Part shown: positions 1-45,732 of the stretch, piece by piece | Layout: the number at the start of each line of letters is the position of its first letter | Numbering within the stretch: the first letter of the stretch is position 1 | Source of the DNA: Oscillospiraceae bacterium | Lineage (GTDB): Bacteria; Bacillota; Clostridia; Oscillospirales; Acutalibacteraceae | DNA length: 45,732 nucleotides | Reading direction: 5' to 3' | Assembly (NCBI GenBank): GCA_009779995.1 | Contig: WRDW01000013.1 | Coordinates: forward strand, 1 to 45,732 | Program-made: the position numbers and the translations under genes | Notes under the pieces: model-generated | Told to the model about the DNA's origin: nothing | Seen by the model: the letters and a program-made list of their open reading frames with translations, nothing else | Databases searched by the model: none

Positions 1-120
1 CTCCCCGTGCTTTGTAGTGTGCCCTTTCCCCCGCACTCATTTTAACACAAATCTCACCCGAGAGGTACAGGGCTGTTTCATCCCGTTTTGTGCCTTTCGC
101 AGAAAGGAATGATCATTATT

Positions 121-339
121 ATGGCGAAGAGGGTTCTTGGGTTTCTACTGGCGGCGGTGATGCTGTGTGGCTTCACGTCTATCGCCGCGCAGGCAAAATC
201 GAAGGCTGAGATAGACGCGATTTACGTTTCTCACGCTTTCTCAGGCGGCGCGGAATTTCTCACGTTTTCCTCAAGCGCGATAAATGCCGGGGCCTGCCTG
301 ATTGCGTCAAAGTCGGGGTGCGCCATTTCCGTCAGATAG
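121..339 (+). CDS. Short signal-peptide ORF, possibly a truncated gene
   Basis: The first ~25 residues form a clear signal peptide: MAKR, a hydrophobic core (VLGFLLAAVMLCGF) and an A-Q-A cleavage-like end. An AAAGGA lies 12 nt upstream. After about residue 37 the frame runs antisense through the 3' end of the convergent XRE gene and has no recognisable content. It may be the surviving 5' end of a secreted-protein gene cut by rearrangement, or a very short secreted peptide. I do not recognise a family. Confidence 0.3.
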   Translation: MAKRVLGFLLAAVMLCGFTSIAAQAKSKAEIDAIYVSHAFSGGAEFLTFSSSAINAGACLIASKSGCAISVR

Positions 340-1346
340 TTCAGCGCCGCACAGTTCGGTGCCGTGATATAGAACCCGCCGAATTTCATTCCCCTGAAGG
401 GCAGCGACGTGTACGTCTTGTCTGGTTCTGGATTGTTGTTGTATTCTTCGTCGCAGAGGATGGCGTGCTCAGCGGCGAGCTCCAGGTTTTCAATTGCTTT
501 GCCGTGATTGCCGAGCCGGGCATAGAATCCGGCTGTAAAAATATATGTTTCCGCGAGCTGCCGCCTGTAAAGTCCAAAATTCCCGTCGTCAAACATGAGA
601 TGGAGCAACGCAATAAATTTTTCGTTGTTGACAATGCACTCCTGCGTTGTGTAGGGCAAGGTGCCGTCGTCAAGCCGGGCGCAGTTATATACCAGGCCTG
701 TGCGCATCGCGCCGATCTGCTCAAATAAATTTTGACGCAACAGCTCAAAGCGTTTCGTGCCCGTGGAGATTTGCGCCAATAAATCCCTGCTGTCGGGCGC
801 GCGCGCCGCGAGAGCGGCGGCTTTGTTCATCTCGCCGGTTTTCGCGCAGGCCCGGCAGAGCCTTTCCAGCGTGAAATGCCTACAGTTGTCGTCGGTGCAT
901 ACCGCGAGGATTTTTTCGCCGAGCGCTATGATCTCTCTGTTTGCCGCGTCGCGGTCTTCCGGCGATTTTGTTTTGTCGTCGTCATGAATCTGTATATAGG
1001 TCATCAGGCCGCTCATGATTTTACAGCTGTTTGGATATTCCTTCCAGCCCGCGCGGAGGATTTCGACGGCTTTGCTTTGATTGCCGTTGCGATATTGTTC
1101 TTCCGCGTCTTTTGCTATCCTGTCGATTCGCCTGTCTTTCACGCTGATGTCGATGCCCAGGAGTATATCTGAGGTCACATCGAAGATGCTCGCGAGGACG
1201 GGTATCAGCGCTATATCCGGCAGCGTGGAGCCTATCTCCCACCTGGAAATCGCCTGCGGGGATATGCCGAGATATTCGGCGAGCTGTTCCTGCGTCATAT
1301 CTTTCTGCTTGCGCAATGTTTTGATTGTCGCCCCAAAATGCTTCAT
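231..1346 (-). CDS. XRE-family transcriptional regulator with TPR-like C-terminal region
   Basis: 371-residue protein. Residues 1-62 are a Cro/C1-type helix-turn-helix (IKTLRKQKDMTQEQLAEYLG, then ISPQAISRWE), the DNA-binding domain. The rest is helical with a TPR-like character (EEQYRNGNQSKAVEILRAGW; FYARLGNHGKAIENLELAAE), usual for Clostridial regulators of this layout. The AGGAG ribosome site overlaps a 10-bp inverted repeat that also covers the -10 box, so autoregulation is likely. The gene is monocistronic and lies downstream of sigF. The ligand and target genes cannot be deduced. Confidence 0.85.
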   Translation of the reverse strand: MKHFGATIKTLRKQKDMTQEQLAEYLGISPQAISRWEIGSTLPDIALIPVLASIFDVTSDILLGIDISVKDRRIDRIAKDAEEQYRNGNQSKAVEILRAGWKEYPNSCKIMSGLMTYIQIHDDDKTKSPEDRDAANREIIALGEKILAVCTDDNCRHFTLERLCRACAKTGEMNKAAALAARAPDSRDLLAQISTGTKRFELLRQNLFEQIGAMRTGLVYNCARLDDGTLPYTTQECIVNNEKFIALLHLMFDDGNFGLYRRQLAETYIFTAGFYARLGNHGKAIENLELAAEHAILCDEEYNNNPEPDKTYTSLPFRGMKFGGFYITAPNCAALNYLTEMAHPDFDAIRQAPAFIALEENVRNSAPPEKA

Positions 1347-1356
1347 ATGATTTCTC

Positions 1357-1384
1357 CTGTTATAATTTGTTTGTATTATAACAG
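1357..1384 (-). promoter_or_regulatory. Operator candidate of the XRE gene
   Basis: Perfect inverted repeat CTGTTATAAT-N8-ATTATAACAG between the promoter and start codon of the XRE gene. One half contains the -10 hexamer and the other abuts the ribosome site. This is the classic position for autorepression. Binding by the XRE protein is inferred. Confidence 0.6.
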
Positions 1385-1403
1385 AGATTTTTTACTTTTT
1401 CAA
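1375..1403 (-). promoter_or_regulatory. SigA-type promoter of the XRE gene
   Basis: TTGAAA (1403-1398), 17-bp spacer, TATAAT (1380-1375), read on the minus strand, about 30 bp upstream of the start codon. Confidence 0.65.
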
Positions 1404-1443
1404 TGGCTTGTTGTTTGTTGCAAACGCAAACGCGGGTTGATTT

Positions 1444-2121
1444 TCACCCCAGCCACCCCCGCAGCTTGGCCAGAATCGCCTTCTCCTTGCGCGAGACCTG
1501 CACCTGGGTCATGCCCAGCAGCTCGGCGGTGCGGCTTTGGGTCATGGATTTGAAGTAGCGGCACTCCACCAGGCGGCGCTCGGGCTCCTCCAGGCTGTCG
1601 AGCACCTGCCGGAGGGCGATTTTGTCTGAAATGCCCTGCGCGGGGGATTCCACCGGCAGGTCCCACTCCTGCGCGCCGCCGCCGTCCCCGGCGGCGGTGA
1701 GGGACAGCACCGGCAGGCCCGCCCCCAGCAGCATGGCCGCCTCGCCGGGCTCCATGCGGGCCTCGGCGGCCAGCTCCGAGATGCTCGGCTCGCGCCCAAG
1801 GGAGGCCGCCAGTGTTTCTTGCAATCGCAGCAAGTCGCGGGCCTTCTCTTTTGTGGTGCGGCCAACTTTGACAGCGCCGCCCTCGCGGAACAGGCGCTTG
1901 ATCTCGCCCAGGATCACCGGCACGGCGTAGGTGGAGAAGGCCAGGCCGCGCCCGGGGTCGAAGGCGTCGGCGGCCTTGATGAGCCCCACGCAGCCCGCCT
2001 GCACCAGGTCGTCGAACTCCGCGCCGCGCCCCGTGAGCCGCCTCGCGCAAAGGTACACCAGGCCCATGTTCTGTTCCACAAAGGCGTTTCGATTTTCTGT
2101 TGCCGGGCTTGTTGCGATCAT
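1444..2121 (-). CDS. sigF: Sporulation sigma factor SigF
   Basis: 225-residue sigma-70 family protein, the first forespore-specific sigma factor. Region 2 is clear (VYLCARRLTGRGAEFDDLVQ, then FDPGRGLAFSTYAVPVILGE), followed by region 3 and a region 4 helix-turn-helix (SRTAELLGMTQVQVSRKEK). The ATG overlaps the spoIIAB stop codon in an ATGA arrangement, which fixes the start and indicates translational coupling. It is the last gene of the spoIIAA-spoIIAB-sigF operon. In this family SigF is held inactive by SpoIIAB until SpoIIAA is dephosphorylated. Order, overlaps and lengths match the canonical operon. Confidence 0.97.
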   Translation of the reverse strand: MIATSPATENRNAFVEQNMGLVYLCARRLTGRGAEFDDLVQAGCVGLIKAADAFDPGRGLAFSTYAVPVILGEIKRLFREGGAVKVGRTTKEKARDLLRLQETLAASLGREPSISELAAEARMEPGEAAMLLGAGLPVLSLTAAGDGGGAQEWDLPVESPAQGISDKIALRQVLDSLEEPERRLVECRYFKSMTQSRTAELLGMTQVQVSRKEKAILAKLRGWLG

Positions 2122-2555
2122 GTCCGGCCTTTGATGCGCTTTTCCAGCGTGACGGAGGTGCCCCGCCCCGGCTGCGAGCGCACCTTGAGCGTGTCCATGA
2201 AGCTCTCCATCACCGCGAAGCCCAGGCCAGCGCGCTCCTCGCCCAGGGAGGAGTACAGCGGCTGCCGGGCCTTTTCGATGTCCGCGATGCCGCAGCCGCT
2301 GTCCTTCACCAGGATGCGCAGCAGGCCGTCGTCGTAGACCCGCGCCCACAGGGTGATTTTGCCCCGGGTATCCGGGTAGGCGTGGACAATGCAGTTGGTG
2401 ACGGCCTCGCTCACGGCGGTCTTGATGTCGGTGAGCTCCTCCACGGTGGGGTCCAGCTGCGCGGCGAAGGCCGCCGCCGCCGCCCTGGCGAAGCCCTCGT
2501 TCACCGAGCGGCTCTCCAGCTCCAGCTTCATCTGGTTGATCAGGGTATGTTTCAT
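2118..2555 (-). CDS. spoIIAB: Anti-sigma F factor SpoIIAB, serine kinase
   Basis: 145-residue GHKL-fold ATPase. It binds SigF and phosphorylates SpoIIAA. The Bergerat motifs are visible: N box EAVTNCIVHAYPD, G1 VKDSGCGIADIEKARQP, and G2 EERAGLGFAVMESFMD. Length equals that of known SpoIIAB proteins. Both ends overlap neighbours by 4 nt (ATGA), a tight translationally coupled operon. Confidence 0.97.
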   Translation of the reverse strand: MKHTLINQMKLELESRSVNEGFARAAAAAFAAQLDPTVEELTDIKTAVSEAVTNCIVHAYPDTRGKITLWARVYDDGLLRILVKDSGCGIADIEKARQPLYSSLGEERAGLGFAVMESFMDTLKVRSQPGRGTSVTLEKRIKGRT

Positions 2556-2896
2556 GCGTGCGCCCTCTCTTTCTCTTTCGCTTCGTCCTTTGGGCGAAGC
2601 TTCGCCAGGCTTTGCAGCCCCGAGAGCTGCATCATTCGATATGCGACAGGGGATAGGTTGACCACCTCCATCCCGCCGCCGAAGGCGGTCAGGAGCTTGT
2701 AGCGCCCCATCACCAGCCCCACGGCGGAACTGTCCATGAAGGTCACTTCACCAAAATCCAGCGCGAGGATGGGCGGGCGCAGCCGGGCCAGGGCCTGGTC
2801 GATCTCCCCGCGCAGCCCGGCAGCGCTGTGGTGGTCGATTTCGCCGCTCAAATACGCCGTGAGGCGGCTTTTTTCGTAGTGCAGTTGCACAGGCAT
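2552..2896 (-). CDS. spoIIAA: Anti-sigma F factor antagonist SpoIIAA
   Basis: 114-residue STAS-domain protein and first gene of the spoIIA operon. The phosphorylatable serine lies in the conserved loop VTFMDSSAVGLVMGRYK (Ser56 or Ser57). Dephosphorylated SpoIIAA captures SpoIIAB and frees SigF. I chose the ATG at 2896 because AGAAAGGAG stands 8-9 nt upstream; a longer frame reaching 2926 would swallow this ribosome site. The stop overlaps the spoIIAB start. The operon would be expected under SigH/Spo0A control, but I could not identify a convincing SigH promoter upstream. Confidence 0.95.
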   Translation of the reverse strand: MPVQLHYEKSRLTAYLSGEIDHHSAAGLRGEIDQALARLRPPILALDFGEVTFMDSSAVGLVMGRYKLLTAFGGGMEVVNLSPVAYRMMQLSGLQSLAKLRPKDEAKEKERAHA

Positions 2897-2973
2897 AAAG
2901 CAGACGCTCCTTTCTGGGATTAACATATTTATTTATAGCATGTCCGGGGCGAAAAAACGCTCGAAGTGTGCGC

Positions 2974-3012
2974 AAAAAGGCCCCGCATCTCGTTTGCACA
3001 AGATACGGGGCC
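2974..3012 (-). terminator. Intrinsic terminator of the 3050-3907 gene
   Basis: GGCCCCG-c-ATCT / AGAT-a-CGGGGCC stem followed on the minus strand by five T (2978-2974). It separates the membrane-protein gene from the spoIIA operon downstream, so spoIIA must have its own promoter. Confidence 0.75.
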
Positions 3013-3049
3013 AGGGGGTGGGGGTTGGGCCCTTACGGGCCGGAAAAAA

Positions 3050-3907
3050 TCATGGCTTGGGCTCCAGCACGGGGCGGTCTAGCACGGGCCAGGTGGCGAT
3101 CAGATAGAGGAAGCAGAGGCTCTGCGCGAGGTTCAGCGCGGCGATATAGACCGGCGGCTGCGCCGTGGCGGCCTTGCCCCCCGTGAGCGTGAGGATCAGG
3201 CCGATCAGGCTGACGGCGAGGCTCACCCCGGCCGTGAACGCGGCGAATTTCTCCGTGGTTTTGCGGCGCAGCGCCCCCAGCAGCAGCCACAGGCTGGGGG
3301 AGAAGGCCAGCACCAGCAGCGTGGCGACGGCGAGCGCGGTAATCCACACGGCCGGGGAGTCATTGCCGGGGCCCTTGCGCAGCTCGGCGGCCACGGAGGC
3401 GGCCATGCCGAAGAGCAGGCTCACGCCCAGGGCGGCGATCAGCGCCAGGCGGCGCAGCTTATTTTCTGTGGGCAATATGTTGCCCGTGGGCTCAGGGTTT
3501 TCCATGGGCAAGCTATTGCCATAGTGCGTTTTATTGCCCATGGGGAACAGGCACAGCAGGTACACGCACAGCCCCGCGGCCTGGCCTATGCCCCACAGCG
3601 CGAGCCACAGCATGCCGCGGCTCGCCGGGGCACGCGTGCCCAGCGCCTGCCAGAGCGAATCGGCGCTCAGCAGCAGCGCGCCGAGCACCGCCGCCGCCAG
3701 GGAGCGCCCGCGATGCTCGCCACGGGGCGGCTCCACGTAGCGCACCGGCTTCTGCTGCGCCCTGGCCCGCCTGGATCTGCCGGGCTTGCCGGGGGCGGCG
3801 CTTTGCGCGTCACGTTCGGCCTGTACGCGCGCGCGCTCCACCAGTTCGGGCGGCATCCAGGCGAGCAGGTCGTCGTGAGGGGAGGGGGGTATTTCTTTGT
3901 CATCCAA
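3050..3907 (-). CDS. Hypothetical multi-pass membrane protein
   Basis: 285 residues. The N-terminal ~65 residues are charged and proline-rich (cytosolic), followed by about six hydrophobic segments from residue ~68 to the C-terminus. TTG at 3907 is chosen as the start because AAGGAG lies 8 nt upstream; the nearby ATG is out of frame. Residues ~122-148 hold two near-copies of a GN-x-LP-x-EN unit encoded by palindromic DNA, which looks like an insertion into an inter-helix loop. I do not recognise a family. It sits between spoIIA and an oxidoreductase gene, with its own terminator. Confidence 0.7.
   Translation of the reverse strand: MDDKEIPPSPHDDLLAWMPPELVERARVQAERDAQSAAPGKPGRSRRARAQQKPVRYVEPPRGEHRGRSLAAAVLGALLLSADSLWQALGTRAPASRGMLWLALWGIGQAAGLCVYLLCLFPMGNKTHYGNSLPMENPEPTGNILPTENKLRRLALIAALGVSLLFGMAASVAAELRKGPGNDSPAVWITALAVATLLVLAFSPSLWLLLGALRRKTTEKFAAFTAGVSLAVSLIGLILTLTGGKAATAQPPVYIAALNLAQSLCFLYLIATWPVLDRPVLEPKP
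3472..3548. repeat. Palindromic repeat inserted inside a reading frame
   Basis: Two nested inverted repeats lie in the coding sequence of the membrane protein: CCATGGGCAA...TTGCCCATGG (outer arms ~22 nt apart) and GTGGGCAA-tat-gTTGCCC. They encode the repeated GNxLPxEN peptide. The DNA composition differs from the flanks. Confidence 0.6.
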
Positions 3908-3921
3908 AAGATAACTCCTTC

Positions 3922-3962
3922 AAAGGCTCCCCCTTGGGGGAGCTGCCGCGAAGCGGCTGAGG
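3922..3962. repeat. Intergenic palindromic repeat
   Basis: GGCTCCCC-CTTG-GGGGAGC plus a second small hairpin GCCGC-gaa-GCGGC and a closing GGGGGAG. It lies in the gap between the reductase gene and the membrane-protein gene and resembles the short palindromes found throughout this window. Confidence 0.6.
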
Positions 3963-3975
3963 GGGAGATGTAACC

Positions 3976-5196
3976 TTACATCTTCGCGTACTTATCGAGA
4001 TGCTTGATCCCGTGCAATGCCGCGTTGAATTTCACGCCCCAGCGCATGGGGGCGGGCTCCAGCCTGCGGGCCACGCGCTTTAGCTCGTTCGGGATGTCGA
4101 TGTGCTGCGGGCACTTCTTCGCGCAGGCCCCGCAGTTCACGCAGTGGCGCGCGCTGGAGCTGTCCTTCCCCAGGGCAATGTTCATGCCTGTGGTGTACTG
4201 CGCGAAGCCCGTGAACATATCCACGGCGTAGCTGGCGTTGTAGGCCGCGAAGCCCCCCGGGATATTGACGTTCTTCGGGCAGGGCATACAGTAGTTGCAG
4301 CCCGTGCAGGGGATTTTATACGCTTCGCGTAATATTTCCACGAGCTTGGGATAGGTGGCACGCTCTTCGTCGCTTAGGCAGCCGGGCAGGGCCGCCTCCG
4401 CCGTGGCGATGTTGTCGTCCAGCTGGTCCATGGCGTCCATGCCGGAGAGCACGCAGGTCACCTCCGGCTGGTCCCACAGCCAGCGCAGCGCCCAGGCGGC
4501 GTGGCTGCGGTTTGGATCAATCCTGTTGAGCAGGGCGGCAGCCTTCTTGGGCAGGCCCGTGGCCAGGCGGCCGCCCAGCAGGGGCTCCATCACGATCACC
4601 GGCAGGCCCATGGCGGCGGCCTTTTTCAGCCCGGCCACGCCCGCCTGGTAGTTCTCGTCCGAGTAGTTGTACTGTATCTGCGCGAACTCCCAGGGGTAGG
4701 CGTCCAGCAGCCGCTCGAAGTCCACCCGGCTGCCGTGGAAGGAGAAGCCGATGCGCCGGATGCGCCCGGCGGCCTTCTGCTTGGCGATCCAGTCCTCGGC
4801 CCCCAGGGCGCACAGGCGCTCCCAGTTGGCCAGGGCGGTCAGGCCGTGGATGAGGTAGTAGTCGATGTGGTCGGTCCCCAGGCGCTCCAGCGAGGTGTCG
4901 AACAGCTTGTCGAAGTCTTCATAAGACTTCACCATGAAAATCGGCAGCTTCGTGGCGATGTTCATCTTCTCCCGCAGGCCGGGGCGCAGCCTGAAGACGT
5001 CCCCCAGGGCTGTCTCGCTGCCGCCGTAGATGTAGGCGGTGTCGAAGTAGTTCACCCCGCGCTCCACGGCGCTTTGGAGCATCGCGGCGGTCTTGTCCAG
5101 GTCCACCTGCCCCGGGCGGCTCCTGGGCAGGCGCATACAGCCGAAGCCCAGCGCGGAGAGCTCTGTGTTCGATTTTTTGTCGGTACGATATTGCAT
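3976..5196 (-). CDS. Aldo/keto reductase with C-terminal 4Fe-4S ferredoxin domain
   Basis: 406 residues. The N-terminal ~280 residues are an aldo/keto reductase TIM barrel with catalytic tetrad positions visible (FDTAYIYG for Asp and Tyr, NIATKLP for Lys, YYLIHGL for His). The C-terminal part carries two ferredoxin-like clusters, CTGCNYCMPCP and CVNCGACAKKCPQHIDIP, typical of the iron-sulfur AKRs of anaerobes that link NAD(P)H or ferredoxin to carbonyl reduction. The substrate is unknown. GGGAGG precedes the ATG. The promoter carries a palindrome over the -10 box, and a TetR gene is divergent 450 bp away, so repression by that regulator is plausible. Confidence 0.92.
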   Translation of the reverse strand: MQYRTDKKSNTELSALGFGCMRLPRSRPGQVDLDKTAAMLQSAVERGVNYFDTAYIYGGSETALGDVFRLRPGLREKMNIATKLPIFMVKSYEDFDKLFDTSLERLGTDHIDYYLIHGLTALANWERLCALGAEDWIAKQKAAGRIRRIGFSFHGSRVDFERLLDAYPWEFAQIQYNYSDENYQAGVAGLKKAAAMGLPVIVMEPLLGGRLATGLPKKAAALLNRIDPNRSHAAWALRWLWDQPEVTCVLSGMDAMDQLDDNIATAEAALPGCLSDEERATYPKLVEILREAYKIPCTGCNYCMPCPKNVNIPGGFAAYNASYAVDMFTGFAQYTTGMNIALGKDSSSARHCVNCGACAKKCPQHIDIPNELKRVARRLEPAPMRWGVKFNAALHGIKHLDKYAKM

Positions 5197-5212
5197 GGTT
5201 GTCCTCCCTCTT

Positions 5213-5255
5213 TATATACTGAAACAAGTATATATCTTTTTTTTGGAAAAAGCAA
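5213..5255 (-). promoter_or_regulatory. Promoter of the aldo/keto reductase gene with overlapping palindrome
   Basis: Minus strand TTGCTT (5255-5250), 17-bp spacer, TATACT (5232-5227). The -10 is half of a perfect inverted repeat TATATACT-N6-AGTATATA (5213-5234), an operator candidate. The half site ATATAC also occurs in the palindrome at the TetR gene promoter, although the spacing differs (6 versus 3). Confidence 0.6.
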
Positions 5256-5294
5256 GAGTATAAACAAAAATCCTGAAACGCCGAGAAAAATGCT

Positions 5295-5330
5295 AAAAAA
5301 AACAGGGAGCCCACGGGCCCCCTGTTTTTT
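5295..5330 (-). terminator. Intrinsic terminator, probably bidirectional
   Basis: Stem AACAGGG-(G.U)-GCCC with a 2-nt loop at 5301-5326, with an A8 tract on one side and T6 on the other. It lies directly after the 29-residue ORF and ends that short transcript before the reductase promoter. Confidence 0.8.
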
Positions 5331-5337
5331 CCTGGCG

Positions 5338-5427
5338 TCAAAACAGCCAGCGGAAGAAGATGCTCCCAATCAGCGGGATGATGACGATGTTGATCAGCGT
5401 CGTGACGGCCATGACCAGTGCTACCAT
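5338..5427 (-). CDS. Small hydrophobic peptide (29 aa)
   Basis: One predicted transmembrane helix (TTLINIVIIPLIGSIFF) with a short RWLF tail. It is supported by an AAAGGGG site before the ATG, a promoter (TTGCAA-18-TACAAT) ~50 bp upstream and a strong terminator 8 bp downstream, so it would be a self-contained transcript of ~150 nt. No family recognised. A small membrane protein or a type I toxin-like peptide are possibilities; nothing antisense was identified. Confidence 0.5.
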   Translation of the reverse strand: MVALVMAVTTLINIVIIPLIGSIFFRWLF

Positions 5428-5477
5428 GTTTTGCTTCCCCTTTCGTGTTAGTAAGCGGAATGCCCGCTTCCATGGGC

Positions 5478-5507
5478 ATTGTAGCATGCGCGGACGCCGC
5501 TTTGCAA
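5478..5507 (-). promoter_or_regulatory. Promoter of the 29-aa ORF
   Basis: Minus strand TTGCAA (5507-5502), 18-bp spacer, TACAAT (5483-5478). An inverted repeat ATGCCC-N8-GGGCAT (5460-5479) overlaps the -10 edge and the expected transcription start. Confidence 0.5.
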
Positions 5508-5571
5508 TGCCAACGGGGGGTGCAAACGTCGCGAAATGGACAGTTGGATAACCGATTGTCCATTTTTGGGA

Positions 5572-5600
5572 TTGCCAAACGAAAAAGGCTGTGCTATAAT
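5572..5600 (+). promoter_or_regulatory. Promoter of the TetR gene
   Basis: TTGCCA (5572-5577), 17-bp spacer, TATAAT (5595-5600), about 45 bp upstream of the ATG. Confidence 0.75.
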
Positions 5601-5616
5601 ATACACACTGTATATT
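5598..5616 (+). promoter_or_regulatory. TetR operator candidate
   Basis: Perfect 19-bp palindrome AATATACA-CAC-TGTATATT overlapping the last half of the -10 box and the transcription start of the TetR gene. Length and symmetry are typical of TetR-family operators. Autorepression is inferred. Confidence 0.65.
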
Positions 5617-5644
5617 TGCAAACAGGGTGAAAGGGGGATTCCTC

Positions 5645-6217
5645 ATGCGCAGGGACATGCGCGCGAGCCGCAAGACGCAGTACACCCGGCAGGCGCTGGA
5701 GGACGGCCTGATCGAGCTGATGCGCGCCAAGCCCTTCGAGAAGATCACCGTGACGGAGCTTTGCGCCCACACCGACATCAACCGCTCCACGTTCTACATG
5801 CACTACGAGGACATCTACGCGCTGCTGTGCTCCATAGAGGAGGGGGTGCTGGAGTGGCAGCGCCGTGGGACCGACGACCTGGACGGCAAGCTGCTGGAGG
5901 GCCGGGAATCCACGATTCGTTCGCTGGAGCTCCTGTTCGCGTACTTTGTGGAGAACGGCAAATATTTACAGGTGCTCATGAGCGAGCACGGGGACATCTA
6001 TTTCCAGAGGCGCTTCTTTGAGGCCGCCTACCGCATGAGCAACCCCGCGGGCGCGCGCAACCCCCGAAAAATCCCCCTCACGGATGACCCGGCCTACGTG
6101 TTCCTGGTCAGCGGCGGGGTGGGGCTGATCCAATACTGGCTGAAGAACGGGCTGAAGGAATCCCCGCGGGAGATCGCGGAGATCATCTACGACATGGGCC
6201 TGCCGATCAGGAAATAA
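5645..6217 (+). CDS. TetR/AcrR-family transcriptional regulator
   Basis: 190 residues. The N-terminal helix-turn-helix is typical (YTRQALEDGLIELMRAKPFE, then KITVTELCAHTDINRSTFYM and HYEDIYALL). The C-terminal ligand domain ends GGVGLIQYWLKNGLKESPRE, a pattern common in Clostridial TetR proteins. The ATG at 5645 is preferred over an in-frame GTG at 5627 because AAAGGGGG lies just before it. It is divergent from the 29-aa ORF and the iron-sulfur reductase, whose promoter carries a similar half site. Inducer unknown. Confidence 0.9.
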   Translation: MRRDMRASRKTQYTRQALEDGLIELMRAKPFEKITVTELCAHTDINRSTFYMHYEDIYALLCSIEEGVLEWQRRGTDDLDGKLLEGRESTIRSLELLFAYFVENGKYLQVLMSEHGDIYFQRRFFEAAYRMSNPAGARNPRKIPLTDDPAYVFLVSGGVGLIQYWLKNGLKESPREIAEIIYDMGLPIRK

Positions 6218-6227
6218 CGCTTTCTCG

Positions 6228-6821
6228 TCAAAAATCCACTTTCTCAGATAGAGCGCTGCGCAGCGCATCGAGAGATACTCTTTTATGGTTGACGAATGAA
6301 GGCGCTCCATATGTTTTGGCGAGACGCGGCTTTTTGAATATCGCTACAACGGGGTATGCCTTCTTTGTGATATTTCGTATGTCCTCTTTCAGCGCCGTAT
6401 TGGGAACATAGAGTCTTTGGGTTTTTATAAAACCCAGCACAGAGCGGACAGTTCCCGCCAACACATCGGTTTGCAGGTTCATTCTGCTACCGTCGTATTC
6501 GCCGATTATACACGCCTTGTTGTGAAACTGCATCAATTCCGCCAGAATACTCAGCTTTTGCTCCGTTGTCTGGTCTTGCTTCATTCTGAACGCGGACGGT
6601 TTCAGCGCGTTGCGCAGAGCACGATAGTAGAATTCGCCGGGATTCAGATTGCAGTCTACACCCGTTAGGTGCATAAAATTGTGCCGGTTAAATTCCGCTT
6701 CGCAGGAGCAAAGCGTTCCATTTTCTTCCGATACAAACAGGATGCTCGTTTCCGCCAGGTTTGCCTCATATAGCTGTGCGCACCTGCGTATTATCGGCAC
6801 AGCTTGCTTCGCCGTCATCAT
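6228..6821 (-). CDS. PBECR4-like (BECR-fold) nuclease, putative type III toxin
   Basis: 197 residues. By eye it matches the PBECR4 group of phage barnase-EndoU-colicin E5/D-RelE-like nucleases: the signature FNRHNFMHLTGVD, then EFYYRALRNALKPSAF, a central QKLSILAELMQFHNKACIIGEY, and a C-terminal YPVVAIFKKP. Family assignment needs a profile search. Upstream on the same strand lie a strong promoter, two 52-nt direct repeats bounded by A5, and a hairpin, in the order seen in type III toxin-antitoxin loci (repeat RNA, terminator, RNase toxin). AAAGG lies 12 nt before the ATG at 6821. Base composition is lower in GC than the neighbours, which suggests transfer. It converges on the TetR gene. Confidence 0.65.
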   Translation of the reverse strand: MMTAKQAVPIIRRCAQLYEANLAETSILFVSEENGTLCSCEAEFNRHNFMHLTGVDCNLNPGEFYYRALRNALKPSAFRMKQDQTTEQKLSILAELMQFHNKACIIGEYDGSRMNLQTDVLAGTVRSVLGFIKTQRLYVPNTALKEDIRNITKKAYPVVAIFKKPRLAKTYGAPSFVNHKRVSLDALRSALSEKVDF

Positions 6822-6847
6822 CTTGCCATTTGACCTTTCAAAATTTT

Positions 6848-6888
6848 AAAGGGAAGCGCAGGGCCCGCAAGCCAAGGCACTTCCCTTT
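6848..6888 (-). terminator. Hairpin between repeat RNA and nuclease gene
   Basis: Stem of 12 pairs (AAAGGGAAG-U-GC / GC-G-CUUCCCUUU on the minus-strand RNA) with a 17-nt loop, followed by UUUAAAAUUUU. The weak U-tract suggests a leaky attenuator, as found between antitoxin repeats and toxin in type III systems. Confidence 0.6.
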
Positions 6889-6901
6889 ATGGTTGATTTT
6901 T

Positions 6902-7005
6902 GGCTGTCCGCCAGCCACCGGCACCCGAAGTCCGGCAAGTCTTTCGGGTTTTTGGCTACCCGCCAGCCACCGGCACCCGAAGTCCGGCAAGTCTATCGGA
7001 TTTTT
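6902..7005 (-). repeat. Two 52-bp tandem direct repeats
   Basis: Units 6954-7005 and 6902-6953 are contiguous, with four substitutions between them. A T5 tract (A5 in the minus-strand RNA) marks each boundary with an exact 52-bp period (7001-7005, 6949-6953, 6897-6901). Confidence 0.9.
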
Positions 7006-7042
7006 AAGGTGTCAACCCACCCGCAGCTTGCGCTGCACTTAT

Positions 7043-7071
7043 AGTATATGCGATATTTCTCGTTTTGTCAA
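7043..7071 (-). promoter_or_regulatory. Strong SigA-type promoter of the repeat RNA/nuclease locus
   Basis: Minus strand TTGACA (7071-7066), 17-bp spacer, TATACT (7048-7043). It points into the two 52-bp repeats. No ORF lies between it and the repeats, so its first product is the repeat RNA. A small hairpin (GCAGC-GCAA-GCTGC) lies just after the expected start. Confidence 0.8.
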
Positions 7072-7140
7072 GCACTTTTTTGTCTCCTCTCCTCTGCCAT
7101 AGCGACGCTTTCCGGGAATCTGTCCGCTACCCGACGCATT

Positions 7141-7174
7141 TTAAAAAAGTGACGCATTTGCGTCACTTTTTTAA
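7141..7174. terminator. Perfect palindrome, bidirectional terminator-like
   Basis: 34-bp perfect palindrome (16-bp arms, 2-bp loop) TTAAAAAAGTGACGCA / TGCGTCACTTTTTTAA. With T6 on both sides it can stop transcription from either direction and insulates the toxin-antitoxin-like locus from the plus-strand genes. Confidence 0.7.
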
Positions 7175-7183
7175 ATACTGAGC

Positions 7184-7213
7184 TTGCAAAAGGCAGCCCG
7201 TGTGCGGTATACT
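7184..7213 (+). promoter_or_regulatory. Promoter of the 7266 small-protein operon
   Basis: TTGCAA (7184-7189), 18-bp spacer, TATACT (7208-7213), ~50 bp upstream of the ATG. Confidence 0.65.
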
Positions 7214-7265
7214 GCCCTTGAAAACGAGACTGGCTCGTTTATCTTGATTCAGGGAGGTCTTCACC

Positions 7266-7526
7266 ATGAAACGCGCACTGGCAATATTCCTGGCGGCGCT
7301 CATGCTCCTGGGCGTATTCGCGATCTGCGCCGGCGCGGCCGGCGAGCCGGCGCTGCCGCCTGCCCCGTCCGGCCTGGCGCAGCAGATCATGAACTGGCTG
7401 CTCTACCTGCCGAACCTGATTGCCCCCGGCTGGGCCGACGAGGCCGCCGAATACCTGGTCTTCTTCAGCGGCGTAGTTCCGCCGCCCTTCAACTGGCTGA
7501 TCATCTGGTTCCTGCGGGCTCTGTAG
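7266..7526 (+). CDS. Small secreted or membrane protein (86 aa)
   Basis: Signal peptide MKRALAIFLAALMLLGVFAI with an A-G-A-A cleavage region, then an amphipathic/hydrophobic body (QQIMNWLLYLPNLI) and a C-terminal hydrophobic segment (FNWLIIWFLRAL). The ribosome site AGGGAGG is strong and a promoter is present. It is followed 41 bp later by another small hydrophobic ORF with its own ribosome site, so the two are probably co-transcribed. No family recognised. The tryptophan-rich hydrophobic tail recalls the tail of the 43766-44260 protein in this window. Confidence 0.6.
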   Translation: MKRALAIFLAALMLLGVFAICAGAAGEPALPPAPSGLAQQIMNWLLYLPNLIAPGWADEAAEYLVFFSGVVPPPFNWLIIWFLRAL

Positions 7527-7567
7527 CGGCGCGGACCGCCAACTTCAACGAAAGGAGATTTCGAATC

Positions 7568-7687
7568 ATGTTGTCCTTCCTCCCCATCGTCGGGCCGGTT
7601 TTCTGGCTCCTGAAGGTCATCTTCGGCGCGCTGTCCCTCGTGCCCATCGTCGGGCCGTTCTTCGCCCTGCTCGCGCTGGTGCTGTGA
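7568..7687 (+). CDS. Small hydrophobic protein (39 aa) with internal repeat
   Basis: Two copies of a PIVGP(V/F)F motif, SFLPIVGPVFWLLKVIF and SLVPIVGPFFALLALVL, forming one or two membrane helices. AAAGGAG lies 11 nt before the ATG. Likely co-transcribed with the preceding small protein. Function unknown; a bacteriocin-like or small membrane peptide is possible. Confidence 0.5.
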   Translation: MLSFLPIVGPVFWLLKVIFGALSLVPIVGPFFALLALVL

Positions 7688-7697
7688 GCAGGCGCTA

Positions 7698-7750
7698 ATA
7701 CTATTCCCGCTCTGATAGAGCGCACTGCTCTTTTAGAACGGGAATAGTAT
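7698..7750 (+). terminator. Long stem-loop after the small-protein operon
   Basis: Perfect 12-bp inverted repeat ATACTATTCCCG / CGGGAATAGTAT enclosing 29 nt that contain a second hairpin (GCTCT-gat-AGAGC). Position suggests a 3' end structure for the 7266-7687 operon, but there is no T-tract after it. Confidence 0.4.
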
Positions 7751-7782
7751 AAGTATCAATCATGGCTTTCGTAGAGAGCAAA

Positions 7783-7832
7783 ACCCAAGCCCCCCCTCTT
7801 TAGGGAGGGGGGCGGCCCGTTAGGGCCGGGGG
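7783..7832. repeat. Intergenic GC-rich palindromes
   Basis: CCCCCCTCTTTAGGGAGGGGGG followed by GGCCCG-ttA-GGGCC. The same CTCTTTAGAG-type core occurs at 16850-16870, 16976-17000 and 17410-17435, so this is a dispersed family. Confidence 0.6.
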
Positions 7833-7835
7833 CCC

Positions 7836-9305
7836 CTACACAAACTCCCGCTTCACCTTTGGGTTCAGCTGCTCTATGGCCTCCTCCCGGGTGATTTTCC
7901 CGGCGTTGCAGTCGCTCATCGCCTGCACGTCCCGGTTGGACAGCCGGTAGAAATACAGGAACACCGTGCTGAGGATGAATCCGATGACGGGGATGAGCGC
8001 ATAAGTGACCCACAGCCCCTGTATGGCCTGGGGCGTCTGCAGCGGCCCCTGCAGGGCATCCAGGGCGACGAGCTCCTCGAAGTTCTCCGCCACGACCTCC
8101 TTCCATCCGTACAGGCCTAAGACGAACATGCCCAGCGCCGTGGATACCGAGCCGGTGAGCTTGGCCGAGAAGGTCTGCAGCGAGAAGGTGATGCCGCGCG
8201 CGTCAATGCCCGTTTTGAACTTGCCGTATTCCGCGCAGTCGGGCGTGAACATGAACACCAAAAACGCGCGTATCCCGATGGGGATGCCCCGCAGCATGTT
8301 GAGCCCGACGAAAAGATATATGTTTGAGTAACCCACCATGTAAATCAGCAGGCCCAGCGCCGCGGCGGCCGCGCTGCACCAGAAGAACAGCTTGTTTTTA
8401 TCCACCAGCTTGAGCAGGCGCGGCGCGAAGAGGGCCAGGATGGCCACGGGGAGATAGGTGAGCACCAGGAGGATGACGCTGAACATCTCGTTGCCGAAGA
8501 GGTAGTAGGAGACGAACAGGTTCATGATCTCGCCGGTGCCCAGGCAGTGGCACACCAGGTAGGAGCCGAAGAATATGAACAGATACTTGTTGGAGACCAG
8601 GTAACGGGCCATCTCGCGCAGGCCGAACTCCTGCGCCTGGTCGGTGGCGCTGTAGTTGCGCTCCTTCCCGCGCAGGCAGATGGGAAGCATGGCGGCCAGC
8701 GCCATCACGGAGAAGATGCCGCCCACGGAGGAGAAGCTCATACCCACCTCGCGGCTGACCAGGTAGGCCCCCAGCAGCGCCGGGAAGCCCGACCCGAGCG
8801 CCGAATAGATGCTCGAGTGGGACATGATCGTGTTGCGCTCGTGCAGGCTGCTGGTCATGGTGGTCACCATGCCGTAGATGGGCGCGTCGCACAGGGTATA
8901 GAAGGATTCCCACAGCACGTAGGCCGCGGCGAACCAGAAGAGCTTGGCGTTCTCGCCGATGGAGCCCGGCACGGCGTACATGATGAAGGTGAATAGGGGG
9001 ATAAAAACAACCGAGACGCGCACCCAGGGCAGGAATTTCACCTGCTTCTTGAACTTGATCTTGTCCATCAGGCCGCCGAACAGCACGTCGTTCACCGCGT
9101 CCCACACCTTGACGATCAGCATGATCGCCGCGCTCTTCATCGGCGGGATGCCGCACATGAGCATGTAGGTGACCATGAAGGTCGTCACGAAGGTGTAGAT
9201 GATATTCTGCCCGAACATGTAGAAGCCGTAGTCCCGCCGCTCGCCCCTGGTGGTCATCCACTCCTCCGGCTGGGGTTTTCGCAGCTTCTCTTGCAATTTT
9301 GTCAT
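7836..9305 (-). CDS. GPH-type (glycoside-pentoside-hexuronide) cation symporter, MFS
   Basis: 489-residue transporter with about twelve membrane segments. Family features: the GQNIIYTFVTTFMVTYML first helix, KVWDAVNDVLFGGLMDKIKF (the conserved W-D-x-x-N/D-x-x-x-G loop after TM2), and ERNTIMSHSSIYSALGSG. It probably imports a sugar or glycoside with Na+ or H+; the substrate cannot be read. The ATG at 9305 is fixed by GGAGGAG 9 nt upstream and a promoter just before; the frame continues upstream only as repeat sequence. Monocistronic, with no sugar-catabolism gene beside it. Confidence 0.88.
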   Translation of the reverse strand: MTKLQEKLRKPQPEEWMTTRGERRDYGFYMFGQNIIYTFVTTFMVTYMLMCGIPPMKSAAIMLIVKVWDAVNDVLFGGLMDKIKFKKQVKFLPWVRVSVVFIPLFTFIMYAVPGSIGENAKLFWFAAAYVLWESFYTLCDAPIYGMVTTMTSSLHERNTIMSHSSIYSALGSGFPALLGAYLVSREVGMSFSSVGGIFSVMALAAMLPICLRGKERNYSATDQAQEFGLREMARYLVSNKYLFIFFGSYLVCHCLGTGEIMNLFVSYYLFGNEMFSVILLVLTYLPVAILALFAPRLLKLVDKNKLFFWCSAAAAALGLLIYMVGYSNIYLFVGLNMLRGIPIGIRAFLVFMFTPDCAEYGKFKTGIDARGITFSLQTFSAKLTGSVSTALGMFVLGLYGWKEVVAENFEELVALDALQGPLQTPQAIQGLWVTYALIPVIGFILSTVFLYFYRLSNRDVQAMSDCNAGKITREEAIEQLNPKVKREFV

Positions 9306-9347
9306 GAAAATCACTCCTCCCGTTGTGTCGTGCCGTTTCACAATCAC

Positions 9348-9376
9348 ACTATAGCACAGATCGGTGCGCTTAGCAA
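9348..9376 (-). promoter_or_regulatory. Promoter of the symporter gene
   Basis: Minus strand TTGCTA (9376-9371), 17-bp spacer, TATAGT (9353-9348), about 45 bp before the ATG. Confidence 0.6.
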
Positions 9377-9436
9377 GTGTTTTCCGCCTGGCGGGGGGGG
9401 TTTTTTGCCGGACGCCCCCAGTGTCGGCGCGCCATT

Positions 9437-9563
9437 CCCCCTCGCGTGGACCCCCCCCGGCGCTAACGGCTCCAGCGGAGCCGCGCGCCTCCCCCCTCGC
9501 CTGCGAGGGGGGAGGTTCAGCGTCCCACAGGGACGTTGAATCGGGGGTGGCCACGCGAGGGGG
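9437..9563. repeat. Composite palindromic element
   Basis: Outer inverted repeat CCCCCTCGCGTGG (9437-9449) / CCACGCGAGGGGG (9551-9563) enclosing three smaller hairpins: CGGCTCC-agc-GGAGCCG, CCTCCCCCCTC-N6-GAGGGGGGAGG, and CGTCCC-aca-GGGACG. It fills most of the gap between the symporter and the Asp23 gene. No ORF; MITE- or BIME-like. Confidence 0.65.
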
Positions 9564-9607
9564 TGGCCGGCCGCTTTACGCCCTCCCAAAAAAAATAAAA
9601 AAAGGCA

Positions 9608-9636
9608 TTGAGATTTCCCCCTCCGCGTGGTATAAT
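9608..9636 (+). promoter_or_regulatory. Promoter of the Asp23-nusB operon
   Basis: TTGAGA (9608-9613), 17-bp spacer, TATAAT (9631-9636), 32 bp before the Asp23 ATG. Confidence 0.7.
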
Positions 9637-9668
9637 GCATATGTATGGAGCCATCGAAAGGAGCCGCC

Positions 9669-10106
9669 ATGGAGCAGCGCAGCCCGAAGGACGTGAAACA
9701 GGACGGCGGCATCGTGATCTCCGAGGAGGTGCTCGCCTCCATCGCCGCCACCGCCGCGCGGGGGGTGGAGGGCGTGGCAAGCCTCGTTCCCCGCGCGCCG
9801 CGGATTGTACCCCGCGCGCCGCGGATTATCCCCCGCGCGCCGCGGATTATCCCCAGCGCGCCGCGGACTGTGCCGCGCCCGTCCGGCCTGGCGCGGCTGC
9901 TGCGCAGGCAGGGGGACCTGCGCTATGTCCGGCTCACGCAGGGCGGCGGCGAGCTCACCCTGGAGCTGACGCTGCTTGTGCGCACCGGCGTGAACATAGC
10001 GGCCCTGGCCTGCGACGTGCAGCGCGCGGTGAAGGCCGCCCTGCAGGACATGACCGGCAAAACCGTGGCCCGCGTGAATTTGAAGATCGCGGGCTCGGAA
10101 AACTAA
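9669..10106 (+). CDS. Asp23/YloU (Gls24) family protein with a tandem-repeat insert
   Basis: 145 residues. It begins with the family pattern GGIVISEEVLASIAATAARGVEGVA and ends with the typical NIAALACDVQRAVKAALQDM and TGKTVARVNLKI. Residues ~40-70 hold four copies of a PRAPR(I/T)(V/I) heptapeptide encoded by 21-bp DNA repeats; this insert is not a family feature. AAAGGAG precedes the ATG at 9669. In Firmicutes this gene (yqhY-like) commonly precedes nusB, as here; its role is linked to cell envelope or lipid homeostasis. Confidence 0.88.
   Translation: MEQRSPKDVKQDGGIVISEEVLASIAATAARGVEGVASLVPRAPRIVPRAPRIIPRAPRIIPSAPRTVPRPSGLARLLRRQGDLRYVRLTQGGGELTLELTLLVRTGVNIAALACDVQRAVKAALQDMTGKTVARVNLKIAGSEN
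9786..9878 (+). repeat. In-frame 21-bp tandem repeat (about four copies)
   Basis: Repeats built on CCCCGCGCGCCGCGGATT, three nearly identical copies plus a diverged fourth, encoding the PRAPRII units of the Asp23 protein. Copy number could vary between strains. Confidence 0.85.
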
Positions 10107-10206
10107 TGCTGAATGCTGAATGCTGAATGCTTAATGCTTAATGAATTGATGCAGAGCGACTGCGCGATATGACAATTCAGCATTAAGCATTAAGAATTAA
10201 GCATTG
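10105..10206. repeat. Heptamer-built inverted repeat
   Basis: Left arm: five units of ATGCT(G/T)A plus ATGAATT. Right arm (10172-10206): the complement, AATTCAGCATTAAGCATT and further units. It can form a ~25-bp hairpin between the Asp23 stop codon and nusB. The same unit family occurs at 36333-36426 and 40383-40482. Confidence 0.8.
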
Positions 10207-10214
10207 GAGGAAGT

Positions 10215-10643
10215 ATGCCAGACCCTCGCCGCGCCTCCCGCGAAAAAGCCTTCGCCCTGCTCTTCGAGCTCTCCTTCCAGCCGGGCGAGAGCATCGCGTC
10301 CCTACTCGAGCACGCCGTCGAGGGGGGCTGTCCGCCCGCAGCGGACAATGACGCCCCGGCGGACAGCCTCGCCCTGCGTTTAGCTGAAACAGCCGCCGCC
10401 CACCTGGAAGGGCTCGACGAGATCATCGCGGGGCGTCTAAAGGGCTGGAAGCTGAATAGAATATCCAGGGTATCCCACGCGCTGCTGCGCCTGGCCGTGT
10501 GCGAGATGCTCTGGTTCGACGGCATCCCCGTGGGCGCGAGCATCAACGAGGCCGTGGAGCTGGCGAAAATTTACGGCGACGCCGACGCGCCGAAATTCAT
10601 CAACGGGGTGCTGGGGAGTATCGCGCGGGAAATGGATGGGTAG
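10215..10643 (+). CDS. nusB: Transcription antitermination factor NusB
   Basis: 142 residues, all-helical NusB fold: REKAFALLFELSFQPGES at the N-terminus, LKGWKLNRISRVSHALLRLA and the conserved INEAVELAKIYGDADAPKFI, then NGVLGSIAREM at the C-terminus. NusB acts with NusE (S10) at boxA in rRNA antitermination. GGAGG precedes the ATG. The stop codon lies at the edge of a GGGGACGG-type repeat. Confidence 0.95.
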   Translation: MPDPRRASREKAFALLFELSFQPGESIASLLEHAVEGGCPPAADNDAPADSLALRLAETAAAHLEGLDEIIAGRLKGWKLNRISRVSHALLRLAVCEMLWFDGIPVGASINEAVELAKIYGDADAPKFINGVLGSIAREMDG

Positions 10644-10737
10644 GGGACGGCGTCCCCGACGTCCCCGGTCCACAAAATACGGCGCTTGGATAAATTGAGG
10701 GTTATGCTTGGGGCGTCGGGGACGCCGCCCCCTACAA
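10639..10737. repeat. MITE-like inverted repeat, GTAGGGG family
   Basis: Ends GTAGGGGACGGCGTCCCCGA / TCGGGGACGCCGCCCCCTAC, ~28-bp arms around a ~40-bp AT-richer loop. A related element lies at 40973-41091. No ORF inside. Confidence 0.7.
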
Positions 10738-10759
10738 TTGAAGCGAGAAAAGGTGAACC

Positions 10760-11701
10760 ATGCTGACACTCGGCATCGATACCAGCAACTACACCACCAG
10801 CGCGGCCTTCTGCGACGGCGGGCGCGTTTTGCATGAGCGGCGGCCCCTGCCCGTCAAGCCCGGCGCGCTGGGCCTGCGGCAGAGCGACGCGCTGTTCCAT
10901 CATACGCTCCAGCTTCCGGCGCTCCTGGAGGCGCTTTTTTCGCAGCTGAAACCGAACCAAAGCCTTTCGGCCATAGGCGTGAGCGACAAGCCCCGCAGCG
11001 TGGAGAGCTCCTACATGCCCTGCTTCCTGCCGGGCGTATGCGTCGCGCAGAGCCTCGCCGCCGCGCTTGGAATCCCCCTGTTCAAATTCAGCCACCAGCA
11101 GGGACACCTGGCCGCCGCGCTGATCTCCGCCGGGCGCGCGGAGCTGCTCGAGGGCGGGTTCATCGCCTTTCATGTGTCCGGCGGCACGACAGAATGTTTA
11201 CATGTCAAACCCGGCCTGGAGGCCGAAATTCTCGGCGGCTCGGGGGACCTCAAGGCGGGCCAGCTGGTGGACCGCGTGGGCGTACTGCTCGGCTACCCCT
11301 TCCCCGCCGGCCCCGCCATGGACGCCCTGGCAATGGAGGGGCAGATCATCAAGGGCATCAAGCCCTCGGTCAACGGCATGACGTGCAGCTTCTCCGGCCT
11401 GGAAAACAAGCTCGGGCAGATGTATTCGCGCGGGGTGAGCAAGAACGACGTCGCGCTCTACTGCCTGGTTTCAATTGCAGTCAACCTGGAGGCCCTGGCC
11501 CAGGGCGCGCTGGCGCGCTGCGGCGAATTGCCCCTGCTCTTCACCGGCGGGGTGTGCTGCAGCCAGGTGATCCGCCGCCTGCTCGGCGGGCGCTTCCCCG
11601 AGGCCCTTTTCGCCGACCCCGAATTCTCGGGCGACAACGCCGCGGGCGTGGCCATGCTGGCGGGGGTGGGCATGGGGATGGAGGTCAGTGTCAAATCATG
11701 A
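10760..11701 (+). CDS. TsaD/Kae1-family paralogue (ASKHA ATPase fold)
   Basis: 313 residues. It shows the Kae1/TsaD pattern: LGIDTSNYTTSAAFCDGG at the N-terminus, VGVS-type segment (IGVSDKPRSVESSYMPCFLPG), metal-ligand region HQQGH, nucleotide-binding FHVSGGTTECL, and LLFTGGVCCS. It is distinctly diverged from true TsaD, which makes the t6A37 tRNA modification; Clostridia often carry such a paralogue between nusB and xseA. The conserved neighbourhood supports the call, but its biochemical role is not established from sequence. Confidence 0.8.
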   Translation: MLTLGIDTSNYTTSAAFCDGGRVLHERRPLPVKPGALGLRQSDALFHHTLQLPALLEALFSQLKPNQSLSAIGVSDKPRSVESSYMPCFLPGVCVAQSLAAALGIPLFKFSHQQGHLAAALISAGRAELLEGGFIAFHVSGGTTECLHVKPGLEAEILGGSGDLKAGQLVDRVGVLLGYPFPAGPAMDALAMEGQIIKGIKPSVNGMTCSFSGLENKLGQMYSRGVSKNDVALYCLVSIAVNLEALAQGALARCGELPLLFTGGVCCSQVIRRLLGGRFPEALFADPEFSGDNAAGVAMLAGVGMGMEVSVKS

Positions 11702-11715
11702 AAGGAATCCCTCCC

Positions 11716-12153
11716 ATGGACATAACCCTCCCCACTCCATCCGGCGGCAAATTCAGCCTGGTCGCCCGGGCCGTGATACTGCGCGAAGGCCGCATCCTCA
11801 TGGTGAAGGAGTTGCTGGGGCGGTACTACTACCCCGTGGGCGGCCGCGTGCAATTCGGCGAAACCGCCGCGCAGGCCGCCGAGCGCGAAGCTTTTGAGGA
11901 GACCGGCGCGGCCTTTGAGGCACAGCGCCTGCTGTTTGTGCACGAGAATTTTTTTGATCAGTACCACGAGATGAGCCTTGTCTATCTCATGAAGCCCGGC
12001 GACGCCCCGGTGCGCGAACTGACCGACGAGGGCGAGGCCCTGGAATGGCTGCCGGTGGACCGTCTGGGCGAATACAAAATATTTCCCGAATTTTTCCCGG
12101 CGCAGCTGCCGAACCTCTCTATGGAAGTCAAACACTTCGTCACAGAGGAATAA
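11716..12153 (+). CDS. NUDIX hydrolase
   Basis: 145 residues with a full Nudix box (G-x5-E-x7-RE-x-x-EE-x-G: GRVQFGETAAQAAEREAFEE, TGA) after ARAVILREGRILMVKEL. It hydrolyses a nucleoside diphosphate linked to some moiety; substrate unknown. Two starts are possible: an ATG at 11698 overlapping the preceding stop, and the ATG at 11716 with AAAGGAA 9 nt before it; I prefer 11716. It is tightly packed between the TsaD paralogue and xseA, so probably part of that operon. Confidence 0.88.
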   Translation: MDITLPTPSGGKFSLVARAVILREGRILMVKELLGRYYYPVGGRVQFGETAAQAAEREAFEETGAAFEAQRLLFVHENFFDQYHEMSLVYLMKPGDAPVRELTDEGEALEWLPVDRLGEYKIFPEFFPAQLPNLSMEVKHFVTEE

Positions 12154-12154
12154 C

Positions 12155-13351
12155 ATGCTAACCTCCCAGCCCCTCACCGTCACCCAGCTCAACAAATATG
12201 TCAAATTCCTCCTTGAGGAAGCCGACGCCCTGCGGGGCCTCTGCGTCGCGGGGGAGATTTCTAATTTCAAGAACCACTACAGCGGGCACTGGTATTTTAC
12301 ATTGAAGGACGCCGGGGCGGCTGTGCCTGCCGTGATGTTCCGGGAGTCCAACCGAAGGCTCGGCTTTATCCCCCAAGATGGAATGCACGTGATTATTCGC
12401 GGCAGGGCTTCATTGTATGAGAGAGACGGAAAGTTCCAGCTCTATGCCGACGACATGCAGCCCGACGGCCTGGGCGCGCTCTACCTCGCCTACGAGCAGC
12501 TCAAGGAGCGCCTTGCCGCCGAGGGCCTGTTCGACCCCGCGCGCAAGCGTCCCCTGCCCTTCTTCCCGGCCCGCGTGGGCGTGATCACTTCGGGCACAGG
12601 GGCCGCTGTGCAGGATATTTTGAAGATACTCGCCCGGCGCTGCCCCGCCAGCGAGGCGGTGCTCTGCCCGGTGGCGGTGCAGGGCGCGGGCGCGGCGGCG
12701 CAGATCGCCAGTGCCATCGCCCTGTTCAACGAGCAGCAAGCCGCCGACGTGCTGATCGTAGGCCGGGGCGGCGGCTCCCTGGAAGACCTGTGGGCCTTCA
12801 ACGAGGAGATTACCGTCCGGGCCGTGGCGGCCTCGCGTATCCCGGTGATCTCCGCCGTGGGCCACGAGACCGACGTCACCATCTGCGATTTCGCCGCCGA
12901 CCTGCGCGCACCGACGCCCTCGGCGGCGGCAGAACTTGCCGTGCCGGACCTGGCCGATCTCCTGGGCGGGCTGTACTCCCTGCGCTCCCGCATAGAGCAG
13001 TCCATGCTGCACGACATGCAGTCGCGCCGGTTCGCGCTGGAAAACCTGCTCTCCCGGCGCGTCCTGCGCCGCCCGGAGGAGCTGGCCTGGGCCTCGCGCC
13101 TGCGCCTGGACTACGCCTCCCAGCGCCTGCGCGACGCCATGAAGGCCCGCCTCATCGCCGAAGACGCCCGCCTCTCCCGCGCCGCCGCCCGGCTGGATGC
13201 CATGAGCCCCCTGGCCGTGCTGGCCCGCGGCTACGCCATCGCCATGAAGGGCGGGCATCCCGTGACCTCCGCCCGCGAGCTCGACCCCGGCGACAAGCTG
13301 CGCCTCACCCTGGGGGAGGGCGAATGCCATGTGATCGTGTGGGAGGCCTAA
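12155..13351 (+). CDS. xseA: Exodeoxyribonuclease VII large subunit
   Basis: 398 residues. N-terminal OB-fold (LTVTQLNKYVKFLLEEADAL; GEISNFKNHYSGHWYFTLKD) and the catalytic core with GVITSGTGAAVQDILKILAR, VGRGGGSLEDLWAFNEE and ISAVGHETDVTICDFAADLR. With XseB it degrades single-stranded DNA to oligonucleotides. It starts 1 bp after the NUDIX stop. Normally xseB follows directly; here a 416-bp insertion with a nuclease remnant and an RNA gene lies between them. Confidence 0.96.
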   Translation: MLTSQPLTVTQLNKYVKFLLEEADALRGLCVAGEISNFKNHYSGHWYFTLKDAGAAVPAVMFRESNRRLGFIPQDGMHVIIRGRASLYERDGKFQLYADDMQPDGLGALYLAYEQLKERLAAEGLFDPARKRPLPFFPARVGVITSGTGAAVQDILKILARRCPASEAVLCPVAVQGAGAAAQIASAIALFNEQQAADVLIVGRGGGSLEDLWAFNEEITVRAVAASRIPVISAVGHETDVTICDFAADLRAPTPSAAAELAVPDLADLLGGLYSLRSRIEQSMLHDMQSRRFALENLLSRRVLRRPEELAWASRLRLDYASQRLRDAMKARLIAEDARLSRAAARLDAMSPLAVLARGYAIAMKGGHPVTSARELDPGDKLRLTLGEGECHVIVWEA

Positions 13352-13352
13352 T

Positions 13353-13516
13353 GTGCAGTTAGTAGGACGGATTGATTTGGACAGATTTCGCACGTTTTTC
13401 CCAGATATAACTGCTGCTGAGGTGATAATCACCGATGAACGCAATTGTGGGATATTGGCGATGTAAAGTGGTGCCAATACGAGCGAACAAAGAAAATCCT
13501 TGACAAACGCGCATAA
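13353..13516 (+). pseudogene. Remnant of a PBECR/RelE-like nuclease gene
   Basis: From the GTG at 13353 the frame reads MQLVGRIDLDRFRTFF, then PDITAAEVIITDERN, before stopping at 13464. This aligns with the N-terminus of the intact nuclease at 27073 (VGRIDLSVMR...DEVVLTEAQ). From ~13467 to 13516 another frame reads ERTKKILDKRA and stop, matching that protein's C-terminus (RRNKKRLYKRA). About 75-80 residues between are missing, so the gene has an internal deletion. The retained 3' end coincides with the promoter of the adjacent RNA, which may explain its survival. Confidence 0.75.
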
Positions 13517-13528
13517 TTCGGCTATAAT
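13500..13528 (+). promoter_or_regulatory. Promoter of structured RNA copy 1
   Basis: TTGACA (13500-13505), 17-bp spacer, TATAAT (13523-13528). Spacer and flanks match the promoter of RNA copy 2 at 27440 (shared AACGCGCATAATT). Confidence 0.85.
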
Positions 13529-13534
13529 AAAGCT

Positions 13535-13701
13535 ACGATAAGGTATGGGCGGTTGAGGTGGTAATTTTCGCGGCGACCACACGCCGATGGTATGACAGGG
13601 GCTTCGGCCCTGAGAGATGCAGGAGCGGCCGCGCCTGCCAACCGCCCGCCTTCCGCCCGCCTTTTCGATTATTTATGCACCCCCCATCGGGTGCTTTTTT
13701 T
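13535..13701 (+). ncRNA. Structured RNA, copy 1 of the nuclease-linked module
   Basis: The core runs 13547-13647 (101 nt). P1 GGGCGGTTG/CAACCGCCC closes it. P2 is GTGGT/ACCAC (13558-13580), P3 AGGG-GCTTCGG-CCCT, and P4 GCAGG/CCTGC (13619-13638), which abuts P1. Conserved linkers ACACGCCGATGGTA and GAGAGATGC are shared with copy 2 at 27486-27586. A terminator follows. I cannot name an Rfam family; hallmarks of SRP RNA, tmRNA, tRNA and the common riboswitches are absent. Its own promoter and terminator indicate a free-standing RNA. Confidence 0.8.
13677..13701 (+). terminator. Terminator of RNA copy 1
   Basis: GCACCC (13677-13682), 6-nt loop, GGGTGC (13689-13694), then T7. It would also stop readthrough from xseA, so xseB needs its own promoter. 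Confidence 0.85.
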
Positions 13702-13706
13702 ATCCC

Positions 13707-13735
13707 TTGATTTTTGAATAAACCCATGGTATAAT
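13707..13735 (+). promoter_or_regulatory. Promoter of xseB-ispA
   Basis: TTGATT (13707-13712), 17-bp spacer, TATAAT (13730-13735), just after the RNA terminator and 32 bp before the xseB ATG. Confidence 0.75.
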
Positions 13736-13767
13736 ATTCATATCGAATGAAAAGAGGGCCGCAGCAA

Positions 13768-13998
13768 ATGAAGGAAAAACCCTTCGACTACGAACAATCC
13801 TTCCGCCGCCTGGAGGAGCTCGCCGCCCTGCTCGAGGAGGGCAGCCTGCCGCTGGAGCAGAGCCTCAAGCTCTTCGAGGAGGGGGCGGGCCTGGCCGCCG
13901 CGCTGCAAAAGAGCCTCGCCGCCGCAGAGCAGCGCCTGACCACGCTGCGCCTGCCCGAGGAGGCAATCTCCTCCGGGGGAGGAGATCTCGATGACTGA
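13768..13998 (+). CDS. xseB: Exodeoxyribonuclease VII small subunit
   Basis: 76 residues with the family pattern FDYEQSFRRLEELAALLEEG, then SLPLEQSLKLFEEGAGLAAA. It binds XseA. The ATG at 13768 is chosen because AAAGAGGG stands 9 nt upstream; an in-frame ATG at 13747 lacks a site. Its stop overlaps the ispA start by 8 nt. It is displaced from xseA by the nuclease-RNA insertion and has its own promoter. Confidence 0.93.
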   Translation: MKEKPFDYEQSFRRLEELAALLEEGSLPLEQSLKLFEEGAGLAAALQKSLAAAEQRLTTLRLPEEAISSGGGDLDD

Positions 13999-14857
13999 CG
14001 CCGCAACGAAATTACGCGAATACGCGGGCACATTCGAGGCCGCCCTGCCGGCGTATCTCCCCGGCGGGAGCCTTCCCGTGGAGCAGGCCATGCGCTATGC
14101 CATGGAGGCGGGCGGCAAGCGCATCCGCCCGGCCCTGGTGCTGGCCTTCTGCGAGCTCTTCGGCGGCGATGTTGAGAAAGCCATGCCCCTGGCCGCCGCC
14201 ATTGAGATGGTGCATTGCTACTCGCTCATTCACGACGACCTCCCCTGCATGGACGACGACGACTTCCGCCGGGGCAAGTCCAGCTGCCACAAGCAGTTCG
14301 GCGAGGCGTTCGCGCTGCTGGCTGGGGATGCGCTGCTGACCCAAGCATTCTGGGTGGCAAACAACGTCGATGGGGCCGTCACAATACTGGCCCAACTCGC
14401 TGGTATTTACGGCATGATTGAAGGCCAGCAGCTGGATTTGCTTTGGGAAAACAAGATCGTCTACCTAAGCGACTTAATTTTTATGAACCAAAAAAAGACC
14501 GGCGCACTGTTCTGCGCGGCCTGTCGGTTGGGTTGCCTTGCCGCAGGATTTCACAATCATGATGATCACGACCCCGAACGGGATGCGGCTGAAGAATACA
14601 CCGGGGCCCTCAGCGTGCTCTTACAGCTCACAGACGACATCCTGGACGTCACCGGCAATCAAGAAACCCTCGGCAAAACCACAGGCAAAGACCAGGCCAG
14701 CGGCAAAAGCACCTGGGTGTCCCTCCTGGGTCTGGAAAGTGCGCAGGCCGAGGCCCAATACTACGCCGAACAGGCCCGCAAGGCCATCGCGCCCTACGCC
14801 GGGGAGGGGCACTTCCTATATGAACTGCCGGAATGGCTGGTAAGCCGCAGGCATTGA
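13991..14857 (+). CDS. ispA: Polyprenyl synthetase (farnesyl diphosphate synthase type)
   Basis: 288 residues. First aspartate-rich motif DDLPCMDDDDFRRG (preceded by GGKRIRPALVLAFCELFGG) and second motif LQLTDDILDVTGN, with GKTTGKDQASGKSTWVSLLG. It condenses IPP with DMAPP/GPP to short prenyl diphosphates. The centre is somewhat diverged (FMNQKKTGALF where LHxxKTGxL is usual), but all catalytic aspartates are present. It overlaps xseB and is followed by dxs, a standard isoprenoid gene pairing. Confidence 0.92.
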   Translation: MTDAATKLREYAGTFEAALPAYLPGGSLPVEQAMRYAMEAGGKRIRPALVLAFCELFGGDVEKAMPLAAAIEMVHCYSLIHDDLPCMDDDDFRRGKSSCHKQFGEAFALLAGDALLTQAFWVANNVDGAVTILAQLAGIYGMIEGQQLDLLWENKIVYLSDLIFMNQKKTGALFCAACRLGCLAAGFHNHDDHDPERDAAEEYTGALSVLLQLTDDILDVTGNQETLGKTTGKDQASGKSTWVSLLGLESAQAEAQYYAEQARKAIAPYAGEGHFLYELPEWLVSRRH

Positions 14858-14883
14858 CCACCCGCTTGCGCCTAATCCCCAAT

Positions 14884-14963
14884 TCCCCTCCTAGGAGGGG
14901 TGCCTCCGCAGAGGCGGGGTGGTCTCGCGGAGCGGCGTTCCCCGTGCGGCCGCACCACCTAAA
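14884..14963. repeat. Palindromic repeats upstream of dxs
   Basis: CCTCCTAGGAGG and GCCTCCGC-AGA-GGCGGGG-type hairpins and a GGTGGTCTCGCGG...CCGCACCACC pair. They fill the gap between ispA and dxs; no ORF. Confidence 0.55.
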
Positions 14964-14982
14964 CACAACAAAAGGACACCAA

Positions 14983-16860
14983 ATGCCAACAATCCTACCC
15001 ACCATAACCTCCCCCGCGGCCCTGCGCGCCCTGCCCCCCCAAGACCTACCCAAGCTCGCCGAGGAAATCAGGGAGGTCTTGATCGAAACGGTCTCCCGCA
15101 CAGGGGGGCACCTGGCCTCGAACCTGGGCGTGGTGGAGCTCACGCTTGCGCTGCACCTGTGCTTCGATTCCCCGCGCGACGCCCTGGTGTGGGACGTGAG
15201 CCACCAGAGCTACACCCACAAGCTGCTCACCGGGCGCTATGGGGACTTTTCTTCTCTCAGGCAGTCCGGCGGCCTTTCTGGATTTACATCGCCAACGGAG
15301 AGCGAGCACGATTTATTCATCGCGGGCCACGCCAGCACCGGCGTGTCGTCCGCCTTGGGCCTTGCCGAGGCCAAGCGCCTGATGGATGATCAAAGCTTCA
15401 GCGTTGCGATATTGGGCGACGGCGCGCTCACCGGCGGCATGGTGTACGAGGCCCTCAACAACGCCGGGCGTCAGCGTGGCGCGGGCCGGGAGGGCGTCAA
15501 GCTCGTCGTCGTGCTCAACGACAACGGGATGAGCATCTCCCGCAACGTGGGCGGCTTTTCGCGCTACCTGGCCCGGGTGGTGCGCGCGCGCCCGGCATAT
15601 AGGCAGGCAAAACGCCGCGTGGAGCGCGCCCTGCGGCACATCCCCTATTTCGGGAATTCCCTGGCCGTGTTCGTCGGCGGCGTGAAGGACCTGGTCAAGC
15701 GGGTGCTCGCGGGCACCACGGTCTTCGAGGAGCTGGGACTGGACTACATCGGCCCGGTGGACGGCCACGACCTCCCCCTGCTGCGCGCCGCCCTGGAGAG
15801 CGCCAAGCTCAGCCCTCGGCCTGCCCTGGTGCACGTGCGCACCGTGAAGGGCCGCGGCCTGCCCGCCGCCGAGGCCGCCCCCGAGCTCTACCACGGCATC
15901 GCCAGGTTCGACATCGAGTCCGGGGAGCCCATCGTGCCCTCCGGCAGTACCTACACGGACGTCTTCGCCGAGGAATTGTGCGCCCTGGCCGACGAAAACC
16001 CGGAAATCTGCGCCGTCACCGCCGCCATGGCCATGGGCACGGGGCTCGATCTCTTCGCCGCCGCCCACCCCAGGCGCTTCTTCGATGTCGGCATCGCCGA
16101 GGCCCACGCCGTCACCTTCGCGGCGGGCATGGCAAAGCAGGGCCTGCGGTCCGTGGCGGCCATCTACGCCACATTTTTGCAGCGCGCGTTCGACCAGCTG
16201 CTCCACGACGCCGCCCTGCAGGGGCTGCCGCTGACCGTCGCCGTGGACCGCGCGGGCTTCGTCGGGGCCGACGGCGCCACCCACCACGGCCTCTACGACG
16301 TCGCCTTCTGCGCGGCCATCCCAAACTGCACCGTCTGGAGCCCCGCCACGGCGGATGATTTGCGCATTGCACTGCGCCACGCCTTGGCCTGTAAGACTTT
16401 GCAGCTAGTTAGATTCCCCCGGGATGTCCTGCGCGAGCCCCCGCCCGGCCTCCCCCTGCTGCATTCCAGCGAGACCTTCGACATCTATGGCGAAACCGAC
16501 GCGCAGCGCGCTATCGTCACATACGGCCGCCTCTTCTTCGAGGCCTGCCAAGTCCCGAACGCAAAAATTTTAAAACTCAAGCGCGTGCAACCCCTTGATG
16601 CGCAAGCGATTGAGGCCGCCCTCCCCTGCGCGCGCATCGATTTCTACGAGGAGGGCATCCGCACGGGAGGCGCGGGCGAGCGCTTCGGCCTTGCCCTGCT
16701 GGAGCGCCGCTGGCCGGGCCAATTCACCCTAACGGCAGTGGATGGCTTCGCCCGCCACGCCACGGTGGAGGCGCTGCTGGCGGAGTTTGGGCTGGACGCG
16801 AAATCAATGGACACCCCCCCGGCAGCGACCCCTTCGGGAGTCGCCGCCTCCCCCCTCTAA
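14983..16860 (+). CDS. dxs: 1-deoxy-D-xylulose-5-phosphate synthase
   Basis: 625 residues. Thiamine-diphosphate enzyme joining pyruvate and glyceraldehyde 3-phosphate, the entry step of the MEP isoprenoid pathway. Visible motifs: RTGGHLASNLGVVELTLALH, VWDVSHQSYTHKLLTGR, the TPP site GDGALTGGMVYEALNNAG with VLNDNGMSISRNVGGF, and AIYATFLQRAFDQLLHDAAL. AAAGGA lies 6 nt before the ATG at 14983; the frame upstream is repeat sequence. The last ~16 residues and the stop are encoded by the arm of an inverted-repeat element, so the native C-terminus has been replaced or extended. Confidence 0.96.
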   Translation: MPTILPTITSPAALRALPPQDLPKLAEEIREVLIETVSRTGGHLASNLGVVELTLALHLCFDSPRDALVWDVSHQSYTHKLLTGRYGDFSSLRQSGGLSGFTSPTESEHDLFIAGHASTGVSSALGLAEAKRLMDDQSFSVAILGDGALTGGMVYEALNNAGRQRGAGREGVKLVVVLNDNGMSISRNVGGFSRYLARVVRARPAYRQAKRRVERALRHIPYFGNSLAVFVGGVKDLVKRVLAGTTVFEELGLDYIGPVDGHDLPLLRAALESAKLSPRPALVHVRTVKGRGLPAAEAAPELYHGIARFDIESGEPIVPSGSTYTDVFAEELCALADENPEICAVTAAMAMGTGLDLFAAAHPRRFFDVGIAEAHAVTFAAGMAKQGLRSVAAIYATFLQRAFDQLLHDAALQGLPLTVAVDRAGFVGADGATHHGLYDVAFCAAIPNCTVWSPATADDLRIALRHALACKTLQLVRFPRDVLREPPPGLPLLHSSETFDIYGETDAQRAIVTYGRLFFEACQVPNAKILKLKRVQPLDAQAIEAALPCARIDFYEEGIRTGGAGERFGLALLERRWPGQFTLTAVDGFARHATVEALLAEFGLDAKSMDTPPAATPSGVAASPL

Positions 16861-17033
16861 AGAGGGGGGCCATGGGTGTGTTTCCCCATCATTTGCCAAG
16901 GGCCATAGAAGAAATCGACAAAAGAGCACATAATTCCCATAGTTATAGAAGAAACAACGAAAAGAGCACAAAAAGCCCCCTCTTTAGAGGGGGGAGGCGG
17001 CGACTCCCGAAGGGTTCGCTGCCGGGGGGGTGT
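16811..17033. mobile_element. MITE-like element with ~59-bp terminal inverted repeats
   Basis: Left arm 16811-16870 and right arm 16975-17033 are inverted copies (one mismatch, one 1-bp indel), ending ACACCCCCCC / GGGGGGGTGT. The ~104-bp interior has a direct repeat (ATAGAAGAAA...AAAGAGCACA, twice) and no ORF. The left arm encodes the tail of dxs. No target-site duplication was obvious. Confidence 0.7.
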
Positions 17034-17060
17034 CCGCCCCCGCGAAGGAGGCAAGCCGAC

Positions 17061-17468
17061 ATGCAAGACCGCGACACCCGCTTAACCCCACGTGCGCGGG
17101 AGATGCGCACAAACGCGACAAAGCAGGAAAATCACCTGTGGTACGATTACCTGCGCGGGTATCCCATTCGATTTTTCCGGCAGTTCATCATCGGGGAGTA
17201 TATCACCGATTTTTGTTGCCGCAGAGCGAAATTGGTTATCGAGCTTGACGGCGGCTATCACTTGAACCGGAGAGAATATGACGAAGAACGCGACGCCTGT
17301 CTGCGTGGACGAGGATTTGAGGTATTGCGTTTTGCAAATGAGGATGTAGGCTATGAATTTGAGCGCGTTTGCCGTACCATAGATGAGGCGGTTACGAGGA
17401 GGGGCTTCAAGCCCCCCTCTTTAGAGGGGGGTGGCCCGAAGGGCCGGGGGATGTCCCATGCGCCTTGA
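17061..17468 (+). CDS. DUF559-type endonuclease-like protein
   Basis: 135 residues of the DUF559 (very-short-patch-repair-like PD-(D/E)xK) family: REMRTNATKQENHLWYDYLR, FRRQFIIGEYITDFCCRRAK-like core (actual FFRQFIIGEYITDFCC), LVIELDGGYHLNRREYDEER and RGFEVLRFANEDV. AAGGAGG stands upstream of the ATG. The C-terminal ~20 residues (GFKPPSLEGGGPKGRG) are encoded by a palindromic repeat and the stop overlaps the tlyA start. DUF559 genes travel widely; its position between repeats in an otherwise conserved dxs-tlyA-nadK-argR-recN run indicates insertion. Substrate unknown. Confidence 0.82.
   Translation: MQDRDTRLTPRAREMRTNATKQENHLWYDYLRGYPIRFFRQFIIGEYITDFCCRRAKLVIELDGGYHLNRREYDEERDACLRGRGFEVLRFANEDVGYEFERVCRTIDEAVTRRGFKPPSLEGGGPKGRGMSHAP
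17412..17452. repeat. Palindromic repeat at the DUF559/tlyA junction
   Basis: CCCCCCTCTTTAGAGGGGGG then GGCCCGAAGGGCC. It is inside the DUF559 frame and immediately upstream of the tlyA start. Same family as 7783-7832. Confidence 0.65.
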
Positions 17469-18240
17469 CCAAGCCCTTGTATATCGCGGCTTGCTGCCCT
17501 CCCGGGCGCGCGCCAAGGCGGCTGTTCTGGCGGGCGAGGTCACTGTAAACGGCATCGAAACGCGCAAGCCAAGCTTAGATGCCGGCGAAAATGACAGCAT
17601 CGAATTGCGCGAGATTCACGGCTATGTGGGGCGCGGCTATCTCAAGCTGCGCAAGGCTTTCGAGGTTTTCGGCATCGATGTAACCGGCAAAATTTGCATG
17701 GACATCGGGGCCTCCACCGGGGGCTTCACCCAGCTGCTGCTGGAGCGCGGCGCGGCGCGGGTCTACGCCATCGACGTGGGCACAGGCCAGTTGGCTGCAT
17801 GTTTGCGGGGCGATCCGAGGGTCGTGTGCCTTGAAAAAACGGACTTTCGGGCCGTCACGCCCGCGCAAATCGGGCCCTGCGCGTTCGCCTGCGTGGACGT
17901 TTCCTTCATCTCGCTGCGGCTGATATTTCCAAATCTTATTTCACTATTAGAAAATAACGGCCAGTGCGTCTGTCTTTTGAAACCGCAGTTCGAGACCGGC
18001 AGCCCGGTGAAGCACGGCGTTGTGAAAAGCAAAAAAGAGCACGTCCGGGTGATCGGAGAGGTCGTTCAGTCAGCGCGGCAGGAAGGAATATCCTGGATTA
18101 ATATGACATATTCGCCCCTCTTAGGAGGCGACGGAAATATAGAATTCTTGCTGTACTTATCGAAAAACGATAATTGTCAAAATCTGCACTTATCGATAAA
18201 CGATACGGTATATTCTGCCTGGGAGGATCTGAAATCGTGA
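17458..18240 (+). CDS. tlyA: TlyA-family rRNA (cytidine-2'-O)-methyltransferase
   Basis: 260 residues. N-terminal S4 RNA-binding domain (MRLDQALVYRGLLPSRARAK, then VLAGEVTVNGIETRKPS) and a FtsJ-like methyltransferase domain with SAM motif CMDIGASTGGFTQLLLERGA, CVDVSFISLRLIFP and CLLKPQFE. TlyA methylates 16S and/or 23S rRNA 2'-hydroxyls. The start codon follows the repeat and has no clear ribosome site, so it may depend on the overlapping DUF559 frame. The 3' end holds two TTATCG..CGATA palindromes. Its stop overlaps the nadK GTG (GTGA). Confidence 0.92.
   Translation: MRLDQALVYRGLLPSRARAKAAVLAGEVTVNGIETRKPSLDAGENDSIELREIHGYVGRGYLKLRKAFEVFGIDVTGKICMDIGASTGGFTQLLLERGAARVYAIDVGTGQLAACLRGDPRVVCLEKTDFRAVTPAQIGPCAFACVDVSFISLRLIFPNLISLLENNGQCVCLLKPQFETGSPVKHGVVKSKKEHVRVIGEVVQSARQEGISWINMTYSPLLGGDGNIEFLLYLSKNDNCQNLHLSINDTVYSAWEDLKS
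18156..18205 (+). promoter_or_regulatory. Duplicated palindromic site within the tlyA 3' end
   Basis: Two 17-bp sites, CTTATCGAAAAACGATA (18156-18172) and CTTATCGATAAACGATA (18189-18205), one mismatch apart, each an imperfect palindrome TATCG-N5-CGATA, 33 bp start to start (three helical turns). They lie 30-80 bp before nadK-argR-recN. Regulatory role is inferred. Confidence 0.4.
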
Positions 18241-19025
18241 AGCGTCTGTCCCTCATCGTGAACGAAAGCAAGCCCGGCGCGCCGGAGCTCGCCGATGAAA
18301 TCAGGAAAATACTGGAGGGTGCGGGGCTCGAAACCGCGCCGCCGGAGAGCCTCCAAAGCTGCGGCGCCTTGATCGCCGTGGGGGGCGACGGCACGATCCT
18401 CACCGCCGCGCGCATGGCGCTGCCGTGGCGTTTGCCGGTGCTGGGGGTCAACGCGGGGCGGCTGGGCTTCCTGGCCGGGCTGGAGCGCCACGAGCTGCAC
18501 CTGCTGCCGCGCCTGGCCTCCGGGGATTTTTCATTGGACAGGAGGATGCTGCTGGAGGTGCAGATAAGCGATGGCGAAAGCCTTATATATAAGGGATATT
18601 GCCTCAACGACGCGGTAATTTCGCGCTTCGGCACGCCGCGCCTGGCGGAGATTTCGGTGGACTGCGGCGGCGGCCACGCGCTGAAATTCATGGGCGACGG
18701 CGTGATTTTCGCCACGCCTACGGGCTCCACGGCATACAATTTTTCCGCGGGCGGCCCGGTGGTAGAGCCCAGCTTCGAGAGCGTGCTGCTCACGCCGGTG
18801 TGCAACCACCTGCTGTTCACGCGCTCGGTCGTATTTTCAGCGCAGACTGTGTTCTCAGTTGACATCACCCGCGAGGGCCTGGCCCTGGCCACCGACGCCG
18901 AGCCGCCGGTCTCCCTGCTGCCCGGCCAGCGGGTGCTTGTGAAAAGGGCCGAACCGGAGGCGCTGTTTTTTCGCTTAAAAACAGAGCATTTCTTGGATGT
19001 GCTGGGAATGAAGATGGGAACTTAA
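18237..19025 (+). CDS. nadK: NAD kinase
   Basis: 262 residues. ATP-dependent phosphorylation of NAD to NADP. The GGDGT motif is at residues ~49-53 (LIAVGGDGTILTAARM), followed by GVNAGRLGFLAGLE, LNDAVISR and FATPTGSTAYNFSAGGPVVE. GTG start overlapping the tlyA stop, with GGGAGG upstream. The tlyA-nadK-argR-recN order is the standard Firmicutes arrangement. Confidence 0.95.
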   Translation: MKRLSLIVNESKPGAPELADEIRKILEGAGLETAPPESLQSCGALIAVGGDGTILTAARMALPWRLPVLGVNAGRLGFLAGLERHELHLLPRLASGDFSLDRRMLLEVQISDGESLIYKGYCLNDAVISRFGTPRLAEISVDCGGGHALKFMGDGVIFATPTGSTAYNFSAGGPVVEPSFESVLLTPVCNHLLFTRSVVFSAQTVFSVDITREGLALATDAEPPVSLLPGQRVLVKRAEPEALFFRLKTEHFLDVLGMKMGT

Positions 19026-19048
19026 TCTATCCGAAAGGCTTGACACAT

Positions 19049-19495
19049 ATGAAAAACCGACGGCAGCAATTGATTTTGCAGGCGGTGGAAAAGGGCGAGG
19101 TCTCCACGCAGGAGCAGATCATCGAATACCTGCGCGCCCACGGGGAGGCGGCCGCCCAGGCCACTGTCTCCCGGGACGTGAAGGTGCTCGGGCTGCGCAA
19201 GAGCGCCGGGCCAGGCGGGCGCACGAGCTACGAATTGCCTCCAAGCAGCGCTGAATCCGCGCGAAGGCGCACGGTGCTGGGCAGCTCCATCCTCTCGGTG
19301 GAGGGCGCGGGGAATATCGCCTGCGTGCGCTGCAGCCCCGGCATGGCGCAGGGCGTGTGCGCGTTCCTGGACGCCATGCCCCCCGAGGGCGTGATCGGCA
19401 GCCTGGCGGGGGACGACTCGATCTTCCTGCTGTGCCGGGGGGAGGCGGAGATGCGCGCGGTGGTGGAGGTTGTGCTGGGGTTTGCGGGGGAGTAG
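19049..19495 (+). CDS. argR: Arginine repressor ArgR/AhrC
   Basis: 148 residues. Winged-helix DNA-binding N-terminus (RRQQLILQAVEKGEVSTQEQ, then ATVSRDVKVLGLRK) and a C-terminal oligomerisation/arginine-binding domain (IACVRCSPGMAQGVCAFLDA, GSLAGDDSIFLLCRGE, with the GDD-type ligand site). It represses arginine biosynthesis when bound to arginine. The ATG at 19049 is favoured, with GAAAGG 10 nt upstream. Confidence 0.93.
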   Translation: MKNRRQQLILQAVEKGEVSTQEQIIEYLRAHGEAAAQATVSRDVKVLGLRKSAGPGGRTSYELPPSSAESARRRTVLGSSILSVEGAGNIACVRCSPGMAQGVCAFLDAMPPEGVIGSLAGDDSIFLLCRGEAEMRAVVEVVLGFAGE

Positions 19496-19518
19496 GCTTT
19501 TCTGTGCTATGCTGATGG

Positions 19519-19570
19519 CTGTAGGGGTGGCATTCTTGCCACCCGGGCGGCAAGAATGCCGCCCCTACAG
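19519..19570. repeat. REP-like hairpin, GGCATTCTTGCC family
   Basis: GTAGGGGTGGCATTCTTGCC-ACCC / GGGC-GGCAAGAATGCCGCCCCTAC, a 24-bp stem with almost no loop. Single arms of the same sequence occur at 33475-33500 and 44574-44600. Confidence 0.8.
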
Positions 19571-19667
19571 CGGGTGCGCATCGCGCAGCGGCGTCCCTCG
19601 TGCGGCTTTGACAAGACAATCGGAATATCACCTATCACCTGTTTTGGCTATACATAAGGAGCACACC

Positions 19668-21380
19668 ATGCTGCAGAGCCTGACCATCGAAAATATCGCC
19701 GTAATCAGGCACGCCCGGCTGGAGGACATCCCCTCCGGCTTTGTGGTGATGACCGGCGAGACCGGCGCGGGGAAATCCATCGTGATCGACGCCATCAACG
19801 CCGTGCTGGGCGAGCGCACCAGCCGCGACCTCATACGCACCGGGGCCGACAGCGCCCGGGTGACCGCCTTGTTTACCGAAACGAGTGTCGCTTCGCTGCT
19901 GGAAAGCCTGGATCTGCCTGTTGCCGAGGACGGGGATCTGATCCTCAGCCGGGCGATTTCGCTCTCCGGCAAGAACAGCTGCCGCGTGAACGGCGTGCCT
20001 GTCACTGTCGCCACGCTGCGCCAATTGGGCGGCGCGCTGGTGAACATACACGGGCAGCACGACAGCCAGGCACTGCTTGATCCATCCAGACATGTCGGGT
20101 TTATTGACGCCATGGCGGAAAACGCCGGGCTGCGCGGGGAGTACCGGGAGGCTTATCTGGCGCTGCGGGCACTGCAGAAAGAGCAGGCCTCCCTGCAAAT
20201 GGACGAAAACGAAAAAGCCAGAAGGCTTGACATGCTGCGGCATCAGATCAATGAGCTGGAGCAGGCGGAGATCGTGCCCGGCGAACGCGCCGCGCTGCTG
20301 GAAAAACAGGCGCTCATACGCAACAGCGAGAAGATTCTGGAGGCGCTGCAAGCCGCCGGGGACGCCCTTGCGGGCGCAAGCACCCTCGAGGGGGCGGAGG
20401 AATTTACCGGGGCGGCAGCGCTGGCCTTCGATGCCGCCGGAGCGCTGGAGCGCGCGGGGGAGCTCTACCCCGCCGCGCGGGAGCTGGCCGGAACCGTGCG
20501 CTCGGCGGCCTATGAGCTCGACGAGTGCGCGGCCGCACTGCGCGGCCTGCTGGAGAGCGCGGCCTTCGACCCCGCCGGGGCCGAGGCCGTGGAGAGAAGA
20601 TTGGACGTGTACTACCGGCTCTCGCGCAGATACGGGCAGGGCGAGGCCGAGATGCTGGCCTTCCTGGAAAAAGCCCGGGCCGAGGAGGCCTCGATCACGC
20701 AGAGCGACGAGCGCATTCTGGCGCTTGATATGGAGATCGAGGCCAAAAAAGCGATTGTGATAGGGCTGGCAAAGGCGCTGTCGAAGTCGCGCAGGGAGGC
20801 CGCCGAGGGCTTTTCACGCTCTGTGAAAGACGAGCTGCTGGATTTGGACATGCCGAATGTGCGCTTCGAGACGCGAAGCGAGAAAATCCCCCTCACGGAG
20901 GACGGGGGGGAGCGCATGGAGTTTTTGATCTCGGCCAACCCCGGGGAGGACCCCCGGCCCCTGGCGCGCATCGCCTCGGGGGGCGAGCTCTCGCGCGTGA
21001 TGCTGGGCATCAAGGCCGTGCTGGCGGCGAAGGACCCCGTGGGCACGCTGATCTTCGACGAGATCGACGCCGGGGTGAGCGGCAGGGCCGCCGGGAAGAT
21101 AGGCCGCAAGCTGCGCCGGGTGGCCGGGGGCCGCCAGGTGGTGTGCGTGACGCACCTTGCGCAGATCGCCGCGCTGGCCGAGTGCCACCTGCTGATAGAA
21201 AAGCAGACGGACGGCGGGGCCACCGAGACGCGCATCCGTCGGCTCAATCACGATGAGCGGGCGGAGGAGCTGGCGCGGATCATGGGCGGGGAGGAGATCA
21301 CAGCGGCGCAGCGAGCGGCGGCAAGGGAGATGCTGGGGGTTGACGACCCCCCCCTCAAAGAGGCAATGTCAATAAGTTAA
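19668..21380 (+). CDS. recN: DNA repair protein RecN
   Basis: 570 residues, SMC-like ATPase for double-strand break repair. Walker A GETGAGKS at residues 30-37, long coiled-coil centre (~150-400), signature ASGGELSRVMLGIKAVLA, Walker B LIFDEIDAGVSGRAAGKIG, and D-loop VVCVTHLAQIAALAECH. AAGGAG stands 6 nt before the ATG at 19668; the long upstream extension of the frame is repeat DNA. Length matches the family. Confidence 0.96.
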   Translation: MLQSLTIENIAVIRHARLEDIPSGFVVMTGETGAGKSIVIDAINAVLGERTSRDLIRTGADSARVTALFTETSVASLLESLDLPVAEDGDLILSRAISLSGKNSCRVNGVPVTVATLRQLGGALVNIHGQHDSQALLDPSRHVGFIDAMAENAGLRGEYREAYLALRALQKEQASLQMDENEKARRLDMLRHQINELEQAEIVPGERAALLEKQALIRNSEKILEALQAAGDALAGASTLEGAEEFTGAAALAFDAAGALERAGELYPAARELAGTVRSAAYELDECAAALRGLLESAAFDPAGAEAVERRLDVYYRLSRRYGQGEAEMLAFLEKARAEEASITQSDERILALDMEIEAKKAIVIGLAKALSKSRREAAEGFSRSVKDELLDLDMPNVRFETRSEKIPLTEDGGERMEFLISANPGEDPRPLARIASGGELSRVMLGIKAVLAAKDPVGTLIFDEIDAGVSGRAAGKIGRKLRRVAGGRQVVCVTHLAQIAALAECHLLIEKQTDGGATETRIRRLNHDERAEELARIMGGEEITAAQRAAAREMLGVDDPPLKEAMSIS

Positions 21381-21509
21381 GGATCAAAGGACGGTTTTGC
21401 CTGGCGGCGGCGTAGAGCCTGGGCTTGCGGGGAAAAGAGCGGTGAGGTCGCACGGGGGAGATGCGAGGGACGGTAAGCCGGAAATAGGCGACAGGGGGTT
21501 CCTATAACA

Positions 21510-22286
21510 TCAAAACAACCCCGGCTCGGCCGGCGCGCGGAGCTCCGGCTCGGGGGCGGAGCGGCTCAGGGTGGTCTGCAGGCGCTTTTGCGTGTTGCGT
21601 ATGTCCGTGAGGGAGTTGGTGAGGATCTCCTCGGATTCGCCCACGATCTCCTCCACCACCGTGCGCACCCCGGCGGTGAACTGCATGGCCCACTCCCGCG
21701 TGCCGCGCAGCATCTCGTCCTGGTAGCCCTGCGCCTCGGCGACGCGCCGCTCGGCCTCCCGGCGGCTGTCGGCCTCCACCTGCGCGGCCTCCTCGCGGGC
21801 CTGGCGCAGCATGTGCTCCGCCTGCTCCTGCGCCACCACGGTGATGCTGTGCCCGCTCACCAGGCGCACGGCCTCTTCGCGGGCCTCGGCCACGATCTGC
21901 TCGCCCTCTTCGCGCCGCTGCATCACGCTCTGCTTGGCGCGCTGCACAGCGTCCTGGATGCGCACGCTGGCGCTGGCCTCGCTCTCGTCTGCCTTCTGCC
22001 GCGCCTCGGCGAGGATGGCCGCGGCCGTGGCCTGTGCCTCGTCCAGGTGACGCTGGGCCTGCTCGGCGATGAGCGCCGCCTTCTGCTGCGCCTGCTCGAG
22101 GATCTCGGCGCGGCGCGCCACGATCTCCTTCGCGCGCTCGATGGTGTTGGGCATGGAATCCCGCACCGAATCGAGCAGGTCCTGCATCACGGCGGGGTCC
22201 ACCAGGCGCTGGCGGCCGAACTTTTTGCCGTTATCCACCTCGGCCTGCAATTGCGTAAGCAGGGAATCGACGTTATCCGTTGACAT
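21510..22286 (-). CDS. Coiled-coil protein (ATP synthase b/DivIVA-like helical)
   Basis: 258 residues, almost entirely alpha-helical. Residues ~45-200 form a long, charged coiled coil rich in Ala, Glu, Gln and Arg (ARRAEILEQAQQKAALIAEQ; EEAAQVEADSRREAERRVAE). It has no membrane segment or signal peptide. GGAGGG lies before the ATG. It is the last gene of the operon with coaD and rsmD, an arrangement common in Clostridia, where this protein is usually annotated as hypothetical or ATPase-like. Function unknown; it may act at the division site or envelope. Confidence 0.75.
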   Translation of the reverse strand: MSTDNVDSLLTQLQAEVDNGKKFGRQRLVDPAVMQDLLDSVRDSMPNTIERAKEIVARRAEILEQAQQKAALIAEQAQRHLDEAQATAAAILAEARQKADESEASASVRIQDAVQRAKQSVMQRREEGEQIVAEAREEAVRLVSGHSITVVAQEQAEHMLRQAREEAAQVEADSRREAERRVAEAQGYQDEMLRGTREWAMQFTAGVRTVVEEIVGESEEILTNSLTDIRNTQKRLQTTLSRSAPEPELRAPAEPGLF

Positions 22287-22306
22287 TTCAGCACCCTCCG
22301 GAAGAT

Positions 22307-22789
22307 TTATTTGCTGCGTATTTTGTTCTCAATGAACGCCAGGGCCTCTCCCGGCACGAACGCGCCGATGTCGCCCCCCAGGGCGCACACCTGTTTCACC
22401 ATGCCCGAGGACACGTACATCCCCGTGCTGCTGGCAGGCAGGAAAATCGTTTCAGCGTTGGGGTTGAGCTGGGTGTTGGCAAGGGACTGCTGGAACTCGA
22501 AATCGAAGTCCGAGAGGGCGCGCAGGCCCTTCACGATCACGTCGGCGGCGATGTCCCGCGCGTAGTGCGCCACCAGGCCCTCGGTATAGTCCACCGTCAC
22601 GTTGGGCAGCGCGGCGGTGCAGCGCTCCAGCAGGGCCACGCGCTCCTCCATGGTGAAATACCCGGCCTTGAGCGCGTTGACCGCCACGAGCACCACCAGG
22701 CGGTCGAACAGCGCGGCGGCGCGGCGGATGATCTCCATATGCCCGTTTGTCACGGGGTCGAAGCTGCCGGGGTAGACGGCGGTTTTCAT
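22307..22789 (-). CDS. coaD: Phosphopantetheine adenylyltransferase
   Basis: 160 residues, nucleotidyltransferase fold. Transfers AMP to 4'-phosphopantetheine in coenzyme A synthesis. Motifs: VYPGSFDPVTNGHMEIIRRA with the TxGH signature, VIVKGLRALSDFDFE with the FDFE substrate loop, and SSGMVKQVCALGGDI. Full length. It follows the GNAT and rsmD genes, the usual rsmD-coaD pairing interrupted by one gene. Confidence 0.96.
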   Translation of the reverse strand: MKTAVYPGSFDPVTNGHMEIIRRAAALFDRLVVLVAVNALKAGYFTMEERVALLERCTAALPNVTVDYTEGLVAHYARDIAADVIVKGLRALSDFDFEFQQSLANTQLNPNAETIFLPASSTGMYVSSGMVKQVCALGGDIGAFVPGEALAFIENKIRSK

Positions 22790-22807
22790 GGGGTTCTCCC
22801 TGTAAAA

Positions 22808-23407
22808 TTATTTCAATACCCTGCGCATAGCCATAAACCCGCCCCGCTTCGCCGCTTTTTCCTCCGCTTCGACAAAGCCCAGCTTCTCGTACATCCGAAG
22901 GGGGCCACGGCAATCCCATTCGTATCTTTCAGTCCGTGCGACGGGGAAGCCCACAACGGCGGCATAGCCCTGCGCTTTCGCTTCCTCGCACACATGGGCG
23001 AGGAGCGCGGTGGCAACACCCCTCATACGATATGACGGGGCAATTTCGAAGCAAATTACGGCCATCTCCCGTTTTTCTGCCGATGCGTGAAAAGGTACGT
23101 CATGGTATGGTTTTGCTGGGTAATTCGCCCTGTCGTTGGCGTTGCACCAGCCTATCGAAACGCCGTCAACATATGCCAGGTATCCCTGTAGGACGCCCGT
23201 TTCAATCTGCCGCGCGGCTTCTTCCCGCGACACGGGGCCGGGATTGGCCTTTGCCCTCTCATGCGCTTTCTTATACGCCGCCTTGGACATCTGGAAGACC
23301 TGGCAATAACACCGATAGGGACTATCGTCAGTGAACGCCCGATTTTCGAAGAAATCGAAATAGTCGGCGGCAAGCTCCGGCGCGAGCGGCTTGATTGTAA
23401 TATTCAT
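22808..23407 (-). CDS. GNAT-family N-acetyltransferase
   Basis: 199 residues. N-terminal half carries the DYFDFFENRAFTDDSPYRCY region with cysteines, common in a Clostridial GNAT subgroup. The acetyl-CoA motif A is ICFEIAPSYRMRGVATALLA and motif B is RMYEKLGFVEAEEKAA. The ATG at 23407 overlaps the rsmD stop (ATGA) and has AGAGGGA upstream. It is inserted between rsmD and coaD. Substrate unknown. Confidence 0.88.
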   Translation of the reverse strand: MNITIKPLAPELAADYFDFFENRAFTDDSPYRCYCQVFQMSKAAYKKAHERAKANPGPVSREEAARQIETGVLQGYLAYVDGVSIGWCNANDRANYPAKPYHDVPFHASAEKREMAVICFEIAPSYRMRGVATALLAHVCEEAKAQGYAAVVGFPVARTERYEWDCRGPLRMYEKLGFVEAEEKAAKRGGFMAMRRVLK

Positions 23408-23946
23408 TCGTCCCTCTGATACACGCAAATTTTCGTCCTGCCATGCTTATACTCTTTTCGAAGGGCCGTATCGCCGCACTGCTCGGGCAGGCTCTCACGG
23501 GCGTTTGCCTCGCACACCAGCAGACCGCCTGGCTCCAGGCGCTGGGCGGCGATGGGGATGGCCTGGCCGAGTAAATCGCCGCCATAGGGCGGGTCGAGGA
23601 AAATCAGGCCGAACCTGTCAACTGTGCGCCGCAGGTATTGCATGGCTTCGGCGGGCATGAGCTTGGCCTTTTCGGCCATCTTGCAGCGCTCCAGGTTCTT
23701 GGCGATCATCTTCATCGCTTTTGCGTCCTGCTCCAGGAACACGCACGAAGCCGCGCCCCGGCTGAGGGCCTCGATGCCCAGCTGCCCGCTGCCCGCGAAG
23801 GCGTCCAGGGCCGCGCGGCCCGCGATCTCAAACTGTATCGCGCTGAACATGGCCTCCTTCACCCGCTGGGAGGTGGGCCGCACGGTCTCCTCCCCCGGCA
23901 GGGTAGCCAGCGGCACGCCGCGTGCCGAACCGGTGATTACACGCAT
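23404..23946 (-). CDS. rsmD: 16S rRNA (guanine(966)-N(2))-methyltransferase
   Basis: 180 residues. Begins with the family start MRVITGSARG...RPTSQRVKEAMFSAI, SAM motif ALDAFAGSGQLGIEALSRGA, and catalytic DPPY in LIFLDPPYGGDLLG. It methylates G966 of 16S rRNA. The ATG at 23946 overlaps the end of the preceding membrane-protein gene by 10 nt. Confidence 0.94.
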   Translation of the reverse strand: MRVITGSARGVPLATLPGEETVRPTSQRVKEAMFSAIQFEIAGRAALDAFAGSGQLGIEALSRGAASCVFLEQDAKAMKMIAKNLERCKMAEKAKLMPAEAMQYLRRTVDRFGLIFLDPPYGGDLLGQAIPIAAQRLEPGGLLVCEANARESLPEQCGDTALRKEYKHGRTKICVYQRDE

Positions 23947-24341
23947 GGTGTTGCTCCTTTTTGTTTTATTCGCCTGATGAAAAATGCGGTGAGCGAGCAG
24001 AGCAGGCTCCACGCGATGGCCGCCAGCTCGACAATAAAAATCATGCCGAAGGCGTTTGGCGAGCCGCGCATGAAAATCGCGCTGACGATCGCCGCCGCGG
24101 CGAACACCATGGGCGGCGACCAGAGCAAAAGCCTGTGCTTGCAAAAAACAAGAGCGCTTACAGCCGGATAGATGAAAGCGATGGCGTAGATGAGATGATT
24201 GACGTCAATCCCCGCTATCGTGTTTTCCCACTCATAGGTTACGGGGTTGTAGCTCGCGGGTATCATGAACAAAAGGGGCAGAGAAATGGGAAGCAGGAAA
24301 ACCAGGAATTTCAGGGGGTGTATTTTTGCTCTGTTGGGCAT
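23937..24341 (-). CDS. Hypothetical membrane protein (134 aa)
   Basis: Four hydrophobic segments: FLVFLLPISLPLLFMI, LIYAIAFIYPAVSALVF, MVFAAAAIVSAIFM and IFIVELAAIAWSLLCSLTAF. Positive-inside rule puts both ends in the cytosol. AAGGATGGAG stands before the ATG and a promoter lies 30-60 bp upstream, so it leads the rsmD-GNAT-coaD-coiled-coil operon. No family recognised. Confidence 0.72.
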   Translation of the reverse strand: MPNRAKIHPLKFLVFLLPISLPLLFMIPASYNPVTYEWENTIAGIDVNHLIYAIAFIYPAVSALVFCKHRLLLWSPPMVFAAAAIVSAIFMRGSPNAFGMIFIVELAAIAWSLLCSLTAFFIRRIKQKGATPCV

Positions 24342-24373
24342 GGCACTCCATCCTTATAAAAATTTCCATTCTT

Positions 24374-24403
24374 ATTATGCCACACGAAAGCGCTGTTTGT
24401 CAA
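24374..24403 (-). promoter_or_regulatory. Promoter of the 24341-21510 operon
   Basis: Minus strand TTGACA (24403-24398), 18-bp spacer, CATAAT (24379-24374). Confidence 0.65.
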
Positions 24404-24425
24404 GTGTTTCATCGGATTTCGCGGT

Positions 24426-25997
24426 TTAATGCGCCTCATCCCAGTTCTCCGCAACATGCACCTCGGCCACGAGGGGCACGGACAGCGCCGCCGCGCCCTC
24501 CATCTCCTCCTTCAATAGCATCGCGACTGTCTCAGCTTCTTCCAACGGCGCTTCGGCGATGAGCTCGTCGTGCACCTGCAATATCAGCTGCGCCCGCAGG
24601 CCCTCGCGCGCCAGGCGGTCCGCCGCGTGCACCATGGCGATCTTGATGATGTCCGCCGCCGTGCCCTGCACGGGCATGTTCATGGCCACGCGCCCGCCGA
24701 ACTCCTGCAATTGCCGCTGGGAGCTGCCCAGCTCCGGCAGGGGCCTTCTGCGCCCGAAGAGGGTCTCCGCGTAGCCGCGCTCTCTGGCCCGCTCGATGAG
24801 GCGGGCGCGGGTCCTGCGCACATTGGGGTAGTGATCGAGGTAGCCCTCGATGTAGTCTCGGGCCTCCTGAAAGCCCACCCCTATATCTTTTGCCAATGAG
24901 AACGCCCCTATGCCGTAGAGGATGCCGAAATTCACGGCCTTGGCCCGGGTGCGCAGGGCCGGGGTGACGAGCGCCGGCGGCAGGCCGAACACCTGGGAGG
25001 CCGTGAGGGTGTGAATATCCTCGCCTGCCCGGAAGGCGCGCAGCATGGCCTCCTCGCCGGCCATGGCCGCCATCACCCGCAGCTCGATCTGGGAGTAGTC
25101 GGCGTCCACCAGCGCCCAGCCGGGCCGGGCCACGAAGCAGCGCCGCAGCTCTCTCCCAAGCTCTGTCCGGATGGGGATATTCTGCAAATTCGGCTCGGAG
25201 GACGAGATGCGCCCGGTGCGGGTCTCGGTCTGGTTGAGGGTGGAGCGTATGCGCCCGTCAGCCCCCACGACTTTTAACAGGCCGTCGCAGTAGGTCGATT
25301 TTAATTTCGAGACTGTGCGATACTCCAGTATGCCTTCGATGATGGGGTGCTCGCCGCGCAGGCTTTCCAGTACCTCGACATTTGTCGAGTACCCGGTTTT
25401 GGTCTTCTTCGGGGCGCGCAGCCCCAGCTTGTCGAACAAAATCTCTCCCAGCTGCTTGGGCGAGTTCAAATTGAAGCTCTGGCCTGCGTAGGCCGTGACC
25501 TCGGCGACAAGCTCTCCCATGCGTGTTTCCAGGGCCTGCCCGAAGCGCTCTATGCGCGCCGCGTCCACGGCCACGCCCGCGCTCTCCATCCCCGCCAGCA
25601 CACGGGCCAGGGGCAGTTCGACCTCGCTGAACAGCGCGTACTGGCCGTTCTCGCGCAATTCCTGTTCGAGCTTTTTGCAGAGCGCCGCGAAATCGGCACA
25701 AGAATATTCACGCAGCAATCGCGCGGCGTCATAGCCCGAAGCCCCGGGGCCCAGCAAATAGGCCGCCAGCGCGGCGTCGAAGGCGATATTTTTTGCTTCT
25801 ATCCCATTCTGAAAGCAGAAATGCCAGAGCGATTTCGTATCGCTTGCATATTTCGCGATGGCCTCGTCCTCCAGCAGGGCCTTGCAGAAAATAAAAAATT
25901 GCAAATTGCCGCTGGCGGCGAATGTATCTTGTTCCGGCTCGGCGAAGCGCAGGCCCTCCAGCAGCTCCCCCGAAAATTGCGGCGTGAAATACGCCTT
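24426..25997 (-). pseudogene. polA: polA, C-terminal part: 3'-5' exo-like and polymerase domains
   Basis: Continues in the same frame directly after the stop codon of the 5'-nuclease part. It holds the remainder of DNA polymerase I: a degenerate 3'-5' exonuclease-like domain, then polymerase motifs LVDADYSQIELRVMAAMAGE (motif A), RTRAKAVNFGILYGIGAFSL (motif B) and ILQVHDELIAEAP (motif C). All catalytic aspartates are present, so the domain looks functional if translated. The first usable in-frame start is a TTG at 25904 with no ribosome site. The whole gene, stop ignored, would encode ~855 residues, normal for Firmicutes Pol I. Confidence 0.85.
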
Positions 25998-26993
25998 TTA
26001 CTGCTGCTGCAATCGAAGCAGCAGGGCGTCCAAATCGTGCTCTTCCAGCAAATCGCGCTGCTTTTCTGTGCTTGCAGCCTCTGTTTCAGTAACAGGCAGG
26101 TCAAGCCGCTCGAGCAGCTTGAACATCTCCAGCTCGGCCATGATGCGCGTCACTTTGGCGCTGTCGGGCGGCCTGGGGATATAATTCTCCAGGCCGAGGG
26201 GCACGGGGGCGTTGCAGTCAATCGTGCCAAGTGTGCGGCTTAAGAAAGCGTTGTCTCTATCGCGCTCCAGCTTTTCGCGCAGGTTTGGCCGGATGGAGGG
26301 GTCGTCCAGGGCGGCGTAGAGCGCGTCCAGGTCCCCGAACTGCGCGATGAGCGTCTGGGCCGTTTTGGGGCCCACGCCCGCCACGCCGGGGATGTTGTCC
26401 GAGGTATCGCCCTGCAAAGCCTTCACGTCGATCAACTGCGATGGCTTAACGCCGTATTCCTCCATTACTGTTAACGGATCGTACTTGCGGGTCTCCGGGC
26501 GGCCCATTTTCGTCGCCGCCAGCCAGACCTGCACGCCCTCCCGCACCAGCTGGAGGGAATCCCTGTCGCCGGTGGCAAGAATGCACTCCCACCCCAACGA
26601 ATCTGCGGATTCGTCGGGGGCCCCGGCAGGCCCATCGCAGGCCCGCGCAAGCGTGCCCAGGATGTCGTCGGCCTCCCAGCCGGGGGCCTCCAGCACGGCC
26701 AGGCCCATGGCAGAGAGTAATTCTTTCAAGACGGGCAGCTGCTCGGCCAGCTCGCTCGGCATACCCTTACGCTGGGCTTTGTAGCCGTCATACAAGCTAT
26801 GGCGAAATGTCGGCGCTTTCACGTCGAAGGCCACGGCCACGGCGTCGGGCTGCACCTGGTCTCTCAATGACAGATAGATCATCAAAAAGCCGTAGATGGC
26901 GTTGGTGTAGCGGCCGTCGCGCGTGGTGAGCAGCTTGATGCCGTAGAACGCCCGGTTCAATATGCTGTTTCCGTCGAGGACAAGAAGTTTCAT
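25998..26993 (-). CDS. polA: polA, N-terminal part: 5'-3' exonuclease domain, ended by an in-frame TAA
   Basis: 331 residues. FEN-type 5' nuclease with LLVLDGNSILNRAFYGIKLL, AVAFDVKAPTFRH, EADDILGTLARA, ILATGDRDSLQLV and the helix-hairpin-helix DNIPGVAGVGPKTAQTLIAQ. It ends LLLRLQQQ-TAA; the codons right after the stop continue the polymerase in the same frame (KAYFTPQFSGELLEGL), so this is a nonsense codon, not a frameshift. The stop falls in the inter-domain linker, leaving a complete nuclease domain. GGAGG precedes the ATG at 26993. A sequencing error, a recent mutation or a genuine split gene are all possible. Confidence 0.88.
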   Translation of the reverse strand: MKLLVLDGNSILNRAFYGIKLLTTRDGRYTNAIYGFLMIYLSLRDQVQPDAVAVAFDVKAPTFRHSLYDGYKAQRKGMPSELAEQLPVLKELLSAMGLAVLEAPGWEADDILGTLARACDGPAGAPDESADSLGWECILATGDRDSLQLVREGVQVWLAATKMGRPETRKYDPLTVMEEYGVKPSQLIDVKALQGDTSDNIPGVAGVGPKTAQTLIAQFGDLDALYAALDDPSIRPNLREKLERDRDNAFLSRTLGTIDCNAPVPLGLENYIPRPPDSAKVTRIMAELEMFKLLERLDLPVTETEAASTEKQRDLLEEHDLDALLLRLQQQ

Positions 26994-27012
26994 GGGGGGC
27001 CTCCAAAATATC

Positions 27013-27041
27013 TTGCTTTCTTCGACAAAAAGCGATATAAT
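27013..27041 (+). promoter_or_regulatory. Promoter of the PBECR-like nuclease gene
   Basis: TTGCTT (27013-27018), 17-bp spacer, TATAAT (27036-27041). It overlaps an in-frame ATG (27040), which therefore cannot be the translation start. Confidence 0.7.
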
Positions 27042-27072
27042 GTCAAAAGCTAAGAAAGCAAGGAGTACCGAT

Positions 27073-27456
27073 GTGTATACGGTTGGACGGATTGACTTGA
27101 GCGTTATGAGAGCGGCAGGGTTTTGTCCACTCACAGATGAGGTTGTGCTCACCGAGGCGCAGCTTCTTCAAATACGCGAAACCCATCCGGGCGTCTATGA
27201 GCAGTACGGTCAATTCATTCCGCAGGTTTTGCTTGACCCCGACGATATTTTCGAGGCCGGGCAAAATAAAAAGTACAGCGCGTTGCTGACAAAATTGGTA
27301 GAAGAAGCGGGAATTCCATTTAAGCTTATACTTCGGCTTAATATGCCAACAGAGCCGGATGATTACAAGAATTCAGTCATCACTTTCACGCGGACAGACG
27401 AAAGAGAAATAGAGCGGATGAGAAGAAACAAAAAAAGGCTTTACAAACGCGCATAA
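27073..27456 (+). CDS. PBECR/RelE-like nuclease, RNA-linked module (intact copy)
   Basis: 127 residues. The pattern GRIDL...DEVVLTEAQLLQIRETHPG, VYEQYGQFIPQVLLDPDDIF, then a beta-rich half (FKLILRLNMP, NSVITFTRTDEREIERMRRN) and a basic tail KKRLYKRA resembles the PBECR nucleases (barnase-EndoU-colicin E5/D-RelE superfamily). Assignment is by eye. The GTG at 27073 is the start: AAGGAG lies 7 nt upstream, and the promoter -10 covers the alternative ATG. The last codons contain the promoter of the RNA gene that follows. A deleted homologue with the same RNA lies at 13353. It is divergent from polA. Confidence 0.7.
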   Translation: MYTVGRIDLSVMRAAGFCPLTDEVVLTEAQLLQIRETHPGVYEQYGQFIPQVLLDPDDIFEAGQNKKYSALLTKLVEEAGIPFKLILRLNMPTEPDDYKNSVITFTRTDEREIERMRRNKKRLYKRA

Positions 27457-27468
27457 TTGTGCTATACT
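27440..27468 (+). promoter_or_regulatory. Promoter of structured RNA copy 2
   Basis: TTTACA (27440-27445), 17-bp spacer, TATACT (27463-27468); a second TATAAT lies at 27468-27473. The -35 box is inside the last codons of the nuclease gene (CTT TAC AAA). Spacer matches the promoter of copy 1. Confidence 0.8.
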
Positions 27469-27474
27469 ATAATA

Positions 27475-27642
27475 CGATAAGGCAAGGGCGGTTGAGGTGG
27501 TAGATTTCGTACGAACCACACGCCGATGGTAACGACAGGGGGCAACCCCGAGAGATGCGGGAGACCCGTACGCCCGCCAACTGCCCGCCTTCTCGCCGCT
27601 TTATCCCTAATAACCCAAGCCGCCCCAATGGGGCGGCTTTCG
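27475..27642 (+). ncRNA. Structured RNA, copy 2 of the nuclease-linked module
   Basis: The core runs 27486-27586, exactly 101 nt as in copy 1. P1 GGGCGGTTG/CAACTGCCC (one G.U where copy 1 has G-C), P2 GTGGT/ACCAC (27497-27519), P3 GGGG-GCAA-CCCC (copy 1 has a TTCG loop), and P4 GCGGG/CCCGC (27557-27577; copy 1 GCAGG/CCTGC, a compensatory pair change). Linkers CACACGCCGATGGTA and GAGAGATGC are conserved. A terminator hairpin follows. No known family recognised; the RNA could be an antitoxin or guide for the nuclease, or an independent regulatory RNA. Confidence 0.8.
27617..27642 (+). terminator. Terminator-like hairpin of RNA copy 2
   Basis: Perfect 10-bp stem AAGCCGCCCC / GGGGCGGCTT with a 3-nt loop, followed by only TTT, so termination may be partial. 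Confidence 0.6.
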
Positions 27643-27658
27643 CATCGGAAGGGATTTT

Positions 27659-27711
27659 TTATTCCAGCCCGCCGTCTCTTCTCTTCCCCCGTTCGCGCTG
27701 GAAATCATCCA
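27659..27711 (-). repeat. Duplicated ftsZ 3' end (outer copy)
   Basis: 53 bp that match the 3' end of ftsZ (27940-27992) at 47 of 53 positions, including the stop codon; on the minus strand it reads [15 protein letters not shown]-stop. With the true ftsZ end it flanks the 61-aa ORF. Confidence 0.8.
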
Positions 27712-27890
27712 TTCAGCTGCTTCAACAATTCGGTAATCCAAGTGATAATCTGCGTCAGGGCTTCGATAAACGGCGGGATAAACGGCCCAAGCGATTCTAC
27801 CTGAATATCAAACAAAAGCATCACTAAAAAGATTGGCAGTAGAATTGGCATAAATGGCAGAAAAAACATCCAAAAGAAAACAGCGCCCAA
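27705..27890 (-). CDS. Small hydrophobic membrane protein (61 aa)
   Basis: Start taken as TTG at 27890, which has AAGGAGG 7 nt upstream; longer readings would translate the ribosome site itself. The N-terminal ~32 residues form a hydrophobic helix or pair (AVFFWMFFLPFMPILLPIFL), followed by an amphipathic stretch PFIPPFIEALTQIITWITEL. It lies between two copies of the ftsZ 3' end, so it is an insertion behind ftsZ and may be read from the ftsZ transcript. Function unknown. Confidence 0.5.
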   Translation of the reverse strand: MGAVFFWMFFLPFMPILLPIFLVMLLFDIQVESLGPFIPPFIEALTQIITWITELLKQLNG

Positions 27891-27939
27891 AATGCACACC
27901 TCCTTCCGCAAAAAAAATCTGTAGGCTTAGTGCTATCGC

Positions 27940-29214
27940 TTATTCCAGCACGCCGTCTCTTCTCTTTCCCCGCTCTCGCTGGAATTTATCCACCAGCATA
28001 CCGATGACCGTGTCGTGGTCCTTGTCCACGTCCGCGGCACCGGCGTTCTCAAAGGCGAAGGGGTCGGAGAAGGGGCCCACCTCCTCCCCTGCACCAACGG
28101 CAAGGGGCTCCGCCGCCGCCTCGGCCCTGGCAGGGCGGGGGCTGCGCACGGGGTCGAACTGCGGGAAATCCAGGTTGTTCCAGGGGATGGGGATGTCGCG
28201 CTTCTTCTTCAACTCGGCCACCGGCCCGGCTGTGGGGTCTGTGATTCTTTTCGCGGGGTCGAAGCCCGTGGCGATCACCGTGATGGCGATCTCGTCGGCC
28301 ATGCCCTCGTCCATGAGGATGCCCCAGATCACGCGGGCGGCGGGGTCGGCGGTCTCGGTGATCATGTCCACCGCCTGCTCCACCTCGTCCAGGTCGATGT
28401 CGTCGCTGGCGCGTATGTTGATGATCAGGCCCGCCGCGCCGTCGATAGTGGTCTCCAGCAGCGGGCTGGAAATCGCCTGCTGGGCGGCCTCCCGGGCCTT
28501 GTCCTCGCCCCGGGCGTGGCCCACGCCCAAATGGGCGTATCCCGCGCCGCGCATCACGGCGCTGACGTCCGCGAAATCCAGGTTGATGTACGCGGGGACT
28601 TTGATGAGCTCCGATATGTTGCGCACGCCCTCCACCAGCACCTGGTCGGCCATGGCGAAGGCCTCCTTCATGGGGAGCCTGCCGTCGGCCTTCAGGCGCT
28701 TGAGGTGCTCGTTGGGGATGACGATGAGGCTGTCCACGCAGGCGTTCAGGCGGTCTATGCCCTTGGAGGCCTGCTCCATGCGCAGCTTGCCCTCGAACTT
28801 GAAGGGCTTGGTGACAACGCCAACCGTGAGGATGCCCATCTCCTTGGAGATCTCCGCGATGATGGGGGCCGCGCCGGTGCCGGTGCCCCCGCCCATCCCC
28901 GCCGTGATGAACACCATGTCCGCCCCGCGCAGGATGTCCGTGATGGCCTCGCGGCTCTCCTCGGCGGCCTTCATGCCTATGCCGGGGTCGCCCCCGCAGC
29001 CGAGGCCCCGCGTGGTGCGCTCGCCGATCTGGATCTTGTGGGTGGCCACGGATTCCCCTAAAATCTGCTTGTCCGTGTTCACCACGATAAATTCCGCGCC
29101 CTGCACGGCGCCCTGCACCATGCGGTTCACGGCGTTGCCGCCGCCGCCCCCCACGCCGATGACCTTGATCTGCACGGCGGAGGCCACGTCATTGGCCAGT
29201 TCAAAAGAAGGCAA
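27940..29214 (-). CDS. ftsZ: Cell division protein FtsZ
   Basis: 424 residues, tubulin-like GTPase forming the Z-ring. N-terminus [17 protein letters not shown], then the tubulin signature [26 protein letters not shown], and T7 loop region [12 protein letters not shown] proline/glutamate-rich linker (~330-410) leads to a basic tail [16 protein letters not shown] rather than the usual hydrophobic FtsA/SepF-binding peptide. Start taken as TTG at 29214, with GGGAGGGAAG just upstream; no ATG fits. A promoter with an internal palindrome precedes it. Confidence 0.95.
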
Positions 29215-29251
29215 ATTTCTTCCCTCCCGTTCGTATAATCTCTTTTTGTAT

Positions 29252-29280
29252 ATTTTAGCATACTTTGCTAAAGTTGACAA
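29252..29280 (-). promoter_or_regulatory. ftsZ promoter with palindrome in the spacer
   Basis: Minus strand TTGTCA (29280-29275), 17-bp spacer, TAAAAT (29257-29252). A perfect inverted repeat TTTAGCA-N5-TGCTAAA (29254-29272) fills the spacer and overlaps the -10, so a regulator bound there would block RNA polymerase. Confidence 0.65.
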
Positions 29281-29408
29281 GCATAATTTTTGTTTTTTCA
29301 AGCTCCATGCGAAAACAGAAAATAGGAAATGCCGCGCGAGGATGCGCCGCTGCGGCGGGGCGGTGCTCACGGCCCCTATGGCCTTCGCGGCCGCCAACGC
29401 CGTTGACA

Positions 29409-30239
29409 TCACCGCAAAAACCCTTCGTCCCAACGGGGCGTCAGATGCGCCTGGCCGTGGATGCTCAGATCCAGGATGCCGCGCTGGAGGGGGTTTTGCG
29501 CGTCCGCCTTGGCGATGGAGGCCTCGGCCACGCGCAGTTTCTCACGCAGCGCGGCCTCCTGGCTCACGCCCTCCACCGAGGGGCCGATCGCGCCGAAGCG
29601 CATGAGGATGCGGTCCTGGTAGACGGCGTCGGGGAAGGCGGCGGTGGCGATGCGCAGGGCGGTGACGCCGGGCCACAGGGCGCTCTCCCGCAGGCAGATG
29701 AGCAGGGCCTCCACGTCCCGAGGGGCGGTGAAGGCGTTGGCCCAGCTGGCGTATTGCCCGGCGGCGGGGGCCTCCAGCGGCGCGCCCGCGAGAGGCAGCA
29801 GGCCCTCGGGCATGTCCTCTTCGGTTCCCAGCAGCAGGGCCTCCCCCGTGAGCAGCCACCACAGCCCGTCCTGCTCCTGGGCGAGGGCGGGCGCGCGCGC
29901 CTCCACGGTGAGCACCAGCGTGCCGGGCAGGCGGCGGGCGATCTTCACCACGCGGGCGTAGGGCAGCGCGGCGTGAATTCTTTCGGTCAGCGCGGCCTTG
30001 TTCGCGGTGAATAAATTCAGTTTTTCTTCACCCAGCCCCAGGGCGTCGGCGAACTGCTCTTCGGTATAGCTTGTCCGGCCCTCGGCCCGGCAGTCCCGCA
30101 CGGGGAAGAGCACCGTCGCCGAAAGCAGGGCCACAACGCCCAGCACGCCCATAAACAGCAGGAGCTTCACAAATTTGCGAAACAACCTGGGGTGCTTGGA
30201 GAGATTCTTATCTTTAGTTTGCTTCCTCTGGTTGGCCAA
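29409..30239 (-). CDS. ftsQ: Cell division protein FtsQ/DivIB
   Basis: 276 residues. Basic cytosolic N-terminus, one membrane helix ([20 protein letters not shown]), an extracellular POTRA-like domain with [20 protein letters not shown] and a beta domain. It scaffolds the divisome with FtsL and FtsB. TTG start within the end of murA (26-nt overlap), with GGAGGAGG 6 nt upstream. The 130-bp promoter region separates it from ftsZ; ftsA is absent. Confidence 0.88.
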
Positions 30240-31503
30240 GGTCGTCCTCCTCCCTGGAAATCCGCGCGCCCAACAGGCGCAGGTCCTCCTCGAAGCGCTC
30301 GCAGCCGCGGTCCACGTGGCGTATCCCGCGCACGCGGGTCTCCCCCTGGGCGGCCAGGCCCGCCACTACGAGAGCGGCCCCGGCCCGCAGGTCGCAGGCG
30401 TCCACCTCCGCGCCGTGGAGATGCCGCCGGCCCTCCACCACGGCCACGCGGCCCTCCACGCGGATGAACGCGCCCATGCGCCGCAGCTGGCTCACGTGGC
30501 GGAAGCGGTTCTCGAAGATGGTCTCGGTGATGATGCTCGTGCCGTCTGCCACGGCGGCCAGGGCCATGAATGCGGCCTGGGCGTCGGTGGGGAAGCCCGG
30601 ATAGGGCATGGTGCGCACGGTGGGCAGGCGGCGCGGGCGGCCGTACATGCGCAGGGCCAGCATGTCGCCCTCCAGGCGGCGCAGGCGGCAGCCCGCCTGC
30701 TCCAGCACGGAGAGCATGGCGTCCATGTGCGCGGGCCGCGCGCCCCGCAGCAAAATCTCCCCGCCTGTGACGGCGGCGGCGAGCAGGAACGTCACGGCTG
30801 TAATTCTATCCGGAATCACCGTATGTTCCGCACCGTGCAGCTGCTCCACGCCCTCGATGACCAGCGTCCCTTCGCCCGCCCCGTGGATTTTCGCACCGCA
30901 GGCGTTCAAAAAAGCGGCGAGATCGGCGATCTCGGGCTCGCGCGCCGCGTTGGTGAGCACGGTGATCCCCCTGGCGGTGCTCGCGGCGATCATGAGGTTC
31001 TCGGTCGCCCCGACGCTCGGGAAATACAGCGAGCAGCGCGCGCCCTTCATGCCCTCCCGCACGTCGCAGCGCAGGCGGCCGCCCTCTTCCACAACGCGCA
31101 CGCCCAGGGCGCGCATGGCCTCCAGGTGCATATCGATGGGCCGCTCGCCGATGTCGCAGCCGCCGGGCGCGGTCAAGTTGGCGCAGCCCATGGCCGAGAG
31201 CAGCGGCCCCAGGAACACAATCGAGGAGCGCATCTCCTTCATCAGGCAGCCGGGTATCTCGCAGCCGCGCAGGCGGGAGGAATCGACGATAATCGCGCCG
31301 CCCTCGCGCTTCACGGCGCAGCCCAGGTGCTCCAAAATGGCCAGGGTGGCCCGCACGTCGGAGAGATCGGGGCAGCCGTGGAGGACGCATTCGCCACGGG
31401 CCGCTACCGTGGCCGCCAGGATGGGCAGGGCGCTGTTCTTCGCCCCCTGCACCGTATGTTCGCCCTCCAGGCGCTGCCCGCCATGAATGATGTAGGAAGC
31501 CAT
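30214..31503 (-). CDS. murA: UDP-N-acetylglucosamine 1-carboxyvinyltransferase
   Basis: 429 residues. First committed step of peptidoglycan synthesis: adds enolpyruvate to UDP-GlcNAc. Features: [20 protein letters not shown] at the N-terminus, [16 protein letters not shown], the catalytic cysteine in [19 protein letters not shown] (Cys present, so fosfomycin-sensitive type), and [20 protein letters not shown]. The ATG at 31503 has GGGGGTAAAG upstream. It lies downstream of murG and overlaps ftsQ. Confidence 0.95.
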
Positions 31504-31552
31504 CTTTACCCCCCGCATAGAGTTTTACATGTCATTATATGCGGGGAGGCTT

Positions 31553-31668
31553 GCAATTGACAATGCACAATGCACAATGCACAATTTCTACAGCACTGTG
31601 CGCCTTTTGAACTGGGTATACTCTTAGCCTTTCATCAATTGTGCATTGTGCATTGTGCATTGTGCATT
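31553..31668. repeat. Heptamer-built inverted repeat (GCACAAT)
   Basis: Left arm: three GCACAAT units (31561-31585). Right arm (31636-31668): four complementary ATTGTGC units. Together they give a ~25-bp stem between murG and murA. The right arm overlaps the end of murG and encodes its last residues. Confidence 0.85.
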
Positions 31669-32783
31669 AAGGTACACAGCACCTCGTAAATCCTCTCGTT
31701 CGCGTCCGTGACGGCCCCGGCCTTTGCCGCCTCGCCCATGGCGCGCAGGCGCGCGGGGTCGGCGATGAGCTCTTTCACTGTCTTTGTCAGCAATTCCGGG
31801 GTCAAATCCTTTTCAAGGATGAGAATCACAGCGCCCCTGTCGGCCAGGCCCTTGGCGTTGTAATAGTGATGGTTTTCCGTCACATTCGGCGAGGGGATGA
31901 TGATCGCTGGCTTGCCCAGGGCCTGTATCTCGTTGACGGTGCTGGCCCCGCCCCGGCCTATGACCAGATCGGCGGCGGCCAGGCAGCGGTCCATGTCGTC
32001 GATGTACTCCCGCAGGGTAATCTCGGGGGCGGCGATGTCCACGCCAGATTTTGTGAGCTTCTCGGGCATCCACGCGCCGTACTGCCCGTAGGCGTGGTGG
32101 AAGCAGCAGCCGCAATCTTTGCACAGCAGGGCGATCATGCCGCTGACGGCCTCGTTGATGGCCTGCGCCCCCAGCGACCCCCCCGTGGAGAGCACCATGG
32201 GGCGCTCATCCAGGCCGAGCGCCCGGCGGCTTTGCGCCCTGTTGGCCCGAAGGAGCTCCGGGCGGACGGGCAGGCCCGTGTGAATGGGCTCGTTTTTGCA
32301 CTTCATGCGCCCGGCGGCGGCCATGTCGGTGAGCATCACGGCGTCCATGCGGGGGGCCAGGGCCTTGTTGGCCATGCCGGGCCAGGCGTTGGCCTCGTGT
32401 ATGGCCGCGGGGATGCCCGCCTTCGCAGCCGCGCGCAGCACCGGCCCGCTGACATAGCCCCCGGTGCCGACGACCAAATCCGGCTTAATCTCCTTCAGCA
32501 GCCTGTTGACCTGCCCTGTCACAGTCAGCAGCTTCTTTACAGTTCCCAGGTTGCGCTTAATGCTCTCCGGGCTGAAGCTGCGCTGGAAGCCGCTGATCTT
32601 TATCGTGTGGAAGGCGTAGCCCGCCTGGGGCACCAGCCGCGCCTCCATGTGGTCGGCTGTGCCGACGAAGTGAATCTTGCATTGGGGGTGCAAATAGCGA
32701 ATCAGCCCGGCCACGGACAGCGCCGGGTTGATGTGCCCCGCCGTGCCCCCGGCGGCGAAAAGGATGGTTTGGGTATCGAACAT
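31635..32783 (-). CDS. murG: UDP-N-acetylglucosamine transferase MurG
   Basis: 382 residues. Adds GlcNAc to lipid I at the inner face of the membrane. Motifs: LFAAGGTAGHINPALSVAGL (G loop 1), VGTGGYVSGPVLRAAA, VLSTGGSLGAQAINEAV, and LVIGRGGASTVNEIQALGKP. The ATG at 32783 has GAGGT upstream. The final residues (LMHNAQCTMHN) are translated from the GCACAAT repeat that also supplies the stop, so the native C-terminus has been extended by about ten residues. Confidence 0.95.
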   Translation of the reverse strand: MFDTQTILFAAGGTAGHINPALSVAGLIRYLHPQCKIHFVGTADHMEARLVPQAGYAFHTIKISGFQRSFSPESIKRNLGTVKKLLTVTGQVNRLLKEIKPDLVVGTGGYVSGPVLRAAAKAGIPAAIHEANAWPGMANKALAPRMDAVMLTDMAAAGRMKCKNEPIHTGLPVRPELLRANRAQSRRALGLDERPMVLSTGGSLGAQAINEAVSGMIALLCKDCGCCFHHAYGQYGAWMPEKLTKSGVDIAAPEITLREYIDDMDRCLAAADLVIGRGGASTVNEIQALGKPAIIIPSPNVTENHHYYNAKGLADRGAVILILEKDLTPELLTKTVKELIADPARLRAMGEAAKAGAVTDANERIYEVLCTLMHNAQCTMHN

Positions 32784-32793
32784 AGGGGTTACC

Positions 32794-33432
32794 TCATTTC
32801 GCGTTCCATTCAACGGGATCGCCCGGCACTATGATGGCGGGCCCGGGGAATGGCGTGATGACGCCCGTTTCCGGATGGGTGGGCTGATCGATGTTAAACA
32901 CATAGCCGGCCTTCCCGTATCTGCCAAGCCCGTCTCCGTCAAAACAGTCGCTGTCCATACAGATATTGACGGCCTTCACCGCGACCCAGCCCTTATGCCG
33001 CCACAACAGCTCGCACTCTATGTTCAGGAAGCATTCTTTGATGCGCGGCGCGTTCACCTTTGTCGCCTTTTCGGCGGTGAGGCCCGAGGCGGTGATTTCG
33101 TCTGTCTCCCACTGGTTGTTGCCTATGGTCTTCGAGCAGCGGTCCAAGATGTCATTCGACGGGAAGTTCAGCACGCAGGCTTTGGTTCTTTTCAGCGACT
33201 TTTGCGCGTGCCTGCCGCACAGCCGCATGACGCAGACGAAATCGTCCGCCCCGTCGCCGACAAAGCTTGCCCAGGATTGTAGGCAGGCGTTCTCTTTGCC
33301 GTTCTTCTTCCAGCCGGTGACGACGAACAGCAGCGAGGGCATGGCCGTCACAAACGCCTGCCACGAGCAGCCGCAGGCCTTGCAATATTCTTCGGTGATT
33401 GTCTCCGGCCTTGCGGAGAATTCTTTTTTCAT
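32794..33432 (-). CDS. Flavin reductase-like (FMN-binding split barrel) protein
   Basis: 212 residues, flavoredoxin/flavin reductase type: PSLLFVVTGWKKNGKENACL, ASFVGDGADDFVCVMRLCGR, LNFPSNDILDRCSKTIGNNQ, and ITASGLTAEKATKVNAPRIK, ECFLNIECEL. It binds FMN and probably reduces flavin or a small acceptor. The ATG at 33432 has AAAGGAGAA upstream. It lies 10 bp before murG inside the dcw cluster, where no such gene is expected; with the next gene upstream it forms an inserted pair next to a REP-like repeat arm. Confidence 0.85.
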   Translation of the reverse strand: MKKEFSARPETITEEYCKACGCSWQAFVTAMPSLLFVVTGWKKNGKENACLQSWASFVGDGADDFVCVMRLCGRHAQKSLKRTKACVLNFPSNDILDRCSKTIGNNQWETDEITASGLTAEKATKVNAPRIKECFLNIECELLWRHKGWVAVKAVNICMDSDCFDGDGLGRYGKAGYVFNIDQPTHPETGVITPFPGPAIIVPGDPVEWNAK

Positions 33433-33474
33433 GAGGATGAGTTCTCCTTTTGCATTGATGCAGTTTGGGGTTTC

Positions 33475-33500
33475 GGGCGGCAAGAATGCCGCCCCTACAG
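33475..33500. repeat. REP-like arm (GGCAAGAATGCC)
   Basis: GGGCGGCAAGAATGCCGCCCCTACAG, identical to one arm of the hairpin at 19519-19570; it contains its own small palindrome and overlaps the stop of the next gene. Confidence 0.75.
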
Positions 33501-33944
33501 ATTTACTGTGGCGATAAACTCGTCAATCTGTTCTCTCGTCAATGCCATTTCAGCCTCAAAAGGCAAATCGCTCAAGGTGACTTCCGCTATTTCATGGCTC
33601 CTTGCCGCGATCGTGAAATATCGGATGGGCTTTTTCAAGTTCTTCACCAGCATGATCTCAAACATGACCCCGTTGGCGATGTCGCCGAACACCCACAGCT
33701 CGTCGCACATGGAGATGAGCTGATTATTCGCCCTTCTAATCAAGTCCCTGTCAGCCCTGTCGCCCAGAAAATAGTCGAACGCCATGAATGGGTTGACCGG
33801 AAGCATGCCTTTGCTGAAGACAAACTCGCATACGGCTTCCCTGCAATAGAAATATGCTTTTGACTGCGCCGTAAATACTGTGCGAAGGGACTCTGTACCG
33901 CACACATTGAAATTGAATTTTTTCGCCATTGACTGTATGTCCAT
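33495..33944 (-). CDS. Nucleoside 2-deoxyribosyltransferase-like (DUF4406/DUF7768-type) protein
   Basis: 149 residues. The pattern YFYCREAVCEFVFSKGMLPV, NPFMAFDYFLGDRADRDLIR, RANNQLISMCDELWVFGDIA and NGVMFEIMLVKNLKKPIRYF fits the nucleoside 2-deoxyribosyltransferase-like fold, in which the DELWVFG strand and following Glu are conserved. Whether it is an enzyme or a nucleotide sensor cannot be told. ATG with AGGTGA inside the ftsW end (5-bp gap). Inserted in the dcw cluster between ftsW and murG. Confidence 0.7.
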   Translation of the reverse strand: MDIQSMAKKFNFNVCGTESLRTVFTAQSKAYFYCREAVCEFVFSKGMLPVNPFMAFDYFLGDRADRDLIRRANNQLISMCDELWVFGDIANGVMFEIMLVKNLKKPIRYFTIAARSHEIAEVTLSDLPFEAEMALTREQIDEFIATVNL

Positions 33945-33948
33945 TGCG

Positions 33949-35196
33949 TCACCTCTTGATCTCCCTGCTCACCCTTGACACCGCCAACACGATCCCCATT
34001 TCCGCCATGAGCATGAGCAGGGCCGTGCCCCCGTAACTGAAAAAGGGCAGGGGGATGCCGGTGTTGGGCAATACGGCGGTGACAACGCCTATGTTCAGCG
34101 CCGTCTGGAGGCCGACCTGCAAGACGATGCCGATCACCAGCAGGCAGCCGAATTTTTCTTTCGTGTGCAGGGCGATCATGAAGCCGCGCCACACCAGCGC
34201 CACGAAGAGCAGCAGGATGCAGGCCGCGCCGAGGAAGCCGATTTCCTCGCAGACGATGGCGAACACGAAGTCGTTCTGCGGCTCGGGGAGGTAGAGGTGC
34301 TTCTGGATGGAGTTGCCGAAGCCCCGGCCGAACCAGCCCCCCGAGCCCACCGCCAGCAGGGACTGGTAGGTCTGCCAGTCGTCCCCCAGGGGGTCGCTCA
34401 TGGGGTTCTGGAAGGAGATGATGCGCGCGGCGGCGTTTTCGCCCAGGATTTCGGGGTTTTTGAAGACGAACATGACGGCCAGCACGGCGGCGCCTATGCC
34501 CGCGGCGTAGAGCCACAGGGGGATGCGCTGCTCGCCGATGAAGATCATCAGCGCGCCTATGGCCCCGGTGATGAGCATCCCCGAGACGTGGTTCTCCAGG
34601 GCGATGAGCACCACCATGGCCAGCAATACGAACATATACAGCCCCGTGCTCCACCAGCGCAGAAAAAAGCGCCGCGCGCCCACCGCGTCCCGGGCGATGG
34701 CGTGGTTCGGGCGCTGGAAGCGCTCCATGGCGTAGGCGAAGAACAGCACCAGCGCCATTTTAGCCACCTCCGAGGGCTGCACGGTCAATATCGGGTTGGT
34801 GCGGCTGCCGATGGGGAGCCAGCGCTTGAAGTCGTAGAAAATCGTATGGTAGAACAGCACCACAACCAACAACAAAAACGCGACCAGAAGCGCGGGGATG
34901 GCGAGCTTCCGCAGCACGTTGAGGTTTATTTTAGAGATGCTCAGCATGGCCACCACGCCCAGCAGCGCGAAAACCCCCTGGCGCTTGATGTAATAGTAGG
35001 CGTCGCCCTCGTGCTTGAGGGCGTTGACGTAGCTGGCGGAGAACATCATCACCAGCCCCGCGCACATGAGCACGGTGACGATGAGCATGAAGGGGAAATC
35101 AAAGCCGCCGTAGGCGAAGAGCCTGTGCGCCAGCGGAATCTTTTGCGGGGCCCTGCTCTGCCGCGAGCCCCATTGCAGTGTTTCGTCGCGCGGCAT
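33949..35196 (-). CDS. ftsW: FtsW/SpoVE-type SEDS peptidoglycan polymerase
   Basis: 415 residues with about ten membrane helices. SEDS features: FSASYVNALKHEGDAYYYIK, KRWLPIGSRTNPILTVQPSEVAK (split here: the QPSE motif is present), GGWFGRGFGNSIQKHLYLPE, PQNDFVFAIVCEEIGFLGA, and NTGIPLPFFSYGGTALL. It polymerises glycan strands with a partner class B PBP. ATG with GGAGGAA upstream. FtsW and SpoVE cannot be separated by sequence alone; the position between mraY and murG suits either. Confidence 0.92.
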   Translation of the reverse strand: MPRDETLQWGSRQSRAPQKIPLAHRLFAYGGFDFPFMLIVTVLMCAGLVMMFSASYVNALKHEGDAYYYIKRQGVFALLGVVAMLSISKINLNVLRKLAIPALLVAFLLLVVVLFYHTIFYDFKRWLPIGSRTNPILTVQPSEVAKMALVLFFAYAMERFQRPNHAIARDAVGARRFFLRWWSTGLYMFVLLAMVVLIALENHVSGMLITGAIGALMIFIGEQRIPLWLYAAGIGAAVLAVMFVFKNPEILGENAAARIISFQNPMSDPLGDDWQTYQSLLAVGSGGWFGRGFGNSIQKHLYLPEPQNDFVFAIVCEEIGFLGAACILLLFVALVWRGFMIALHTKEKFGCLLVIGIVLQVGLQTALNIGVVTAVLPNTGIPLPFFSYGGTALLMLMAEMGIVLAVSRVSREIKR

Positions 35197-35207
35197 AAAA
35201 TTCCTCC

Positions 35208-35263
35208 GGAATTTTAGATTTTAGACATCTAACGTCTAACGTCTAATATCTAAGGTCTAAGAT
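35208..35263. repeat. Heptamer-type repeat (GTCTAAC)
   Basis: TTAGAC-atctaac-GTCTAA followed by further TCTAA(C/T)G-type units, in the gap between mraY and ftsW. Same design as the other heptamer loci but a different unit. Confidence 0.7.
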
Positions 35264-36311
35264 GCTCCTGCAGCCCAAACCAAACAACAACCAGGGCCGC
35301 GATCACGCCCGCCAGGTTCACCAGGGAGAAGACCCAGCCTATTTTCTTCTCCTTCCAGCCGCTCATCTCGAAGTGGTGGTGGATGGGGGCCATCTTGAAG
35401 ATGCGCTTGCCGCCGCTGAGCTTGTACCAGCCGATCTGCAGAACGTCCGACATGCCCTCTATCACGTATATGAGGCACATGAGCAGCAATATGACCGGCG
35501 TATCCAGGGCGAAGGCGATGGCCAGCATCACCCCGCCCAGGAAGTTCGAGCCCGTATCGCCCATGATCACCTTGGCGGGGTTGTGGTTCCAGATCAAAAA
35601 GCCCGCGAGGCCCCCGACGGTGGCCGCCGCCACCACACCGATGCCGAACATCCCGCGCAGCACGGCGAACACGAGGAAGCCCGCCGCCGCCGTGATGGTG
35701 ACGCCCGAGCAAAGGCCGTCCACGCCGTCGGTGAAATTGGCGGAATTCACCGTGGCGTAGATCACCACGTAGCCGAACACGAAGAAGAGCAGCGTGCCGG
35801 GGAACAGCGCCTTCTCCCCCAGGAAGGGGATGAGGGTGAAGGGCCTTTTGCCCATGGAGAGCCACAGGCTGGTGAGGTAGCCCGCGCTGATGAGCACCTG
35901 CGCGACGGTCTTCTGCACCACGGTGAGGCCCATGTTGCGCTTTTTCACGACCTTCACGTAGTCGTCCGCAAAGCCCATCAGGGCAAACAGCACCGCCATG
36001 ATCAGCCCGGCGAGCAGCTTGACCGCGGTCTGCTGCTGGATGTAGTCCGGCCATGGGCTCGCCAGCAGCCTGCCGCCCGTGGCGTAGTCGGCCGCCCAGG
36101 CCGCCGCCGCCGAGGCTAAAATGCCGATGATGAACATGAACCCGCCCATGGTGGGCGTGCCCTGCTTGTGCTTGTGCCAGCTGGGCCCGATGTCCAAAAT
36201 CACCTGCCCGAAGCGCAGCTTGTGCAGCCAGGGGATGAACACGTAGCCCAGCAGCCAGGTGCTCCCCATGGCCGCCCCCGCCGCCAGCGCCATCACCAGG
36301 AATTGATTCAT
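35250..36311 (-). CDS. mraY: Phospho-N-acetylmuramoyl-pentapeptide-transferase
   Basis: 353 residues, ten membrane helices. Makes lipid I from UDP-MurNAc-pentapeptide and undecaprenyl phosphate. Motifs: PTMGGFMFIIGIL, MGFADDYVKVVKKRNMGL with the DD pair, NSANFTDGVDGLCSG, NHNPAKVIMGDTGSNFLGG, and the HHH motif MAPIHHHFEMSGWKE. The ATG at 36311 has AGAGGATGG upstream. The gene follows murE directly; murF, which usually lies between them, is missing. Confidence 0.96.
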   Translation of the reverse strand: MNQFLVMALAAGAAMGSTWLLGYVFIPWLHKLRFGQVILDIGPSWHKHKQGTPTMGGFMFIIGILASAAAAWAADYATGGRLLASPWPDYIQQQTAVKLLAGLIMAVLFALMGFADDYVKVVKKRNMGLTVVQKTVAQVLISAGYLTSLWLSMGKRPFTLIPFLGEKALFPGTLLFFVFGYVVIYATVNSANFTDGVDGLCSGVTITAAAGFLVFAVLRGMFGIGVVAAATVGGLAGFLIWNHNPAKVIMGDTGSNFLGGVMLAIAFALDTPVILLLMCLIYVIEGMSDVLQIGWYKLSGGKRIFKMAPIHHHFEMSGWKEKKIGWVFSLVNLAGVIAALVVVWFGLQEHLRP

Positions 36312-36332
36312 ACCCAAACCATCCTCTTTGCT

Positions 36333-36426
36333 AATTCTAAATGCTTAATTCTTAATGCTTAATTTTCTCATCGCGCAATAGCTTTGCTTCAATTCATTTA
36401 GCATTAAGAATTAAGCATTAAGAATT
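36333..36426. repeat. Heptamer-built inverted repeat (ATGCTTA)
   Basis: Left arm 36333-36364 and right arm 36391-36426 of ATGCTTA/ATTCTTA units, forming a ~30-bp hairpin between murE and mraY. The right arm encodes the last residues and stop of murE. Confidence 0.8.
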
Positions 36427-37849
36427 GCGCCACGATCTCCCGCTCATCCAGGTGCACCTTGCCCCCGGCCAGCACCTGGTAGTCCTCGTGGCCCTTGCCC
36501 GCCAGGAGCACCGTATCGCCCTCCCGGGCCTTCTTCAGGGCCAGGACGACGGCCTTGGCTCTGTCCGGCTCGGTGAAGACCTGGGACTTGTTCTTCACGC
36601 CCTCCAGCACGTCCGCGATGATAGCCAGGGGGTCTTCGCTTCTCGGGTTATCGGAGGAGACGATGGCGATGTCCGCCAGCTCCGCCGCGATGCGCCCCAT
36701 GATGGGCCGCTTGCCCGCGTCGCGCTCCCCGCCGCAGCCGAACACGCAGATGATGCGGCCCTTCGAGGTCTGCCGCAGGGTCTGCAATACTTTTTCCAGG
36801 CCGTCGGGGGAATGGGCGTAGTCGATGATCACGGTGTAGGGCGTGCCGGTGGGCAGCACCTCCATGCGGCCCTTGACGCCCCGGCTGTTCGCCAGGCCCG
36901 CCTGCACCTGCTCCAGCGTCAGGCCGAGCTCCAGCGCCGCGCAGGCCGCCGCCATGGAGTTATACACGGAGAACTCGCAGGGCGTGCCGTATTTGATGCG
37001 CCCGATCTGCCCGCGGCTCACCAGCTCGTAGGATACGCCGTCCGCCGGCAGCTGCACGTTTTTGGCCGTGTAATGCGCGTGATTGTCATGGAGGGAGTAG
37101 GTCACGGGCCGGGCGGCGGCGCCCTCCAGCATGGCGGGGCCGTATTCGTCGTCGATGTTCACAATGGCTATATCGCTCTGCCAGAGGAGTATTTTTTTTG
37201 CCTCGAAGTAATTTTCGAATGTCCCGTGATAATCCAGGTGGTCCTGCGTGAGATTCGTATAAATTCCAGCGGCAAATTGTAAGCCCGCGCACCTGCGCTG
37301 CACCAGCGCCATGGAGGAGGTCTCCATGAAGCAGTGCGTGCAGCCCGCGGCCACCATTTTGGCCAGCAGCGAGTGGAGCTTGCAGGTATCCGGCGTGGTG
37401 GGGATGTCGCTGTCGGTGGGCAGCTCCTCCTGGTCCACCAGGATCTTCACCGTGCTGACGAGGCCCGATTTGTAGCCCGCCGCGTCGAAAATCTCTTTCA
37501 GCAGGCAGGCGATGGTGGTCTTCCCGTTGGTGCCGGTGACGCCCACCAGGGTGAGCTGTTTTGCCGGGTTGCCGTTGAAATTCCCGCACAGCAGCGCGTA
37601 GGCCGTGCGCGCGTCCTCCACGATTACCTGCGCGGCAAGGCCTGTGTCACGCTGCGCGACGACGCACACGGCACCCTGTTCGACCGCCTGCGCGGCGAAG
37701 TCGTGGCCGTCGAAGCGCCTGCCCTCCACGCAGACGAACACGCAGCCGGGGACGACCCTGCGGCTGTCCTCGGTCACCAGGGAGACGGCGCAGTCGGGCA
37801 GCAATGTCCCTTTATATTCTATTTCTTGGAACAATTCATGTAAAAGCAT
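36404..37849 (-). CDS. murE: UDP-MurNAc-tripeptide synthetase (meso-diaminopimelate type)
   Basis: 481 residues. ATP-dependent Mur ligase adding the third residue of the stem peptide. ATP loop LVGVTGTNGKTTIACLLKEI, central IYTNLTQDHLDYHGTFENYF, and the DNPR signature (IVSSDNPRSEDP) that selects meso-diaminopimelate. The ATG at 37849 has GAGGT just upstream. The last residues (LMLNS) and the stop come from a heptamer repeat. It is followed by mraY with no murF. Confidence 0.95.
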   Translation of the reverse strand: MLLHELFQEIEYKGTLLPDCAVSLVTEDSRRVVPGCVFVCVEGRRFDGHDFAAQAVEQGAVCVVAQRDTGLAAQVIVEDARTAYALLCGNFNGNPAKQLTLVGVTGTNGKTTIACLLKEIFDAAGYKSGLVSTVKILVDQEELPTDSDIPTTPDTCKLHSLLAKMVAAGCTHCFMETSSMALVQRRCAGLQFAAGIYTNLTQDHLDYHGTFENYFEAKKILLWQSDIAIVNIDDEYGPAMLEGAAARPVTYSLHDNHAHYTAKNVQLPADGVSYELVSRGQIGRIKYGTPCEFSVYNSMAAACAALELGLTLEQVQAGLANSRGVKGRMEVLPTGTPYTVIIDYAHSPDGLEKVLQTLRQTSKGRIICVFGCGGERDAGKRPIMGRIAAELADIAIVSSDNPRSEDPLAIIADVLEGVKNKSQVFTEPDRAKAVVLALKKAREGDTVLLAGKGHEDYQVLAGGKVHLDEREIVAQFLMLNS

Positions 37850-37867
37850 AGGTACCTCTTTAGCGTC

Positions 37868-37992
37868 ATGTGACGTTTATGCCAGCGGCGCTGCGATGCA
37901 ACGCCCTACGAGGGTTTCGCCAATGGCGAATGCGGAAGGTTAATTTTCCAGCGCCACTGGCGCAATCCTCGTAGGGCGCGCCAGTGGCCCGC
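37868..37992. repeat. Intergenic inverted repeat (CCCTACGAGG)
   Basis: CCCTACGAGG (~37901) pairs with CCTCGTAGGG (~37968); the inner parts GCCAGCGGCGC...GCGCCACTGGC also pair. It fills the gap between the class B PBP gene and murE; no ORF. Confidence 0.65.
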
Positions 37993-38020
37993 CGTGACAA
38001 AAATTGCGAAAACACACACC

Positions 38021-40351
38021 CTAGTCCTCCCCGCCGCCCGCCGTGCTGTCCACCACGCCGATGTTGGATACGAAGTGCACGGTGACGGTCTCGCCCAGCT
38101 GCACCTGCGCGCCCGGGGCGATGGACTGGCGGTGGGTGACCAAGCCCGTGGAATCGAAGTTGCCGGTGAGCTTGATGTTCAGGCCCGCGTCGGAGGCCTC
38201 CCGCGAGGCCTGGGCGATGGTCATGCCGGTGAGCTTGGGTACGGTGACCATGCGGTTGGCCCCGCTGCCGTCCGTGTAGAGGATCACCAGGCCCCCTTTC
38301 GCGATACTTTGCCCCGGCTCGGGGATCTGGTGCAGCACGCTGTCTCCCTCGCCTATCACCATCACCCGGTAGCTTTCTTTCTCCAGCAATGCTTTCGCTT
38401 CTGTGACGGCCTTGCGGCTCATATCCGGCGCGCGGCCGCCCAGCTCCGCCTGCTCCTTCTCAGTGTAACGCATTTCGATATTTTTATGCAGCAGCACATT
38501 TTCCATGATTTGCGCCGCGGGCGGTGCGGCGATCTGCCCGCCGTTGATCATCCCCTGGGGGTCGTCGATGGCGATGAGCAGGGAAATTTCGGGGTTATCC
38601 GCCGGGGCGAAGGCGCAGAAGGAGGCCACATAGCCCCCGCCCGGCGCGGAGAGCTTCTGGCTGGTGCCGGTTTTGCCCGCCACGTGCGCCCCGGCCACGT
38701 AGCCGTTCTTGCCCGTGCCGGCCACCACCACCTGCTCCATCATGGCGCGTATCTGCCGGGCGGTGTTCTCGGAGATCACCTGGCGGCGCACCACGGGCCG
38801 GGCCTGCTTCACCACGCGGCCCAGTTCGTCGAGCTCCCTGTCCACGATGTAGGGCCGCATGAGTTTGCCGCCGTTGGCGATGGCGGACACCGCCGTGATG
38901 ATCTGGATGGGCGAGGCCTCGAAGCTCTGGCCGAAGGAGCAGGAGGCAAGCTCCACCTGGCGCATGTTCTCCTGGGCGTGGATGTTCACGCCCTTGCGGG
39001 GGCTGTATTCGCCGGGGAGGTCTATGCCCGTGGGCTCGGTGAAGCCGAAGCCCTCGAAGTATTTGTAAAATCTATCCACGCCAAGCTGCTGGCCGATGGA
39101 AATCGTGAAGGGGTTGCAGGAGTTCATCAGGCCCTCGGCCAGGCTCTGGTTTCCATGCCCTGTTCGCTTGTGGCAGCGCATGTAGCGATTGGCGATCTGT
39201 ATGCCGCCGCCGCAGGTGTAGTGCGTGTTCTGGTTGACGACGCCCTCCTCCAGGCAGGCTGAAAAAGTGATGGTCTTGAAGACAGAGCCCGGCTCGTAGG
39301 TGAGCTCCAGGGTGCCGTTGCGCCACTGGGCCATCATGGCCGTGTTATAAGCTTTCGTTCTCTCCTCTTCGTTCTTTATGGAGGCGATCTGCGCTTTTAA
39401 TGCGGGGTCAGCGATCTCCTGGTAGTCGGCGGGGCTGTAGTCCGGGGCGCAGGCCATGCCGAGGATGGCCCCGGTCTTCACATCCATCACGATGCCGTAG
39501 ACCGCCTTGGCCTTGGCGTCGATGCGGGCCTGCTCCAGCGCGCGCTCCAGGAAGCGCTGCACCACCTCGTCTATGGTGAGCACGAGGCTGTGGCCGGGCA
39601 GGGGGTCGTAGATGGACTCGAACTCGATATCCAGGTTGGCGTCGGCGGCGTTCCTGGCCGAGACGATGCGCCCCGGCACGCCGGTGAGGGTCTTGTTGTA
39701 GAACAGCTCCAGCCCGGCCCGGCCGATGTCGTCCGCCCCCGTGAAGCCCAGCACGTTGGAGCAGAGGTTCCCCAGGGGGTAGAAGCGTATGATGTCCGGC
39801 TGCACGCCGACAAAGTGGCCGTAGGTGCTGCGGATGGTGACATTCCCGTTTTCGTCGGCCTTTTTCAGATCCTTGGATTTCTCCACAATGTCGAGCTTCT
39901 TCTTGCGGAAGGCGTCCACCTGCACCATGGCGGCGCTGTCCACCTGGCCCTGCAGCGCCATGAAGTTGTTGTTGACATAGCCCGCCTGCCTGCGGATTTT
40001 CTCGGGCGTGATGCCCAGGATGGGCGCCAGCTCGTCGCACATGGCCTGGATGATCTCTTCTTTGTTGAGCGCCTTGTTCAGGGTGCTCGGGTTGATGTAT
40101 ACTTTGCTGGCCGTGGCGCTCTGGGCCAGGGCCGCGCCGTTGATGTCGTAGATCGTGCCGCGCTGCGCCGCCATCTCGGTATCCCGCAGCTGGTTGACCT
40201 TCGCCTTATCCGTGTACTCCCGCCCGTTGACCAGCACCACGTCCACCAAGCCATACGCGCCCGCCCCGAAGCCCGCGAAGATCAGCACGAACAGCACGAT
40301 CATCGAGCGCTGGAACAGGCGGTCGCTGGCGGTCTGCCTGCGCCTAGCCAT
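38021..40351 (-). CDS. Class B penicillin-binding protein with PASTA domains (PbpB/SpoVD type)
   Basis: 776 residues. Short cytosolic N-terminus, one membrane helix (SMIVLFVLIFAGFGAGAYGL), a dimerisation domain (~45-260), and a transpeptidase domain with SxxK in YEPGSVFKTITF, SxN in GLMNSCNPFTISIG and KTG in HVAGKTGTSQKLS. Two PASTA domains fill the last ~170 residues (DMSRKAVTEAKALLEKESYR; VPKLTGMTIAQASREASDAG). It cross-links peptidoglycan with a SEDS partner. Between ftsL and murE, it occupies the slot of both PbpB (FtsI) and SpoVD in Bacillus; only one such gene is present here. Confidence 0.92.
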   Translation of the reverse strand: MARRRQTASDRLFQRSMIVLFVLIFAGFGAGAYGLVDVVLVNGREYTDKAKVNQLRDTEMAAQRGTIYDINGAALAQSATASKVYINPSTLNKALNKEEIIQAMCDELAPILGITPEKIRRQAGYVNNNFMALQGQVDSAAMVQVDAFRKKKLDIVEKSKDLKKADENGNVTIRSTYGHFVGVQPDIIRFYPLGNLCSNVLGFTGADDIGRAGLELFYNKTLTGVPGRIVSARNAADANLDIEFESIYDPLPGHSLVLTIDEVVQRFLERALEQARIDAKAKAVYGIVMDVKTGAILGMACAPDYSPADYQEIADPALKAQIASIKNEEERTKAYNTAMMAQWRNGTLELTYEPGSVFKTITFSACLEEGVVNQNTHYTCGGGIQIANRYMRCHKRTGHGNQSLAEGLMNSCNPFTISIGQQLGVDRFYKYFEGFGFTEPTGIDLPGEYSPRKGVNIHAQENMRQVELASCSFGQSFEASPIQIITAVSAIANGGKLMRPYIVDRELDELGRVVKQARPVVRRQVISENTARQIRAMMEQVVVAGTGKNGYVAGAHVAGKTGTSQKLSAPGGGYVASFCAFAPADNPEISLLIAIDDPQGMINGGQIAAPPAAQIMENVLLHKNIEMRYTEKEQAELGGRAPDMSRKAVTEAKALLEKESYRVMVIGEGDSVLHQIPEPGQSIAKGGLVILYTDGSGANRMVTVPKLTGMTIAQASREASDAGLNIKLTGNFDSTGLVTHRQSIAPGAQVQLGETVTVHFVSNIGVVDSTAGGGED

Positions 40352-40382
40352 AGGTAACACCCCCCTGCCTAAGGGATATGCG

Positions 40383-40482
40383 AATGCTTAATTCTTAATG
40401 CTGAATGCTGAATGCTTAATTGTCTATGGCGCAGCCACTGCCCACCTCCATCATTAAGCATTAAGCATTCAGAATTAAGCAT
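40383..40482. repeat. Heptamer-built inverted repeat (ATGCTTA/ATGCTGA)
   Basis: Left arm 40383-40421 and right arm 40451-40482, same units as at 10105 and 36333. Located between ftsL and the PBP gene, touching the ftsL stop codon. Confidence 0.8.
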
Positions 40483-40931
40483 CAGTCCAGCCGCCTGTCG
40501 CCGTGGGTAATGTTCAGGTAGACCACGCGGCCGCCCTCCACGGGCACCATGTGATAGTCCCGCAGGGCCGTATTGTGGATGACCTCAAGGGAGAAGCGGC
40601 TGTCCAGCCGGGCCTTGTAGCTGATGTTGTTCTGCTGCGCCAGCTGCACCTGCTCCTTGAGCTGTTGGTTCTTCACCAGGGCCATGTGGACCTGCGTCCC
40701 GGACTGGATCACCAGGAACAGGCACAGCCCCACCAGCGCGGCCACGGTGTAGCCCACCAGCGTCTTTCGCCACACCTGGGACGCCCGGAGGTTCTTCGTC
40801 TCCATGGGGTCCTCCCGCTGCGGGCGCACGGGGCGTATGGGCTCGCGCCGGGGCTTGACCGCGGGCGCGGGCGCGGCCGAAGCCGCAAACGGGGCGAAAT
40901 AGTCGTCGGTCAGCGGTTGGGGTAGGGGCAT
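40482..40931 (-). CDS. ftsL: Septum formation protein FtsL-like
   Basis: 149 residues: a proline-rich cytosolic N-terminus (~1-55), one membrane helix (TLVGYTVAALVGLCLFLVIQ) and an extracellular coiled coil (MALVKNQQLKEQVQLAQQNN). The topology and position between rsmH and the class B PBP identify FtsL; sequence conservation in the family is low. ATG at 40931 with AAGGATG 9 nt upstream. Confidence 0.82.
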   Translation of the reverse strand: MPLPQPLTDDYFAPFAASAAPAPAVKPRREPIRPVRPQREDPMETKNLRASQVWRKTLVGYTVAALVGLCLFLVIQSGTQVHMALVKNQQLKEQVQLAQQNNISYKARLDSRFSLEVIHNTALRDYHMVPVEGGRVVYLNITHGDRRLD

Positions 40932-40972
40932 AGGGGTCACATCCTTAGTGTAGTGAATGGTAAATTCATGTG

Positions 40973-41091
40973 TAGGGGGCGGCGTCCCCGACGCCCCGGG
41001 TACAAAAGCTTTGCTCTATCCGCCAAAGGACATCCGGCGAAAGCCCTGTTTTTCTGGGCCGGGGACGTCCGGAGGCCGTCCCCTACGGCGT
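40973..41091. repeat. MITE-like inverted repeat, GTAGGGG family
   Basis: Ends TGTAGGGGGCGGCGTCCCCG / GGGGACGTCCGGAGGCCGTC-CCCTAC. The related element lies at 10639-10737. It fills the gap between rsmH and ftsL. Confidence 0.65.
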
Positions 41092-41098
41092 TTTGTAA

Positions 41099-42010
41099 TT
41101 ATAATTTCTCTAAAACTCTAAGCTTCGCGCTTCTGGCCCGTGGATTTCTCGCGAGCTCCTCCGCGCTTGGGGTGAGGGGCTTCTGCGGCATGCGGGCCTT
41201 CGGGGTGACGCCGCAGACGCACTTTGGAAATTCCGGCGGGCATTGGCAGCCCGCGCGCAGCTTCTTGGTGACGCGCTTCACGGCGGCATCCTCCAGGGAG
41301 TTGAAGGTGATCACGGCCAGCCTGCCGCCGGGGAGGAGCAGGCCGAACAGGTCCAGCAGCGCCTCCTCGAGGCCGTCCAGCTCGCCGTTGCAGGCGTAGC
41401 GCAGCGCCATGAAGGCCTTGCGGGCCGGGTGGCCGTCCCGCCGGGCCGCCGCGGGTACGGCGTTGGCGATGAGCGCGGCCAGCTGCGTGGTGGTCTCGAT
41501 GGGGGCGTTTTCTCTCGCCAGCACAATCGCCCTCGCGATGCGATTCGCGTATTTCTCCTGGCCGTAGTCCCAGAATATCTGCCGCAGGCCGCCCTCCGGC
41601 AGGCTGTTCACCAGGCCGGCCGCCGAGACGCCCTCGCGGCTCATGCGGCAATCCAGGGGGGCCTCCCGGTGGTAGCTGAAGCCCCGCGCGGGCGTATCGA
41701 ACTGGTGCGAGCTCGCGCCCAGGTCGAGCAGCGCGCCCCGCAGGGGTTCCTCCACAAATCGTACTGCCTGAAAGAAATTGCCCTGGTATATCGTGATAGC
41801 GGGCTCGTTCGCGAAGCGTTCACGCAGGGCCAGGATGGCGTCGGGGTCTCGGTCGACTGCCAGAATGCGGCCCTCGCGCTCTATGGACTCCAGCAGCAGA
41901 GCGGTGTGCCCGCCACCGCCCGCGGTGCCATCCAGCCACGCGCCGCCCGGAGAGGGGCGCAGCGCCGCCACGGCCTCGCGCAAAAGCACGGTCTCATGAT
42001 GGAATGTCAT
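41099..42010 (-). CDS. rsmH: 16S rRNA (cytosine(1402)-N(4))-methyltransferase
   Basis: 303 residues. N-terminal HHETVLLREAVAALRPSPGG, SAM motif WLDGTAGGGGHTALLLE, DLGASSHQFDTPARGFSYHR, and RVLVITFNSLED-type motif (here LAVITFNSLEDAAVKR). It methylates C1402 of 16S rRNA. It starts inside mraZ (17-nt overlap), the normal mraZ-rsmH arrangement. Confidence 0.95.
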   Translation of the reverse strand: MTFHHETVLLREAVAALRPSPGGAWLDGTAGGGGHTALLLESIEREGRILAVDRDPDAILALRERFANEPAITIYQGNFFQAVRFVEEPLRGALLDLGASSHQFDTPARGFSYHREAPLDCRMSREGVSAAGLVNSLPEGGLRQIFWDYGQEKYANRIARAIVLARENAPIETTTQLAALIANAVPAAARRDGHPARKAFMALRYACNGELDGLEEALLDLFGLLLPGGRLAVITFNSLEDAAVKRVTKKLRAGCQCPPEFPKCVCGVTPKARMPQKPLTPSAEELARNPRARSAKLRVLEKL

Positions 42011-42482
42011 CGCTTGTTTCCTGCGGGATGGGCCGCGCCGGGTCGGGGGTGTAGTCGAAGCGGCTGGTATCCGCGCGGCGGTTGCTCTCCCAGAGGCGCC
42101 ACACCGCCAAAGGCCAGATCTCCATATAGGTCCGGTTGGCCAGGAAGAACAGCTTATCGCCTCTGTCGAAGCCCGCCTTTTCGCGATACCGCTCCGGGAT
42201 GACGAAGCGCCGGGCGCTGTCGAGTTCCACGTATTCCACGTGGCCGTAGGCGTCCCGCAGCAGGTTTTGCCGCCCTTGCTTTTCCGACTGGGCGTATTCG
42301 CGCTCGAACATCTCGTCGAAATACTCGTCCAGGCTGAGCACGAGGTAGGGCTGCTCCTTGCCCTGGGGCTCCCAGAGGACGATTTCCTCCCCCTGGGGGT
42401 AGATGTCGCTGAACCTGGCGGGCACGCTGACCCTGCGCTTCTGGTCGATGGTCCCCTCCGCGTTGCCCCGCGTCCTCGGCAT
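41994..42482 (-). CDS. mraZ: Transcriptional regulator MraZ
   Basis: 162 residues with two SpoVT-AbrB-like halves: EGTIDQKRRVSVPARFSDIY and HVEYVELDSARRFVIPERYR. It is the first gene of the dcw cluster and in other bacteria represses that operon by binding direct repeats upstream of itself. GAAAGGAGG precedes the ATG. The ~15-residue C-terminal tail (DYTPDPARPIPQ) is encoded by the region overlapping rsmH. Confidence 0.95.
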   Translation of the reverse strand: MPRTRGNAEGTIDQKRRVSVPARFSDIYPQGEEIVLWEPQGKEQPYLVLSLDEYFDEMFEREYAQSEKQGRQNLLRDAYGHVEYVELDSARRFVIPERYREKAGFDRGDKLFFLANRTYMEIWPLAVWRLWESNRRADTSRFDYTPDPARPIPQETSDDIPS

Positions 42483-42545
42483 GCCGCCCGCCTCCTTTCA
42501 GGTTGTCATTTTGCTTTTTTACTTTTTTATTTTCTGCTTTTTTAC

Positions 42546-42587
42546 TTATCCACTGTTTCCACAGGGTTTTCCACCACTTTGCCCCAC
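42546..42587 (-). promoter_or_regulatory. MraZ operator candidate (GTGG repeats) in the mraZ leader
   Basis: Five GTGG units on the minus strand (at 42587, 42577, 42574, 42562 and 42553) spaced 3-12 bp. MraZ operators in other bacteria are direct repeats of G-rich pentamers with roughly 10-bp spacing. The last unit is part of TTATCCACT (42546-42554, plus strand), one mismatch from a DnaA box. Confidence 0.4.
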
Positions 42588-42637
42588 TTATGCTCTGTTC
42601 TTGGTTAGAGTTTGCCTGCTTTTTGGGATACCTACCC

Positions 42638-42666
42638 ATAATACATCAACTTGGAGGCTTTGTCAA
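42638..42666 (-). promoter_or_regulatory. Promoter of the dcw cluster
   Basis: Minus strand TTGACA (42666-42661), 17-bp spacer, TATTAT (42643-42638). This leaves a leader of ~150 nt before mraZ. Confidence 0.75.
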
Positions 42667-42793
42667 GCCCCCGCGAAAGAAAAACATGCGGTTCCCAAAA
42701 AAAGTCACACGCCGCCCGCCGGCGAATATACTGTAGGGCAGAGCGCAGCGTCCTTCTGCCTATATATCTTTCACTGATTAGGAGGAATTCCCA

Positions 42794-43600
42794 TTGCCGA
42801 ATACGTATGGATTTGACCCCTGCGCCGGGGCCGCTTTTTCCGACCCCGCCTACTGCTGCAAGTACTTCCGCGGCGCGCCCGGGGCGACCGGCTCCAAGGG
42901 CGACAAAGGCGACAAGGGCGATCCCGGCGACCCGGGGCCCATGGGCCCGGAGGGGCCGCAGGGCCTGCAAGGCGAGGCGGGTGCGCAGGGCAGCCAGGGG
43001 ATGCCCGGTATGCGCGGCGCTTCCGGGCCGACGGGAGCCGCGGGCGTCCGTGGCGCGGCGGGCGCGCAGGGCCCGATGGGCCCCCGAGGGGTCACCGGCC
43101 CGGCGGGGCCCAGGGGCGAGCGCGGCCCGGCGGGCGCGGACGGCGCGGCCTACGGCGGGCTCTTCAATACGAACGCGGGCGAGTTCTGCACGCAGCCGGA
43201 CGAGGTGGCCGCCATGACCTTCTCCGATGCGTTCCCGGCGGCGGGTATGCACTACGACAGCAACCACTCCATGGTGCTTGAGCGCGGCGGCGTGTACGAG
43301 ATCCATTACGCCCTGCGCGCCGTCAGCCATGGCCGCTCGCAGCTGAACCTGGCCGTCACCAACGACGGCGTGATGATCCCTTGCAGCCGCGTTTGCAGGG
43401 ATACAGGCGGCGGTGAAAGCCTCAGCGTCAGCGGCGTTGCCGTGGCCGAGGCCAGCGCGGGCGCGCACCTGCACTTCATTGCTCACGGCGGGGACTGCGC
43501 AAGCGAATGCTACTCGCTGTGCGACGGCGTGAATCTCATGCTCTATGCCAAGCGCCTGGGCGGCCTGCGGGGGTGTGGGTGCGGAGGGTGTAGCGGGTGA
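42794..43600 (+). CDS. Collagen-like repeat protein with BclA/C1q-type C-terminal domain
   Basis: 268 residues. A short cysteine-containing N-terminus (DPCAGAAFSDPAYCCKYFRG) leads to about 30 Gly-x-y triplets (residues ~27-117; GDKGDKGDPGDPGPMGPEGP), then a ~140-residue beta domain (VYEIHYALRAVSHGRSQLNL; HLHFIAHGGDCASECYSLCD), similar in layout to exosporium BclA-type proteins. It ends in a cysteine/glycine tail (RGCGCGGCSG). TTG start with AGGAGG 7 nt upstream. No signal peptide, as expected for a mother-cell exosporium protein. Spore-surface location is inferred. Confidence 0.85.
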   Translation: MPNTYGFDPCAGAAFSDPAYCCKYFRGAPGATGSKGDKGDKGDPGDPGPMGPEGPQGLQGEAGAQGSQGMPGMRGASGPTGAAGVRGAAGAQGPMGPRGVTGPAGPRGERGPAGADGAAYGGLFNTNAGEFCTQPDEVAAMTFSDAFPAAGMHYDSNHSMVLERGGVYEIHYALRAVSHGRSQLNLAVTNDGVMIPCSRVCRDTGGGESLSVSGVAVAEASAGAHLHFIAHGGDCASECYSLCDGVNLMLYAKRLGGLRGCGCGGCSG

Positions 43601-43601
43601 G

Positions 43602-43717
43602 GACACCCCCCTACCCCCCTCATGCGTGAGGGGGGCTTTCTTTGCTCTTTACGAAAGCTTCGGCAAACGCACAATAAGCCCCCCTCGCGCACGAGGGGGG
43701 TCAGGGGGGTGTTTTTG
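43602..43717. mobile_element. MITE-like inverted repeat ending in ACACCCCCC
   Basis: Arms of ~37 bp, ACACCCCCCTACCCCCCTCA... and ...GAGGGGGGTCAGGGGGGTGT, around a ~36-bp centre. The ends resemble those of the 16811-17033 element. It lies directly behind the collagen-like gene. Confidence 0.6.
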
Positions 43718-43721
43718 GGCC

Positions 43722-43750
43722 GCCGCGGGCCTTGAGGGCTCACGGCGGGT
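43722..43750. repeat. Short hairpin repeat CCGCCGCGGGCCTTGAGGGC
   Basis: The core GCCGCGGGCCTTGAGGGCTC is repeated at 44622-44650; flanking CCGCC and GGCGG close a hairpin. Confidence 0.6.
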
Positions 43751-43765
43751 GATTGTTTATTCTGT

Positions 43766-44260
43766 TTAGAACCAGTTCATCCAAAGCCACCCGAAGCAGA
43801 TGTAGCGCAGCAGGAATTGCACGAAGGAGGGAAGGCCCTCCCACCATTTTGGTTCTGGGTTTGACTGGCCGGCTTCTGTAATTATAACGGTATAGGGGGC
43901 GTCTGTTGCGCAACCTATGACAAACCGAAAATATATCTCGGCTGTCATACTGAAATCGCACGACCAGCTCCCGTTGAGCCCGTCAAAGGTCTCCATCGGG
44001 ACTCCATCCATTGATGTGTCGCCCAGCTTAAATTCCAGCGAATCGAAGTTACCTTCCACACGAATGGTATAGCTGCCGCTTTCCGAGGGCCTGTAACGAA
44101 AATCGAGCCAACCACGCCAAGCATCATTGGCTTCTTCGACTGTCACAGTTCGGGGCGTGTTCAGCGTTAGCGTAATCATATAACCATCCGCCAACACGCC
44201 CACCATCCCAACCCCCATAATCATGCACAACGCCAACAGTACGCCCAGACACTTTTTCAT
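43766..44260 (-). CDS. Secreted protein with hydrophobic tryptophan-rich C-terminus
   Basis: 164 residues. Signal peptide MKKCLGVLLALCMIMGVGMV with an LADG cleavage region, a beta-rich middle with a DFRYRPSESGSYTIRVEGNF segment typical of Ig/pre-peptidase-like folds, and a C-terminal WWEGLPSFVQFLLRYICFGW segment plus LWMNWF that could anchor it in the membrane. GAGGAGG precedes the ATG and a TTGACA-16-TATAAT promoter is present. Function unknown. Confidence 0.72.
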   Translation of the reverse strand: MKKCLGVLLALCMIMGVGMVGVLADGYMITLTLNTPRTVTVEEANDAWRGWLDFRYRPSESGSYTIRVEGNFDSLEFKLGDTSMDGVPMETFDGLNGSWSCDFSMTAEIYFRFVIGCATDAPYTVIITEAGQSNPEPKWWEGLPSFVQFLLRYICFGWLWMNWF

Positions 44261-44290
44261 TTGAATGACCTCCTCAATATTTGTGCCTCC

Positions 44291-44321
44291 ATTATACCAC
44301 GTTGCACTTGATTGTCAAGTG
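44291..44321 (-). promoter_or_regulatory. Promoter and palindrome of the 43766-44260 gene
   Basis: Minus strand TTGACA (44318-44313), 16-bp spacer, TATAAT (44296-44291). The -35 lies inside CACTTG-N5-CAAGTG (44305-44321), a possible operator between this gene and the divergent RHH-like gene. Confidence 0.6.
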
Positions 44322-44394
44322 TATTTTTAATGTGTATCTAATAAATTTTTCTTCTCGTATAATTTACACATAAAATTATGCAGGAGGAAAGCCA

Positions 44395-44571
44395 ATGGGC
44401 CTTCGTATCGAACGGGAGGAGTTCGTCAACAAGACATTTCGGCTGAATGTAAAGCTGGTGCGCGAGGTTGAGGTGGTATGCACACAGCAGAATATTTCGA
44501 TGAACCGTTTCGTGGACATCGCGCTGCGCTACGCGCTGGAGCATTTGGAGGATGGAACGGAAGAGCAATGA
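44395..44571 (+). CDS. Small ribbon-helix-helix-like protein (58 aa)
   Basis: MGLRIEREEFVNKTFRLNVK, LVREVEVVCTQQNISMNRFV, DIALRYALEHL: a beta strand followed by two helices in the order of CopG/Arc-type DNA-binding proteins. AGGAGG lies 6 nt before the ATG and TATAAT at 44358-44363. It could be an orphan antitoxin or a small regulator; the divergent palindrome at 44305 is a candidate site. No partner toxin gene is next to it. Confidence 0.6.
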   Translation: MGLRIEREEFVNKTFRLNVKLVREVEVVCTQQNISMNRFVDIALRYALEHLEDGTEEQ

Positions 44572-44573
44572 CA

Positions 44574-44600
44574 CTGTAGGGGCGGCATTCTTGCCGCCCG
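44574..44600. repeat. REP-like arm (GGCATTCTTGCC)
   Basis: CTGTAGGGGCGGCATTCTTG-CCGCCCG, same family as 19519-19570 and 33475-33500. Confidence 0.75.
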
Positions 44601-44747
44601 CATCATAACGTAACAAACCGCCGCGGGCCTTGAGGGCTCGAGGCGGTATAGTTTTATCATCGTCGCTCAAAAAAGCGCGCCAAAAAAGAGGTTTCCGCGG
44701 GTATAGTGGAGGCTTATCTTTTGCACCTTGAAAACTGAATATTTTCC

Positions 44748-44776
44748 ATAAAACAGCCGCCACACCGTGACGGCTG
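44748..44776 (-). terminator. Terminator of tuf
   Basis: Stem CAGCCG(U)CAC / GTG(G)CGGCTG (44776-44754 on the minus strand), 3-nt loop, followed by TTTTAT. Confidence 0.8.
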
Positions 44777-44796
44777 CATTTTTCTGTTGCGCGAAC

Positions 44797-45732
44797 TTAC
44801 TTGTTGATCCCAACCACAACGCCGCTGCCTACGGTCTTGCCGCCCTCGCGGATGGCGAAGCGCAGGCCCTCTTCGATGGCGATGGGGGTGATCAGCTCCA
44901 CGCTCATCTCCACGTTGTCGCCGGGCATACACATCTCCACGCCCTCGGGCAGGGTGATCACGCCGGTGACGTCGGTGGTGCGGAAGTAGAACTGCGGGCG
45001 GTAGTTGTTGAAGAAGGGCTTGTGGCGCCCGCCCTCGTCCTTGGTGAGCACGTAGACCTGGCCCTGGAACTTGGTCTGCGGGGTGATGGAGCCGGGCTTC
45101 GCCAGCACCTGGCCGCGCTCGATCTCCTTGCGCTGCACGCCGCGCAGCAGCGCGCCGGCGTTGTCGCCCGCCTCGGCGTAGTCCAGGGTCTTGTGGAACA
45201 TCTCCAGGCCGGTGACGACGACCTTGCGCTTGGCGTCCTTCAGGCCCACGATCTCCACCTCGTCGCCGGACTTGATCTGGCCGCGCTCCACCCGGCCGGT
45301 GGCCACGGTGCCGCGCCCGGTGATGGTGAACACGTCCTCCACCGCCATGAGGAAGGGCAGGTCTGCCTTGCGGTCCGGGGTGGGGATGTAGCTGTCCACG
45401 GCGTCCAGCAGCTCCCAGATGCTCTTGAGCTCCGGGGCGTCGATCTGGCCGCCGTCGTAGCTGAGGGCCTCCAGGGCGCTGCCGCGGATGACGGGGATGT
45501 CGTCGCCCGGGAACTGCTGCTCGGTGAGGGCCTCGCGGATCTCCAGCTCGATCATCTCGAGGTACTCGTCCGCGTCCTCGCCGTTCTCCTCGATGACCTG
45601 GTCGCACTTGTTCATATACACCACGATGGAGGGCACGCCCACCTGGCGGGCCAGCAGCAGGTGCTCGCGGGTCTGGGCCATGGGGCCGTCGGTGGCGGCG
45701 ATGACGATGATCGCGCCGTCCATCTGCGCCGC
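44797..45732 (-). CDS. tuf: Elongation factor Tu, 5' end beyond the window
   Basis: The last ~311 residues are present; the N-terminal ~90, including the P-loop, lie outside. Visible: the end of switch II region [20 protein letters not shown], the guanine-specificity motif NKCD ([10 protein letters not shown]), domain 2 ([20 protein letters not shown]) and domain 3 ([31 protein letters not shown]). It delivers aminoacyl-tRNA to the ribosome. A strong terminator follows. The truncation is the window edge, not a gene defect. Confidence 0.97.

Follow-up and report, generated by a model that had tools for sequence, protein, structure and literature searches.

The locus described here, carried by a gut bacterium, lies on the reverse (-) strand of the window, by which we mean the whole analysed stretch of 45,732 nucleotides. 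A single promoter is followed by tandem RNA repeats, a terminator-like hairpin and a gene, which is the order of a type III toxin-antitoxin locus; promoter and terminator are recognised here as matches to consensus. All four elements had been proposed in the original prediction and all were recovered. The promoter TTGACA-17-TATACT was located by a promoter scan at 7043-7071 (-35 element TTGACA, 7066..7071; -10 element TATACT, 7043..7048; spacer 17 nt) and agrees with the consensus in 11 of 12 letters. Scanning of positions 6780-7120 returned one further, weaker site, and shuffled sequences gave 0.2 sites on average. Downstream of the promoter lie a 5' hairpin (GCAG-CGCAAG-CTGC, 7023..7036), which several relatives seem to carry at about the same place (by eye, uncounted), and a leader hairpin (7008..7021), whose loop GGTTGA (7012-7017) is complementary over 6 bp to a trailer, TCAACC (6891..6896), at the far side of the repeats.

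The repeats are two contiguous units of 52 nt, as claimed, 92% identical and each opening with AAAAA. In unit 1 (6954..7005) the AAAAA (7001-7005) is followed by a start word TCCG (6997-7000), stem A (CCGG/CCGG, 6984-6987 with 6970-6973) and hairpin 1 (6954-6968) with the loop CGGGT (6958-6962). Unit 2 (6902..6953) repeats this plan: AAAAA (6949-6953), the start ACCCG (6945-6949), which is complementary to loop 1, stem A (6932-6935 with 6918-6921) and hairpin 2 (6902-6916), whose loop CGGA (6907-6910) is complementary to the start of unit 1. A third AAAAA linker (6897..6901) ends the array. Both the leader/trailer pair and the closed ring of complementarities go beyond what had been predicted. 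Between array and gene lies an imperfect hairpin with a weak T-rich tail (6848..6888), in keeping with the leaky terminator suggested earlier; in a terminator scan no more than the 5 inner pairs contributed to the score. Hairpins in the corresponding place were read by eye, uncounted, in many relatives. The gene, on the same strand, is an open reading frame of 197 residues (6228..6821, -); since a second ATG directly follows the first, the protein may have 196.

No other tandem repeat in the 45.7-kb window scores as high as the array (Tandem Repeats Finder, 194; runner-up 137). The covariance model built from such arrays, R1, scores unit 1 with 47.4 bits (6949-7002) and unit 2 with 53.4 bits (6897-6950), both units being among the sequences used for building it. 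At gathering score, Rfam, in which we presume an abiF family to be present, yielded no family in window positions 6000-7300, in 15 further array loci or in L037. The 242-nt window RNA folds better than its own shuffles by a modest z of -2.6, calculated with a program whose model does not include pseudoknots.

Some further features adjoin the locus. Directly 5' of the promoter, at 7140-7175, is a perfect 17-bp inverted repeat (TTTAAAAAAGTGACGCA/TGCGTCACTTTTTTAAA) resembling a bidirectional terminator, which gives a weak Rfam score for SpF25, below gathering. Beyond it (7266-7688) are two short hydrophobic open reading frames, one of 86 aa and another, very small, in which the motif PIVGP is repeated, and after these a 27-nt inverted repeat (7695-7753).

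By its sequence, the gene product is a predicted nuclease of the PBECR4 family (Pfam PF18813; E 8.5e-29, 101.7 bits against a curated cut-off of 27), and we annotate it as a putative ribonuclease toxin. That it would resemble PBECR4 and none of the named type III toxins was anticipated, and the comparison with relatives bears this out. PF18813 matches all 29 members of our alignment A3 at E<=1 (best 1.5e-36). Beyond PBECR4, these 29 gave scattered weak noise against NCBIfam, PADLOC and Pfam. None of the named type III toxins was among the Pfam and NCBIfam matches, and models of ToxN, CptN and TenpN are presumably present in these libraries. At E<=10 the window protein itself had no hit in NCBIfam or PADLOC. 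When a profile of the putative toxin was run against all PDB chain sequences, a set that should include CptN (4RMO), the best match was an unrelated protein (E 0.61). The structure of the window protein was predicted by AlphaFold2 from 29 sequences with a pLDDT of 96.2; fold searches of the PDB with it gave no convincing match, and two unnamed viral predicted structures resemble its fold (E 6e-13 and 1e-10). Residues invariant in the 29 relatives include H51, T53, K89, N141, T142, D147 and K164. PBECR domains are predicted endoRNases, and the passages of PMC5512222 drawn upon here describe an active site with a conserved His and a C-terminal Thr/Ser; our guess is that H51 and T142 are these residues.

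We then asked how widely array and gene go together. PF18813 was present in 14 of 398 genomes of a family sample and in 29 of 391 genomes of a class sample, and the matches from both make up 43 loci (L001-L043). By reading upstream sequences, 12 of the 43 were picked for a common array; the proteins of these 12 share the consensus ..CA..Y..NL.NK..LLF... Seven of them served as queries in a protein-only scan of the genome collection, which gave 40 loci. The array was present in 38 of these (34 detected by R1; L048, L063 and L081 at E 0.04-0.1 with the model unfiltered; L052 by reading), 8 of the 38 being copies of picked loci, so that 30 remain. In the other two, the contig ends inside the gene (L082) or the array and the N-terminus have been deleted together (L084).

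The array clade comprises 57 loci, 48 of which have the gene in a single open frame, and not one of these 48 (38 distinct at 95% identity) lacks the array; 43 arrays were called by R1, 4 by the unfiltered model at E 0.04-0.1 and that of L052 by reading. Setting aside 11 that were chosen because of their arrays and 8 that duplicate chosen loci, an unselected sample remains, in which an upstream array accompanies 29 of 29 intact genes (28 distinct). Counted over the 45 clade loci not picked for an array, the figure is 37 of 37 intact genes, the 8 copies included. Outside the clade, R1 found nothing at E<=0.1 in the remaining 31 loci of L001-L043, the upstream region of L018 consisting partly of N. 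The expectation that repeats precede homologues of the gene stands for 48 of 48 intact clade genes and fails for PBECR4 at large, 31 of the 43 loci, all outside the clade, lacking this array. On a tree of 75 proteins the label 'array' (42 rows) changes once; the branch of the array clade has low support (79/21), and 80% of bootstrap trees agree with it. Nearest to the clade among proteins without array are L023, L037, L040 and L089. Broken genes make up 8 rows of the clade (L082, at a contig edge, left out). Seven rows, representing 6 distinct loci, keep the array, and L084 is the only one that does not. Some 'broken' genes, for example the frameshifted L051 and L083, could be assembly errors. 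Among the genomic data, the strongest pointer to a toxin and its antitoxin is this asymmetry: arrays are retained beside broken genes, and every intact clade gene has one.

Comparison of the arrays revealed a common pairing code. From 5' to 3' they consist of a leader hairpin (loop a), an A-rich segment, start b, stem A, hairpin 1 (loop c') and an A-rich segment, followed by start c, stem A, hairpin 2 (loop b'), an A-rich segment and trailer a'. In the window RNA the pairings are CGGGU of loop 1 with ACCCG of start 2, CGGA of loop 2 with UCCG of start 1, and GGUUGA of the leader loop with UCAACC of the trailer. For counting, arrays were parsed blindly to pairing, by stems, loop sizes, A-rich linkers and spacing, which kept 35 of 87 loci (25 distinct arrays), and a pairing was scored when at least 4 contiguous Watson-Crick pairs could form within the same locus. 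Against 1000 shuffles, which ignore relatedness between arrays, the leader loop matched the trailer in 21 of 25 distinct arrays (shuffle mean 12.7, maximum 18), loop 1 matched start 2 in 20 (3.5, 9) and loop 2 matched start 1 in 22 (9.9, 17). Pairings off the ring occurred in one array of 25 each (leader loop with start 1 or with start 2, loop 1 or loop 2 with the trailer). Pairing within a unit was seen in 8 of 25 for both loop 1 with start 1 and loop 2 with start 2, mostly in arrays with the same or similar words in both units; the latter count also exceeds its own shuffle maximum of 7. Ring pairing was better than self-pairing in 15 of the 25 arrays, equal in 9 and worse in one, L057, where each loop pairs with the start of its own unit. 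A separate earlier parse gave 19 of 22 and 21 of 22 ring pairings, with 15 arrays favouring the ring, 6 ties and 1 self. The recurrence of the three pairings, leader with trailer, loop 1 with start 2 and loop 2 with start 1, suggests that the units pair in a closed cycle.

The words themselves change together. Loop 1 and start 2 co-vary in at least 12 ways: CGGG/CCCG, CAGG/CCTG, CAGA/TCTG, GAAG/CTTC, AGAG/CTCT, CGAG/CTCG, CGGA/TCCG, GTGGG/CCCAC, TAGG/CCTA, CTGG/CCAG, TTGG/CCAA and GCAAG/CTTGC. In the stems, 40 cells of the alignment are changed on both sides, compared with 12.8 in shuffles (0 of 500 as high). Stem pairs with a double change show a mild excess (6 vs 4.1; 10 of 500 as high) and further stem pair types show none (13 vs 12.2; 205 of 500 as high); stem A is paired in only 66% of cells of this alignment, which was itself fitted to the RNA model. 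Sites agreeing with the promoter consensus in 9 or more of 12 letters lie 5' of the leader in 22 of the 25 distinct arrays and occur in 38% of letter-shuffled regions, which makes this a weak test. At the level of sequence, stems and loop/start pairings covary in a pseudoknot-like layout, and the linkage of array and gene, the conserved anatomy and the covarying ring are shown by these comparisons.

The number of units is not constant. Most arrays that we read have two; L052 has three, and single units occur in the Lactococcus phages 50101 and D4840 and in genomes G793 and G834, where the loop pairs with the start of its own unit (over 3 bp only in G793). Arrays with one or three units imply that a 2:2 ring is not universal. 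In a Ligilactobacillus plasmid (L151) the array (1540-1640, -) lies downstream of the PBECR4 gene, convergent and on the opposite strand, and its loop pairing is local instead of circular. By eye, L151 and L037 share a simpler local form, in which a hairpin loop matches a segment just 3' of its own A-rich linker. L037 has two short units 5' of a PBECR4 relative, each with a hairpin GGTC..GACC, an A-rich linker and a complement of the loop of 7-8 nt, and these resemble local H-type pseudoknots. Near the array and PBECR4 gene of L068 there is also a second, toxin-less array (5770-5930, -) with a longer segment in place of the first unit; L103 looks similar.

Next, we examined arrays irrespective of a neighbouring gene. 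In the class sample, R1 found arrays in 16 of 391 genomes. The array precedes an intact or broken PBECR4 gene in 8 of the 16 (G000, G413, G448, G494, G594, G661, G731, G751), and in 7 (G411, G541, G564, G628, G642, G660, G666) no PBECR4-like sequence occurs within 2-3 kb of it, the contig of G666 ending soon after the array and the arrays of G411 and G660 seeming incomplete. The match in G622 looks false. In the genus of G642, arrays are present in 15 of 68 genomes and PBECR4 in 9 of 68. The array precedes an intact PBECR4 gene in G818 and a broken one in G661, G834 and, by eye, G822; in the other 11 of the 15 array-positive genomes PF18813 matched beside none of the arrays. Seventeen solitary arrays were examined; a full parse was obtained for 14, several of them closely related, and each of the 14 shows the ring. 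These are complete two-unit arrays with leader and trailer (L098, L099, L102, L105, L114, L117, L122, L123, L125-L129 and L132). G642 has three solitary copies and G788 two, and one gene, judged by eye to be radical-SAM-like, is the neighbour of a solitary array in each of five genomes (G642, G788, G805, G821, G823). We read the solitary arrays as candidate toxin-free antitoxins; their frequency counts against too simple a view of array and gene as a fixed pair. Because the array occurs also without the gene, it is not simply a leader of PBECR4 genes.

Array and gene are frequently found on mobile elements. In a plasmid collection, array plus gene of L090 matched 79 records, and in 77 of these the match covers at least 80% of the two together; 77 of the 79 belong to Enterococcus and 56 are typed as conjugative. 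In the Enterococcus records viewed, the gene is annotated as 'PBECR4 domain-containing' or 'hypothetical'. Hand reading placed ring-coded arrays before PBECR4-like genes on plasmids of Pediococcus and Macrococcoides, an array with ring pairings of 3 and 4 bp before such a gene in Streptococcus phage Javan100, and the one-unit arrays of the two Lactococcus phages likewise before PBECR4-like genes. In Erysipelothrix phage phi1605 an automatic parse found a ring-coded array before a PBECR4 copy that is not in one frame. The window locus has a G+C content of 0.49-0.53, the lowest of the stretch examined, in surroundings of 0.53-0.66, and PF18813 had no match in the 6 other genomes of the same genus in the family sample. 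Low G+C and absence from these six genomes fit a lateral acquisition of the window copy.

Among known systems, CptIN of Eubacterium rectale is close in design. In the parts of PMC4627078 used here, it too has two tandem repeats 5' of the toxin gene, 45 nt long compared with 52 in the window, and the CptI pseudoknot is of the H-type, its L1 being 1 nt and its L2 long and A-rich, which is the topology that hairpin, A-rich linker and next start would give in our arrays. The same source describes a ring of 2 RNA and 2 protein molecules, and a 2:2 ring is plausible here as well, although the number of units varies. The CptI pseudoknot is contained within one 45-nt unit, whereas in the window array pairing runs between units, cyclically, with the leader/trailer pair in addition; also, our toxin profile matches no PDB chain sequence. 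ToxIN/AbiQ and TenpIN resemble the window locus in gene order with an intergenic terminator, in tandem repeats and in their presence on mobile elements, according to the sections consulted of the review PMC5086642. In the same sections, type III RNA rings, including the trimers of ToxI, are described as held by RNA-protein contacts only, unlike the arrays described here with their base pairing between units. In Pfam the window protein matches only PBECR4, and it matches no NCBIfam model; the putative toxin is not, by sequence, a member of ToxIN, CptIN or TenpIN. AbiF/RCd22 of Clostridioides difficile is alike in combining a phage-borne toxin with a structured RNA neutraliser that has two copies of a motif, but its toxin belongs to the Abi_2/AbiD/F family with structural links to Cas13 (PMC12373285, in the portions cited). 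Solo PBECR domains, the family of the window gene, have been described in phages and mobile elements; the passages of PMC5512222 used here treat these proteins as effectors, some probably injected, and mention no RNA partner. As far as we have searched, neither the PBECR4 toxin family nor the ring-coded RNA has been described in such a role.

PBECR4 genes of a sister clade are also preceded by RNA. Many of them have, 5' of the gene, an RNA that looks structured by eye, between a promoter-like sequence and a terminator-like hairpin. Drum RNA (RF02958) reached the Rfam gathering score in the upstream regions of 9 of 16 loci tested, these nine belonging to the sister clade (L002, L004, L007, L008, L010, L012, L020, L030, L039); it scored below gathering in L134 and L033 and had no match in L013, L023, L089, L137 and L138. 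Among 196 genomes, drum occurs in 6, in 5 of them over the cut-off, lying directly 5' of PBECR4 in G448, G503 and G577 (a short open frame) and elsewhere in G413, G432 and G445. Like the array, drum is situated between a promoter-like sequence and a terminator-like hairpin; in contrast, it is a separate Rfam family without match to the window array and belongs to the sister clade. We know of no function assigned to this Rfam family, and none was found in the literature looked at. The presence of drum before a second PBECR4 clade suggests that the association of PBECR4 with structured RNA may be general. Upstream of L134, L136, L137, L138, L023 and L089 we noted other structured-looking leaders with a terminator-like hairpin, and among the five scanned (L134, L137, L138, L023 and L089) only L134 had a drum match, below threshold. 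L007 has, besides drum, skipping-rope RNA (RF02924) above gathering at 1352-1448 (-).

We consider it likely that the window locus is a type III-like system in which the ring-paired array RNA inhibits a PBECR4 nuclease toxin. From one promoter, a leader hairpin, two 52-nt units and a trailer would be transcribed, and the leaky terminator would let a minority of transcripts reach the toxin gene. Covariation shows how the units are matched: a unit begins with its 5' start word, the stem-A hairpin and then a further hairpin come after it, and the loop word of the latter is complementary to the start word of the following unit. From the last unit the match returns to the first start, and the leader loop matches the trailer. 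Hairpin, A-rich linker and following start word would then adopt an H-type pseudoknot layout like that of CptI. By analogy to ToxIN and CptIN, the closed RNA may hold two toxin molecules, one at each linker junction, with their active sites blocked, and the toxin probably cuts in the A5 linkers, leaving a ring of 2 RNA and 2 toxin molecules. Upon loss of the module, or arrest of transcription by phage infection, the RNA would decay first and the nuclease would be set free. That the locus works in the manner of a type III toxin-antitoxin system, with a toxic protein and a neutralising RNA, we infer from this architecture.

Other explanations have to be weighed against this. The position of the array, 5' of the gene between promoter and terminator-like hairpin, would also suit a cis-regulatory leader that merely tunes PBECR4 transcription by attenuation, its RNA leaving the protein uninhibited. 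A closed ring between repeats would serve no obvious purpose in such a leader, which also accounts poorly for the downstream array of L151 on the other strand and for ring-coded arrays, complete with leader and trailer, that have no PBECR4 beside them, two in one genome and three in another; we think it unlikely. A duplication of a hairpin by chance, 5' of an unrelated phage-type gene, could be imagined from the window with its mere two repeat copies. It is already refuted by dozens of diverged loci that share the unit, its spacing, the leader and trailer and the ring code, and its probability is negligible.

Instead of inhibiting the nuclease, the RNA might activate or guide it, as its cofactor or as a sensor of some trigger, the two forming a defence effector. 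Their joint occurrence across the clade, also on phages and plasmids, would be expected in that case, and solitary arrays could act in trans. An activating RNA is nevertheless hard to reconcile with seven rows (6 distinct loci) that keep the array beside a broken gene, with the lack of any array-less intact clade gene and with loop and start words that pair inside the array, so that we see only a slim chance for it. Equally slim appears the prospect that the array is an old chromosomal small RNA with a job of its own, borrowed or targeted by PBECR4 elements. The repeated vicinity of the radical-SAM-like gene is seen in five genomes of a single genus, the one in which 11 of 15 array-positive genomes have no adjacent PBECR4. 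Outside this genus, 7 of the 12 credible array-positive genomes of the class sample, a modest majority, have the array directly before an intact or broken PBECR4 gene, and the solitary copies, as toxin-free antitoxins, could equally be anti-addiction remnants.

Inhibition of a PBECR4 toxin by the ring-paired RNA is thus our preferred reading, and a wider proposal can be built on it, about which we are slightly more doubtful than confident. Stand-alone PBECR4 nucleases may constitute a large unrecognised class of toxins whose RNA antitoxins fall into two or more unrelated kinds, among them drum and the ring-coded array. In the ring kind, the cyclic complementarity of the units would fix the number and order of RNA subunits and separate cognate from non-cognate arrays, and toxin-less chromosomal arrays would be anti-addiction RNAs directed against plasmid and phage copies. 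The design of a ring-paired array joined to PBECR4 recurs in many bacteria, plasmids and phages, and its code leads to sharp predictions for compensatory mutation. If our reading is right, it would extend the type III architecture by a new toxin family and by an RNA whose repeats form a closed cycle through mutual recognition by base pairing; it would also suggest a role for drum RNA and provide a candidate plasmid-maintenance module on Enterococcus plasmids.
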